Source: Xestospongia muta (Eukaryota; Porifera; Demospongiae; Haplosclerida; Petrosiidae). Taken from it: 64,000 nucleotides of DNA. The notes below the pieces were generated by a model, which saw only the letters and a program-made list of their open reading frames with translations, was not told where the DNA came from and made no database searches. Position 1 is the stretch's first letter. Every line of letters begins with the position of its first letter. The stretch spans positions 15,252,192 to 15,316,191 of the forward strand of contig OY848917.1 in the NCBI GenBank assembly GCA_963693285.1, read 5' to 3'. The position numbers and the translations under genes were made by a program. Positions 1 to 64,000 of the stretch are shown here, piece after piece.

Positions 1-3000
1 CTTATATTACATTATATCACACTTACTGGCTATTAAATTGTAGAGGACACATTCAGATGACAAGTAATCACAGCACAATTGATGTATAAAAAGAAAACAA
101 TAGAGTAAATAAATGTCAACTTCACATTCAATACACTTAGGACTTATATTACATTATATCACACTTACTGGCTATTAAATTGTAGAGGACACATTCAGAT
201 GACATGTAATTACAGCACAATTGATATATAAAAAGAAAACAATAGAGTAAATAAATGTCAACTTCACATTCAATACACTTAGGACTTATATTGCATTATA
301 TCACACTTACTGGCTATTAAATTGTAGAGGACACATTTAGATGACAAGTAATTACAGCACAATTGATGTGTAAAAAAAAAACAATAGAATAAATAAATGT
401 CAACATCACATTCGATACACTTAGGACTTCTATTACATTATATCACACTTACTGGCTATTAAATTGTAAAGGACATATTCAGACAACAAGTAATTACAGC
501 ATAATTGATGTGTAAAAAGAAAACAATAGAGTAAATAAATGTCAACTTCACATTTAACACACTTAGGACTTATATTACATTATATCACACTTACTATCTA
601 TTAAATAGTAAAGGACATATTCAGATGACAAGCAATTAGAGCATAATTGATGTGTAAAAAAATAGAGTAAATAAATGTCAACTTCACATTCAATACACTT
701 AAGACTTATATTACATTATATCACACTTACTGGCTATTAAATTGTAGAGGATACATTCAGATGACATGTAATTACAGAGCAATTGATGTGTAAAAAGAAA
801 ACAATAGAGTAAATAAATGTAAACTTCACATTCAATACACTTAGGACTTATATTGCATTATATCACACTTACTAGCTATTAAATTGTAGAGGACACATTT
901 AAATGACATGTAATTACAGAGCAATTGATGTGTAAAAAGAAAACAATAGAGTAAATAAATGTAAACTTCATATTCAATACACTTAGGACTTATATTACAT
1001 TATATCACACTTACTTTCTATTAAATTGTAAAGGACATATTCAGATGACAAGCAATTACATTATAATTGATGTGTAAAAAGAAAACAATAGAGTAAATAA
1101 ATGTAAACTTCATATTCAATACACTTAGGACTTATATTACATTATATCACACTTACTTTCTATTAAATTGTAAAGGACATATTCAGATGACAAGCAATTA
1201 CACCATAATTGATGTGTAAAAAGAAAACAATAGAGTAAATAAATGTAAACTTCATATTCAATACATTTAGGACTTATATTACATTATATCACACTTACTC
1301 GCTATTAAATTGTAAAGGACATATTCAGATGACAAGCAATTACACCATAATTGATGTGTAAAAAGAAAACAATAGAGTAAATAAATGTAAACTTCACATT
1401 CAATACACTTAGGACTTATATTACATTATATCACACTTACCTGCTATTAAATTGTGGAGGACACATTTAGATGACAAGTAATAACAACACAATTTATGTG
1501 TATAAAAAAAACAATAGAGTAAATAAATGTAAACTTCACATTCAATACACTTAGGACTTATATTACATTATATCACACTTACTGGCTATTAAATTGTAAA
1601 GGACATATTCAGATGACAAGCAATTACATTATAATTGATGTGTAAAAAGAAAACAATAGAGTAAATAAATGTAAACTTCATATTCAATACACTTAGGACT
1701 TATATTACATTATATCACACTTACTTTCTATTAAATTGTAAAGGACATATTCAGATGACAAGCAATTACACCATAATTGATGTGTAAAAAGAAAACAATA
1801 GAGTAAATAAATGTAAACTTCATATTCAATACACTTAGGACTTATATTACATTATATCACACTTACTTTCTATTAAATTGTAAAGGACATATTCAGATGA
1901 CAAGCAATTACACCATAATTGATGTGTAAAAAGAAAACAATAGAGTAAATAAATGTAAACTTCACATTCAATACACTTAGGACTTATATTACATTATATC
2001 ACACTTACCTGCTATTAAATTGTAGAGGACACATTTAGATGACAAGTAATAACAACACAATTTATGTGTATAAAAAAAACAATAGAGTAAATAAATGTAA
2101 ACTTCACATTCAATACACTTAGGACTTATATTACATTATATCACACTTACTGCCTATTAAATTGTAGAGGACACATTTAGATGACAAGTAATAACAACAC
2201 AATTTATGTGTATAAAAAAAACAATAGAGTAAATAAATGTAAACTTCACATTCAATACACTTAGGACTTATATTACATTATATCACACTTACTGGCTATT
2301 AAATTGTAGAGGACACATTTAGATGACAAGTAATAACAACACAATTTATGTGTATAAAAAAAACAATAGAGTAAATAAATGTAAACTTCACATTCAATAC
2401 ACTTAGGACTTATATTACATTATATCACACTTACTGGCTATTAAATTGTAGAGGATACATTCAGATGACAAGTAATCACAGCACAATTGATGTGTATAAA
2501 GAAAACAATAGAGTAAAAAAATGTCAACTTCATATTCAATACACTTATATAGGACTTATATTACATTATATCACACTTACTATCTATTAAATAGACATAT
2601 TCAGATGACAAGCAATTAGAGCATAATTGATGTGTAAAAAAATAGAGTAAATAAATGTAAACTTCACATTCAATACACTTAGGACTTATATTACATTATA
2701 TCACACTTACTGGCTATTAAATTGTAGAGGATACATTCAGACAACAGTTAATAACAGCACAATTAATGTGTAAAAAGAAAATAATAGAGTAAATAAATGT
2801 CAACTTCACATTCAATACACTTAGAATGTATATTACATTATATCACACTTACTGTCTATTAAATTGTAGAGGACACATTCAGATGACAAGTAATCACAGC
2901 ATAATTGATGTGTAAAAAGAAAACAATAGATAAGAATAAAAATGTCAACATAACATTTAATACACTTAGGATTTATTTTACATTATATCACACTTACTGG

Positions 3001-5215
3001 CTATTAAATTGTAAAGGACACATTCAGATGACAAGTAATAACAGCACAATTGATGTGTAAAAAGAAAACAATAGATAAGAATATAAATGTCAACGTCACA
3101 TTTAATACACTTAGGATTTATTTTACATTATATCACACTTACTGGCTATTAAATTGTAAAGGACACATTCAGATGACAAGTAATAACAGCACAATTGATG
3201 TGTAAAAAGAAAATAATAGATAAGAATAAAAATGTCAACGTCACATTTAATACACTTAGGATTTATTTTATATTATATCACACTCACGTCCTATTAAATT
3301 GTAAAGGACACATTCAGATGACAAGTAATAACAGCACAATTGATGTGTAAAAAGAAAACAATAGAGAAAAAAACTGTGAACATCATATTAAACACAATTA
3401 GGATTTATTTACATTATATGACACTTACCCACTATTAAATTGTAGAGGACACATTCAGATGACAAGTAATTACAACACAATTGATGTGTAAAAAGAAAAC
3501 AATAGAGTAAAACTGTGAACGTCATATTCAACACAATTAGGATTTATTTACATTATATGACATTTACCTTCTATTAAATTGTAGAGGACCCATTCAGATG
3601 ACAAGTAATAACAGCACAATTGATGTGTAAAAAGAAAACAATAGAGAAAAAAACTGTGAACATCATATTAAACACAATTAGGATTTATTTACATTATATG
3701 ACACTTACAAACTATTAAATTGTAGAGGACACATTCAGATGACAAGTAATTACAACACAATTGATGTGTAAAAAGAAAACAATAGAGTAAAACTGTGAAC
3801 GTCATATTCAACACAATTAGGATTTATTTACATTATATGACATTTACCTTCTATTAAATTGTAGAGGACACATTCAGATGACAAGTAATAACAGCACAAT
3901 TGATGTGTAAAAAGAAAATAATAGATAAGAATAAAAATGTCAACGTCACTTTTAAAACACTTAGGATTTATTTTACATTATATCACACTCACTTCCTATT
4001 AAATTGTAAAGGACACATTCAGATGACAAGTAATAACAGCACAATTGATGTGTAAAAAGAAAACAATAGAGAAAAAACTGTGAACGTCATATTAAACACA
4101 ATTAGGATTTATTTACATTATATGACACTTACAAACTATTAAATTGTAGAGGACACATTCAGATGACAAGTAATTACAACACAATTGATGTGTAAAAAGA
4201 AAACAATAGAGAAAAAACTGTGAACGTCATATTAAACACAATTAGGATTTATTTACATTATATGACACTCACCTTCTATTAAATTGTAGAGGACCCATTC
4301 AGATGATAAGTAATTACAGCACAATTGATGGGTAAAAAGAAAACAATAGAGTAAAAAATGTCAACATCATATTCAACACACTTAGGATTAATATTACATT
4401 ATGTCACACTTACGTTCTATTAATTTGTAGAGGACACATTCAGATGACAAGTAATAACAGCACAATTGATGTGTAAAAAGAAAATAATAGAGTAAAAACT
4501 GTGAACGTCATATTAAGTACAATTAGGATTTACTTACATTATATGACACTTACCCACTATTAAATTGTAGAGAACACATTCAGATGACAAGTAATTACAA
4601 CACAATTGATGTGTAAAAAGAAAATAATAGAGTAAAAACTGTGAACGTCATATTCTACACAATTAGGATTTATTTACATTATATGACACTTACATTCTAT
4701 TAAATTGTAGAGGACACATTCAGATGACAAGTAATAATAGCACAATTGATGTGTAAAAAGAAAATAATAGAGTAAAAACTGTGAACGTCATATTCAACAC
4801 AATTAGGATTTATTTACATTATATGACACTTACTTGCTATTAAATTGTAGAGGACCCATTCAGATGATAAGTAATTACAGCACAATTGATGGGTAAAAAG
4901 AAAACAATAGAGTAAAAAATGTCAACATCATATTCAACACACTTAGGATTAATATTACATTATATCACACTCACCACCTATTAAATTGTAGAGGACACAT
5001 TCAGATGACAAGTTATTATAGCACAATTGATGTGTAAAAAGAAAACAATAGAGTAAATAAATGTCAACATCACAATTAATACACTTAGGACTTATATTAC
5101 ATTATATCACACTTACGTGCTATTAAATTGTAGAGGACACATTCAGATCACAAGTAATGACAGCACAATAAATGTGGAAAAAGAAACAATAGAGTAAATA
5201 AAATGTAAAAATAGA
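1..5215 (-). repeat. Array 1 of candidate single-codon exons: 37 tandem ~140-bp units, each acceptor + 3 nt + donor
   Basis: Thirty-seven head-to-tail units spaced 130-146 bp (mostly 139-142) lie in the ankyrin intron and begin mid-array at the left edge. On the minus strand each reads ..CAATTTAATAG, NNN, GTAAGTGTGATATAATG... Positions (lowest plus base) and minus-strand triplets: 27 CCA, 169 CCA, 311 CCA, 453 CCA, 595 ATA, 731 CCA, 873 CTA, 1015 AAA, 1157 AAA, 1299 CGA, 1441 CAG, 1583 CCA, 1725 AAA, 1867 AAA, 2009 CAG, 2151 GCA, 2293 CCA, 2435 CCA, 2581 ATA, 2711 CCA, 2853 ACA, 2998 CCA, 3143 CCA, 3288 GAC, 3429 TGG, 3568 AAG, 3709 TTT, 3848 AAG, 3993 GAA, 4133 TTT, 4273 AAG, 4414 AAC, 4554 TGG, 4694 AAT, 4834 CAA, 4975 GTG, 5117 CAC. 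Every unit keeps AG before and GT after the triplet. A T/C-rich stretch (TTTTCTTTTTACAC) lies further upstream. The repeat, the variability and the splice-like flanks are seen directly; use as exons is inferred. Alternatives are recursive splice sites or an intronic satellite. Confidence 0.75.
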
Positions 5216-5235
5216 AAGTTATCTATTAAAAAAGA

Positions 5236-5320
5236 ATATTGACATACTGACCTTTCGTCACATTTATATCCTGCCTTATGTACATGTCAATATGGTTATG
5301 ACTAATTAATGCATAAAATG
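5236..5320. repeat. First copy of the ~270-bp spacer block (interrupted by the hAT-like insertion)
   Basis: The sequence aagaatattgacatactgac through the gttatgactaattaatgcat stretch matches blocks starting near 6380, 7105, 7820, 8550, 9265, 9985 and 10405. Each block ends near ..ttaacagatgtgtaaaaag before a new triplet unit. No conserved reading frame was found across the copies. Confidence 0.6.
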
Positions 5321-5329
5321 GTTTCTAAT

Positions 5330-6050
5330 TAGTGCTGAAATGGAACCCAATCCTACCAGATATCTGATCACTAATTTTGTATCCGGATCTATAATATACT
5401 GTCCGGAGTACTGCATGTGACTACCATGTGTTTGTGCATGTGCTCTTTGAGTAGTAGTGAAAGTGAGTATGGCAGGTAAAAGAAGTGTTGTATGTAGCTT
5501 TTTTTTAGGGTTTTTAACGAAGATGGCAAGGCAAAAGCACATTGTAAAATGTGTAACAACCTGTCATTGGCTTATTCTGGTGGAACTGGAAACCTGCTAC
5601 ATCATTTACAAATGAAACACCCAACGATGTTGGACCCCAATAAAGGAAAGAAGTAAACTACTCTCTCTTCGTTTAAACTCTAGTGAACGATCAATAGAAA
5701 TAACCAAATCCATATCGTTATTTGTGGTGCTTGACTTGTGTCCTATATCTGTTGTTAATGGAATTGGATTCAAAAAGCTACTCAATTACATCAAACCAGG
5801 CTATTGTGTACCATCCAGACCTCACTGCTTATTTTTCTAAATAAAAATTTGCCTAGAACTTAGATAATGTTTTCAATATTAATTAATTCATATTTACCAC
5901 TTGCACAAGTTTTTTACTTTTTTTCTGAAGTGATTGAACATTTAATTCTGATCATTGTTTACTTAATTAAGTGACAGGATATCCGGATATCCTATCTAAT
6001 TAATCTACCAGATATCTGGATTAATAAAACCAGTATCCGTTTCAGCACTA
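5330..6050 (+). mobile_element. hAT-like non-autonomous element with BED-finger fragment, inserted in the array region
   Basis: The ends are inverted: TAGTGCTGAAA at 5330 and TTTCAGCACTA ending at 6050. Adjacent octamers tttctaat (5322-5329) and cttctatt (6051-6058) match at 6 of 8 positions, fitting an aged 8-bp target duplication. Uninterrupted copies of the target (atggcttct.. acacagaggc) occur at about 6473 and 7200. The plus strand around 5521-5656 encodes a BED-type zinc finger: EDGKAKAHCKMCNN, then GTGNLLHHLQMKHP, with a CxxC and HxxxxH pattern, before a stop. BED fingers are the N-terminal DNA-binding part of hAT transposases; the catalytic part is missing. Confidence 0.7.
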
Positions 6051-6180
6051 CTTCTATTATACAGAGGCAATTTTAAAAGTCTCTATAAACTGTAACTTTT
6101 ATTGTTAAAGCACTCAAAATAACACTTATAAAGGCATATTTATTTTTAAAAATATAGCTTCTACAATCTTATATAACAGA

Positions 6181-9100
6181 TGTGTAAAAATAATACAATA
6201 GAGTAAATAAAATGTCAATGTCACATTCAATACACTTAGTATTTATATTACATTATATCATACCTACCTCCTATTAAATTGTAAAGGACACATACATATG
6301 ATAAGTAATCACAGCATAATAAATGTGGAAAAAGAAAACAATAGAGTAAATAAAATGAAAACATTGCAAGTAATCTATCAGAAAAGAATATTGACATAGT
6401 GACCTTTCTTCAGATTCATCATGTCTTATGTATATGTCAATATGGTTATGACTGATTAATGCATTAAAAATGGCTTCTCACACAGAGGCTAATTCAAAGG
6501 TCTCTATAAACTGTAACTGTCATTGTTAAAGCACTCAAAATAACACTTATAAAGGCATACACATTTTTAAAAACACAACCTTTTGTACAAAAAATTATTA
6601 TTAAAACCTTATTTAACAGATGTGTAAAAAGAAAACAATAGAGTAAAAAAATGTCAACGTCACATTGAACATACTTAGGATTTATGTTACAATTTATCAC
6701 ACTTACCGACTATTAAATTGTAAAGGACATATTCAGATGACAAGTAATTGCAGCACAATTGCATGTATAAGAAAAAATAAGAGTAAAAAAACCCCATCAA
6801 TGTCACATTCAATACACTTAGGATTTATTTTATATTATATCACACTTACCCGCTATTAAATTATAGAGGACACATTCAGATGACAAGTAGTTACAGAACA
6901 ATTGATGTGTACAAAGAAAAAAAATAGAGTAAAAAAACCCATCAATGTCACATTCAATACACTTAGGATTTATATTACATTATATCATACTTACTTTCTA
7001 TTATATTATAATGGATACATTCAAATGACAAGTAATTACAGCACAATAAATGTGGAAAAAGAAAACAATAGAGTAAATAAAACATAAACATTGCAAGTAA
7101 TCTATCAGAAAAGAATATTGACATAGTGACCTTTCTTCATATTTATTACATGTCTTATGTACATGTCAATATGGTTATGACTAATTAAAACATTAAAAAT
7201 GGCTTCTAACACAGAGGCTAATTCAAAGGTCTCTATAAACTGTCATTGTTAAAGCACTCAAAATAACACTTATAAAGACATATACATTTTTAAAAACATA
7301 GCCTTTTGTACAAAAAATTATCATTAAAACCTTTTTTAACAGATGTGTAAAAAGAAAAAAAATACAGTAAAAAATGTCAACATCACATTGAATATACTTA
7401 GGATTTATATTACATTATATCATACTTACCTGCTATTAAATTGTAAAAGACACATTCAGATGAGAAGCAATTGCAGCACAATGGATGTGTAAAAAAATAG
7501 AGTAAAAAAATGTCAATGTCATATTCAATATACTTTGGATTTATTTTATATTATATCACACTTACCAGCTATTAAATTATAGAGGACACATTCAGATGAC
7601 AAGTAGTTACAGAACAATTGATGTGTACAAAGAAAAAAAATAGAGTAAAAAAACCCCGTCAATGTCACATTCAATACACTTAGGATTTATATTACATTAT
7701 ATAATGCTTACCAGCTATTAAATTGTAAAGGACACATACATATGATAAGTAATCACAGCATAATAAATGTGGAAAAAGAAAACAATAGAGTAAATAAAAT
7801 GAAAACATTGCAAGTAATCTATCAGAAAAGAATATTGACATAGTGACCTTTCTTCAGATTCATCATGTCTTATGTATATGTCAATATGGTTATGACTGAT
7901 TAATGCATTAAAAATGGCTTCTCACACAGAGGCTAATTCAAAGGTCTCTATAAACTGTAACTGTCATTGTTAAAGCACTCAAAATAACACTTATAAAGGC
8001 ATACACATTTTTAAAAACACAACCTTTTGTACAAAAAATTATTATTAAAACCTTATTTAACAGATGTGTAAAAAGAAAACAATAGAGTAAAAAAATGTCA
8101 ACGTCACATTGAACATACTTAGGATTTATGTTACAATTTATCACACTTACCGACTATTATATTGTAAAGGACACATTCAGATGACAAGTAATTGCAGCAC
8201 AATTGCATGTATAAGAAAAAATAAGAGTAAAAAAACCCCATCAATGTCACATTCAATACACTTAGGATTTATTTTATATTATATCACACTTACCCGCTAT
8301 TAAATTATAGAGGACACATTCAGATGACAAGTAGTTACAGAACAATTGATGTGTACAAAGAAAAAAAATAGAGTAAAAAAACCCATCAATGTCACATTCA
8401 ATACACTTAGGATTTATATTACATTATATCATACTTACTTTCTATTATATTATAATGGATACATTCAAATGACAAGTAATTACAGCACAATAAATGTGGA
8501 AAAAGAAAACAATAGAGTAAATAAAACATAAACATTGCAAGTAATCTATCAGAAATGAATATTGACATAGTGACCTTTCTTCATATTTATTACATGTCTT
8601 ATGTACATGTCAATATGGTTATGACTAATTAAAACATTAAAAATGGCTTCTAACACAGAGGCTAATTCAAAGGTCTCTATAAACTGTCATTGTTAAAGCA
8701 CTCAAAATAACACTTATAAAGGCATACACATTTTTAAAAACATAGCCTTTTGTACAAAAAATTATCATTAAAACCTTTTTTAACAGATGTGTAAAAAGAA
8801 AAAAAATACAGTAAAAATGTCAACATCACATTGAATAAACTTAGGATTTATATTACATTAGATCACACTTACATGCTATTAAATTGTAAAGGACACATTC
8901 AGAGGAGAAGCAATTGCAGCACAATTGATGTGTAAAAAAATAGAGTAAAAAAATGTCAATGTCATATTCAATATACTTTGGATTTATTTTATATTATATC
9001 ACACTTACCAGCTATTAAATTATAGAGGACACATTCAGATGACAAGTAGTTACAGAACAATTGATGTGTACAAAGAAAAAAAATAGAGTAAAAAAACCCC

Positions 9101-10345
9101 GTCAATGTCACATTCAATACACTTAGGATTTATATTACATTATATCATGCTTACCAGCTATTAAATTGTAAAGGACACATACATATGATAAGTAATCACA
9201 GCATAATAAATTTGAAAAACGAAAACAATAAAGTAAATAAAATGTAAACATTGCAAGTAATTTATCAGAAAAGAATATTGACATAGTGACCTTTCTTCAT
9301 ATTTATTACATGTCTTATGTACATGTCAATATGGTTATGACTAATTAAAACATTAAAAATGGCTTCTAACACAGAGGCTAATTCAAAGGTCTCTATAAAA
9401 CTGTCATTGTTAAAGCACTCAAAATAACACTTATAAAGACATATACATTTTTAAAAACATAACCTTTTGTACAAAAAATTATCATTAAAACCTTTTTTAA
9501 CAGATGTGTAAAAAGAAAAAAAATACAGTAAAAAATGTCAACGTCACATTGAATATACTTAGGATTTATATTACATTATATCATACTTACCTGCTATTAA
9601 ATTGTAAAAGACACATTCAGATGAGAAGCAATTGCAGCACAATGGATGTGTAAAAAAATAGAGTAAAAAAATGTCAATGTCATATTCAATATACTTTGGA
9701 TTTATTTTATATTATATCACACTTACCAGCTATTAAATTATAGAGGACACATTCAGATGACAAGTAGTTACAGAACAATTGATGTGTACAAAGAAAAAAA
9801 TAGAGTAAAAAAACCCCGTCAATGTCACATTCAATACACTTAGGATTTATATTACATTGTATCATGCTTACCTCCTATTAAATTGTAAAGGACACATACA
9901 TATGATAAGTAATCACAGCATAATAAATTTGAAAAATGAAAACAATAGAGTAAATAAAATGTAAACATTGCAAGTAATTTATCAGAAAAGAATATTGACA
10001 TAGTGACCTTTCTTCATATTTATTACATGTCTTATGTACATGTCAATATGGTTATGACTGATTAGTGCATTAAAAATGGCTTCTCACACAGAGGCTAATT
10101 CAAAGGTCTCTATAAACTGTCTCAAAATAATACTTATAAAGACATATACATTTTTAAAAACACAAGCTTTTGTATAAAAAATTATTATCAAAACCTTTTT
10201 AACAGATGTGTAAAAGAAAACAATAGAGTCAAAAAATGTCAACATCAAATTTAATATACTTAGGATTTATGCTAAAATTTATCACACTTACTGGCTATTA
10301 TATTGTAAAGGACATATTCAGATAGCAAGTAATCATAGCACAATA
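6181..10345 (-). repeat. Array 2 of candidate single-codon exons: 17 units inside a higher-order repeat
   Basis: This block lies nearer to exon 3 and holds 17 more units of the same design, but two or three units alternate with a ~270-bp spacer block. Triplets (lowest plus base, minus-strand codon): 6268 GAG, 6707 TCG, 6850 CGG, 6997 AAA, 7430 CAG, 7566 CTG, 7712 CTG, 8151 TCG, 8294 CGG, 8439 AAA, 8873 CAT, 9009 CTG, 9155 CTG, 9591 CAG, 9727 CTG, 9872 GAG, 10292 CCA. Segments 6.27-7.71 and 7.71-9.16 kb are near-identical at an offset of 1444 bp, so the array grew by segmental duplication. Donors are GTAAGT, GTAAGC, GTAAGTATG or GTAGGT, all compatible with U1 pairing. Many acceptors carry TTTAATAG, others TATAATAG. 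No unit has lost AG or GT. Confidence 0.72.
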
Positions 10346-10760
10346 AATGTGGAAAAAGAAAACAATAGAGTAAATAAAACATAAACATTGCAAGTAATCT
10401 ATCAGAAAAGAATATTGACATAGTGACCTTTCTTCATATTTATCATGTCTTATGTATATGTCAATAAAGATTATGACTGATTAAATTTAATGCATAATAA
10501 TGGCTTCTCACACAGCGGCTAATTCAAAGATCTTTATAATTAAACTATAACTGTCATTGTTAAAATACTTTAAACAACACTTATAAAGGTATATATATTA
10601 CATAAAAACATAGCCTCTTCTACAAATATGATCATTAAAGCCTTATACTTGGATCCTACCACTATTCTATATGTACATAGATGCTTTATACTTTTGGAAT
10701 TATGGTCGCACAAACAAAAATATAAGTAGAATGAAGAAAAACATCATACTGTACTTACAC

Positions 10761-10778
10761 CAATGCTACCTCCTGCAT
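10761..10778 (-). CDS. Candidate duplicate first exon of an ankyrin gene
   Basis: The minus strand reads ATG CAG GAG GTA GCA TTG, then GTGTAAGTACAGTATGAT. Exon 1 at 19774-19791 is also six codons ending in TTG and is followed by GTAAGTACAGTATAAT. About 100 bp downstream (10640-10760) also resembles the sequence after exon 1 (both hold a tatactttt stretch and a ccacta motif). The donor may be GTGTAA (18-nt exon, phase 0) or GTAAGT two bases later (20 nt, phase 2). It sits between exon 3 and the triplet arrays, so it could be an alternative promoter/first exon or a relic of a tandem gene copy. Coding status is unproven. Confidence 0.4.
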
Positions 10779-10910
10779 GATGATGATACATTTTTATGCT
10801 CAAGTACAATTGTCTTGTATCATTATAATGTTGATTATATGTCTTGTGAAATAGTTACTAGCCATTAACACGACTTGAAAATTACATTTCATTCTCATGA
10901 TCCAAATTAC

Positions 10911-11009
10911 CTTAATAACAATATTCATATCAGCATTTTGGTTGACTAATACTTTAACAATATCTGCATATCCTTTGTCACTTGCATAATGAAGGGCTGT
11001 CCATCCTTC
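10911..11009 (-). CDS. Ankyrin gene exon 3 (one complete 33-residue ankyrin repeat)
   Basis: The acceptor TGTAATAG precedes 99 nt, followed by donor GTAATTTG. The translation starts EGWTALHYASDKGYADIV and ends VNQNADMNIVIK, a whole ankyrin repeat bounded by phase-0 introns. Such exons can be duplicated or skipped without shifting frame. The acceptor context (TAATAG) resembles the acceptors of the triplet units downstream (TTTAATAG). Confidence 0.88.
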
Positions 11010-14000
11010 CTATTACATATAACATACAAATAATCAATTGTAAAATTAAAACATTCACTCTACAATAATAGTACATACATATCTTATCTCTTCACTTTGT
11101 CATTATCATTATAACATATTACATTCATATATTATGCAAATGTAGGTCATGTTGTACAGGAAGGAAATGACTACATCTATTACTAATAAGCCTTCATCAC
11201 TTGAATAACTGTTTTAATACTAATTTATACAAGATGGATTAAATTATATACAGTTAGAGTGTAGCATGAGGGACTAATATACAACATGCAAACAGAAAAA
11301 CATATTAGAATATACTATTACATCAATGATCCAGCTGACAATAATATAACAAGTAGCTATTTATGTTGCTTAGCATATCAACTACCATCATCTTTAAACT
11401 TTCATATGACTCTTTTAATTACATTATTCACAAGTCTACTACAATAATCAACATTACCTCCATTTGACAGTTATTGCATCTGACAAACTATAGATCTTCA
11501 ACAGTCTGTACATTAAAAAGGCTGGCTATTTTTAACTATGGATTTGTTACAATAGCAAAAAAGTACACTAATTAGAGCTAAGCAATAAACTTGACACTTC
11601 AATTTTAAACAATTTAAAATAAACAGTTCAATGTTAAACAATTGATGCTTCAATTCAGATCCTTCTTTGCTATTTTGGTGTAAGCACATGATATGACTAT
11701 GGAAGATTATATTACATTATATAAACTTAGCAACTATTACATTGTAAAGGACAAATCCAGATAAGGTCAAACTGACAATAGTATAACATGTAGCTGTTTA
11801 TGTTGCTTAGCACATCAACTATTGTCATCTTTGACAATAAACAATTTCAATTAGAATACAAATGATTAGTATTACCTTAATTAAAATCAATATTAAATAG
11901 AATAAGGATAGACTATATGTACACATAGAATAGGGGTAGGCTCTATGAACATATAGAATAGGGTTAGGCTAAATGCATATATAGAATAGGGATACACAAT
12001 ATGCACATATAGAATAGGAATAGGTTCTATTACATATAGAAGGGTAGGTTCTATGTACATATAGAATAGGGGTGTGCTCTATGTACATACAGAATAAGGG
12101 TAGGCTCTTTGTACAAATAGAATAGAGGTAGGTTCTATGTACTTATAGAATAGGGGTAGGCTATATGTACATACAGAATAGGGATAGGTTCTGTGTACAT
12201 ATAGAATAGGGGTAGGCTCTATGTAGATATAAGATAAGGGTAGGTTTAATGTATATATAGAATAGGGAGAGACTATATTTACATAGAAAATGGAAGGAAG
12301 GTTTTATGTACATATAGAATAGATGTAAGGTATATTTACAGATGTAGGCTATATGCACATATAGAATAGGGATAGATTCTATGTACATATAGAATAGGGG
12401 TAGGCTATATGTACATATAGAATAGGAAAAGACTAGATATACATATAGAATAGGGATAAGTTCTATGTAGATATAGAATAGAGGTAAGTTCTATGTACAC
12501 ATAGAATAGGGGTAGGCTATATGTACATATAAAGTAGAAATTGACTATATGTACATATAGAATAGAGATAGGTTTATGTACATATAGAATAGGAATTGGC
12601 TATACATACATATAGAACAGGGATAGGCTACATGTGCATTTAGAATAGTGGTAAGCTATATGTACAGTTAAAAGAGGGGTTGGCTATGTGTACATATAGA
12701 ACAAGAGTTGGTTATAACTACAGTTAGAACAGGGGTTAGCTATACATATATTTAGAACAAGGGTTGGCTATAAATATATTTAGAACAGAGGTTGGCTATA
12801 TGTAAATTTAGAACAGGGGTTGGATATACATACATTTATAACAGGGGCTGGCTATATATACATTTAGAACAAGGGTTGGCTATACATACATTTAGAACAG
12901 GAGTTGGCTATATGTACATTTAACACAAGGGTGGGCTATACGTACATTTAGAATAGGGTTAGGCTATAAGTACATTTACATTAGGTATTGGCTATACGCA
13001 CATTTAGAATATGGGTTGGCTATATGTATATTTAGAAGAGAAGTAGGCTATACGTACATTTAGAAAAGGGTTGTATGTACATATAGAATAAATTCTATGT
13101 ACATATACAATAGGGATAGGTTCTATGTACATATAGAATAGAGGTTGCTTCTATGTATATATTCAATAGGGGCAGGCTATGTGTACGTATAAAATAAGTA
13201 TAGGCTATATATACATATAGAATAGAAATAGGCTATATGTACATATAGAATAGATGTTGGCTATATGTACAAATTGAATAGGAATAGGTTCTATGTACAT
13301 ATAAAATAAGGGCATGGTATATGTACACATAGATTAAAGGGAAGACTATATCTACATATAATATAGGGATAGGTTCTATGTACATATAGAATAGGGATAG
13401 GCTATATATACCTATAGAACACAGATAGGCTATACATACATTTAAAATAGGGGTAGGCTATACATACATTTAGAATAGGGGTTGGCTCTACATACATTTA
13501 GAATAGGGGTTGGCTCTACATACATTTAGAATAGGGATAGGCTATACATACACTTAGAATAGTGGTTGACTATATGTACATTTAGAATAAGGGTAGGCTA
13601 TACATACACTTAGAAAAGTGCTAGGCTATATGTACATATAGAATCGAGATAAGTTCCATGTATATATAGAATAGAAGTAAATTCTTTGAATATATAGAAT
13701 AAAGGTAGATTCTACACATATATAGATTAGGGGTAGGCAATATGTACATATAGAATAAAGATAGGTTATATGTAAATATAGAATAGGGATAGGTCTATGT
13801 ACATATAAAAAAGGAGTATGCTATATGTACATATAGATTATATATATAGAATAGGGATAGGCTATACATACCTATAGAACATGGTTAGGCTATACCTGAA
13901 TTTAGAATAGTGCTAAGCTATACGTACAGTTAAAAGAGGGTTTGGCTATACATATGTTTAAAACAGGAGTTGGCTATATGTACATTTAGAACAGAGGTTA

Positions 14001-17000
14001 CCTATACGTACATTTAGAACAGACGTTGACTATATGTATATTTACAAATAGTGGCTAGCTATATGTACATTTAGAAAAGGGTTAGGATATATGTACATAT
14101 AGAATAAAGATAGGCTCTATGTGCATATAGAATAGAAGTAGGATATACATACATATAGAATAAGGATAGGTTCTATGTACATATAGAATAGGCATAGGCT
14201 ATATGTGCATTTAGAATAGTGGTAAGCTATATGTAGAGTTAAAAGAGGGGTCGGTCGTTTGTTATACTTATATTTAGAATAGGGGTAGGCTATACTTATG
14301 TTTAGACTAGCGTTTGGCTATACATACATTTAAAGTAGGGGTAGGCTATACCTGCATTTATAATAGAGATTGGCTATACACTCATATAAAATAGGGATAA
14401 GCTCTATGCATATATAGAATAAGAGTAGGCTGTATGCACAGATTGAATAAGGGCATGCTCTAAGGTCATATACAATAGGGATAAGCTATACCAATAGAAC
14501 AGGGGTAAGCTATACATACATTTAGAATAGGACTAGGCTATACATACATTTAGAATACCGGTTGGTGATACATACATTTAGAATACAGGTTGAATATATG
14601 TAAATTTAGAATAGGGAAAGGCTATATGTATGTTTAGAATAGGGGTTGGCTATACGTACATTTAGAATTAGAGTTGGCCATACAAATATTTCAAACAGGG
14701 TTAAGATAAATGTACATATAGAATAGGGATAGGCTCTATGTGCATATAGAATAGGTTTAGGATGTACATACATAAATAATAAGGATAGTTTCTATGTACA
14801 TATAGAATAGAGATAGGCTCTATGCTCATAAAGAATAGGGCTATGATCTACGTACCTATAAAATAGGGACATGGTCTACACCCATATAGATTAGGGGAAT
14901 GATCTATGTATATATGGAATAAGGGTAGGCTCTATGTGGATATACAATATGGGTATATATGGTCTATACACATATAGAATTGGGATAGGCTATACATACC
15001 TATAGAACAGGTTTAGGCTATATGTATATTTAGAATAGGGATAGGCTGAATGTACATTTAGAATAAAGGATTGGCTATATGTACATCCAAAATAGGGGTT
15101 AGATATATGTACATTTAGAATAGGGGTAGGCTATATGTACATTTAGAATAGGGGTTGGCTAAATGTACATTTAGAATAGGGGTTGGCTATATGTACATTT
15201 AGAATAGGGGTTGGCTATATGCACATTTATAATAGGGATAGGCTAAATGTACATTTAGAATAAGGATTGGTTATACCTACATTTAGAATAGGGGTAGGCT
15301 ATACATGCATTTACAATAGGGATAAGCCCTATGTGCATATAGAATAAAGGTAGGCTCTATGAGCATATTAAATAAGGATAGGCTATACATACCAATAGAA
15401 CAGGTGTAAGCTATATGTACATTTAGAATATGGGATAGGCTTTATGTACATTTAGAATAGGGGTAAGCTATAGCTACATTTAGAAAAGCGATAGGCTATA
15501 CATTCACATAAAATAGGGATGGGCTCTAAGCTCGTATAGAATAGGGATAGACACACGCACACATATAGAATAAAGGTAGGCTCTATGAACATTTAGAATA
15601 AGGTTTGGCTATACCTACATTTAGAATAGGGATAGGCTATGCAAATATTTAGAATAGAAATAGGCTATATATACACATAGAATAGGGATAGGTTATACAT
15701 ACATTTACAATAAGGGTTGGTTATACATACATTTAGAACAAGGGTAAGCTATACGTATATTTAAAATAGCAGTCGGCTATAAGTACTATTAGAATAGGTG
15801 TATGGTATACATATATTTAGAATAGGGGTTGGCTATATGTACATTTAGAATAGGGGTTGGCTAAATGTACATTTAGAATAGTGGTTGGCTATACGCAAAT
15901 TTAGAATAGAGAAAGTCTATACATACATTTAGAATAGAGGTAGGCTATACATACGTTTAGATTAGGTGTTGGCTATACGTATATTTAGAATGGGGACAGG
16001 CTATAATACATTTAGAATAAGGGTTGGCTATACACACCTATAGAACAGGTTTAGGCTATATGTACATTTAGAATAGGAATAGGCTGAATGTAAATTTAGA
16101 ATAGCAATAGGCTATACATATATTTTAGAACAGGCATAGGCATTTAGAATAAGGGGAGGCTATACGTACATCTAAAATAGGGGTTGGATATATTTACATT
16201 TAGAATAGGGGTAGGCTATACATACATTTAAAATCAGGGTTGGCTATACGTACATTTAAAATAGGGGTAGGATATATGTACATTTAGAATAGGGTTGGCT
16301 ATACATACTTTTATAATAGGGGTAGCCCACACATACATTTACAATAGAGGTAGGCTCTACGTGTATATAGAAAGAATAAGGGTAGGCTCTAAGCTCGTAT
16401 AAAATAGAAATAGGCTCTATGCACACATAGAATAAAGGTAGGCTCTATGAGCATATTCAATAAGAATAAACTATACATACCAATAGAACAGGAGTAAGCT
16501 ATACATACATTCAGAATATAGGATAGGCTATACATATATTTAGAATAGAAGTTGGCTATACGTAAATTTAAAATAGGAGTAGGCTATAATTACATTTAGA
16601 AAAGTGATTGGCTATACGCTCACATAAAATAGGGATAGGCTCTATGCCCAGATTATATAAGGGTAGGCTATAAGCTCATATAGAATAGGGATAGAATAAA
16701 GGTAGGCTCTATGCCCATTTAGAATAAGGGTTGGCTATACCTATATTTAGAATAGGGATAAGCTATACATACATTTAGAATAGGGTTGGTTATACGTACA
16801 TTTAGAATAGGGGTTGGCTATAAGTATATTTAGAATAGGGATAAGCTATACGTATATATATGATAGGGGTATGCTCTATGTACATATAAAATAGGGATAG
16901 GCTATACATAAATATAAAATAGGGGTAGGCTTTACGTACATACAGATTAGTAGTAGGCTGTGTGTACATATAGAATAGAGATAGGCTATACGTAGATATA

Positions 17001-19791
17001 GAATAGTGGTAGGCCCTATGTACATATATAATAGAGATAGGCTATATGTATGTATAGAATAGAGGTTTCTTCTATGTACACATACAATAGGGGCAGGCCA
17101 TATGTACATATAGAATAGGGATAGGCTATCTATATATATACATTAAGGGTAGGCTCTGCATACATATATAAGTAAATAGGGATAGGCACTGCACACATGT
17201 AAAATAAGGATATGCTCTGCACACATGTAGAACTCACATGTAGAATAGAGATAAGCTCAACACACATGTAGAATAGAGGTAGGCTCAACACACATGTAAA
17301 ATAGGAATAGGCTCTATGGACATGTAGAATAATGATAGTCTCTATGCATATGTAGAATAGGGATAGGCTCAACGTACATGTAAAATAGGGATAGGCTCTA
17401 TGCATATGTAGAATAGGGGTAGGTTCTATGCACATGTAAAAAGGGGTAGGCTCTATGCACATGTAGAATAATGATAGTCTCTATGCATATGTAGAATAGG
17501 GATAGGCTCAACATACATGTAAAATAGGGATAGGCTCTATGCATATGTAGAATAGGGGTAGGTTCTATGCACATGTAAAATAGGGATAGGCTCTATGCAT
17601 ATGTAGAACAGGGGTAGGCTCTACACATATGTAGAATAGGGATAGGGTTGGCATGCATATATAATAGGTGTAGGCTATACACACATGCAGAAAAAAGGTA
17701 GGTTCAACGCACATGTAGAATAGGGGTAGACTATACGTAGATATATTGAATAGGGATAGTTTCTATGTACATATAGAATAGGGATATGCTATATGTACAT
17801 ATAGAATAGAGATAGCTTCTAATAGGGGTTTATAGAATAAGGGTAGGATCTATGTACATATAGAATAGGGATAGGTTCTATGTATAATTTTATTCAATAT
17901 ACTTAGAACATATACTACAATATAACACACATAGCAACTATTATATTGTGAAGGACACATCCAGAAGACAAGGTCCAACTGACAATAATATAACACATAG
18001 CTTTTTATGTTGTTTAGCATATCAACTATCATCGTCCTTGACAATAAACAATTTAAAATACAAATACAAATGATTGGTGATACCTTAATGAATATCATTG
18101 TTAGAATGCACAGTCATACAACAAAATTAAAGTAAACACAACACAATAAATGCAGAGAAAAAAACAATAGAATAACAAAAAATGTCGATGTTACACTTAA
18201 TACACTTAGGATTTATATTATATTGCATCACACGTAATGACTATTATATTGTTAAGGACACAATCAGATGACAAGTAATTACAACACAATAGATGTGGAA
18301 ACAAATAACGATACGGTAAAAATTTTAACATTGCATTCAATACACTTAGGATTTATACTGCATTATATCACACTTACCAACTATTATATTGTAAAGGACA
18401 CATTTAAATGACAAGTAATTATAGCATAATAGATGTGGAAACATAAACAGTAGAGTAAAAAAATGTGGACATACATCTCATTATTTGATAAAGCTTTTGT
18501 AGTCAAACTACTTCTGTTAGTTACTTCATTACATAAACAATAAGAAAACAAAATGACAATAAAATCTAGTGTTAGTCAAATTTAAAGAAGATATTTTTAG
18601 ACAGGTTGATTCATCTATTAAGTGTTAGATTTTAATACATAATAATAAAATAGATTTACCATATCTCTAGTATTTACATCAGCTCCTCTAACAAGAGCAT
18701 CATTTATTCCTAACAAGTCTCTATTCTTAGCAGACTCAATTAGATCGCGATTCTATGGTAAAAGAAAAAAGTATTAAGAAATATATGACAGGATTTCCAT
18801 AAATCTAGAGATAAACATCTTCAATATAGTGCCAAAGGTAATTTCACTCAGGAATATATCTCGGGCTAAAAGTAAATAACAACTAATTAGCCTTATTACA
18901 GATTAACGGTTATTGCTGAAAATGGATAACAGAACAGACACAGTTTGGCTATTATAATGTTATTGTCTCTATAATGTTATTGTCCCACTTTACTAAACAA
19001 TGAAATAGTGCGCATGTGTATAGATAGATAGATAGAGATAAGATAGAGATAGATAGATAGCGATAAAAAAATATCATAGATATATATATATATATATTGT
19101 CTATACAACATATATATTATTTGAAGCTGACCATTTCACTAAAAAGGCACAACATCCATGTTTTAATCACAGAGAAATAAAGATGGTGAGCATTACATCT
19201 GACAAACCCAAAAACCTGATTGTCTAAGTAAGTACATTGATAAATTCTTATTTCATATTTCATATTGACCACAGTATGAAATTAAAATTTGACTTACTAA
19301 GGATAATTACTATGCATTACATAACAAAATCTTGCAATCTATTTTAGACATACAAAATTCATGGTTGCAGAAAAGTTTTCCTTGACAAACTTTACATAGT
19401 TGTAGGTATCCATTCGAGCAAAAACCATAAAATTTTATCACATTAAATAAGCAAAAACACTAAATCTACTACACAAAGCAACAAAGTTATCTTAATATTA
19501 AACTAACCATTAACAGTTATAGGTTAATTAATATGTTACACATGGACAAGTCCATCAGTTAGTTAGTAAAAGTCACTTTTTAATGGAGTGTACAACAATG
19601 GTCATAGAAATAGAACAATAATTAGACTGGACAGTTAGATACAACTATTAATATAAATAGCAAAAATAGAATGCAGTAACATCATAAGGAACACCTTAAT
19701 GGTCATGAAGAGACCCATCCACTATTTTATACTTTTACACAGTAATATACCAAAAGGATTATACTGTACTTACCAATCTTCGCTGGTCCAT
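10911..19791 (-). CDS. Ankyrin-repeat protein gene, 5' part (exons 1-3), continuing past the left edge
   Basis: Three minus-strand exons join in phase 0: 19791-19774 (ATG plus five codons, donor GTAAGTACAG), 18752-18660 (31 codons) and 11009-10911 (33 codons). The joined product starts MDQRRL. It continues as a helical half-repeat ending GADVNTRDM, then a full ankyrin repeat starting EGWTALHYASDKGYADIV and ending NADMNIVIK. The TALHYA motif, the 33-residue exon and the junction ADVNTRDM/EGWTALH are diagnostic of ankyrin repeats, which are protein-binding scaffolds. There is no signal peptide, so a cytosolic product is likely. No stop codon occurs in the window; further ankyrin exons are expected left of position 1. 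The intron after exon 3 contains the single-codon exon arrays, so any included triplet would fall between two ankyrin repeats. Family is confident; the partner and function are unknown. Confidence 0.82.
11905..17885. repeat. 28-bp minisatellite, ~6 kb, in the ankyrin intron
   Basis: About 210 diverged copies of a 28-bp unit of the form ggggtaggctatatgtacat + ttagaata fill this stretch. For example the units at 15123 and 15151 are exactly 28 bp apart. Subfamilies alternate (ctctatgtacatata, ctatacatacattta, ctctatgcacatgta). Since 28 is not divisible by 3 the frame cycles every 84 nt, which produces long stop-free runs of Tyr/Ile/Pro/Leu that are repeat artefacts, not genes. Confidence 0.92.
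18225..18260 (-). pseudogene. Degenerate triplet unit with broken donor
   Basis: This copy has AATATAATAG then TCA then TTACGTG on the minus strand (triplet 18238-18240), so the GT of the donor is lost. Similar broken copies sit at 17935-17937 (TTG followed by CTATGTG) and 11731-11733 (TTG followed by CTAAGT). They show what decay looks like when the splice sites are not maintained. Confidence 0.5.
18370..18395 (-). other. Isolated intact triplet unit in the upstream ankyrin intron
   Basis: The minus strand reads ..AATATAATAG, TTG, GTAAGTGTGATATAATG, with the triplet at 18378-18380. The flanks match the array units (aaaggacacat, gatgacaagtaatta). Both intron dinucleotides are intact and the codon is Leu. 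It lies between exons 2 and 3, so inclusion would add one residue between NTRDM and EGWTALH. Confidence 0.5.
18660..18752 (-). CDS. Ankyrin gene exon 2 (N-terminal capping half-repeat)
   Basis: The acceptor CCATAG precedes 93 nt in phase 0, followed by donor GTAAATCT. The translation begins NRDLIESAKNRDL and ends LVRGADVNTRDM. This matches the second helix and loop of an ankyrin repeat (L-x-x-GADVN) and acts as an N-terminal cap before the full repeat in exon 3. Confidence 0.8.
19774..19791 (-). CDS. Ankyrin gene exon 1 (start codon exon)
   Basis: Eighteen nucleotides read ATG GAC CAG CGA AGA TTG on the minus strand, followed directly by the strong donor GTAAGTACAG. Joined to the next exon it gives MDQRRL-NRDLIESAKN with no frame break. 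A near copy of this exon and its donor flank lies at 10761-10778. Confidence 0.65.
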
Positions 19792-20144
19792 GATAACAGC
19801 TCAAATGCATAAACTCACAAACAACAAGAATCATTTACAAGAGACAATTTCCTCAATAAAGGAATCCTTTGAACTTCACACTAAAGTTAACAACTATTGT
19901 AATGAAGTCATTATAGATGCTGTACAAAAATTTTTAAAATTATGTGATCAATGTTCAGAAAAAAGTGAATGTCGAACTGTCCAATGACAACTGCACGGCA
20001 TCATATCATGAGAAACGATCCAGAAAAATTAGATTCCTGCGTGGTCAAACAGACAGTATATTGCATTATTCTAACAACAATAGAGCTGACAATGTATTGG
20101 AGTTGTTCAAGGTAGTAGCTAGTCAGTACATATATGTGGTCTAA
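19790..20144 (+). other. Unrecognised plus-strand reading frames divergent from the ankyrin start
   Basis: A 65-codon frame (MITAQMHKLTNNKNHLQE..., ending at 19987) overlaps the ankyrin start codon on the opposite strand. A second overlapping frame follows, holding SYHEKRSRKIRFLRG and RADNVLELFKVVASQ. Composition is protein-like and the two frames could be one gene split by a frameshift or intron. No family was recognised and no clear splice sites link them. It may instead be the 5' flank of the ankyrin gene. Confidence 0.25.
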
Positions 20145-20769
20145 AATCACATACTTGTATTGTCAACTTCTACTGTTATAGCAATATAATTTACAGTAGA
20201 CAAATGTCATCAGATCATCTCTAGTAGCTATAAATAGATTTACTAAATGTAATAGAATTTGTTTTGTTCTAAACATATAGTTAATATACATCCACAACCA
20301 AAAGAACATCATTAATAATTCTAGTGTACAACAGTTCATGTCATTTATTAAAGAGAATAAATAAAGGATAAAGAGAAGACCCTAGATTTCAGTATATATG
20401 AATAAAATCCAAATACCAGGAAACTTTAGGTGTCATGTAAAACTTTCAATGCTAGAAAACCAATTCTTTAAATCCTCTAGACCAGAAAAAAAGATAAATT
20501 TTAGATCCCTAAAAGTAAGTAAAATCCAAGATACCAGAAATAAACAAGGAAAAACTCTAGGTGTCAGTATAAAAACATTGATACAAGTGAAATCCTAGAT
20601 GGCTGTAAAGAAATCAAGTAAAGTCCTTGATGTCAGAGTAAAATACTAGATATCAGAAGCAAGCAAAAAAAACAGATGCCAGTAATTAAAATCCTGTACC
20701 AGTAAAAAAAGGAAAATTCTAGATCCCTCTTAGATGCCAGTCAGAAACCTCTCCTAGTTACAATAAAAC

Positions 20770-22275
20770 AATAAGTTATAGTTAAGAGGTTTATGTACAT
20801 GTCATAGGGCTAAGTTATATTGTAATACAAGACATTTATGTGGTTGGGTAATGAAAGGTATGTAAGGTATGTACATGTCAGAGGACTAGGTTGGATCATA
20901 TTATGAGAGAGGATGGGCATTAAGAAGTGTGTACATGTCATGGGACTCTCTTGGATGATATTACAACAGCTTGGGTATTAAGAGGTGTTTTTGGATCTTA
21001 TTAAAATTGCTTGGGCATTAAGAGGTGTGTAGATGTCATGGGAGTATCTTGGATCATATTACAACAGCTGAGCATTAAGAGGTGTGTAGATGTCATGGGA
21101 GCATCTTGGATCATATTACAACAGCTGGGCATTTAGAGGTGTGTACATGTCATGGGAACATCTTGGATCATATTACAACAGCTGGGCATTTAGAGGTGTG
21201 TACATGTCATGGGACTATCTTGGATGACATTACAATGGCTTGGGTATTAAGAGGTGTTTTTGGAGCATATTATAATAGCTGGGCATTAACAGGTATGTAC
21301 AAGTCATGGGAATATCTTGGATCATATTACAACAGCTGAGCATTTAGAGGTGGTTACATGTCATGGGTCTAGCTTGGATTCTATTACAAGAGGTTGAGTA
21401 TTAAGACATTATATACACTAGGTAACATTATGTAGTATGTATGATAAGACATTTGTACATGTACTTGAATAGGACAATGCTACATTATGTATAGGGCAAT
21501 ATGGGATAAGAACATGTCACAGGATTAAATTGTATATAAGGACCACAAAATGTTTGTGTAAAATATGTTAATATGTTTGTTTATATGTTCACAGGACTAG
21601 GTTGTATAATATAAGAGGTTTGTATATGTCCCAGGACTATGTTTGGGTGATATATGTAGCATAAATATTATAATACAAGTGGTCTTGTCAATATTATAAT
21701 GGACAACAAGAGTGGATGTATTGACATAATTATTATAGTACTCATAATAAATTCAACATGTATACACAATAAATGGAGAGATTATATGGATATTTGAATA
21801 TTACCATAAATTGTAAGACTTAAAAGAAAGTTACAAGTGTGTCTGAATATATCTTGTAGGGATCACAAGAGATTGGTATATGGAGATGTTGTAGTGTGAT
21901 AGAATTATCAAAGAGTGTAAGTATGTACAAAGAACAAAGGATATGTGTACACATGCTTGTTATAGGGTGTACTTGTTGATCAAAAGAGTTAAACATAATA
22001 ATTATAGAAATAGCATACTATAGAATTGCTCTCAAAGTTTGCACAAACTACAACTCTAGTACGTGACTTGTTTCAACAGTGTAGTTATCCAGTAGACAAT
22101 ACTGTTACATATTACAGCAAGTATGTTGCAAGAGAGTTGAAGTATGTTCTAAAATTAGACACTTGGATCCACAGAGTTCATGTACTTAGCAGGGAGGCTC
22201 TACTGGTCATTATATTTAACAAAATTATATGACTCCTCATTACCTAGACTACATATGGTTAGTAACTACAACAAA
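20770..22275. repeat. Arm A of a large inverted repeat, containing a 57-bp tandem repeat
   Basis: The arm matches the reverse complement of ~35510-36780 with obvious divergence. Matched landmarks include aagacatttatg (20.83 vs 36.70 kb), acactacaacatctc (about 21.88 kb reversed vs 35.93 kb) and agtctagtacatgac-like sequence (22.05 kb vs 35.75 kb reversed). Inside, 20785-21420 is a tandem array of ~57-bp units (tcttggatcatattacaaca...). A 68-codon frame at 22026-22232 lies in the repeat and its counterpart in arm B has stops, so it is not called a gene. Confidence 0.72.
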
Positions 22276-22279
22276 AAGA

Positions 22280-24480
22280 AATGACCTTTCCCCTCTGACC
22301 TCATAGCAACTAGTGATTTATATGATTGTTGCTGTCTTAGTAATTGTAGAGTCATCTCCTTCAATTAAAATACTATTACAGCTGGAGCTGAATTGGTTTT
22401 GAATAGAATATCTACCACTATAATAAAACAACATTTAAATTGTTCCACTAACCACACCTCAATAACCCAAAGATGTCCCACAGGACACACCATTGAGTCC
22501 TCTTTTGTTTTCTAATGCATAGTTCTCACCTAAAACCTTTACCTGTTCTCTGCTATATACTGTAGCATGTATCAGTCACATGATTGCTCATATGATTATT
22601 CACATGTTCCACTAATGACATTGTACTGGATATAATTTAGTGATATGTACCATAAAAGGTCCATAATGATCATATGATAACATGGCTTCCTCTGAGTCCT
22701 CATCAAGAACACCTGAATATGTGTGTAGACACAAGCAAAGGAAAATGGACACACAAAAATATAATGAATGCATACTTTTGTCATAGCTGCATTAACAAGT
22801 GAATTACTATGTTTAACACACATATCAATTATAGCTAATAACATGATAATTATTATATTACAGATATAATCTATTTTATAATAACATACCACTGCCCTCA
22901 ACAAACAATCATTGACATACCAAACATAATAATCGGGTTTTCTTTAATATATCTATAAGACCACACCCATTAAATTAGAGTCACATGATCAAGAGTTTCC
23001 TAACCAAGTTCATCTAAATAAAGTTGTATCAACATCACTTACTGTCTGAACAAATATATTGTATCTACATGAGGTCTTATAATGGTTGCTATAGCAACAA
23101 AATAATGACTTCAACAAATATTCTTGGTGAGTCAGTTGAAGGTTGTTTATTGTAAATGTACACCTAAAAATATAACACATACATAATATGATATATTGTT
23201 ATAATAACTAACTGTTTTGTAAAATTAATTTAGAGTCTATTATAAAATTCCACTGCTGAGAAACCTCCACCTATACAAGTGTACATGTCTTATAAACCAC
23301 ACCCCCTCTTTATTATACATAACAACATAAAGTTTAGCAAGATTTAAGTGTAAAACAAAAGCCATATTGATTGAAACTAAACAAACTAGCAACAAGGAGA
23401 CAAACAGACTGAAGTTCAGATGACTGAATACAACAAGGTAATAAAATGTACTAATAACAGGAATCACCTCATAAATAAATTAACTTTAATAAACTATTTA
23501 TTTAATCCAAAGTATGTATGAGTTTATAAGCATCAAGAGGAGGTGATTTAAGTTCCAATATCACTCAATCTACACAGCAACAATGTGAGGTTGTGGGCTC
23601 CTTCACATACACATACATTTTCTAATTTTTCTTATTGATACATACTATAATAACTAATTTCTCTTGTACAATATGTTTTAATAATATCTCTGTATTCATC
23701 ATAAACTGATAATAATCATTAGAGTATATTAATAGGAGTGACTGACTCCTTGTGATGTATCTACTAATATTATAGAGTGATAAGCTGATGTCACCTCATC
23801 AGAAAGTTCGCATATTAGCATTAATTATAGATCATCACATAATCAGAGAGAATTATATTGAACATGACATCATGAGTATACAGATAACCACACCCAGTCA
23901 TTATTACTATGAGTGTTCATGTAAATTGATGAGACACAACTTGTCTTTAGAATCAGGTGAAACTAATGAGAGGGCCATACTCTTAATACTAACTCCATGT
24001 TAGAAATAATATGCTAATTATTGAGAGGTGTAGTCTGAAATACTAAATTCTTGTTCTATGAACAGTGTATCAGTATATCTCAACTAATCACAATGAAATG
24101 AACCCTGTAATTATTAACATAATTATACATCTCACATTTTTATTTTTTCCTACAAACACATCAGGATGAGTCTGTTCAACTAAATCAAATCTTGTCTACA
24201 AACAAAACTTGTAAAACAAACAAAAAACATGTAAACATGTACATACTGACATGTAACATTCACTTTGTCATATGATGTCCTACAATAGCCACATTTCAGA
24301 ATAACTCTTGACTATTCATTAACTCTTATTGTTACTGACATGTATGATGAATCTCTCGATAGTAGGGCTATTTTAAATTAAATGGAATCTTTTATGAGAC
24401 GACCAGAGTCATCTAAATCAAAAGAATCTTCCATTAAGTTGTGTTTGTCTCGCCAACGTAATTAATAAAACTGTACTACA
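22280..24480. other. Intergenic stretch, no gene recognised
   Basis: AT-rich unique-looking DNA. Open frames here (for example minus-strand 22596-22904 and 23240-23467, plus-strand 23788-24003) have repeat-like or low-complexity composition, no family resemblance and no consistent splice sites. Nothing is called. Confidence 0.4.
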
Positions 24481-24509
24481 GCACGTGGTGTCTAATAAAT
24501 AATTGGAAA

Positions 24510-24969
24510 ATGTCGTTTGTCATTGGAGAACGAAAAAAATGCTACAAAAAGGATTGTTGGTGAGTTTTGGCTTTGTTTGAGACTAAACCTATAATTTTAT
24601 GCACTCTTTGAGTATTGATATTATCAAACATTGTAATGATACAGTGAGTTTGTAAAGTGACATCTAATTCACTCTGTGGTTCACCTTCAGCACATCAATA
24701 ACACTGTATAATTTTTGTAAATATTATTTATGATACTTTATCGTTTAGCTGAATAGAAGAAAATTTTCTTTCAGTTTGAGGACAATACAACTGTGCATTC
24801 CCTTTTATGGGGGGAGCTGTTATCAGTGGACAATGTGTCATTTAATAATTTTGAAGAACTTGATGTTGGAATGAAGTTGCTTGCTCCTTGGTATAGTCCT
24901 AATAATACATCTGATCAGGTCAGACTTGCTGGAGCAACAACTGTTGAAGAAAAGAAAGAAAATAGTTAG
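24510..24969 (+). CDS. 5' exons of a decayed plus-strand gene (tudor-like N-terminus?)
   Basis: A first exon ends at 24559 with donor GTGAGT. Starting at the second ATG (24539) it is seven codons in phase 0 (MLQKGLL). A second exon starts at 24775 after TTTCTTTCAG. It encodes FEDNTTVHSLLWGEL, then FEELDVGMKLLAPWYSPNN and AGATTVEEKKENS before TAG at 24967. A possible internal donor CAG/GTCAGA lies at 24918. The GMKLLAPWYS..AGATTVE pattern resembles a tudor-like/DUF4537 barrel. That resemblance is weak and unverified. Confidence 0.45.
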
Positions 24970-25676
24970 ATGAATATATCCACATACAGATATGTATATG
25001 TAAAATGAGTTTCAATCAAGGTCACTTCAAATCATTGCAAGATCTGTTAATTTCTTAATCTATTTTGAAGTGTTGTATAAACTGAGGTAGGCCAATGAAC
25101 CATAAACATTCTATCAGTGAAAAATATTTCATTATCTTTAAAAAAGCTAAGTATAGTTACTGCTGGAAGCAGAAGACAAAGTCATTGCCATAGCAACCAA
25201 TGGAAAGTCTGACAAAGCGACCCCATTTTCCACTTCAGTGTCCCAAATACCTTCACAAACTATATCAGAATCAAAGAGTATAATAATTTATTTGGATTCC
25301 AATTGTCAAAGAAAAAGAACAGGTAATCTCAATTTGTTACATATACCAATTGATGCAAAACAGGCAGAAATGTTTGGAAGAATGACCGTATTTGTCTCAG
25401 GGTCAGTCATCAGATATGAAAGCCATCACCTGAAGAGAAGATAGAATAGGTCAATCAGATGTTATAACTCTATTGTCTGGTAGAACAGATGTTCTGACTC
25501 CTCCCCCTCCTCCTCTTCCGCCTCAAACAAGTTTAGAAAAATCACCGTGACTTATTTAATACTATGAATTTATAAACATTTTTTTTATCTTATAGTATGA
25601 AGGTAGCCAATGAGTTTTTAAATCAAAGGTATTTGAAATGACCTTTCTAAAATTAAATCTTTAATCTTTCTCTCAG

Positions 25677-26299
25677 ACCTGAACAAGGACCTAAACCTGC
25701 AGTATTACCAATAGTAACATCAACACCCTCTCCCCCTCTGACCCGTCCCGCCTCGTTAACTCCCCCTAAACCTCACTTTCCTCCATTGTCACATCCTCTC
25801 ACATCCCAGACCAGTCCTATTCAACCCAAACCCCCAGTGACATCCTTACCAACGACAACAGCAATCCATGAAGCCATATTGCAACATTTTAAGATTCAAC
25901 CTCAAACTACCAGACTACACCTACCAATCTCTTTACCAATGGAGGGGGTAAATCACAGGAGATCTCCTGCAGTGTATGTACAACCTATGGGAATGCCACG
26001 CCTACCAACATTTCAAGTCCTTGTTGGCAATCAAAACATTCCAGTTAAACTCCGCCCATCAAATCCATCAGTACCAGCAGCTCTAATTGCTACTTCACAA
26101 CTGGTAAAATTACCAGTAACATGTAATGACATCAGTAAGATGACATGTACAGTACATGTATATATATAATAATATATATCTGTATGTAAAACTATTATGT
26201 TCATTTTGTTAGGCTAGCATGCCAAAATTGAAGCCAATTGAGTTGCATAAACAGCCAGCTGTTTCTCTCTCAGTGACCCAATTACCAGGAGTACCATAA
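25677..26299 (+). CDS. Proline-rich exons of the same plus-strand gene
   Basis: After acceptor TTCTCTCAG the frame from 25678 is open for 146 codons to a donor CCA/GTAACATG at 26115. It starts PEQGPKPAVLPIVTSTPSPP and later holds AIHEAILQHFKIQPQTTRL and VLVGNQNIPVKLRPS. The next exon from 26213 (acceptor TTTGTTAG) continues in phase: ASMPKLKPIELHKQPAVSLS, then TAA at 26297. The product would be a proline/threonine-rich linker before the coiled coil encoded further on. The stop may mark decay or an alternative end. Confidence 0.45.
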
Positions 26300-26397
26300 A
26301 GATTGTATGAAAAAGAAGTCTCATTTCCAATCCTAATATTTCATTCTCATGTATAGAAACTGGGAAATATTTCAAAATTTAAATCTCATGTTTTTAG

Positions 26398-26581
26398 ATT
26401 ATCCAAACTTGAAGAAAGGAACAAAACTTTACATCAAATATCCAATCAGCTCTCATCAGACATAGAGGAGTATCAGAAACAAACTAGAGCACTTGTTCAA
26501 GATGTAGAAACTAAAACTAGAGAAGTTGAAATAATAAGAGAACATTTACAGAGAACTGAACAAAGCAGAAGTGCCTCTGAA
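26398..26581 (+). CDS. Coiled-coil exon
   Basis: Acceptor TTTTTTAG and donor GTAAGT bound 184 nt, open throughout in the frame LSKLEERNKTLHQISNQLSS... through REVEIIREHLQRTEQSRSASE. The heptad pattern of Leu/Ile with Glu/Lys/Gln predicts a long alpha-helical coiled coil. It belongs with the exons at 26778, 26961-27593 and 27843. Confidence 0.55.
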
Positions 26582-26777
26582 GTAAGTTATGATGAAATTG
26601 TGTCTATCTGGACATATCATGTACTAGTGTGTGTTCATTTATCATTTGAATCATGATCCATCCATTGATCACATATAAATTAGATGTCATTTTATTTATC
26701 TATTATTCCATTCATCTCTCAATCCATTGATACATCTCTGTATGCATCTATTAATCAATCTATTTGTCTATTTTTAG

Positions 26778-27593
26778 TTGGAGGTACTAGAGATTGAAAC
26801 TGTTAAACAGAAATGTGATGGTTGGTAAGAGAGGACAGATCAGTTGTCTTGTGAACTTGAAACTGTGTAAGCTCTCTTAGAACAGACGCAAAGAGACAAG
26901 TCTATGGAACAATCACTAAACCATCATCTTGAGGTTAGGCTGTCTAATATAATCATATTTAAATTAAACTATTTACAAGATATCTTAATTTTTATTTAGT
27001 TGGTTACTGTAGAAAATAATGCTCAACAACTTAAAATAGAGGAAGGTCAGAAGCAATTAAAAATCTTCAAGATCTGAGAGTTAAAATGGAAACTGATCCA
27101 TTGAGACTGAGATTAGAGAGGACACAGGCATTAGAACGTAATGCTCAGTGACTGGAAACTTGTGGTCTTGAAAATTAAACTATTTGCAAGATATCTTAAT
27201 TTTTATTTAGTTGGTTACTGTGGAAAATAATGCTCAACAACTTAAAATAGAGGAAGGTCAGAAGCAGTTAAAAATCTTCAAGATCTGAGAGTTAAAATGG
27301 AAACTGATCCGTTGAGACTGAGATCAGAGAGGACACAGACATTAGAACGTAATGCTCAGTGACTGGAAACTTGTGGTCCTGAAAATTAAACTATTTGCAA
27401 GATATCTTAATTTTTATTTAGTTGGTTACTGTGGAAAATAATGCTCAACAACTTAAAATAGAGGAAGGTCAGAAGCAGTTAAAAATCTTCAAGATCTGAG
27501 AGTTAAAATGGAAACTGATCCGTTGAGACTGAGATCAGAGAGGACACAGACATTAGAACATAATGCTCAATGACTGGAAACTTGTGGTCCTGA
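26778..27593 (+). pseudogene. Decayed coiled-coil exons with a 211-bp exon triplication
   Basis: The exon at 26778-26933 (LEVLEIETVKQKCDGW...) contains two in-frame TAA codons. Three tandem 211-bp copies follow, starting at 26961, 27172 and 27383. Each carries the intron end TTTTTATTTAG, then LVTVENNAQQLKIEEGQK, and then the same frame break. A second frame (EAIKNLQDLRVKMETDPL) takes over within each copy. As all three share the break, it predates the triplication, so the block multiplied after losing coding capacity or uses an unrecognised splice. Confidence 0.6.
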
Positions 27594-27842
27594 AAATATG
27601 CAAAATTACAGAATGAGGTAATTGTTTGTTTCTCTTTTCAACCATCCATTCATGCACTACATATATTCATCTATCCAAGTACCCATCCGTCCATTTAATC
27701 CATCTATTTATCCATACATCCATCCACACACCAACCATCTGTCCATGTACTCATCAATCTATTTACTGATCAATTCAATCACCTATCTATCCATTAATCC
27801 ATGTATCTATTCATTTATCAATCTATCTATTCATTTAACCAG

Positions 27843-28737
27843 GTGGGTTTTCTTAACAACAAACTCAAGGAGGCAGACAAAGAAATCTCAAAACTTCAAG
27901 AATTCCTACAATTCAACTTCAAGGGTAGCAAAGAACTCCAACAATATCTTGATGTAGAACTAAATGAGAAAACACTCCAACAAATTGAATCAAGAATTGA
28001 TAAATACATAAAGGAAAAAGACAAAGCAAAAAAGAACTTGAAACATCTCAAAATAAGTTATGAAGAAAGACTACAGGACTTACAAACACAACATGATGAT
28101 GCAGCTATCACTGTGCTCCATATCAGTTTGAAGCAGAAGGAAGATGATATTGTAGCATTAATGACAAAAGCTAAAGAGTACAAGGCTAAAAGACAAAAGT
28201 TATTGTGAATTGAATCAACATTTAGAACAAGACAAAGACAACTTAGCTTTGGAACTCTGTCAAAACAATGATATTATCAATAGTCTGCACTAGTGAATCC
28301 AATATCTTGAAGATGAAGAAGACCATGCCCACAATGAGGAATATACCAGTTGTTATTCTGATCAAGATCATTTGAATGACAACAATAAACAGAGGAGTGG
28401 TTCCAATGACAGAGAGGTGGAGCTACATATTCCATATGCATTATCTGACTCACTTACTTATACAAAACCTAAACCAATTAGCCATTTTTCCATGGGATCG
28501 ACGCATTCCTTATGTCCAATGATAGCTAACATTCTGACTACTCAAGACAATACCAAAGTGTTACCCACGTCTGATGATCCCATTTTGTCAACCACCAATC
28601 ACATGACTTCAACACTTAGTTTATCGTCAGATAAACCACACCTCTCTAGAGAGAAACTGAAAGAGCAACAACACAAGCACTTATTAATAGGGATAGCTCC
28701 CCTCAAATCAAACCTATATAAATATCCTCACTGCTGA
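27843..28737 (+). pseudogene. C-terminal coiled coil and Ser/Thr-rich tail, frameshifted
   Basis: After acceptor TTTAACCAG the frame VGFLNNKLKEADKEISKLQE... stays open to a TGA at 28206, rich in Lys/Glu/Gln/Leu heptads. A shifted frame then continues the helix (CELNQHLEQDKDNLALEL), hits TAG TGA near 28294, and reopens as a Ser/Thr-rich tail to a stop at 28735. The good codon composition on both sides of the breaks argues for a recently inactivated gene, or for sequence errors. Confidence 0.5.
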
Positions 28738-28854
28738 GAGGAGATACATAAGATATAGATGCTCAGATACCAAAGGGTACCAAACTATCAGTCACTGTTG
28801 GTACAGGACAGAAGGAGATACCCACGTATGTAAAACCATACATATGTAGACCCT

Positions 28855-29099
28855 ATTAATAAATTTATAGATTCATTACCATGTTTCATGCATATACAAT
28901 ATATCCATTGCAACATTTATACATCTATTAATAATTTACCATACATCCATTGCTATTAATTGATCATCTATTCTTTTTATATTTTAATATACCTTCCTTT
29001 TTTCAGGGCAAGATAAACAAGAAAAGAACAATGATATAACATTTAAAGATGGAAAAAAATCTTTTGAATGGTAAGATGACGACAATGAAATTAACACGT

Positions 29100-29189
<90 letters not shown>

Positions 29190-29200
29190 TTTGAAGTTTG
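28855..29200 (+). repeat. Dispersed repeat plus (CT)43 microsatellite; copy at 44930-45180
   Basis: The stretch ttaccatgtttcatgcat ... ccattgcaacatttatacat ... ttttcagggcaagat is matched at 44938-45080, including a CT-rich end there. The uninterrupted (CT)n run covers 29101-29186. The shared polypyrimidine + cag may be a duplicated acceptor of the coiled-coil gene family. Confidence 0.65.
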
Positions 29201-29209
29201 CATATTGGA

Positions 29210-30200
29210 AATTTGACATTTGACTGGTTCCCTAATCAGTTATTTTAATACACTTCTTTTTTGTATATTTTATTTTGGCTTTTAATTGTTAAAATTAAGT
29301 TTATTTGTCAATTGACTTGTTTGTTGTTTTTAAAAAGTTAAGAGTTCAATACTCTCACAAGATATCAACAAAGTAGATGAAATCCATGCAGATCAGAGAG
29401 ACTACACAATTGTTATCACCATCCAATTCAAAGATCTTACTCTCTGTATAGTGTTATCTATACTTTTAAACTGTATGTTGCCATGGTGATAGCACCATGG
29501 TTATTAATGCTTGTGCATTTTCAGTATTATCATTACCACATTGATCTTGGAAAAAGACAGAAATTGTTTAATTTTGTTTGTGAGTTGTTCATTTTTATAT
29601 AATAATAATTATTGTTAATGTTAATTTTAAAACCATACACTGCTCAGTTGCTACCATATATCATCATATGATTACATGTACACTGGAGTGATGTTATGTA
29701 TTATGATTTAATATCCTCATAATGATTGTCTATTATAGAAGGGTCTACATCATACTGGATGTTTCTATCAGACTTCAGCATTTGATATCTCTAACAGAGT
29801 TGCAAATTCTCTACCATCCATCATCTTTTGTGTTCACTCCTCTCATTTTATGTACTGATTGGAACTGTAATCAACTGGATGCATTTTCCTGTATTTACTG
29901 GAATATCATTCTAATAACAGGTCAATGTTTAGATGACAATCAATATGTTAAAGGAGATAGAACTTTAGTTTACTTCTCTCTCAAGCTAAAATGAACTGTC
30001 ATTAAGGACACTCATTTTAAATGAATTTATTTATATAAGAGATAGCTGAATGGATAGTGTGGGATTAATGAAGGAACAGCTGTTGACTGACCAGTGTCAG
30101 AGAGTTAATCATGGCAAACAGTTAAAAATTTATTGACTTTGGATTCAATATATTAAACCTTTTATAAGTATAGTTTATTAATATACCATTTCTACAATAA
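29210..30200 (+). other. Tail of the decayed gene region, no clear product
   Basis: A segment around 29350-29420 (ctctcacaagatatcaacaa ...) is present in reverse at 41390-41480. A 90-codon frame at 29722-29994 lacks recognisable motifs. Nothing is confidently called. Confidence 0.3.
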
Positions 30201-30685
30201 CAATTAGAGTAACTGACCGATAGTCGGACGAATCAATTTTCGGACGCTTATATCTCGTGAACAACAGACTCCTGGATGCTGATTATACACACACAAATAG
30301 GACTATACATATACTGCTTGCGTACAAAATACCAGGTTGCAATCTTTTGATACGTAGGTTTTACAGCTACAAAACCAACACTGTCCGAACTTGGCGTTCT
30401 TTGGACATTACTATCAATCTTTGTCCGCAAGCTTCCAAATAGCCCTGAGATAAAGAATTGCCACTAAATTCCACAATATAAGCCTTCCATCATTGCTCTT
30501 TCAGGCGTCCAAACAAGAGGCTTGAAACATTGCATATTTAAGAATAGGAAGATGACAACAAATGTGCGTCACGTGATCAAATTTAGGACACACGTGGTAA
30601 TACTCTAAGGTGTAATTGTGACAATCACACTTATTTTTGAAGTTCAAAAATGTAATTAGACGTTACATAACACAAAAAGTACTAA

Positions 30686-31165
30686 TTAATAACATGTCTT
30701 GCAGTACCAAACATCAGGAACTTCTGTGGGATTGATACAAATACAGGAACAATGAAACCATTTATGACACTTATCACACAAGATCATCATATAACACAGA
30801 CAAAACAGTTTAATGACATGAAGGCGTCTTGAAGGACGAGGAATATACTCTTTTACAATTTTAGGGAACAATGACAATTTTCTTTCTTCAAAACATTCAA
30901 TGAGATGGGCACGCATCTTTCATTGATCAAAAGTGGCCAGAAGCATACTTCTATTGCTGTAGCAATTGAGAATGGACCACAGTCATAACAACTTTCCTGT
31001 TGTTCCACTGAACGCACTTGCACTCTCAAATCAGATAGCGAAAAAGAACATATTTTCGAAATTTGAAGGATTGCAGATTCTGTTAGAGTAAAAAATAATG
31101 CCAAACTATCCATCACTTCAACAAATCCAGGTTTCTGACAACAAGTACATATCCAGTGATTTGAT
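30686..31165 (-). pseudogene. Ulp1-like (C48) protease and PHD finger module
   Basis: From 31165 downward the frame reads HWICTCC, then VMDSLAL, then VEQQESCYDCGPFSIATA. These are the His-Trp, Asp and Gln..Asp-Cys-Gly elements of Ulp1/SENP-type cysteine proteases, in the right order and spacing for a compact core. An overlapping second frame gives CLCYMMILCDKCHKWFHCSC and VWYCKTC, the Cys4-His-Cys3 pattern of a PHD finger. The switch of frame implies a break or an intron. Such modules occur in eukaryotic transposon-encoded proteins. Confidence 0.6.
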
Positions 31166-31559
31166 CCTATAGTAATAAATTATACCAAAACATGAACCCT
31201 GAGTACAGATCATGTGACATTAAACCTTCCCAGCAAAACAAGTTACTATAGTTTGCTCAACACAATTACTAAGTTATAACAACAACAATACTACTAATTA
31301 TACATGTACCTGTGTGAAGTATCTGAACAGCAGGAACATTAGATATTGATAAAAACTTAACACTATAACCCAACAGTGTATTTTGGAATCCAAGGATGTG
31401 AGGAAATTGATGCTTCAATAATGTCTGTGCAGCATTAATCACATTATCCGAAACTTCAGAACCATTCTCAATACACTCTTTATCTGCGATGTAAAGGTTG
31501 TGTTCCTTAATCCACCAAATATCTATGAAAAACATCAACAATATATGTCTGCATTAGAA

Positions 31560-32225
31560 GAAATACTGCAAGTTGACACCTTTGTTTTTTGTCTCTGGGG
31601 TACTTCTCTACAACTTGAAGCTCAAAGAGATCTGCTTCAGACTGTAAAAACTCTACAAGAAAGTAATAAAGCTATGTTAATAATTAACACACCTTTCTTC
31701 CTGTTCCTCATCTGTATAGGCTGCATCTCAGGATCAGAGAGATCTGCTTTGGACTCTAAAAACTCTACAACAAAGTAATAAAGCTATGTTAATAATTAAC
31801 ACACCTATCTTCCTGCTCCTCCTCTGTTGAGGCTGCATCTCAGGCTCAGAGAACTCTGTTTCAGACTGTAAAAACTCTACAACAATGTAATAAATCTACA
31901 TTAACAAGTAACACACCTTTCTTCCTGCTCCTTGTCTGTTTAAGCTGCATCTCAGGCTCAGAGAACTCTGCTTCAGACTGTAAAAACTCTATGGCAAAGT
32001 AATAAAGCTATGTTAATAATTAACACACCTATTTTCCTGTTCCTCCTCTGTATATGCTGCATCTCAGGCTCAGAGAGATCTGCTTTGGACTATAAAAACT
32101 CTACAACAAAGTAATAAAGCTATGTTAATAATTAACACACCTTTCTTCCTACTCCTCATCTGTCTAGGCTGCATCTCAGAGAGCTGTGCTTCTGACTGTA
32201 AAAACTCTAAAACAAAATAATGTGA
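31560..32225 (-). repeat. Six tandem copies (~110 bp) of a small transposon exon with its intron
   Basis: Copies are anchored by the plus-strand motif gactgtaaaaactcta or variants near 31640, 31752, 31862, 31975, 32087 and 32195. On the minus strand each has TTGTAG, a short exon of type FLQSEA-LSEPEMQP-Q-RSRKK, then GTGTGTTAATTATTAAC as the start of the next intron. It is a second, unrelated case of tandem exon amplification in this window, here inside a transposon. Confidence 0.6.
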
Positions 32226-32431
32226 GTCGCATTTGCTTTTGACTAACCCTTCCTTTTCACACATTTTCCACATTTTTTCTTATCTTCTCTAAGTCTCTTC
32301 CGTTCTTCTTTTAGCTGAGCCTCCATTTGCTTTTTTCTTTCTTTTTCTTCAATTATTTGTAGGTTATGACAGCTAGTGAGAACTACACCTGCTGACTTTC
32401 CTCTTTTAGTCTTCATTTTGCTTGGAGACAT
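32070..32431 (-). pseudogene. Charged C-terminal tail of the pogo-like transposase
   Basis: MSPSKMKTKRGKSAGVVLTS, then EEKERKKQMEAQLKEERKRL, is the Lys/Glu-rich tail usual after the DDE domain. A 1-base frame break near 32250 joins it to a second frame (CEKEGLVKSKCDSHYF). That frame runs into the first of the repeated tail exons (LEFLQSEAQLSEMQP). Confidence 0.6.
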
Positions 32432-32739
32432 AATTAGAACTAAAAAGCTTTTAACAGTGGATGTTGACTTAATAGGTAATGAGCTTTCTTAACAGTGCCT
32501 TTCATACAAGTTAGAATCAGAGTATGACCTTTCTATGATAGATGTAGCATGCCTTAAACCTGAGGTATCAAAACAAGAATCAAGTGCTGTATCATGTGAA
32601 GGTTGACGCGGAGTACTGGTAATCATAGCCTGTTTTGAACGCCTAACAGAGGGGCTATACAACGGAATATATGCTAAACCAGTTTTTTGTGCAAGAATGT
32701 CTGGCTTAAAAAGAGAAAAGTTTTCCTCTGATTACTACT

Positions 32740-33369
32740 TATCTAAAAAGTGTGTTGCAGTAACAAATATACCATTGCTTTTGAGTGTTTCCTCCAGCAT
32801 GTCATAATAACGATGAAAAACATCAGAATCGGTTGCCATAGCGCGTGCATAAGTTAAAGGCATAGCTGACTTCAAAGTTAAATTTGGGTGCCTCTTCCTA
32901 AACCTTTCCTACCATCCATTAGAAATACTAGCTTCAATACCTTTACACTCAATAATTCTTTGGACAAGTGTCAAAACTTGTTTTTTGGTATGTGGGTAGC
33001 CAATTTTTGCAGTTTGAATTAAAAAACTTGCTAACTCTTCCTCCTCTAAGTAAGTTAAATAGGGGTTAGGTCCAGGTTTTGCTCCACAGTGCACCTTACC
33101 ATTAATTCTATCTTAGAGTGATGATTTCAGAACAGAGTAAATTTCATCCCAAGCTCTACCTCTTTTATTGCCTTATGCATACTTCCACTGTCCCAGCCCT
33201 TATATTTACCACGCAAAGAAAACATTTCCCTTGACATTTCCTCACTAGACCTATCCTTGACGACCCTTCTCGAAAGCGGAGGATATGAATATATAACCTG
33301 TAAAATGAGGAATTGAAGTTTAAATAGTTCTATCGGTTCGCTTACTCTGAAAAAAGGAGATATAAACAC
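32740..33369 (-). pseudogene. Pogo/Tigger-like transposase N-terminal DNA-binding region (broken)
   Basis: Fragments from 33369 downward show KYKGWDSGSMHKAIKEVELG, a Psq-type helix-turn-helix. Then comes GPNPYLTYLEEEELASFL through ISNGW, a CENP-B/Tc5-type helix-turn-helix. The second Trp of the usual pattern is replaced by TAG at the join with ERFRKRHPNLTLKSAMPLTY. The frame is split at ~33110-33130. These domains bind transposon ends. The core that should follow is deleted after THFLDK near 32745. Confidence 0.7.
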
Positions 33370-33882
33370 TCCACGTGCTCACAGTCAACCTCACAGTTTA
33401 CTCTCACGTGTGTCCTAAATTTGATCACGTGATACACATTTTTTGTCATCTTCCTATTCTTAAATATACAATGCCTCTGGTTTGGACGCCTGAAAGAGCA
33501 ATGATGGAAGGCTTATATTGTGGAATTTAGTGGCAATTCTTTATCTCAGGGCTATTTGGAAACTTGCGGACAAAGATTGATAGTAATGTCCAAAGAACGC
33601 CAAGTTCGGACAGTGTTGGTTTTGTAGCTGTAACACCTACGTATCAAAAGATTGCAACCTGGTATTTTGTACTCAAGCAGTATATGTATAGTCCTATTTG
33701 TGTGTGTATAATCAGCATCCAGGAGTCTGTTGTTCACGAGATATAAGCGTCCGAAAATTGATTCGTCCGACTATCGGTCAGTTACTCCATATATAGTTTT
33801 GCCACAGTCTGAAATCTGATCGGTTGGTGTTTGCCCTTCTAAAAAGGCGCAAATATGGCATTGAACTAACCAATAAGATTTC

Positions 33883-34783
33883 TTGATTTCTGTTAAAGAA
33901 CATACCGGTATATTGCTCTTATCGAAGTTATTAGTGTTCCTACAAAAGAATGTAGTTACTCATAAGTCTGGTTTGTTTGGTTACTGCGCATGCCCAGTAG
34001 AAAAGCCAGAAAATGTAGTATATAAATGTGTATCTAGACTTGTGTCTCGTTTCTCTGACTGGATAGCTGATCATTCGCCCCTGGAATGCAGAGAGAAGTG
34101 CCCTTTTCTGTATCTCCTTGAGTGAATCCAGCTATTTAGCAATCATATGTACACGACAACAATGTCGTTTTACTGTGTGCTATACCAAATGGACACTGTA
34201 GCAGTTATATGAATTCAAGTTTAAAGACAGAGACAGTCAAGTAAGTTTCCTTTCTTTATATCTCAGTGTCCTACTACATAACCACCAGCATTAATAAATA
34301 GCTGTTTTAAAGTAACTAGACTTCCCTGACATTCTCCTCAGTTGTAGTCACTTCCAACAACCACACTTCCTTGTTGAGCAACTTACAGTTTTATTACAAA
34401 CATGTACTGGTAGCTTCCTTTCTAACCACTAGTTGTTAGTTAGTTTAAAGACCTGACATCATGTTCTATTCTTCAGTATTTTATCAGTTTCTTTTATATT
34501 CTATAGAAATAAGTAGAACTCTCTAACTCTTTCTTCAAGTTAACTGTCATGTCTCTGTCATCTCTATCAATGATGTCATTGCTATATATTGTGGAGTGGA
34601 TTGATCTTTTAAAGAAGAACATAATTGCTGTTGTTACTGTTGTCTACAATCTATTGTCTCCAGTCAAGATACCTTCAGTTTTTGCTCATCTCTTGTGCAG
34701 AAAAATGCAATTAACATGAACCAAGGCCAACAAGAAAGAAAATATGCTTTTATTGCAGCACAAAAAAGAGAAAGAGAAAGAGA
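33883..34783 (+). other. Short open frames, possible first exon, no product recognised
   Basis: An 80-codon frame (33883-34125) has no known motif. At 34717 an ATG opens MNQGQQERKYAFIAAQKR followed by Arg-Glu repeats and the donor GTAAGTG at 34784, which looks like a small start exon. No matching downstream exon was found. Confidence 0.2.
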
Positions 34784-34799
34784 GTAAGTGTGCATCATG

Positions 34800-35505
34800 T
34801 GTGTGTGTGTGTGTAGAAAGCCTACTCCTGAGCTTTTTAGCTGTCTGGACTGATAATTGTTGTCATTAAACATCTATATAGCCACCTCTTCTAGATACTT
34901 TATGACTTTATGAGATTGTTCGACTTCTTGTGTGAACCTAATTTTGTAGTACATGAGCAAAGTCTAGTTCTAACTCAGTTTTTAAATAAGCCTTAAGTTA
35001 GCCATTTTGGCAGTCAAGTTGCACACATAAAGCTGTTATGTAAGTAGATTGAGAATCGTATGTATTCTGTAGAGAGGTTTTTGGTGTTGTGATTTAAATA
35101 CTTACCTAAACAGAACTGGAATGCTTTATGCAAATGTCTTCACAGACTGTGAATTTTTTCACGAACCCCACAACTGACAACAGCTGAAAATAAGCATATG
35201 CAGCCTTGAGTTAAATGGCCCTGGCTGCTACCCAGCCTCAAGTTAAATGGCCCTGGCTGCTAGCTAACAAGCTGAGTAGTTGTACTTTGGCTTCACATGA
35301 GAACCATATTGGAAACCTGAAATATACCTAGACACTTGTGTAGAATATACTGTTTGATTGTAAGTTCAATATTGTGGCCCACTAGAATTAAGTCTTCGTT
35401 CCCCTCTCAACAGTTATAAGCAGCTTCACCTTGTAGTCTATATTAATATAAAGAGGCTTTTATAATACTGAACCACTCATTATATACAGTTACTTGAGAC
35501 TACAC
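34800..35505. other. No gene seen
   Basis: AT-rich DNA with a (TG)n run at 34799-34814 and a two-copy ~39-bp duplication around 35211-35270 (ttaaatggccctggctgcta). Nothing else is supported. Confidence 0.4.
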
Positions 35506-35509
35506 CAAC

Positions 35510-36785
35510 AGTCCTGGTAATGCAGGGGTAGCCTTCCTCTTGGTTGTAGCTTCTAACCATATGTATTCTAGCTAATGAGGAGTCATCTTGTTAACTAAAA
35601 TGACTAGTAGAACCTCACTGGTAAGTACATGAACTCTTTGGGTCCAAGAGTCTAACTTTAGAACATACTCCAACCCTCTTGTATGTTCTTGCTGTAATAC
35701 GTAGCAGTAGTATCTACTGGATAACCACACTGTTGTAACAAGTCATGTACTAGACTTGTAGTCTGTGCAAACGTTTGAGATCAATTCATGGTATGCTATT
35801 TTATAGTTGTTATTTTTAAAGCATCTCCATTGAATCCTCTAATTCTTGTGATCAACAAGTACACCCAATAACAAGTATATCCTTTGTTATTTGTACATAT
35901 ACTCACACTTTTAATCCTATCATTCACACTACAACATCTCGTATATCAATCTCTTGTGATCCCTACAACATACACTCAGACATGTTTCTAGCTTTTATTT
36001 AAGTCTCTTATTTTGTGGCAATATTCAGATATCTATATAATCTCTCTATCTATTGTGTGTACATGACAAATTTATTATGAGTCCTATAATATGTCAATAC
36101 ATCCGCTGTTGTCATACATTATAATATTCACAAGACCACCTATATTACAATATTTATCCTACATAATACAAACCTGTTATCACCCAAACTCAGCCCTGTG
36201 ACATATACAAACATCTTACAACGTATAATATCATACAACCTAGCCCTGCGAAATATGAATATATAAATAAACAAAAATATTAACATACTTTATGCAACTG
36301 TCTTATTATCGATACCACAGAATGTCCTATGATACAACCTAACTATGTGACATACTTACACAAACCTTTTGTGACCCTTTTAATACTATTTAACTCTGAC
36401 ATGTTCTTGTCCTATAATATCCTATATATGACATAACATCGTCTTGTGACATGTGCATGCATAAAAGCCTTATTATGCCTACTATATGATGTCACTAGTG
36501 TATAAAGTCTTAATATTCAACCTCTTATAATAATACAATCCAACATAGTCTTGTGACATGTGCATGCATAAAAGCCTTATTATGCCTACTATATAATGTC
36601 ACTAGTGTATAAAGTCTTAATATTCAACCTCTTATAATAATACAATCCAACATAGTCTTGTGACATGTACATACGTCTTAATACCCAAAAACATAAATGT
36701 CTTGTATTACAATATATCTTAGCCCTGTGACACATGCATAAACCTCTTAATACCAAATAACATATAAGCATCCCTTGTATAATAA
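35510..36785. repeat. Arm B of the large inverted repeat, with a ~107-bp tandem duplication
   Basis: This is the reverse-complement partner of arm A. The segment catagtcttgtgacatgtgc... is tandemly repeated at about 36437, 36543 and 36650. Arms A and B flank 13 kb that includes the coiled-coil relic and the pogo-like transposon. They could be termini of one very large or composite element, or independent inserts of one repeat family. Confidence 0.7.
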
Positions 36786-36789
36786 TATA

Positions 36790-38790
36790 ATCTGGTAGAG
36801 AAATCTCTCTTTTCATAATCTTTTTGTATCTTTATTTGTATAAATTCTATTTTTAACCAACCCTTTTGTGACCTCACACACTAAAATTAATTACTGGTAT
36901 CTTTGTTAAGAGTCTTGTTATTATATGTCACATTAGGTTCTCTTGTTACATTGTTTTATGTATGAAAGTTCTACTATTATAGCTGTACACCCGTGACTGT
37001 ACAACTTTGGTATTTACTTGTTCTAACTTTTTGTTCAGCAATAGCTCCTGTTTATGTTACCTTGCATACAAATTCCTTTGAGACTGTTCTGTAACACTGT
37101 ATTGGATTGTTTTCAACTGTCTATTTTATCACATGTTATTGTATGTACTTGTGTTACATTTCTTAAAACTGTTATGACAAGTGTTTCTTTTATAGTTTGA
37201 TCTAGTAATGTCTCCTGTGTTTCTATCTATTATTTATTGTTAATGTGTTGACATCATATGTGGCTATGTTATATACAATAATGGACTTCTCATTTAGTTT
37301 TGTTAGTTATTGCTCTTGTGTTCTCTATTTTGTGTTATGATCTTATGCCACTCTCCAACATTATAGACTTTTTGTTAAATTATAGTACTATCTCCTGTGA
37401 ATGTTACAAAGAACCCTGGTACTTATTTTTGTTCAGTAGTAACTCCTGTGTATGTTTTCTTACACATCCATCTCCTAAGACTGTTCTGTAACACCTAGTA
37501 TTGTATTGTTTTAACCTCTTGTTATATCATATATTTTGTATTTACTCCTTGATTGATTTTTCAGTATTTATGTAGACTACAAGTTGTTCTATTGCTGTCA
37601 TGTATATTATAGTCTAGTTATGTAGGACCTACAGAGTTCATGTATTGTAATATCTATATATTATAGTCTTTTTTTCTTTGTCTTGCTTTATTTGTTGTGT
37701 ATTTTTTACGCATTCCATAATGTACTTAATACTGGTACTACATCACATTGTTTTATTACAACTAGGAGAGGTTTCTCACTAGCAATAGCATATAATATTT
37801 TTTTTGATGAATTTCCTAGGTCTCAACTCAATCTTTAAGAACTGTTTTCAATATGAGCACATTACAATTATAACTGACAAAATGCACTGTTTTCTTAGAA
37901 CATTTTGTATGCCTTCAAGGTTGCTGTACAAAATAGACCTCTGTGCATATTGTTACTGACATATTCTTAATAGTTAGTAGATGATTAAAGACTGATTTAC
38001 AATGACCTGATAGTCTCGCATATTAGAATTTCCCTTTTTTTTCTTTGGGATTGGCATGAGAAACTTAAAATTCTTCTATGTAACACTTTTGAAGTATGTT
38101 TTCAAATCATTGACTAATGGCAAAATGCCCAAACTCCTAATGCAATATTCTTCAACTAAGTGGGTAGTGTTGTGTGGCAGTCAGATATGCTAAGTCTTAC
38201 TATAGCTGATAACGGATATTCCTATATCTTCCACATATATTTGTATATTTGAATCTAATTATTGACTTTTCATGATTATTCTTTGGCTTCCACATAAATG
38301 GACATGACTTTCATTTTAAAACACAAACCATGAGGTTTCACATGTACCGGTTTTCTGTTTCAGAAACAGTTTATTTAGTTTGCAACATTATTAGTAAGTT
38401 TCCCTAATAATCGTTTTATACCAAAGTGAAGAATTTAACCCTTTATTAATGAAAGAATTGTTTGGGCATGATCACGTAATGTGATTAGTTTACTTTGTCT
38501 CAATGCATAAGCACACTATTACTTTAAAAAGACACCTTGGATTGTTTTATTGTGTTTAAATAAACCTATAACTACATGTAATGATGTCAATACAGTGGTA
38601 CAGTGGAGTGCTGTTCTTATACTTGGTTTTACGTAAGTGAGACCCACATTTGTCTTATTTCTTTATACTGAGTTGACTTCTTAAGTGGATAACAAATACT
38701 AGGAAGAATGTTGTCTATATATTGTAGTATGAAAACAAGTGAGTTTGTATGTAATTCATTTGGATATTTAACTGTTGAAGAGTAGTAAGT
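36790..38790. other. No gene seen; one diverged internal duplication
   Basis: The segments around 37010-37110 and 37420-37520 are diverged direct copies (ttgttcagcaatagctcctg / ttgttcagtagtaactcctg, then gagactgttctgtaacac / aagactgttctgtaacac). No exon is supported. Confidence 0.4.
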
Positions 38791-38792
38791 AT

Positions 38793-39155
38793 CTAAAGAT
38801 ATTTCGTGTGATACAGTAAGAAACAGCCATCATTCTTCTCAGTATGACATAGGTGTATAGTACTATTTTCACAATACCACTGAGTGTCTTTCCTTATCTT
38901 TTTATATAGTTGTAGCAGTAGTGACAGTGGTAACATTTGTTGTTTGGTTTCAGGAAATACCTCTGGCAATTTTTTGGCAGTAATATAGGAGGATGGCCAA
39001 TTGTCAATCTCAAACAAATACACACATAATACCACCTTGTATACAAAGTGATATAGTGCAGTATGTAGTGTATTAGAACACTTGTAACAATCAGTGTTAG
39101 ACAATATTATAGCCCTCTTTACACTGACATTTAGAAGTACACATTTGAGTGCCAT
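38793..39155 (-). other. 120-codon open frame, unrecognised
   Basis: The longest stop-free ATG frame in this stretch (MALKCVLLNVSVKRAII... to ...LLYHTKYL). It has many Cys and Leu but no motif I recognise, and no supporting splice or regulatory context. It may be chance in AT-rich DNA. Confidence 0.18.
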
Positions 39156-40269
39156 AATTGACTTTTAAAATCTGAAGCAGTGTTATTTTCCTCACTTTTC
39201 TATTTGAGTTCCTCATTACTAACTTTAATCTGTAAAATGTCTTTTCTAACTTGAGACATTAAGTGGAGACTGGAATTGTTAGAGAAACAGGTATTAGAGT
39301 TACAGGAACTTGGCTGTCCTAATAAAACATCCGAAAACACAGACTATGACGAGAGCTGAAACATCTTTGGGGGCCTAGAGGAGTCTATGACTTAATGTAT
39401 TATATTGTCAAAATCACTTTAGGAGACTAATGAGGGATTTAAAAATAAAATTTAATTAAAGTCATCCCATTCAAAACTTAGTCTAATTCAAAAGGCTTCA
39501 ATGGTGAGTTATTTCTGTTTGAATTCACTATACTTATCTCTGTATGCTTTCTGTTATATAGGAAACTGAACTCAAGGCTACAAAATGTCATTAAAAGCTA
39601 TGGACATCATTGATATAATTTAAAGGATGTTGAACCTTAATTATATACAATATAAGATGTAAATTATAATAAATTTCATTTTAATTAAAAAAACAATTAT
39701 ATCAACAAAAGAGGATGGACCAGCAAATACGCAAAATAAAAATGCATGCAATATAAAAATTGCTTAAGCAATATTGCTTGATGTTCTTATTATATTCTCA
39801 TCCATTCTTTAGTAATCCAGTTATTCTTCTCTTTCTCCCTCATATGTTCTCAACTTGTGGAATGTGAACTAACTGGACTCTTAGGAACTCTCACTTCTCC
39901 AATTGTTGAACTGTAGACCTTCACTGGACTTCTTGGGGACTCTGAAGTAGAGACTCTCCTATCTTAAATTATGTAAAATATTTTTTTATTTTTTATTTTT
40001 AGCCTTAATATTATTTACACCTATATAGTACATCAAAGTCCCTCTAAAATTAAAATACAAGTTTAGTACAGAACTGTCCATATTATTATAACAGATTTAA
40101 CTTACAGTTGTCATCAGTTAATGTAGATCAGATCGTCACTACCAGTGACTATTAATCTTGTTCAGCCTATTATAAAACAAAGTTCATTCAGGAGACAATT
40201 GTACTATTTAAAGAGATTTCCTATGTTATAAAATTACAACACATTAATCAGGAATACACACATGTAACT

Positions 40270-40366
40270 TTCAAGTGACCAGCTTCTTCAATATGTCTTG
40301 CCTTATGTTTCACAAAATCAGGAAGATTCTCAGTTTTAAGTAAACATTCATTACAATCACCAATCT
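40270..40366 (-). pseudogene. Zinc-finger-like exon, possibly transposon-derived
   Basis: After acceptor TTTTACACAG the minus strand encodes IGDCNECLLKTENLPDFV, then KHKARHIEEAGHLK. The Cys-x2-Cys...His-x3-His arrangement fits a C2H2-like finger. It lies ~360 bp downstream of a CACTA-like transposase piece and may belong to the same decayed element. Confidence 0.35.
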
Positions 40367-40722
40367 GTGTAAAAAACATAACTGGTATTATCATGCTGCA
40401 ATATTGAGGACCTTTCTTCCTATTTAATAGGTATTAGTTCTATGTTGATTACCAAATCAATATTCTATGAACATATTTGTCACTGCTACTAGCAAACAAT
40501 GAAGATAGTCAACAGTAATTCCCTTCACTAAATCAAATGGATATGTAGAGTAAGGATGGGGACACCTTTATATCCCAAATCCTAAATGTTATAACATTAG
40601 TATAATAATAGTCATAAAACAAAAACATACTGGAACTCAGTTAAATGTAGCTTTAGCATAGGCAGCTGCAACAGTATCACATATTCAAATAACATATGAT
40701 TCATTGTAAGGTCAATATCTTA

Positions 40723-40935
40723 CTAGTTTATTACTTGTGACAATATTGTCCCTCGTCTCCAAACATGTACAACATGACATTCAACATTGTATTGCTTCAT
40801 GTTACATACCATAGCTCTTGCTGGTAGATCAACAGTACAAATTAGAAGTATAGCTCTACATTGTACTGTGCCATTTGATGTTGTACCACAATACCTGTGA
40901 GATATACAATATAGATATGTTATTATATGAGCCAT
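40723..40935 (-). pseudogene. CACTA/EnSpm-like (tnp2-type) transposase fragment
   Basis: The frame contains CRAILLICTVDLPARAMVC followed by NMKQYN. This matches the DLPA(K/R)..N-x-x-Q-(F/Y)-N signature that I recall from animal CACTA-type transposase-like proteins. The Gly/Cys residues that normally follow are degraded (NVECHVVHV). It is a one-exon relic. Confidence 0.4.
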
Positions 40936-41528
40936 TATACTAAATAATTTGATGATACAATTTGTTACTTGAATCGATAAGTGGCTTTAGAAATGTCTGC
41001 ATATTAGGTTTGTCTTCGCTGTACCAAACACCACAACAAAGAATGTACTTTGAAGATAATCTAAAGTGTATGCATAATTAAGATAAAACAAACAAATTTG
41101 TAATATAGTCTGTGTTTGGAAATTTGCTAAAATCTGTAAAACAAAAGATATTCATTAATTTACATGTACATGTACTAGTAAAACAAGGGGAGATTGTTAT
41201 AATTATAAAACATTAATGCAATATTTAAGAACAGTAGTATTAATGTTACTTAACAAGAACATATAACTCTAACTCCATAGAGATTTTGTTGTATACAAGT
41301 TTCATACAACCTGTTAATTTCTTTTGAGTCTGTAGTCAACAATGTGAATCCATTGCTACTAGTATATGTCAAATATTAAGATCATATGAGTATAAAGGTA
41401 ACTACTACCATTGTGAAGTCTCTCTTATCTGTATGGATTCCATCCAGTTTGTTGATATCTTGTGAGAGTACTGAACACTAAACTAAATAAACAATAAACA
41501 AGTTAAATGTTAAACAAAGTAAACATCT

Positions 41529-42200
41529 ATTATTCTTTTACTAAAGTAAAATTATTAGTTTGTATTATATTATCGTTATTTTTTTAACAAAATTAATAAC
41601 ATTTTTTAATAATTAATTAAAATCCATTTTCTATTCTGGTAATATTTTCCCGCCATAATAGTGGTGGCACGCGTTTGATGTTCCTTGCTAGGAGTGTGCA
41701 CGTGAAAGTTTCCCGAAAATGTTATTTTTCTAACATGTAACCTCACCAATCATTGTTTTATTCATCCATTGATCAACTGTATCATTTCATAACATATGAA
41801 TTACTCTTTTGATACTCCCTCTCATTACTTTTGTTCTTGGCACATTCTATGATAAAGTAAGTTAGTGGAGTCAAAACGCTGAAACTAAAAAATTAATGTC
41901 TTAATAGATGAAAATCTCATGAGTTAGTCAAATGAAGGGGATAGTCCAGTCAAAGGAGGGAAAGAGCCCTGTCAAAGGTCTCCAGAGAACCATTACTTGC
42001 ACACGGTGGCTAGGCGGGAAACTTTCACGAGCACACTCCAAGCAAGGAACATCAAACGCGTGCCACCACTATCATGGCGGGAAAATATTACCAGTATAGA
42101 AAAATGGATTTTAATTAATTATTAAAAAATGTTATTTTGTTAAAAAACTAACGATAATATAATACAAACTAATAATTTACTTTAGTAAAAGAACAATGAT
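41529..42200. mobile_element. Foldback/MITE-like element with ~187-bp inverted arms
   Basis: The left arm 41529-41715 and right arm 42014-42200 are near-perfect reverse complements. Shared landmarks are cttttactaaagtaaa, ggcgggaaaatattacc and gccaccact with acgcgtttgatgttcctt. About 300 bp of unrelated centre lacks any coding frame. Confidence 0.82.
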
Positions 42201-42748
42201 TTATATTGGTATAATATGTAATACAAAAAAATAAAGTTTTAGTTTCATTGTAGTTGTTTAATAAAAAATTCAATTCTAAACTAATTCAGTTTTCATGAAA
42301 CAAGTTCAAAGTTAGATTTTTGTATTTTTGAACTGAAGTTAAGATGATTGACTATTGACAAATTTTAGATAATAAAACATTTTTTAAAGAACTTAACAAA
42401 CCATAAAGAAAAACATTAAAAAAACTGAAAAATGAAAATAAAAAAATTTAAAAAGACAGTCTCTGTAGTTGAAGAGTTCCAAGAGTCCAGTCAGTCCACA
42501 AGTAGAGAACATAGAGGAAGAAAAAGAAAGTTATCTGGAATAACTGGATTACTAAAGAATGGATGGATGGAGAGATAGCTCACCTGTTTCAACAGTGCTG
42601 CTCCTACATGGAAAGAAAAAAAAGAGTAGTTATAACTGAACTGGTGATGACAGTGAATGGATAGAGAGTGAAGAGAGACAGAGGAAGTGAAAAAGGACAA
42701 CCAACCTACACACACACAGCACACACACACGCACCCTACAAATCAGAG

Positions 42749-42820
42749 CTCTCCCCTACCACCTGGCGGCCGTGGATATTTTTTTAAAAATTTTTATGGC
42801 CGCCAGGCGGCAAGGGAGAG
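42749..42820. repeat. 72-bp GC-rich palindrome
   Basis: The sequence opens ctctccc...ccacctggcggcc and closes ggccgccaggcgg...gggagag around an AT core. It is a near-perfect inverted repeat that would form a hairpin, in otherwise AT-rich DNA. It may be a tiny MITE or a structured site. Confidence 0.65.
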
Positions 42821-44112
<1,292 letters not shown>

Positions 44113-44346
44113 GGAATACAACCTTAATATAGTGAAAAGATATGCAATTATAATTAAGTGGGTGTGACTGAATTGTAGCTATAGCAACCATAAACCTTTG
44201 TCTAATAACATAGTCCATTTACAATTTTTGGCTGGACATTTATTAATTATGCAACCTATACATGATAATATACAATATACATATACGTGTATATGTACAT
44301 ATACAATATACAATATACAGTCCACACTTCTTTGAATAATAACCTC

Positions 44347-44717
44347 TCAAGCTTTGAGACGAAGTTCCTCATCACTTCCTTGAAATGATCCATCTGATTT
44401 AATAGTAGTCATAACATTAGAGAGACTCTTAACATGTTTGGAACAACCAGCTACCATATTCAAACTAGCACCAACAGCATTAGCAACCTATAGTATGGAT
44501 GGATTGATTAATGAATGAATGGACAGATATGTAATAGATTGATGGATGAATGGACAAATAACAAAGGAATGGATACACGAATAGTGAATGAATTAATGCA
44601 TGGATTGATGGATGGATGTGTTATAATATTAAACTCACTTCAAAATGAGGAGGAACTAACTTAGTGTCCATTAAAATACTCTCTCCACCAACCAGAAGAA
44701 CCAAAGCATCTGTGAGT
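44347..44717 (-). CDS. Last two exons of a hydantoinase/oxoprolinase-like gene (remnant or partial)
   Basis: Exon 44717-44639 (79 nt, acceptor AAATTTAG, donor GTGAGTTT) encodes LTDALVLLVGGESILMDTKL, then VPPHFE. Exon 44487-44347 (acceptor ACTATAG) continues in phase: VANAVGASLNMVAGCSKHVK, ending DEELRLKA and a stop. The order GG-x-S-I-L, P-x-H-F-E-V-ANA-(V/I)-GA resembles the end of the HyuA/oxoprolinase ATPase-like domain. Upstream exons are not visible; the region above 44720 holds repeats and then the LTR element, which may have cut the gene. Coding is fairly sure, the family less so. Confidence 0.5.
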
Positions 44718-45182
44718 CTAAATTTATTAGGTCAGTAAACAAAAACAAAAAGTTGATTACATTCTTTTAGAGCAAATTATGAGGTGACCTCAATAATTAT
44801 AGATCTGTCCATTTTTGAAGACCAAACATTAAAGTACTTGGATACCGAATTGGATAAACATCCTGTACAAAATGGCCGCATAGTAACCATTCATACACTT
44901 CATTTCTTCTGTTTATGGATTTATTATTATAGATCCATTACCATGTTTGATACACGTACTATATATCCATTGCAACATTTATACATCTATTAATGATTTA
45001 ACATCCACCCATTGGTATTAATTTATCATCTATTCTGTTTTATATTTTAATATGTCTTCCCTTTTTCAGGTCAAGATGGACAAAGAAAGAAAAAAAATGG
45101 AAAATGTAAAGATGAAAAGATATATTTTGAGCAGTAATATGAGGACAAGTAAATTAACCTGTGGTCTCTCTCTCTCTCTCTG

Positions 45183-45317
45183 TGCTTCTTGGTGTAACTT
45201 GACTGATTATGTAACAACTTGTCTTATGATGACATCACTAAATGTCATCATAATAATGTTAGGTTTGGTTTAGGGCTTATCAATGATGTCATCATAGTCA
45301 AGTTACACCAAGAACCA
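45183..45317. mobile_element. MITE, complete copy
   Basis: Inverted ends gcttcttggtgtaacttgac and gtcaagttacaccaagaacc bound a non-coding centre. A second complete copy lies at 54020-54197. The run tctctctctctc precedes it. Confidence 0.65.
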
Positions 45318-45597
45318 CCCTCAAGAGAAATCAGCCTGAGGGTTAATTTCCATAAAAAAGCAAGTTAAGAAGTTCTTCCAGAGAGAGAGAGAGAGGGTAG
45401 CACTTATATATATATAGACCCTAATAGCCCTGAAAAATATCATATACAATATTAGACTACACTACACAATACTAGACACATATCTTAGACTACAACAACA
45501 CCATACATAATTTACATATACAAAATCAAGAAAAAATAAACATAGTCATCACATTTTCTCCCTCCTAAATTGAGTGGGGGAATATCGATCTGGGAGT

Positions 45598-45939
45598 TTA
45601 TGCATTCTTTGTGGATAACAATGAAGTGTGTCTGTCAGCGGTTGGATGGTGGACGTATCGGCAGTTGAAGAATAGGTCGATGTTTGAGTTATCTACTTGC
45701 GTCTTAGTGGTAGATGGGTTCAACAAGGGTGGTGTGGTCTGATCCAGAGATATCTTTGGTTCTTCAGTTACTTCAGTTCTTGGTGGATACTTGGGTTGTG
45801 TGGTGGTATCATTATCAAAGCGTTTACGAATATTGTCAATGTGAAGATGACTCGTTTGACCATTGTAAAGTTTGACACCATATGAAACATTGCCTACAGG
45901 GGATAGAACATGTTGTGGGATCCATGTCCTGGGATCCAC
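45598..45939 (-). pseudogene. Retrotransposon integrase C-terminal region
   Basis: The frame MDPRTWIPQHVLSPVGNVSY, then VKLYNGQTSHLHIDNIRKRF, matches the C-terminal chromatin-contact part that follows the integrase core in Ty3/gypsy elements. A Thr/Pro-rich tail follows. Confidence 0.55.
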
Positions 45940-46472
45940 CTTGGACAGGCACCAAAATTCTTTATGTACACCGCTTCTCTCTCCTCAAATCAACAGATTG
46001 TGGGGTTGTGATTCATATAGGCTTGTTGTTTAGATTGTTGTTTTAGTTTCCACTTTAACTTCGATATCTGGTCTAAGGAGATCTAGTTGAGATCTTAATC
46101 TGCGATTTTGAAGCAACTCTGCGGGAGAGACACCTGTTGTACTGTGTGGAGTGATGTGGCTATAAAATAGCACATGTGATACTTATGCTGGATGGTATGG
46201 GGATGCTGGATGGTATGGGGATGAAAACAAGTGTCTGATATCATTGATGCGTAAAAAATGTTCAAATTCTGAACTAGTGAAGTTTCGAGCATTATCAGTA
46301 ACAATAACAGACAGTAAACTGAATCGAGCGAAGAAGCTTCATAGAGATGAAATGATGGTAGTTGATGTGGTAGTCTTCATTGCTTTGACTTCTAGCCAAA
46401 TAGAGTAGGCGTCAATGACTCCATAAAGGGGCCTGCGAAGTCCAAGTGTAATCTAAACCAGGGGCGAGCTGG

Positions 46473-46691
46473 CTACCTCCAAGGTGAACTTGGAGCAGCT
46501 GGTGGACTCGGACAATGAACTTGACACTTTGAGCAATTCTTGACAAATGATTCAATATCCTCATCCAAACCTGGCCACCAAACAAATGAGTGACATAATG
46601 TTTTCATATGGGAAATTCCAGGATGTGAAGCATGTAGTTCTTCAAGAATGTAATCACATCCAGGTGATGGTATGATTATTTGGCTTCCCAT
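46473..46691 (-). pseudogene. Retrotransposon integrase zinc-binding domain
   Basis: The frame shows ILEELHASHPGISHMKTL, WWPGLDEDIESFV and NCSKCQ. This is the HHCC (H2C2) zinc-binding N-terminus of a Ty3/gypsy integrase. The catalytic core further on (46470-45950) is too broken to follow. Confidence 0.75.
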
Positions 46692-46970
46692 AGGACAACT
46701 CCATCTTGGGTTGATAACTCACATTTCCGATTGAAGAATGGTCTCAGGGCCGTGTCATTTTCCTTAATCTCTATTGGCCATCCTGACAAAATAAAATGAA
46801 CAACTTGAGAAAGGATGGGATCCCTTCGGGTCCAAGAGCGAATGAGAAAGGATGGGATCCCTTTGGGTCCAAGAGCGAATTTGTGTAACCTTCACAGGAC
46901 TCTCAGACATCTGTTCTAATAGGAGTATGACTTCTGGAGGAGTTGGTGTAATGGAAGGAGTATATGCCTT

Positions 46971-47143
46971 GGCAGAGATACTGGGGGGGCAGGGGGGGTT
47001 GAGCCCCCCACTTTACGAATTGGGGGGGCATGGCCCCCTTACCTTGCAAAGAAGGTAATTAGGCCTATATATGTGGGTAAGTAATTAATTCTACATATAA
47101 TTTTTTTGACTGAGCCCCCCCACTTTTTGAGTGGTGTCTCTGC
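46971..47143. mobile_element. Nested 173-bp G/C-run MITE in the retrotransposon
   Basis: Ends GGCAGAGATAC and its complement GTCTCTGCC enclose long runs of G and C (gggggggcaggggggg, gagccccccc). It interrupts the RNase H/integrase interval, so it is younger than the retrotransposon insertion. Confidence 0.65.
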
Positions 47144-47617
47144 CTCTGATAGGGTAAGGGCAGACGGCTAAATGCATCAGCATTAGCATAGGCGGACGAA
47201 ACCTGATAACAAGATAGAATAATTATACATGGCTTGAGTAAGGGCCCACCTTTGTATTCAATTTGATGTAGTAGTAGGGATGCCCCGGCTTTCATTCAGC
47301 AATGTCAGCAGTGGCTTGTGGTCAGTTACTAAGGTAAACTTTCAACTGAACAAATACAAGTGAAATCATTTGACTCCAAATACACAAGGTAAGGTTTTTT
47401 TTCTCTGACTGTAATTCTTTTCAGCAGATGATAAAGTTCTTGAGGTGAAGGCGATTGGGCGTTCAGAATTGTTCGGTAGTCTGTGTGACAGCACGGCTCC
47501 TACCCCATATGCCAAAGCATCACATGACAATATCGGACATTTAGCAAGAATTTTGCCTGGTTAAATGCATCCTCCCTTTCCTTAGTCCATTCCCATTTGA
47601 CAGAGGAGCTAAGCAAC

Positions 47618-48781
47618 TCAAAGTAGATGTAATATTGTGGCTAAATTTGGAATAAATTTATCATAATAGTTCATTAGCCCTAAGAAGGCTTTCAGTTCAG
47701 TTGTGGATTTTGGAGTAGCAGCTCTTTGAATGGCATCAATCTTGTCTGGTAATGGATGTAAACCTTCGGAGTCAATTTTGTGATCAAGGTAGGAAACGCT
47801 TGAAACTCTGAACTGAAAGCAACCTTTGTAGAACAATTTCAAGTGTTTTCAAATGATCTTGACTCAAGAGGTACCTGACACCAGAATGTCGTCGAGGTAT
47901 ACAATATTGACACATGGAATTCCTGATAAATTCTCCATAGCACGTTGAAAGATTGCTGGAGCAGAGGAAATACCAAATGGTAAACGATTAAATTGAAACA
48001 AACCTTTGTGAGTATTTATAACAGTGAACTGTTTGGATTCTTCCTCCAATTTAAGTTGTTGATAGGCTTGACTTGGGTCAATTTTTGAGAAAACTACACC
48101 TCCTGACAGCTGGGAAAATAAATCCTCAATTTTTGGAATCGGGTAACGTTCCAGATTAACAACACGATTTATTGTCTGTTTAAAGTCTCCACAGATTCGA
48201 TAAGATTTCTTGTCAGCCTTTAAAATGTTGTACAAGTCTATTCAGCTCATCTTCGACTTGAGCTCAGATAGCATAGGGAACAGGACGAGCCTTACAATAT
48301 ATAGCCGGTTTGCTTTCATCTACAAACGGCTTTGCTTTAAATCCTTTCAAGTTTCCCAACTTTTCAGTAAAAACATTGGAATATTTCTGCAGCAGATCTT
48401 CCATTGGACAGTTATATAATTGAAAAATTGTGTTCCAGTTGAGACGAAGTGAATAGAGCCAGTTACGACCTAACAAACTCAGACCATCTTCCCTGCTACA
48501 ATTAGTGGTAAATCAAGTGTTTAATATGATTTACCACTAATCATATTTGATGTTAGTAGTGAATTCTCCATGAACTACGAGTGACTCACCCATGTACGTT
48601 TTGAGGTTACCTTGGTAGATTGTAATGAGCATTGTGAAAAATGTTCAGTATAGGTCTGCTTTGATATAACTGATAAAGCAGTTCCTGTGTCGATTTCCAT
48701 TGACAGTGGAATATCATTGATCAGTACAGTTGTAAGCAATGACGTCTTTCGATTGGTTGGAATAAAGAGTGCATTCTTCAT
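47618..48781 (-). pseudogene. Retrotransposon protease and reverse transcriptase
   Basis: The aspartic protease core IDTGTALSVIS lies at ~48690. The reverse transcriptase frame 48235-47864 carries ERYPIPKIEDLFSQLSGG, FSKIDPSQAYQQL, LPFGISSAPAIFQ and the catalytic YLDD box. After a frame break, 47842-47618 holds the connection region (SYLDHKIDSEGLHPLPDKI, LKAFLGLMNYYDKFIPNLA). The usual Leu of the D-L-S-x-A-Y box is Pro here. Confidence 0.82.
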
Positions 48782-48984
48782 TACTGCGTTCTGGCTCTAC
48801 TTCATTTATCTGTTTGAGATCTGTTGAATGCTTGGCCTGTGATAATTGAAACGAATATGAACGATTAGAGGATTGTCTAGGCGATGGCTCAGACAATAGT
48901 CGAGGTGATGGCTTGGATGAAGATGGAGGCAATGGCCCAGATGAGACGATCGATCGGATGATGTGATGTTGCTTTTCGAGATCG

Positions 48985-49680
48985 ACAAACTGTTCTGATG
49001 TGTCCTGTTTTACCACAATAGTAGCAGATAGCTGTCTTGAATTTACATTGGTCTGGATGATGTCCAGAGTGTCCACAACTATAACAGGGTCGGGATGATG
49101 CCCTCACTTGGTGCACATCTTGATAATTACCTGTTTCTTGCAAAGTTGACAAATTCTTAGCAGCAGATTCATAGCTCTGTGCAATATCAAAAGCTTTCTT
49201 GAAGGTTAAATCTTTCTCTGATAACACACTCTTTTGAATTGTGTGATTCGATATACCACAGACTAATCTGTCCCTCAGATTATCTTCCAGTGATGCACCA
49301 AAGTCACAGTTCATGGCTAGACTTCTAAGCTCTGCTACAAAAGCTGAAACAGAATCGTTCGACTGACGGAAACGGCTGAAGAAACGTTAAGGCTGCATTG
49401 TCACCAAGGGTTTAGGATTATAGAAAGTGGACATCTGTTCTACTAAATTAGTATACGTCTCCTGGGAAGGTTTCCTCCGTGCAACCAAGTTACCCAAGGT
49501 ATGATAAGCTGCTGCTGGACCAATAGTGGACAATAAAATCTTTCCTTCACCAATATCATTGGCAATAAAAAATTCTAATCTTTCCACGTATTGTTTCAAT
49601 GAATTCTCCAACACTGCCAAAGAGACCCATGATCCATGTATAAAGTCTATCCAATCCTACCCTCTCGCCAGAAATTGTGG
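48985..49680 (-). pseudogene. Retrotransposon gag with two CCHC zinc knuckles
   Basis: Capsid-like text (FFIANDIGEGKILLSTIGP, TFYNPKPLVTMQP, then LEDNLRDRLVCGI) is split across frames at ~49385. It is followed by CYSCGHSGHHPDQC and CYYCGKTGHIRTVC (about 49086 downward), both CX2CX4HX4C. These bind element RNA during particle assembly. Confidence 0.75.
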
Positions 49681-49709
49681 TATCGTGGCAGAGAAAAATG
49701 AATCAATAA

Positions 49710-49710
49710 A

Positions 49711-49801
<91 letters not shown>
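49710..49801. repeat. GA microsatellite beside the 5' LTR
   Basis: About 46 GA repeats with one GC interruption, just inside the right LTR. Expansion here and next to the left LTR blurs the LTR ends. Confidence 0.9.
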
Positions 49802-49803
<2 letters not shown>

Positions 49804-49979
49804 ATACAAAGGGTAGCACTTATATATATATATATAGACCCTAATAGCCCTGAAAAACATCATATACAATATTAGACTACACTACACAATACTAGACACA
49901 TATCTTAGACTACAACAACACCATACATAATTTATATATACAAAATCAAGATAAATAAACATAATCATCACAGGAGGTA

Positions 49980-51700
49980 ACCAGCAGATCATTTAGTTCT
50001 TGTTAACTTATATTAAGTGTGAAATGTTGATCCTTTTTAATCTATTAATGTCAGGCATCGAATGAGAGTCTCACACAGAAGACAATCCATTAGAACAAAA
50101 AAAAACATATTGAATGTAATTTAAGAGATGAAGAGGAGCCACAGTGAACTTGATAATAAATGTAATCAAGTAATTTATGTATGTGACATTATCATAATGT
50201 AATTGTTTCGTACAGACAGTGCATGTGGTCATATGATGTCCATAAACCTCATTATCATAAAATTTGCTTTTGTTATTGCATCTGCAATTTTGATTATAGA
50301 TTAAATTATGTATGTGAACTGATTCATTGTTGTTGAAAACATGATCATCTGTATTTTCTCAACAAAGGTTCATGATTCATTAATCAGTGTTAACATCCTT
50401 CAAATGGTTTAAATTGTTAACAAATCTTGATATCTTGTTTTTTTGTATGTGAGCAAAAACTGACAATGGGTAAAAGTGCACTTGTACAATTTTATTCTTT
50501 GTTCTCTTCCTTAGGAATTGTTTTTATTGAAGTAATGGTCTTGATCTATATCAAATGAAACATTTATTGAAGTAATGTATAGTGTCTTCTCATTAAGTTT
50601 CTATAACTCTCCTTTCTTATATTTGTTAATGATTAAATATTACTCCTTTTGTGGTATCTTATTGATGTATAATCTAAGCATCCCTCATCTGCTTATTAAT
50701 GTAGGACATTTGATTACAAAGCTTAGTTTCAAAGCTACAGCACCTATTGCTGATGGCTGTGTCTTTTCTAAATCATAAGTTCTATGTTCCACAAAGTTTG
50801 CAATATTACAATCCTATAAAAATTTCTTCTATTGTGTATGAAAAACAATATATACTTTAGCTACTATTATCTTCTTCAGTTTCCATTATCCTTTATGTCA
50901 GCAACAGTATTCTATCTTATCTTTTGAATTCAACATCTCAACTTTTATCCATGCATTCTTCCTTTCTTTCTCAAGTTAGAGGTCTTAGCAATTAATCAGT
51001 CATAGACTGATTACAAATTATTAATGACTTTACACATTTTCAATCATTCCTACTGAAATTAGTTTCTTCTCTTTTAATGGATCACTTCTCAAATTATTAA
51101 TCTTGTCACTTAATATCTACACCACAATCTAATCTGCTACTTTAATCAACCAATGTCTACATAACATGGATGTATTACTGTGGAATCCAAAGTTTAAGTG
51201 AATTGGTAACTTTACTAAGTAGGAATGTTACCATAAAACTGGCAACTATCCAGTTAGTAAGTTAGACAAACTTAATTTATTCATGTTACTTACAAATTCA
51301 TTAGTGTTACACTAACATCCACACGTTTCGAGATTACTAACACGCACAAGCCAAAATTGCTCATTGGACAAAAAATTACTTTAGAATTTTTTTAGATAGA
51401 AGACCCTTTCCTCTGCTCCAAGAATTGGTTGTACCTACACTTCAAATCATAGTTGCCAAATTACAGTAGGTTACTACTTGTCAGTTCAATTTTGCTTGAG
51501 CCATTATTGATAGCTAGTTGGTCAATGGTGTCTTCTTGGTGCTTGCTATCCACTTTATATATACTCGAAAAGACATTTAGTGCTAGCTTATTACACTAAT
51601 TCTTGCCTTTTAATTTCAAAAGTGTTGCCTAATCTGTTAAAAATTCATAATTCAATGAAATAGAAAAAGACTTAAATTTTAATGAGGAAGTACTTAGAGA
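49980..51700. other. No gene seen
   Basis: AT-rich DNA. A 67-codon frame at 50575-50778 is Leu/Ser/Phe-rich without motifs or splice support. Nothing is called. Confidence 0.4.
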
Positions 51701-51719
51701 CAGTACAAATTTTTAGAGA

Positions 51720-52800
51720 CAATGCCAAAATCTACTGGATATTGAATTTATATTTAATGTTTAGTTTGTATGCATAATCAGCAAGTTTTGAAACTAATTG
51801 GATACGTAAAATCTTCAAATCCATGAAACAATATAATCCATACAAAAAACATCAGCTTGTTAGTGACCAAAGCAACAATTACTTCTATAGCAACTATTAC
51901 CATGGTAACAATCACCATAACAACAATACCATAAGCAAGTACATATATATCACCATAGCAATTGTATGCATCATTTTGAATTATTTAAAAACACTGTCAA
52001 AACCTGCCAGATATTCAATTAATGACCATTGTTTAATTTCCATCCATTATCATTAGGTTTCACTAAAATGATTTTCTATGAAATAGTGAAGAAATTAAAC
52101 ACAGTATCAATTTTTAAATGTTTTGGAAGAAAACCATTTATTTATGTAACTACCCCAAATCTATCAGAAACAATGCCAAAACCTTCTGAATATTGGATTT
52201 ATTTTTAATGTTTAGTTTGCATGCATTATCAGCAAGTTTCGCTATAAAATGATTTTCTACCAAAACATAAAGTATTTAGTCCCAGTATCAGTTTTGTACA
52301 CTTTTTGGAAGAAAATCTTTATTTCTTTAACTACCCCCAAATTAGGGAGAAACGATGCCAAAACCTACTGGATATTAAATTCATATTTAATGTTTATTTT
52401 ACATGAATGATCAGCAAGTTTTGAAGCCAGTTGGACATGTAAAATCACCAAATCTATGATACCATATAATCTATACAAAAGGCACAGTTTATGAGTGACT
52501 ATAGCAACAATTACTTCTATAGCATCTATAACCATGGTAACAATCACCATAATAACATTCCATTAACAAGTAAATATATATTACCATAGCAACTGTATAC
52601 ATATCAATAGCAACATTACTGATGACCTTATGACCATCAGTCTCATTATTGTTTTAAGAGTAAGACTAATTAATTTTTTAGGATTATCTTTTGAATTATT
52701 TAAAAACATTGTCAAAACTTACCAGATATTTAATTAATGATCATTGTTTACTTTCCTTTTTGTTTACTTTATTATCAGCAAGTTTCGCTAAAAACGATTT
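51720..52800. repeat. Diverged direct repeats, offset ~633 bp
   Basis: The stretch beginning gatattgaatttatatttaa at 51738 and running through ttaccatggtaacaatcacc is repeated from 52371. A shorter intermediate copy occurs near 52190 (gcatgcattatcagcaagtt). Copies share the aacaattacttctatagca core. Non-coding repeat of unknown class. Confidence 0.6.
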
Positions 52801-54015
52801 TATGCACTTTTTAAAAGGAAGCCGTTTGTTCATGTAACATTCACAAATTTGAAATTGAAAAACTGAACTGAAAAATGTCAACAGTTACTGGATCAAAATG
52901 ATCACAAGTTGAGGAAAAGTGTTAGGAGTGGAACGAGAGTGTAAACATCCACAATGAAAAGAGGAGATGTATCAGCTCTCAGGGTCATTGAATCAGTCAG
53001 GAGCACTGAGTCATTAATGCTTAATTTTAGGTTTTGGTTGCTAGTGTCCATATCAGTGTCTAGCAGGAAGTCCATACTTATAAAGTTAAGGAATCAGCAT
53101 TAAAGTATGATCCTCTTGCTGGACAAATAATTAAACTACTATAATCATTGATGGCTTCTGTATCTTCCACACAATAATGTTTCTTAAGGTATTATTACAA
53201 AAACCATCTATAATTGTGCATCATTTCAGCCAAAATGGATATTACTATATATACAGTGTCAAAGTTAACCAATTCCACATGCACACAGTACATAACTTGA
53301 CCACCTTAATCTCTAAATGTACATGCTAAGCCTAAATGAGCATGTACAGAGTTCATTGATATGGATGTTTGCTTTTGGGATAAAAGGTGCATCATAATAT
53401 ATACCACCCAATAACAAGGGCTCTAACTAATACTCAGACCTGGATAAAGGTCTGAGTTTAATCTGACTTTCAGACTATCCCACTAGACCTTTGTACGTTT
53501 ATACTTGCTCCTCTCCTACATCAAAGGAAGAACTTTGACATTCTGACTAAGAATTTGATCTATAGGAATAAACACCGTGATCACTTGGATAACCAATCAG
53601 CAACAGTCAAAAAGATTCTGCTGATATCACCTGTTGACAAATATGAAGATGACACTATCATCATTTGAAAATAGTAAAGGAGATGACTTGATATTGGCAG
53701 ACTCCTTCCCCCAACTGGTTTAATTTGTTAGACATACAATACTGCCAGTTTAGACTGTTTCAAGTCATAAAAGAATTTTGGGACTCCTCACTTTGGCAGG
53801 GAAAATTATTCAAGCCTTGATAGATGGTCATGACAGGACACAAAATAATATTATTATCAGCATTGAAATGATATTGCCAAATCATCAATACTAAGATAAA
53901 GATTAAGCAAAGCATCTCAAGTCTGAGCTTGGTTGTTACTGTTTTACCTTGATAAATATGTCACTTAATCCTGTAAATGTTTTGATACTGTAAAAGGACA
54001 TTTAATAAGTAGAAA
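52800..54015. other. No gene seen
   Basis: AT-rich sequence without exon-like frames or recognised repeats. Confidence 0.4.
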
Positions 54016-54019
54016 ATTG

Positions 54020-54197
54020 GGTGGTTCTTGGTCTAACTTGACTATTATGACATCATAATGAAATGACACACGTGATTTCATCATATGACATCACCTAAAC
54101 CCTAAACTAACCTAACATTATTAACTCTATGACACATAGTGATGTCGCTATAGGACAAGTTGTTACATCATCAGTCAAGGCACACCAAGAAGCACCC
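54020..54197. mobile_element. MITE, complete copy of the family at 45183
   Basis: Ends gggtggttcttggtctaact and gcacaccaagaagcaccc are inverted. The interior has inverted gatgtcatcat motifs and no coding capacity. Confidence 0.65.
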
Positions 54198-54417
54198 GGA
54201 AAATCAATATAGACTGACAGTTATAAAAGTCAAAGTGAGTTGCAATTTGATTTTCATCATTAAGATATACATGTAAGTAATAAGTGATCTATAAGTATAA
54301 GTAATATCAAGTCCAGATAAACCTTAACATTTATGAGAGTTGACAAATGAAGATATATACAGTCAGATATGAATAAATAATAATTTGTATAATATTTATG
54401 ACATCATTGTTAAATAA

Positions 54418-55713
54418 TTATAGTGTACTGTCAATAGTTAGTAAATTTTCTAAAGATGGATGTGAAGATCTTTGTTCTTGTGTCTTCAAATATTCAGACA
54501 TTTTTGAAACAAGATGTGAATGAAAAGTGCTGTGATCTGTACTGTCATGTCTTGGTGTAGCTGTTGAACTCATTGTAGATCCCCGTCTTTGTTTTAGGTT
54601 TATGATAGTATTCTGTTTCTTTATAAAGGAATGAAAGACAAAGAAAAAGATGTGTAACATACATTGAGTCAAATGGTGAGGTTAAGAGTACAAGAATTCT
54701 TCAGCAAATATCAATAGTTGTTTATAATGTTTATTGTAGTATTAAAGTAAGAAATTAGATGTGGTATTGAACAATGGATCACTATAATGTATAATTTAGT
54801 ACTAACATTTAAATGTAACAAGATCACAATTTAAAAAATCCTGTAATTTTTTTATATTAAACTATGCAAGCTTGGATAAAAGAGATTTATATACCAGAGC
54901 CTACAGAATGTTAGAAGAGTACTAACAACAAAAAAGCAAGGCAGCAAAATATTCTTGGAGCACTCGTTACAGTGCATGCATTTTGGGGGCTAACTAATTT
55001 ATCTTATTGATTACCAAGTGGATCAGTAGTTAGGTATTCATATTAATTGATTTTTTGCTTATCACAAGAGATTATATTTTAATCAATTACATTTTATTAG
55101 TTGATTTAAAATTAGCGATTAAACAAATTGAAGCAAAAGTCAAAATATTGTTAGGAATGTTATCTAAATAAACATTGACATCATCTTTGATAGAGAATTG
55201 AAAATGGACTTGTTTATTAATTAATTACATTTGTTATATTTTGAGAGTCATGTTCTGATGTTTGTAACAAAGACTTCAATACTACTGAATTCATATTATT
55301 TGACACAAAGTCATCACAATCACAATCTCGTAAATAACGTTTTTCATCATAGTATCTGATCACTACATAGTAGATTGGTAATTATTGCTTAATTAATTAA
55401 TTATTAATAATTGTCTTATATTGCTGTGTTAGATTCTCCTTACATATATTTAGCCAAGCTGGAATCCATAAACAAATAAATAAAATTATGACAAGTAAAT
55501 TAACTAATAAATAGGCTACTGTTTCATATATCACTAAAATTACAAGGCCATATACCAATGTCCCTTTGTTAAGTAAATATGTAAATGTCATACCTTTACT
55601 AGCTTTAAGCTCAAAGTTGCAATCAGCTCCAACTGCTTTTGATGACGTATACTAACTTCTTGCAATGCTTCTTGTTTTCTATGTGTTTTCTTATCTTTGT
55701 ACATCAACATGAA
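54418..55713 (-). CDS. Receptor cytoplasmic tail exons
   Basis: Exon 55713-55594 (40 codons) encodes MLMYKDKKTHRKQEALQEV and SIRHQKQLELIATLSLK, a short coiled coil as in GABA-B receptor tails. The last exon uses one of two acceptors two codons apart (AAAG/AAACAG or AAACAG/AATACT). It encodes TIINLKQRRGSTMSSTATPR through SLENLLTIDSTL and TAA at 54418. Ser/Thr-rich composition suggests phosphorylation. Confidence 0.8.
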
Positions 55714-58700
55714 CTATTTTTGAAAGAAATCATTTTATGGTACTAGCAATTAACTAGAAACACAAATTATTTTAAAGAACATAACTGTAAATGTTTCAAT
55801 ATAATTTCAATATTTATTAAAAGTGAAGTTTAAACAGTGTGAATGGTAAGTTAACTGAGGCTGTAAAGAGACTAAAACGTACGAGGAGGCAGTTTGCTGT
55901 TACTAATGATACTAACAATTGATGTATTTGTCACTCTAAAGGATAGCAATTGAATATTGTTTAATTCAAACTCACCTTGGGTATGAACAATCCCCCAAGA
56001 ATAATCGTTGGAAAACTAACGATAAAAATTAAACTAAACCAGAATACTTGAATTCTGTTGTCAGATGTCAATAACAATAATATCTTGATTATAAACGATG
56101 GAACCAAAAACAAGAAAATAACAAAAACAACTCTCATCACAAATTCTCCTTCTTGTACAAAGTGAGTTGGAATTTTGGTATTTTGATAAGATAAGAAAAT
56201 AAGTCCAAAAGAGAGAAGAAGGTTGTATGCCATTAGAATACCATCCCACCACTTCATACTGGAACCAGTAATAGTAACTAAATAGGTTTTAACAGACTCA
56301 TCAACAATCTAAACAAATAAACAAAAACTAAAACTGATAATGTACTTATTTCTGTAGCCTGTACAAGTATGTGCTTTATTCATATGCATACTGACACTAT
56401 AATAAAAACAAGATAACTTACTATATTAGGACATTTATATTGTATCCTGGATTCATGATACTCATAAGGATGAACTCCAGTCCAAATAACTAGTAGTAAT
56501 ACCACAGGAATAGTCAAACTTATGATGATTAAAACAAGGATCTTGTCTGACAGAAAAGTCTAAAAAAAGAATATTGTTAAGCATTAAGTAAACTATTAAT
56601 ATTTGTTGCAGATAGAACATCAGGAGAAGTTGTTTACGTAGTAGCCAAGGAGGGGTATTTAAAATATAATTTCTGAGGTAAAATATATAGCTCTAATGCA
56701 GATATTGTAACAACATAGAAAACTGTTGGCAATACTAATATAGGTGACATTTAAAGTCACAGTCATGTGTTTTATTATGGTAGGTTTTATAGAATTATAA
56801 TACCATTACAAAAAGTGGTTTCTTTCACTTTTCCTCAAACTTTAAAATCATCACTTATGAGGTAACGTGAATGGTTATAGTATGGACATTCTAACAACAT
56901 AACAATCTCTTGCTAAAGACTTATAACAATTATTGCTAGCAGATATCCAAAGATTAAAATTATATGTTAAGATATTGATGTGACTAGTGAGTTTTATGGT
57001 TTATAATAGCATTGAAACAAGTGACCTGGTGTCTCATCCTTGAGCATATTTCCAAGGCTGTTTAAACAATGTATAAAAACAATTGATTAAAACTGAAAAT
57101 AGTAATATTATTTGCTTTGCTAAATGTATAGTATAAATTTCATAAAACAATTTTAATGTACTCATAATGTCTCTTCACTTGTACACTGATCCTAGTATTA
57201 CATGCATCAATAATAATAATGGAAATAAGTTACAGGCATAGTTTAAAAGAGATAAAAAGAGCTTGTACTGCATGTACACGTAAACATTATAAACAGTATT
57301 AAACAACATTTTTGCAGAACTAACCCTTTCTTCAATTTTTGGATTGTAGAATATTTTATAGATTCTCCAATTTCTCGCAAACATTACAGATACAACAACA
57401 GCCATACCAATGTAGAACAGCCATTTGTTAATCTAATAATGACAAATAAGTAAAAGTATCCCTTACTACTACCAGCTGGTCTATCTCCAGATGGCCAGCT
57501 AGCTTCCTTATATAAAAACAAACAATGATATGTATATACATGCATACACATGTGGTCCAAAAAATGTTGGACTACCTAGCATCCACACAGAAGGGATTTA
57601 TTCGAATGATGAGTAATGTCAATGGACATGTTCAAGTTATTTTAGTACTATGCTTCCACTACTTGCTTCTCACATAAAATGCTTCATTTTGTGGCTATGT
57701 CATGACAATATCTTTAGGTATTGATAATTTAGTTCTCATATAACCAGAGTCATATGTTCACAAGATTCAAAAGAGAAAACCTGGCTATGTACTGAGTGTT
57801 CTACTTTAATAACGCTATTTGGCCAAACTGCAATTCAGAAAACATTTAAAAATAAAAAAATGGATCTATAAAAGCCGACACTTTTAAATTTAACAGCAGA
57901 AATTTGAGGCCAAAATGGGCAACTGATATATCATGCAGAGCAATACTTGTTTAAGCCATGGTGAATATCAATTACTGTGGTTATGATAGGATGGCAAGGC
58001 CGAGAAACATCCCAAAACTAAATTCTGTAACAATCATTGATATGCTTTACTGAATTTCAGTTAAAATTAAGTTTTACAGTAATTAGACAACATCTGATCA
58101 CACAAGTTAGCCTAAGTCATATCGTAAACACCATAATACTACTGAAAGTTACCTTAGGCTAACTCTTTCATAGACTTAATATGGTAACATACCTCAGAAA
58201 AGGCTGGTATAGCTTTCTGTCTAATATTTACATTTTTAATTAATTTCCCAGAATAGGATAGAGCTGTGAATAGAGCTGCAAGATACATCAGTAAACTTCC
58301 AATTATAACAAGAAAGTTAAATTTTGGACTGGAAGCTTTGACATGTCTAAAGAAAAGAGATCATAAGTATTTGTAATTTCTTATATAGAACCAAGGACAC
58401 ATATAAATTATTTACAGAGATAGATTTGGGACTTAACATCATTCATGCCATTGCCTTGACACATATAATATACTTCAATGGTTGCTATGTGTTGGTACAG
58501 CTGTCAAATAAACAATGTGATACCCATATGCATAATGCCTGGGACAGAAGCAAATATATTATTTAGGTATCCTTAAAAATTTTAGAACATGCCTGCAAAT
58601 CATCTTTGCTAGCATAACCAAAACAAATAATACATTGAAATTACTTACTTATTTGACCTCATAGCACTATTAAAAATCAGCAATACTATAGACACAACAA

Positions 58701-61700
58701 TACCTATAGTGACAATAGCAGCAGTTATAGCAATCTCCAATACTCCTAGTTGATTGTAACATAAACAAGACTCATCATAACATGCTCCATCAGTTGGAGG
58801 TTTCCATGATACAAGTGTTCCTAATGAAATAAAAGAGTGTAGACAAAAATCACATAATGTGCATTTAATTTTATTATCTTACTTACCATTTTCTCCTTTC
58901 CATCTATAAGGACAAGGATAAGAGAAGTTATTATCACTTATATTAAACTCAGTATAATTGACAAAGACCAAAGATGATGATGAGTTGAGATAAAGAGATT
59001 GACGCAATGGTTGTAGTTCTTCCACTACACACTCTGAGTCAAATGAGTTATAATTCTGATATACACCGATATAGCATTCCTGATCACCTGTGTAAAATAA
59101 CAATATTATAGTAAAGTGAATAGAATGTAGTAAGTGTTCCACGTACATTACCATATTTTGAAGGTTAGTTAATACTTAAATGAACAAGTGATTTCAAAAT
59201 TATATTTCAGCAAAAGAAGTTAATTGTCTTATGATTGCTCTAAGTCATGTGTTGATAATATCAGTTTTTCTGTCTGGAATTTACTGTGTTTTAAAATAGT
59301 TTGGGCCAGTCATTTTGATATTAAACAAGCCTATGCAAGCCCCAATATAAGCAAGTTGGTGTTAAAAGTTTGTACTGTTTGAAGCCGATAATCATTCCAT
59401 ATATCAAACCCAATAAATAATGATATAGCATTTAATAAATATATGAATTAATAAAATTTAATATAATGTAAGCAAGATAGAAGATGTGTTATTGATGTTA
59501 ACATGTAACATACATAATAACTAACTTTGAAATTGGGTTATCATAATTTGAACAAAATTATCTGCATCATATTGCTTGGAAAATGAGTAAAATCCCTAAA
59601 ATAAAATGAACAAATCGATCAATTTAATTTCCTGTGTAAAGAAAGAGACATATTATACAAAAAATGAAAACAACTTTTATTCCACGATTGTTAGTAACCA
59701 TTTCTATAGGCAGTTATATAACAATATATACACATGACAATTAGATCATATGATAATATACATCTACATGCCTTGGGGAATTAATTGGTTTGTCAGATTT
59801 GATTATTTAATTTGTTAACTTCAATGAATACGTTATCAAAAATTTCTGACTTACTGATCTTCCACAGAAAACAGATTCTTCCAATATCTCCATCATTATT
59901 TCATTTAATACGTCCTTTTTGTCAGATAGCCAGTCTACTGGTGTTGCTAGGTATTTGCAAAATGAGTCATTGTCATTAAATAAAGATGAATCCTGCAATT
60001 GTTCTACTGCCTTATGCCACACATTGGCCCAAACTAGAGCAGCATCATAAGCATTGAAAGCTTGAGAATGAATCAAATATTGTTTGTCCTCTTCTGTTAT
60101 ATTCACGCCTCTATCAATATGATTGTTTAATGCTGTTTTGTAGATTGTTGCTAATTTCTAAAAATTTTCCTAAATATATAGAACAGTCTATAATATATAT
60201 ATCATGATATATATATATATATATATATATATAGCTTATATATCATGATAATCATTATAACACTTAGAAAACTAACATATGGTAATTTAAAAACTGTTTA
60301 TTTACATATTTATTAAAATCTACATATAAAGTAGCTTAAATTATAGTGTTTGCAAAGAAAATGAATGTATTTAGGCATTTTAAAGTCGAAAAATTATCCA
60401 CATAAAATTGTGTTATATATTTATTAAAAATTATTCTACTTCACATTGCCAGAGTTTATAAGCTGTGATCAATTGCTTCTGACATACAATACATAAACAG
60501 AATTCACTCATTATTGTATAACCTGTTCTTCTTCAATTTTATATCTCAATAGCTCATTGAATGATACAGAATTTAAAATACACATGTCTTAGGCTAAAGA
60601 GTGGTTCCTTCAATTAAAAGATGCAACGTAGTATTGTTTAAATCTTTCTTTTATCACATTGTAAGTTGTCATAGATAATTGTTTTAAAAGGTTAAAATGC
60701 TGAAACACTAATTATAATTAAAATTCTTAGAAACTTTCTAAAATTTTTTGATGATATGGTTTACATGTTAATTATTTAATTTTTGTTAATATTGAAGAGT
60801 TTACAGAAGTATTATGCTGCTAAGAAGCACATCCCTAACTTACAAGCTCAATTAGTCACATATGAACTAACTGCTAGATAAAGCACACCAATCAAAGAAT
60901 ATTACTTAGTCAACCACAAGTACAATTTTATAGGCATACCTGACTGTTACTAAGTCAGAAAAATACTTATTCTCAATGCTACAGCAATACAGTATACAAT
61001 ATTACAACATTTAAATTTATAATACTATAAACCAACCTGTACTGAGTATGTTTCACTTTCAAAATGGTGTAATCAGGAAGTATCAATAAAGATCATCCCT
61101 TGAATGGCTTCATTCATTTCCTCTTCGGTACATTCACATCCACATTTAGTTCCTAAACAAGTAATATATTAATTAATTAAATAATATAATTATATTAATA
61201 CTAACTTGAATCACATGAACAGGTACGCCACCATCTGTAATCATATATACCTGGCAATATCCAAACATGATTGTGAGTAGTTAGTCCTAGTTTATAAGCC
61301 TAAATAAAGAGTAAATATACTATATCATTATGTATATTATAACAGTGTAATTGAATTTATAATATATGAGTATAGGAAAACACTTGTAATTAAAAATAGA
61401 TTGACAATATACTTTTAATTTCAAAAGGGAATGATTTTAGAATTCTGTTCTAACATTACTTAGATAAAAGTGTATCTAATATTTTTATTATTGTTGTAAA
61501 ACATTTGAAGTTGAGGAATAATATTAAACTGCACATATTTTGTCATGCTAACCATAATGTATGACATTACTGCAGGTCTACGCTATTTCAGCCATCGTGC
61601 TAGGCATTTAAATGGGGTAAGGCATTTATTTGGGATAGGCGTTTCTACGAGGAAATACGGTAGTACATACATACATGTGGTTCAAAACAGTGTTATCATC

Positions 61701-63687
61701 CTGGCACAATTTGTATGCATATAATATGCCACTATGATAATCAAAATGTTAGCATATATACATTTTAAACTGATGTGACAAAAACACTTCATAGTCAAAA
61801 ATGGTACAAACTATTATGGATGCCCTGTCTAAAAGCTCAGTACTGATTTATTTGTGATAGGAGGAGGGGTTAAAATAATTATTAATAAATATTTTCTTTC
61901 GTAAATTTGGGAATTTTTATTTCACTTTGCAAAATTTTCCAAAGTCAAACAGATTTACAATTCGAGAAGGACAAACCAATACATACATGTAACAAATAAC
62001 TGATATACCTTAAATGTACAATAACACAAAGAGATTTACACAGGTGATCAGATATACTAACATATACTACCAGTACTATCTAAACAGTTTGAATAGTAAT
62101 AATAAAATTCTCATAACTTAAAAAGATACAATAACACTTCAATTGAGTATAGTAATACATGCTTTATTCAATAAAATACTCCTACCTTTAACAGGAATGC
62201 ATTATCAGGCATTATCAAGCTATATCAACCATAATAGGTTATATCATGCTATATCGAGTTACATCAATCCCATCAGACTACACAAGTCTATTTCAGACCA
62301 TATCAGACAACATAATGCGATATCATCAATGATGTAAGCAAATTGACTAACCAAGAGTCCATTCAAATATAGATTATATACAAATAACAGTGTAGATCAT
62401 ACTGTTACCAAAAAGTAAGTGCAAGCCTGTAACAATACTGATAAAAGTAACTGACTATCCATTAAAAAGTGACTGTGAAAACTTCAAAAACAACTGGTTA
62501 TGAAGTATAATAAAGACTACTTTTATGTAAAGTATTGTGAACTACATATAAAATTGCAATCCCACAAGTCACAAAATGAATTCACAATGTAAAGCCATAA
62601 CAATTAACATGCAAGCTGAAAAGCAGCCATATGTTATACACAACAAAATAATCCAGGGATTGTGGGTCTAGCCTAAGTTCAATAATATATATCTCTGACG
62701 CTCAAATTACACAGTTCATTACTGACCATAGCCTGATTTATTGAACTAGAGACCGAAAGCAAATTTGAATCTTTGGAAAAGATATCAGATACACTGAGCT
62801 ATATATTACATAGTGTTTCACAATGCTATTACAAACAATAATTGATAAAGATAATGTTAAGAATTAGGCATTAAATTCTAGCTGGCAAGCATGCCAACCG
62901 TAACCACATGATCATCTTTTTTGTATATAAATAGAGGTCATCATAGCCTCATAGGTTACTCACTTATAGTAGGACAAGTTTAAAGCTTACCAAAGACAAG
63001 ACATAGTAAATATTAGGAAATTTTGTCAGGTTTTGTTTTGGTGATTTACAAATTTTAACAACTGGGCCAAATTTAATCCTTACAAATAGTGGCAGTGTAA
63101 ATATAAATTAGTATTGTCAGATTATAATGATTAATCTAAATTAAAAATTCAAAGTATAATTTTGGAAGCAATTTTCAAAACTATTCCTTTCTAAATTTAC
63201 TCACTAGACATTAATTGTAATTCTGTTTCATAGTGTTTAAACATACTCTGATCAATTATTAACAGGGAAATCATGCTTTTAGGTGCATAGCATAACAACA
63301 GCATAGCAGACAGACCAGACAGAACTTAATTGAATTCACTATGATATTGCACACTCTAAAGGCAAATAGTTTACATAAGACTTCCTGTTATTTTGTATGA
63401 AGCATACAAAGTATTATGTACTTTGCTAATATAAAACACTACATATATATATATATATATATAGATCAACAGTCCATGACCATCTTTAATAATTACACGT
63501 GCAAGAAATATAACCAGTATGAATAATGTCTAATTTATTACACATTATTTTCATTATATGTGTATGAAAATAGAATAACTAAAAGTAAAGACAAGAATAA
63601 GAAAGGACCTCTATAACTCACCTTACAAATAATCTTTCGACTCACATTACTATTGAAGAATGCCATAAAAATACGATAGTCATCATT
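54418..63687 (-). CDS. GABA-B-like class C G-protein-coupled receptor, 3' 13 exons (5' end beyond the window)
   Basis: Thirteen minus-strand exons keep phase over 2031 nt: 63687-63622, 61299-61251, 61152-61037, 60157-59855, 59595-59526, 59087-58887, 58820-58649, 58346-58193, 57432-57325, 56559-56422, 56308-55976, 55713-55594 and 54618-54418. The order is: C-terminal half of a Venus-flytrap ligand-binding domain, a short linker with no Cys-rich domain, seven membrane segments, a coiled-coil tail and the stop TAA. Signature text includes RIFMAFFNSNVSRKIICKAY, NAYDAALVWANVW, KASSPKFN and WRIYKIFYNP. In this family the receptor sits in the plasma membrane and couples to G proteins; the ligand here is unknown. 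An in-frame TGA at 61073-61075 interrupts the product, so it is a pseudogene, an allele or a sequence error. Confidence 0.88.
55976..58820 (-). CDS. Receptor seven-transmembrane exons
   Basis: Exon 58820-58649 carries membrane segment 1 (LEIAITAAIVTIGIVVSIVL). Exon 58346-58193 carries segment 2 after KASSPKFN. Exon 57432-57325 carries segment 3 and ends ARNWRIYKIFYNPKIEER, the class C equivalent of the cytoplasmic WR-x-x-x-IF motif. Exon 56559-56422 carries segment 4. Exon 56308-55976 carries segments 5-7 (MKWWDGILMAYNLLLSFGLI, VVFVIFLFLVPSFIIKI, FWFSLIFIVSFPTIILGGL). Confidence 0.88.
58887..60157 (-). CDS. Receptor ectodomain exons 4-6
   Basis: Exon 60157-59855 (101 codons) holds QAFNAYDAALVWANVWHKAV and ends VFCGRS. 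Exon 59595-59526 reads GFYSFSKQYDADNFVQIMIT. Exon 59087-58887 reads DQECYIGVYQNYNSFDSECV and ends PYRWKGEN. The alternating short strands and Asn-x-Ser/Thr sites fit a folded extracellular lobe joining straight to the first membrane segment. Confidence 0.82.
60185..60255. repeat. AT-dinucleotide palindromic microsatellite
   Basis: A (TA)n run with two flanking atatcatgata motifs lies in the receptor intron. Other (TA)n runs occur at about 19080-19097 and 63442-63463. Confidence 0.8.
61037..61299 (-). CDS. Receptor ligand-binding domain exons, one with an in-frame TGA
   Basis: Exon 61299-61251 encodes AYKLGLTTHNHVWILP and ends one base into a Gly codon. Exon 61152-61037 continues GTKCGCECTEEEMNEAIQGM, then IFIDTS, a TGA, and LHHFESETYSVQ. 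Acceptor (GTTTAG) and donor (GTTGGT) are present and both flanks of the stop are in the correct frame. The 116-nt exon cannot be skipped without shifting frame. Confidence 0.75.
61300..63621 (-). other. 2.3-kb intron of the receptor gene; nothing else seen
   Basis: The flanking exons (..RKIICK / AYKLG..) join directly in phase 0, so no exon is required here. A 64-codon plus-strand frame at 62143-62337 comes from tatatca-type low-complexity repeats. Confidence 0.55.
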
Positions 63688-64000
63688 CTACAATGAAAAA
63701 GTTAAACAAGGTGAAAACTTAGACTATTATGATTCAGATTGTATTACCAATTATGTGATCTATAACATGCTTCGTTACAAGATGAGGATCTGGACATTCA
63801 TAGATATGCATTGTTAGGATATACAAGTAATGGTTAAATGAACAATGCTATATGTCATAGTAGTTTCACTTAAAACTTGTATTTCCAATTGAAAGTATTA
63901 TTAAGTAAGTAAGTATAATGATTTTGGTGATAATTAGTATAAATTTTACAAGTGTTGTTTATAAAGAAGTTTAATTTTACAAAGCATGAGTGAAATTTAC

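Follow-up and report, generated by a model that had tools for sequence, protein, structure and literature searches.

An array of candidate single-codon exons in an ankyrin gene

The window, that is, the whole stretch of 64,000 nucleotides analysed here, spans C1:15252192-15316191 of a sponge assembly of 158.0 Mb in 28 contigs. The mitochondrial contig of this assembly encodes a cox1 protein (TGA taken as Trp) with 100% full-length identity to a cluster whose representative has the UniProt code XESMU, Xestospongia muta; the host is most likely this giant barrel sponge, although cox1 by itself would not tell close relatives apart. Poly(A) RNA-seq of X. muta is publicly deposited (ERR13669939, 5.76 million reads; PMC12398682). 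It contains part of an ankyrin gene, one intron of which is occupied by 100 tandem units of about 142 bp each; the full array extends over C1:15245642-15262485. Fifty-four units lie within the window, on the minus strand, and 46 more continue to the left, from C1 15245642. An earlier note on this DNA had reported at least 54 tandem minus-strand units in which three nucleotides precede a GTAAGT-type donor; exactly that number is recovered in the window, as part of the array of 100. TRF independently detects a 142-bp period, with 36.8 copies at window positions 1-5202. Two other matches to the unit pattern in the window, at 61810 and 37120, were left out as unrelated.

Both AG and GT are retained in all 54 units of the window, as had been claimed, and in 95 of the 100 units of the full array. 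The uniform acceptor sequence that the note described is found in most of the window units, as TTTAATAG, and fails in others, where TATAATAG occurs or, in unit 4416, ATTAATAG. The window triplets comprise 23 different codons, which would specify 16 amino acids (A, D, E, F, H, I, K, L, N, P, Q, R, S, T, V and W) and include no stop, the same figures as were first counted. Between units 5119 and 6270 there is a BED zinc-finger frame (Pfam PF02892, above cut-off), which may be left over from a hAT-like mobile element that entered the array.

Directly upstream of the array is an ankyrin exon, denoted A, which matches the Pfam Ank family (PF00023, E=1e-9) and is an open frame bounded by AG and GT. 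Further upstream is an ankyrin cap exon that is conserved in paralogues. The intron between the two holds an isolated intact unit with the triplet TTG, followed by two units without a donor; an intact TTG unit is found at the matching place in four of the five genes with a clearly seen cap exon, the window gene included, and is absent in region R1516. Most of the same intron is filled by a tandem satellite of about 214 copies, and similar sequence is present in paralogous regions; a 57-bp tandem repeat elsewhere in the window has similar sequence in three of these regions. After the array of 100, the window gene continues in the order B-A-B-A-C-D-E and ends in a final exon like that of R1180 (see below).

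Table 1. Features of the window, in window coordinates (first base of the window = 1).
Feature	Position	Strand	Description
Array of tandem units	27..10294	-	Per unit: acceptor (usually TTTAATAG), 3-nt candidate exon, donor (usually GTAAGT)
Triplet first bases (5' on the minus strand), units 1-18	10294, 9874, 9729, 9593, 9157, 9011, 8875, 8441, 8296, 8153, 7714, 7568, 7432, 6997, 6852, 6709, 6270, 5119	-	
Triplet first bases, units 19-36	4977, 4836, 4696, 4556, 4416, 4275, 4135, 3995, 3850, 3711, 3570, 3431, 3290, 3145, 3000, 2855, 2713, 2583	-	
Triplet first bases, units 37-54	2437, 2295, 2153, 2011, 1869, 1727, 1585, 1443, 1301, 1159, 1017, 875, 733, 597, 455, 313, 171, 29	-	
BED zinc-finger frame	5516-5653	+	
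Ankyrin exon A	10911..11009	-	99 nt, phase 0, EGWTALHYASDKGYADIVKVLVNQNADMNIVIK; donor AAG/GTAATTTGG (slash, exon end)
Tandem satellite	11897-17884		28/84-bp repeat
Isolated intact unit	18378..18380	-	Triplet TTG
Upstream ankyrin cap exon	18660..18752	-	93 nt, phase 0, NRDLIESAKNRDLLGINDALVRGADVNTRDM
57-bp tandem repeat	20951-21406	+	

Recurrence of the arrays and architecture of the host genes

The exact 23-base pattern TTTAATAGNNNGTAAGTGTGATA gives 478 matches in the 158-Mb genome and its reversed control gives none; among the matches listed, all are on chromosome C1 and all but one fall at 11.98-15.34 Mb. No exact match was found in the genome_contigs or viral_contigs collections. Units were defined by the presence of ATAG or GTAAG together with at least 36 of 55 flank matches, and eight regions of C1 (302 kb in total, window included) contain 602 of them. 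Their own AG and GT around an exon of at most 30 nt, the usual mark of a microexon, are present in 568 of the 602; because the search required ATAG or GTAAG, it favours such units and biases the counts of retained AG and GT upwards. The donor is GTAAGT in 520 of the 568 intact units, and unit spacing ranges from 113 to 165. A held-out stretch of a further 6 kb contains 18 units, 16 of them intact and none with a stop.

Twenty-three arrays have A or B exons on both sides, and 22 of these lie in an A-B intron on the same strand, the exception being a 3-unit group between two B exons. Exon A ends in ..NADINIVTK and exon B begins with DGSTPVMLAA..; both are 99 nt long and in phase 0, and 27 of 28 exon A candidates and 26 of 28 exon B candidates are open, of that length and bounded by AG and GT. 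Of the 22 arrays, one is preceded by an A candidate that is not intact, and two A-B introns contain no array. Groups of 2-3 units also lie in the intron that leads from the cap exon to A, 11 units precede a B exon for which no A exon was found, and some arrays are cut off by the ends of the fetched regions. The 22 A-B arrays range from 2 to 100 units, with 2 to 16 different residues per array.

In region R1180, six A-array-B pairs precede exons C, D and E and an exon of 689 codons. The six arrays apparently belong to one gene, the 5' end of which was not found. In the 689-codon exon, an ankyrin repeat scores above its cut-off and a Roc-like GTPase region (E=0.0014) falls short of its own; the Roc cut-off is passed by two relatives, P0113 and P0116. 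Array-bearing genes end in a Roc GTPase exon wherever the end was read. A predicted structure of the Roc exon was set aside, its mean pLDDT being 45.6.

The product of joining A to B shows no gap when aligned with solved ankyrin repeats, and an added codon would therefore be an insertion between the two repeats. This agrees with the placement next to an ankyrin repeat that had been proposed for the variable position. The repeats themselves appear to change rapidly: a rough count against a uniform mutation null gives omega values of about 2.3 for exon A and 1.4 for exon B among paralogues, which suggests that repeats A and B diversify too, as would fit a fast-evolving recognition domain.

An intronless A-B copy, which could represent a fossil cDNA, was sought with a joined A+B peptide; none of the array family was found among the genome matches listed (150 of 5906 candidates scored), and the listed matches that span the A-B joint are 42-55% identical and belong to other ankyrin genes. 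A joined A+B+C+D peptide retrieved 41 database proteins. Among the 12 examined, the family members are single-exon frames except for two predictions labelled Gigantopelta aegis, a mollusc: P0121, with 44% identity over 89% of the four-exon query, and P0122, with 65% over 72%. The RefSeq entry P0122 has the order cap-A-B-A and an A-B joint without an extra residue. The likeness of these two entries to the sponge family may reflect contamination or a shared family, and P0122 may be a computed model or a contaminant. Gene predictors would miss 3-nt exons, and such exons are hard to map.

Length and variability of the triplet

A scan of acceptor-donor distances from 0 to 30 bases returned 540 pairs, in 539 of which the spacer is 3; all of these are on the array strand. 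The remaining pair, an 18-nt match on the opposite strand and outside the arrays, was judged unrelated. The scan also found 66 acceptor-like sites without a donor, of which 28 are donor-less units of the set of 602. With a fixed spacer of 3 between phase 0 exons of 99 nt, one triplet would add one residue without shifting the frame, as the earlier note had held.

The three triplet bases are the sole hypervariable stretch of the unit. In the 417 units of the five regions that were read first, entropy reaches 1.64, 1.93 and 1.57 bits in the columns of the triplet, compared with 0 to 1.11, and a single value of 1.33, in the 80 flanking columns. Summed over the triplet window in all 568 intact units, the entropy is 5.33, compared with 3.16 for the next non-overlapping window and a median of 1.7. 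On a spanning tree built over the unit flanks, the triplet changes 13.0 times faster per site than the flanks. Between units whose 120-nt flanks are identical, the triplets can differ at all three bases, as in a CAG and GCA pair with 216 matching bases around the triplet.

One account of such a pattern is a non-coding satellite, an intronic tandem repeat in which the triplet is a hot spot of mutation or gene conversion and plays no role in a protein. The tandem duplication is plain, and among unit pairs whose 120 flanking bases show no more than one change, 33 differ in their triplet and 93 share it, a pattern to be expected from short-tract conversion or a hot spot. What sets the triplet apart from a satellite is that its length is held at 3, that stops are absent on the sense strand specifically and that silent changes are under-represented (see below); we regard this account as very unlikely. 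The variety of triplets between near-identical flanks could arise by short-tract conversion between units combined with selection for variety or, alternatively, by targeted mutation.

Codon-like constraint on the triplet

No stop triplet is found in any of the 602 units. The 39 distinct triplets seen in all would, as a random draw from 64, miss all three stops about one time in 18, and CpG-bearing triplets, e.g. CCG, GCG and ACG, are missing as well; the bare absence of stops is thus not specific to stops. The evidence to weigh is that of shuffles, of a strand control and of a substitution test.

Shuffling the columns within regions (5000 shuffles of the 568 intact units) gives a mean of 38.6 stops and a minimum of 23, compared with the observed 0. 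When each distinct triplet is counted once per region (119 triplets), the shuffles give a mean of 10.3 stops and none of the 5000 is free of them. The same units contain 32 stops among the 568 antisense triplets and 33 in the frame AGN/NNG, where the slash divides codons. A T in the first position (151 units) and AA, AG or GA in positions 2-3 (109 units) never combine, with a Fisher P of 6e-17 that ignores relatedness; triplets of the form NAA and NAG are common and are missing only with T first.

For the substitution test, a spanning tree of 486 edges was used, each with at most 8 flank differences; edges above 8 and the 34 of 602 units that lack AG or GT were left out, and the count of silent and replacement changes leaves out 185 multi-base changes. 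The remaining 102 single-step triplet changes comprise 91 replacements and 11 silent changes, where the mutation spectrum of the flanks predicts 28.1 silent ones (P=3e-5), and create no stop, where 10.8 are expected (P=1e-5). Counting each kind of change once per cluster pair leaves 80 events, with 10 silent (P=9e-4) and 0 stops (P=2e-4). Counting each kind only once leaves 32 kinds, with 0 stops (P=0.03) and 6 silent, a number indistinguishable from chance (P=0.18), so that the replacement excess rests on repeated events. The P values are guides only, because tandem units share ancestry. Nor is an excess of replacement unique to the triplet, since replacement differences outnumber silent ones in exons A and B too.

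Taken together, 0 of 568 stops against 38.6 expected, on one strand only, and a replacement to silent ratio of 91:11 amount to a codon-like constraint on the variable part of the unit, which a non-coding satellite lacks. As far as sequence can indicate, these signals match what should be seen in translated codons under diversifying selection, not in a plain satellite, and we infer that the triplets are exons and are translated. The view taken in the earlier note, that they behave as codons, is borne out by the absence of stops, the constant length and the excess of amino-acid-changing substitutions.

Units without a donor and the number of codons inserted

Of the 602 units, 29 keep the acceptor but have no donor, and in 24 of these 29 the acceptor, if used, would bring the reading frame to a stop within nine codons. 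In six arrays, namely two in R1387, two in RW and one each in R1398 and R1435, exon A is followed first by one and the same donor-less unit (TGG, then ATAAGT); its acceptor, too, would lead to a stop.

These units bear on the possibility that all triplets are constitutive, the introns of about 139 nt being removed in order and the mRNA carrying the whole row as a loop of 2 to 100 residues. The donors are near consensus, the spacing of the units gives ordinary intron lengths, and any subset of triplets, including all of them, keeps the frame and avoids stops; the window array, read as one chain, would be a hydrophilic stretch rich in P, Q, L and K. Obligatory use of the acceptors would, however, truncate the protein at the donor-less units, one of which opens six of the arrays, and a constitutive row would have to differ from 2 to 100 units among otherwise equivalent introns. 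A constitutive row is therefore regarded as unlikely. Given the place of donor-less units at the head of six arrays, and the stop that lies ahead in 24 of the 29, a strict order of splicing to the nearest acceptor also looks unlikely. These losses of the donor, 29 among 602 units and 24 of them followed by a stop, suggest that the choice of codon would be stochastic or regulated rather than obligatory for all units. Insertion of one or a few codons at each A-B junction is the reading favoured here.

Comparison with known splicing systems

Large clusters of mutually exclusive exons are known from insect Dscam1, at exons 4, 6, 9 and 17 (PMC6071210; PMC8042237). The comparison with Dscam that had been drawn for this locus holds for the arrangement: like the Dscam1 clusters, the sponge arrays consist of homologous candidate exons in tandem between constant exons, are interchangeable in frame, occur several to a gene and place the diversity in a likely recognition domain. 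For the docking/selector pairing typical of Dscam-type clusters, no signal was found in the loci compared. Duplexes between an array unit and the spacers (first 600 nt on the A side and last 200 nt on the B side, 30 mononucleotide shuffles) are no better than shuffled ones in the seven loci compared, one unit each, with z from -1.8 to 0.9. The candidate exons also differ from those of Dscam1 in being one codon (3 nt) long, and in that the exon, rather than the intron, is the part that changes fast.

Single 3-nt microexons are described for mouse Ncam and Drosophila troponin T (PMC8042270), a 1-nt exon for Arabidopsis APC11 (PMC4674806), and adjacent plant microexons of 5 and 12 nt in PMC8831610. 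As in Ncam, troponin T and APC11, one codon or less would lie between ordinary splice sites; unlike those single exons, the sponge intron contains up to 100 copies with different codons. The candidate exons thus have their arrangement in common with mutually exclusive clusters and their size in common with microexons. The earlier statement that isolated 3-nt microexons are known in animals and arrays of them are not is in keeping with the single cases of PMC8042270 and with the open-licence PubMed Central literature, where no array of 3-nt exons is found among the matches listed.

The nearly touching acceptor and donor are also reminiscent of the recursive splice sites and RS-exons of PMC6224609, and the units could on that model be splicing decoys, or stepping stones for the removal of a long intron, with triplets that never remain in the mRNA. 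RS-exons, as described there, rebuild a 5' splice site at their start, which traceless removal would need; only 4 of the 568 sponge triplets begin with GT and 564 do not. Decoys would, in addition, leave both the absence of stops and the replacement excess unexplained, and we consider this model highly improbable.

In designed ankyrin repeat proteins (DARPins), a recognition surface is formed by the hairpin between 33-residue repeats, and the varied residues lie in or next to this hairpin. The variability of the sponge arrays would likewise fall in or beside the inter-repeat hairpin. The difference is that DARPin residues are varied within the repeat and the proteins are built in the laboratory, whereas the sponge residue would be inserted at the repeat boundary, with its variants encoded as separate candidate exons. 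To our knowledge, an array with single-codon exons under diversifying selection has not been described.

Proposed mechanism

We consider it probable that about 100 one-codon candidate exons lie in the A-B intron of this sponge ankyrin-Roc gene and that splicing, as predicted, inserts one or a few of them between the repeats. The triplet exons would be whole codons in phase 0, and zero, one or many could be joined to A and B; since each is a whole codon in that phase, any subset should be joinable without a frame shift or a stop. The chosen codon would add a residue to the hairpin loop between the ankyrin repeats, and this residue may serve diversity of binding, perhaps in immunity or self-recognition. 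An acceptor and a donor that are 3 nt apart should not be bound simultaneously. The exon junction complex is described as blocking donors near a fresh exon junction (PMC6224609); if sponges share this block, the sequence in which introns are removed could, speculatively, restrict the insert to one codon.

Should the triplets be translated, an early-branching animal would possess protein diversity built at the scale of single codons, each an exon of its own, in arrays that reach 100. Chains of 3-nt exons would stretch the known abilities of the spliceosome, a variable receptor could be built without DNA rearrangement, and standard gene prediction would be shown to overlook such exons. The arrays would also allow the question of somatically diversified recognition receptors in sponges to be tested. 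More tentatively, as a possibility to which we give somewhat less than even weight, the arrays may form a system of somatic diversity in which the codon is the letter: every A-B junction in an ankyrin-Roc receptor would draw one residue from its own array, a gene with six arrays would present a combinatorial binding surface, and the gene cluster would give an animal that lacks adaptive immunity a recognition repertoire based on splicing. The six arrays of R1180 contain 6, 18, 4, 4, 7 and 18 units, which corresponds to 217,728 ordered choices by unit and 1,008 by distinct residue.
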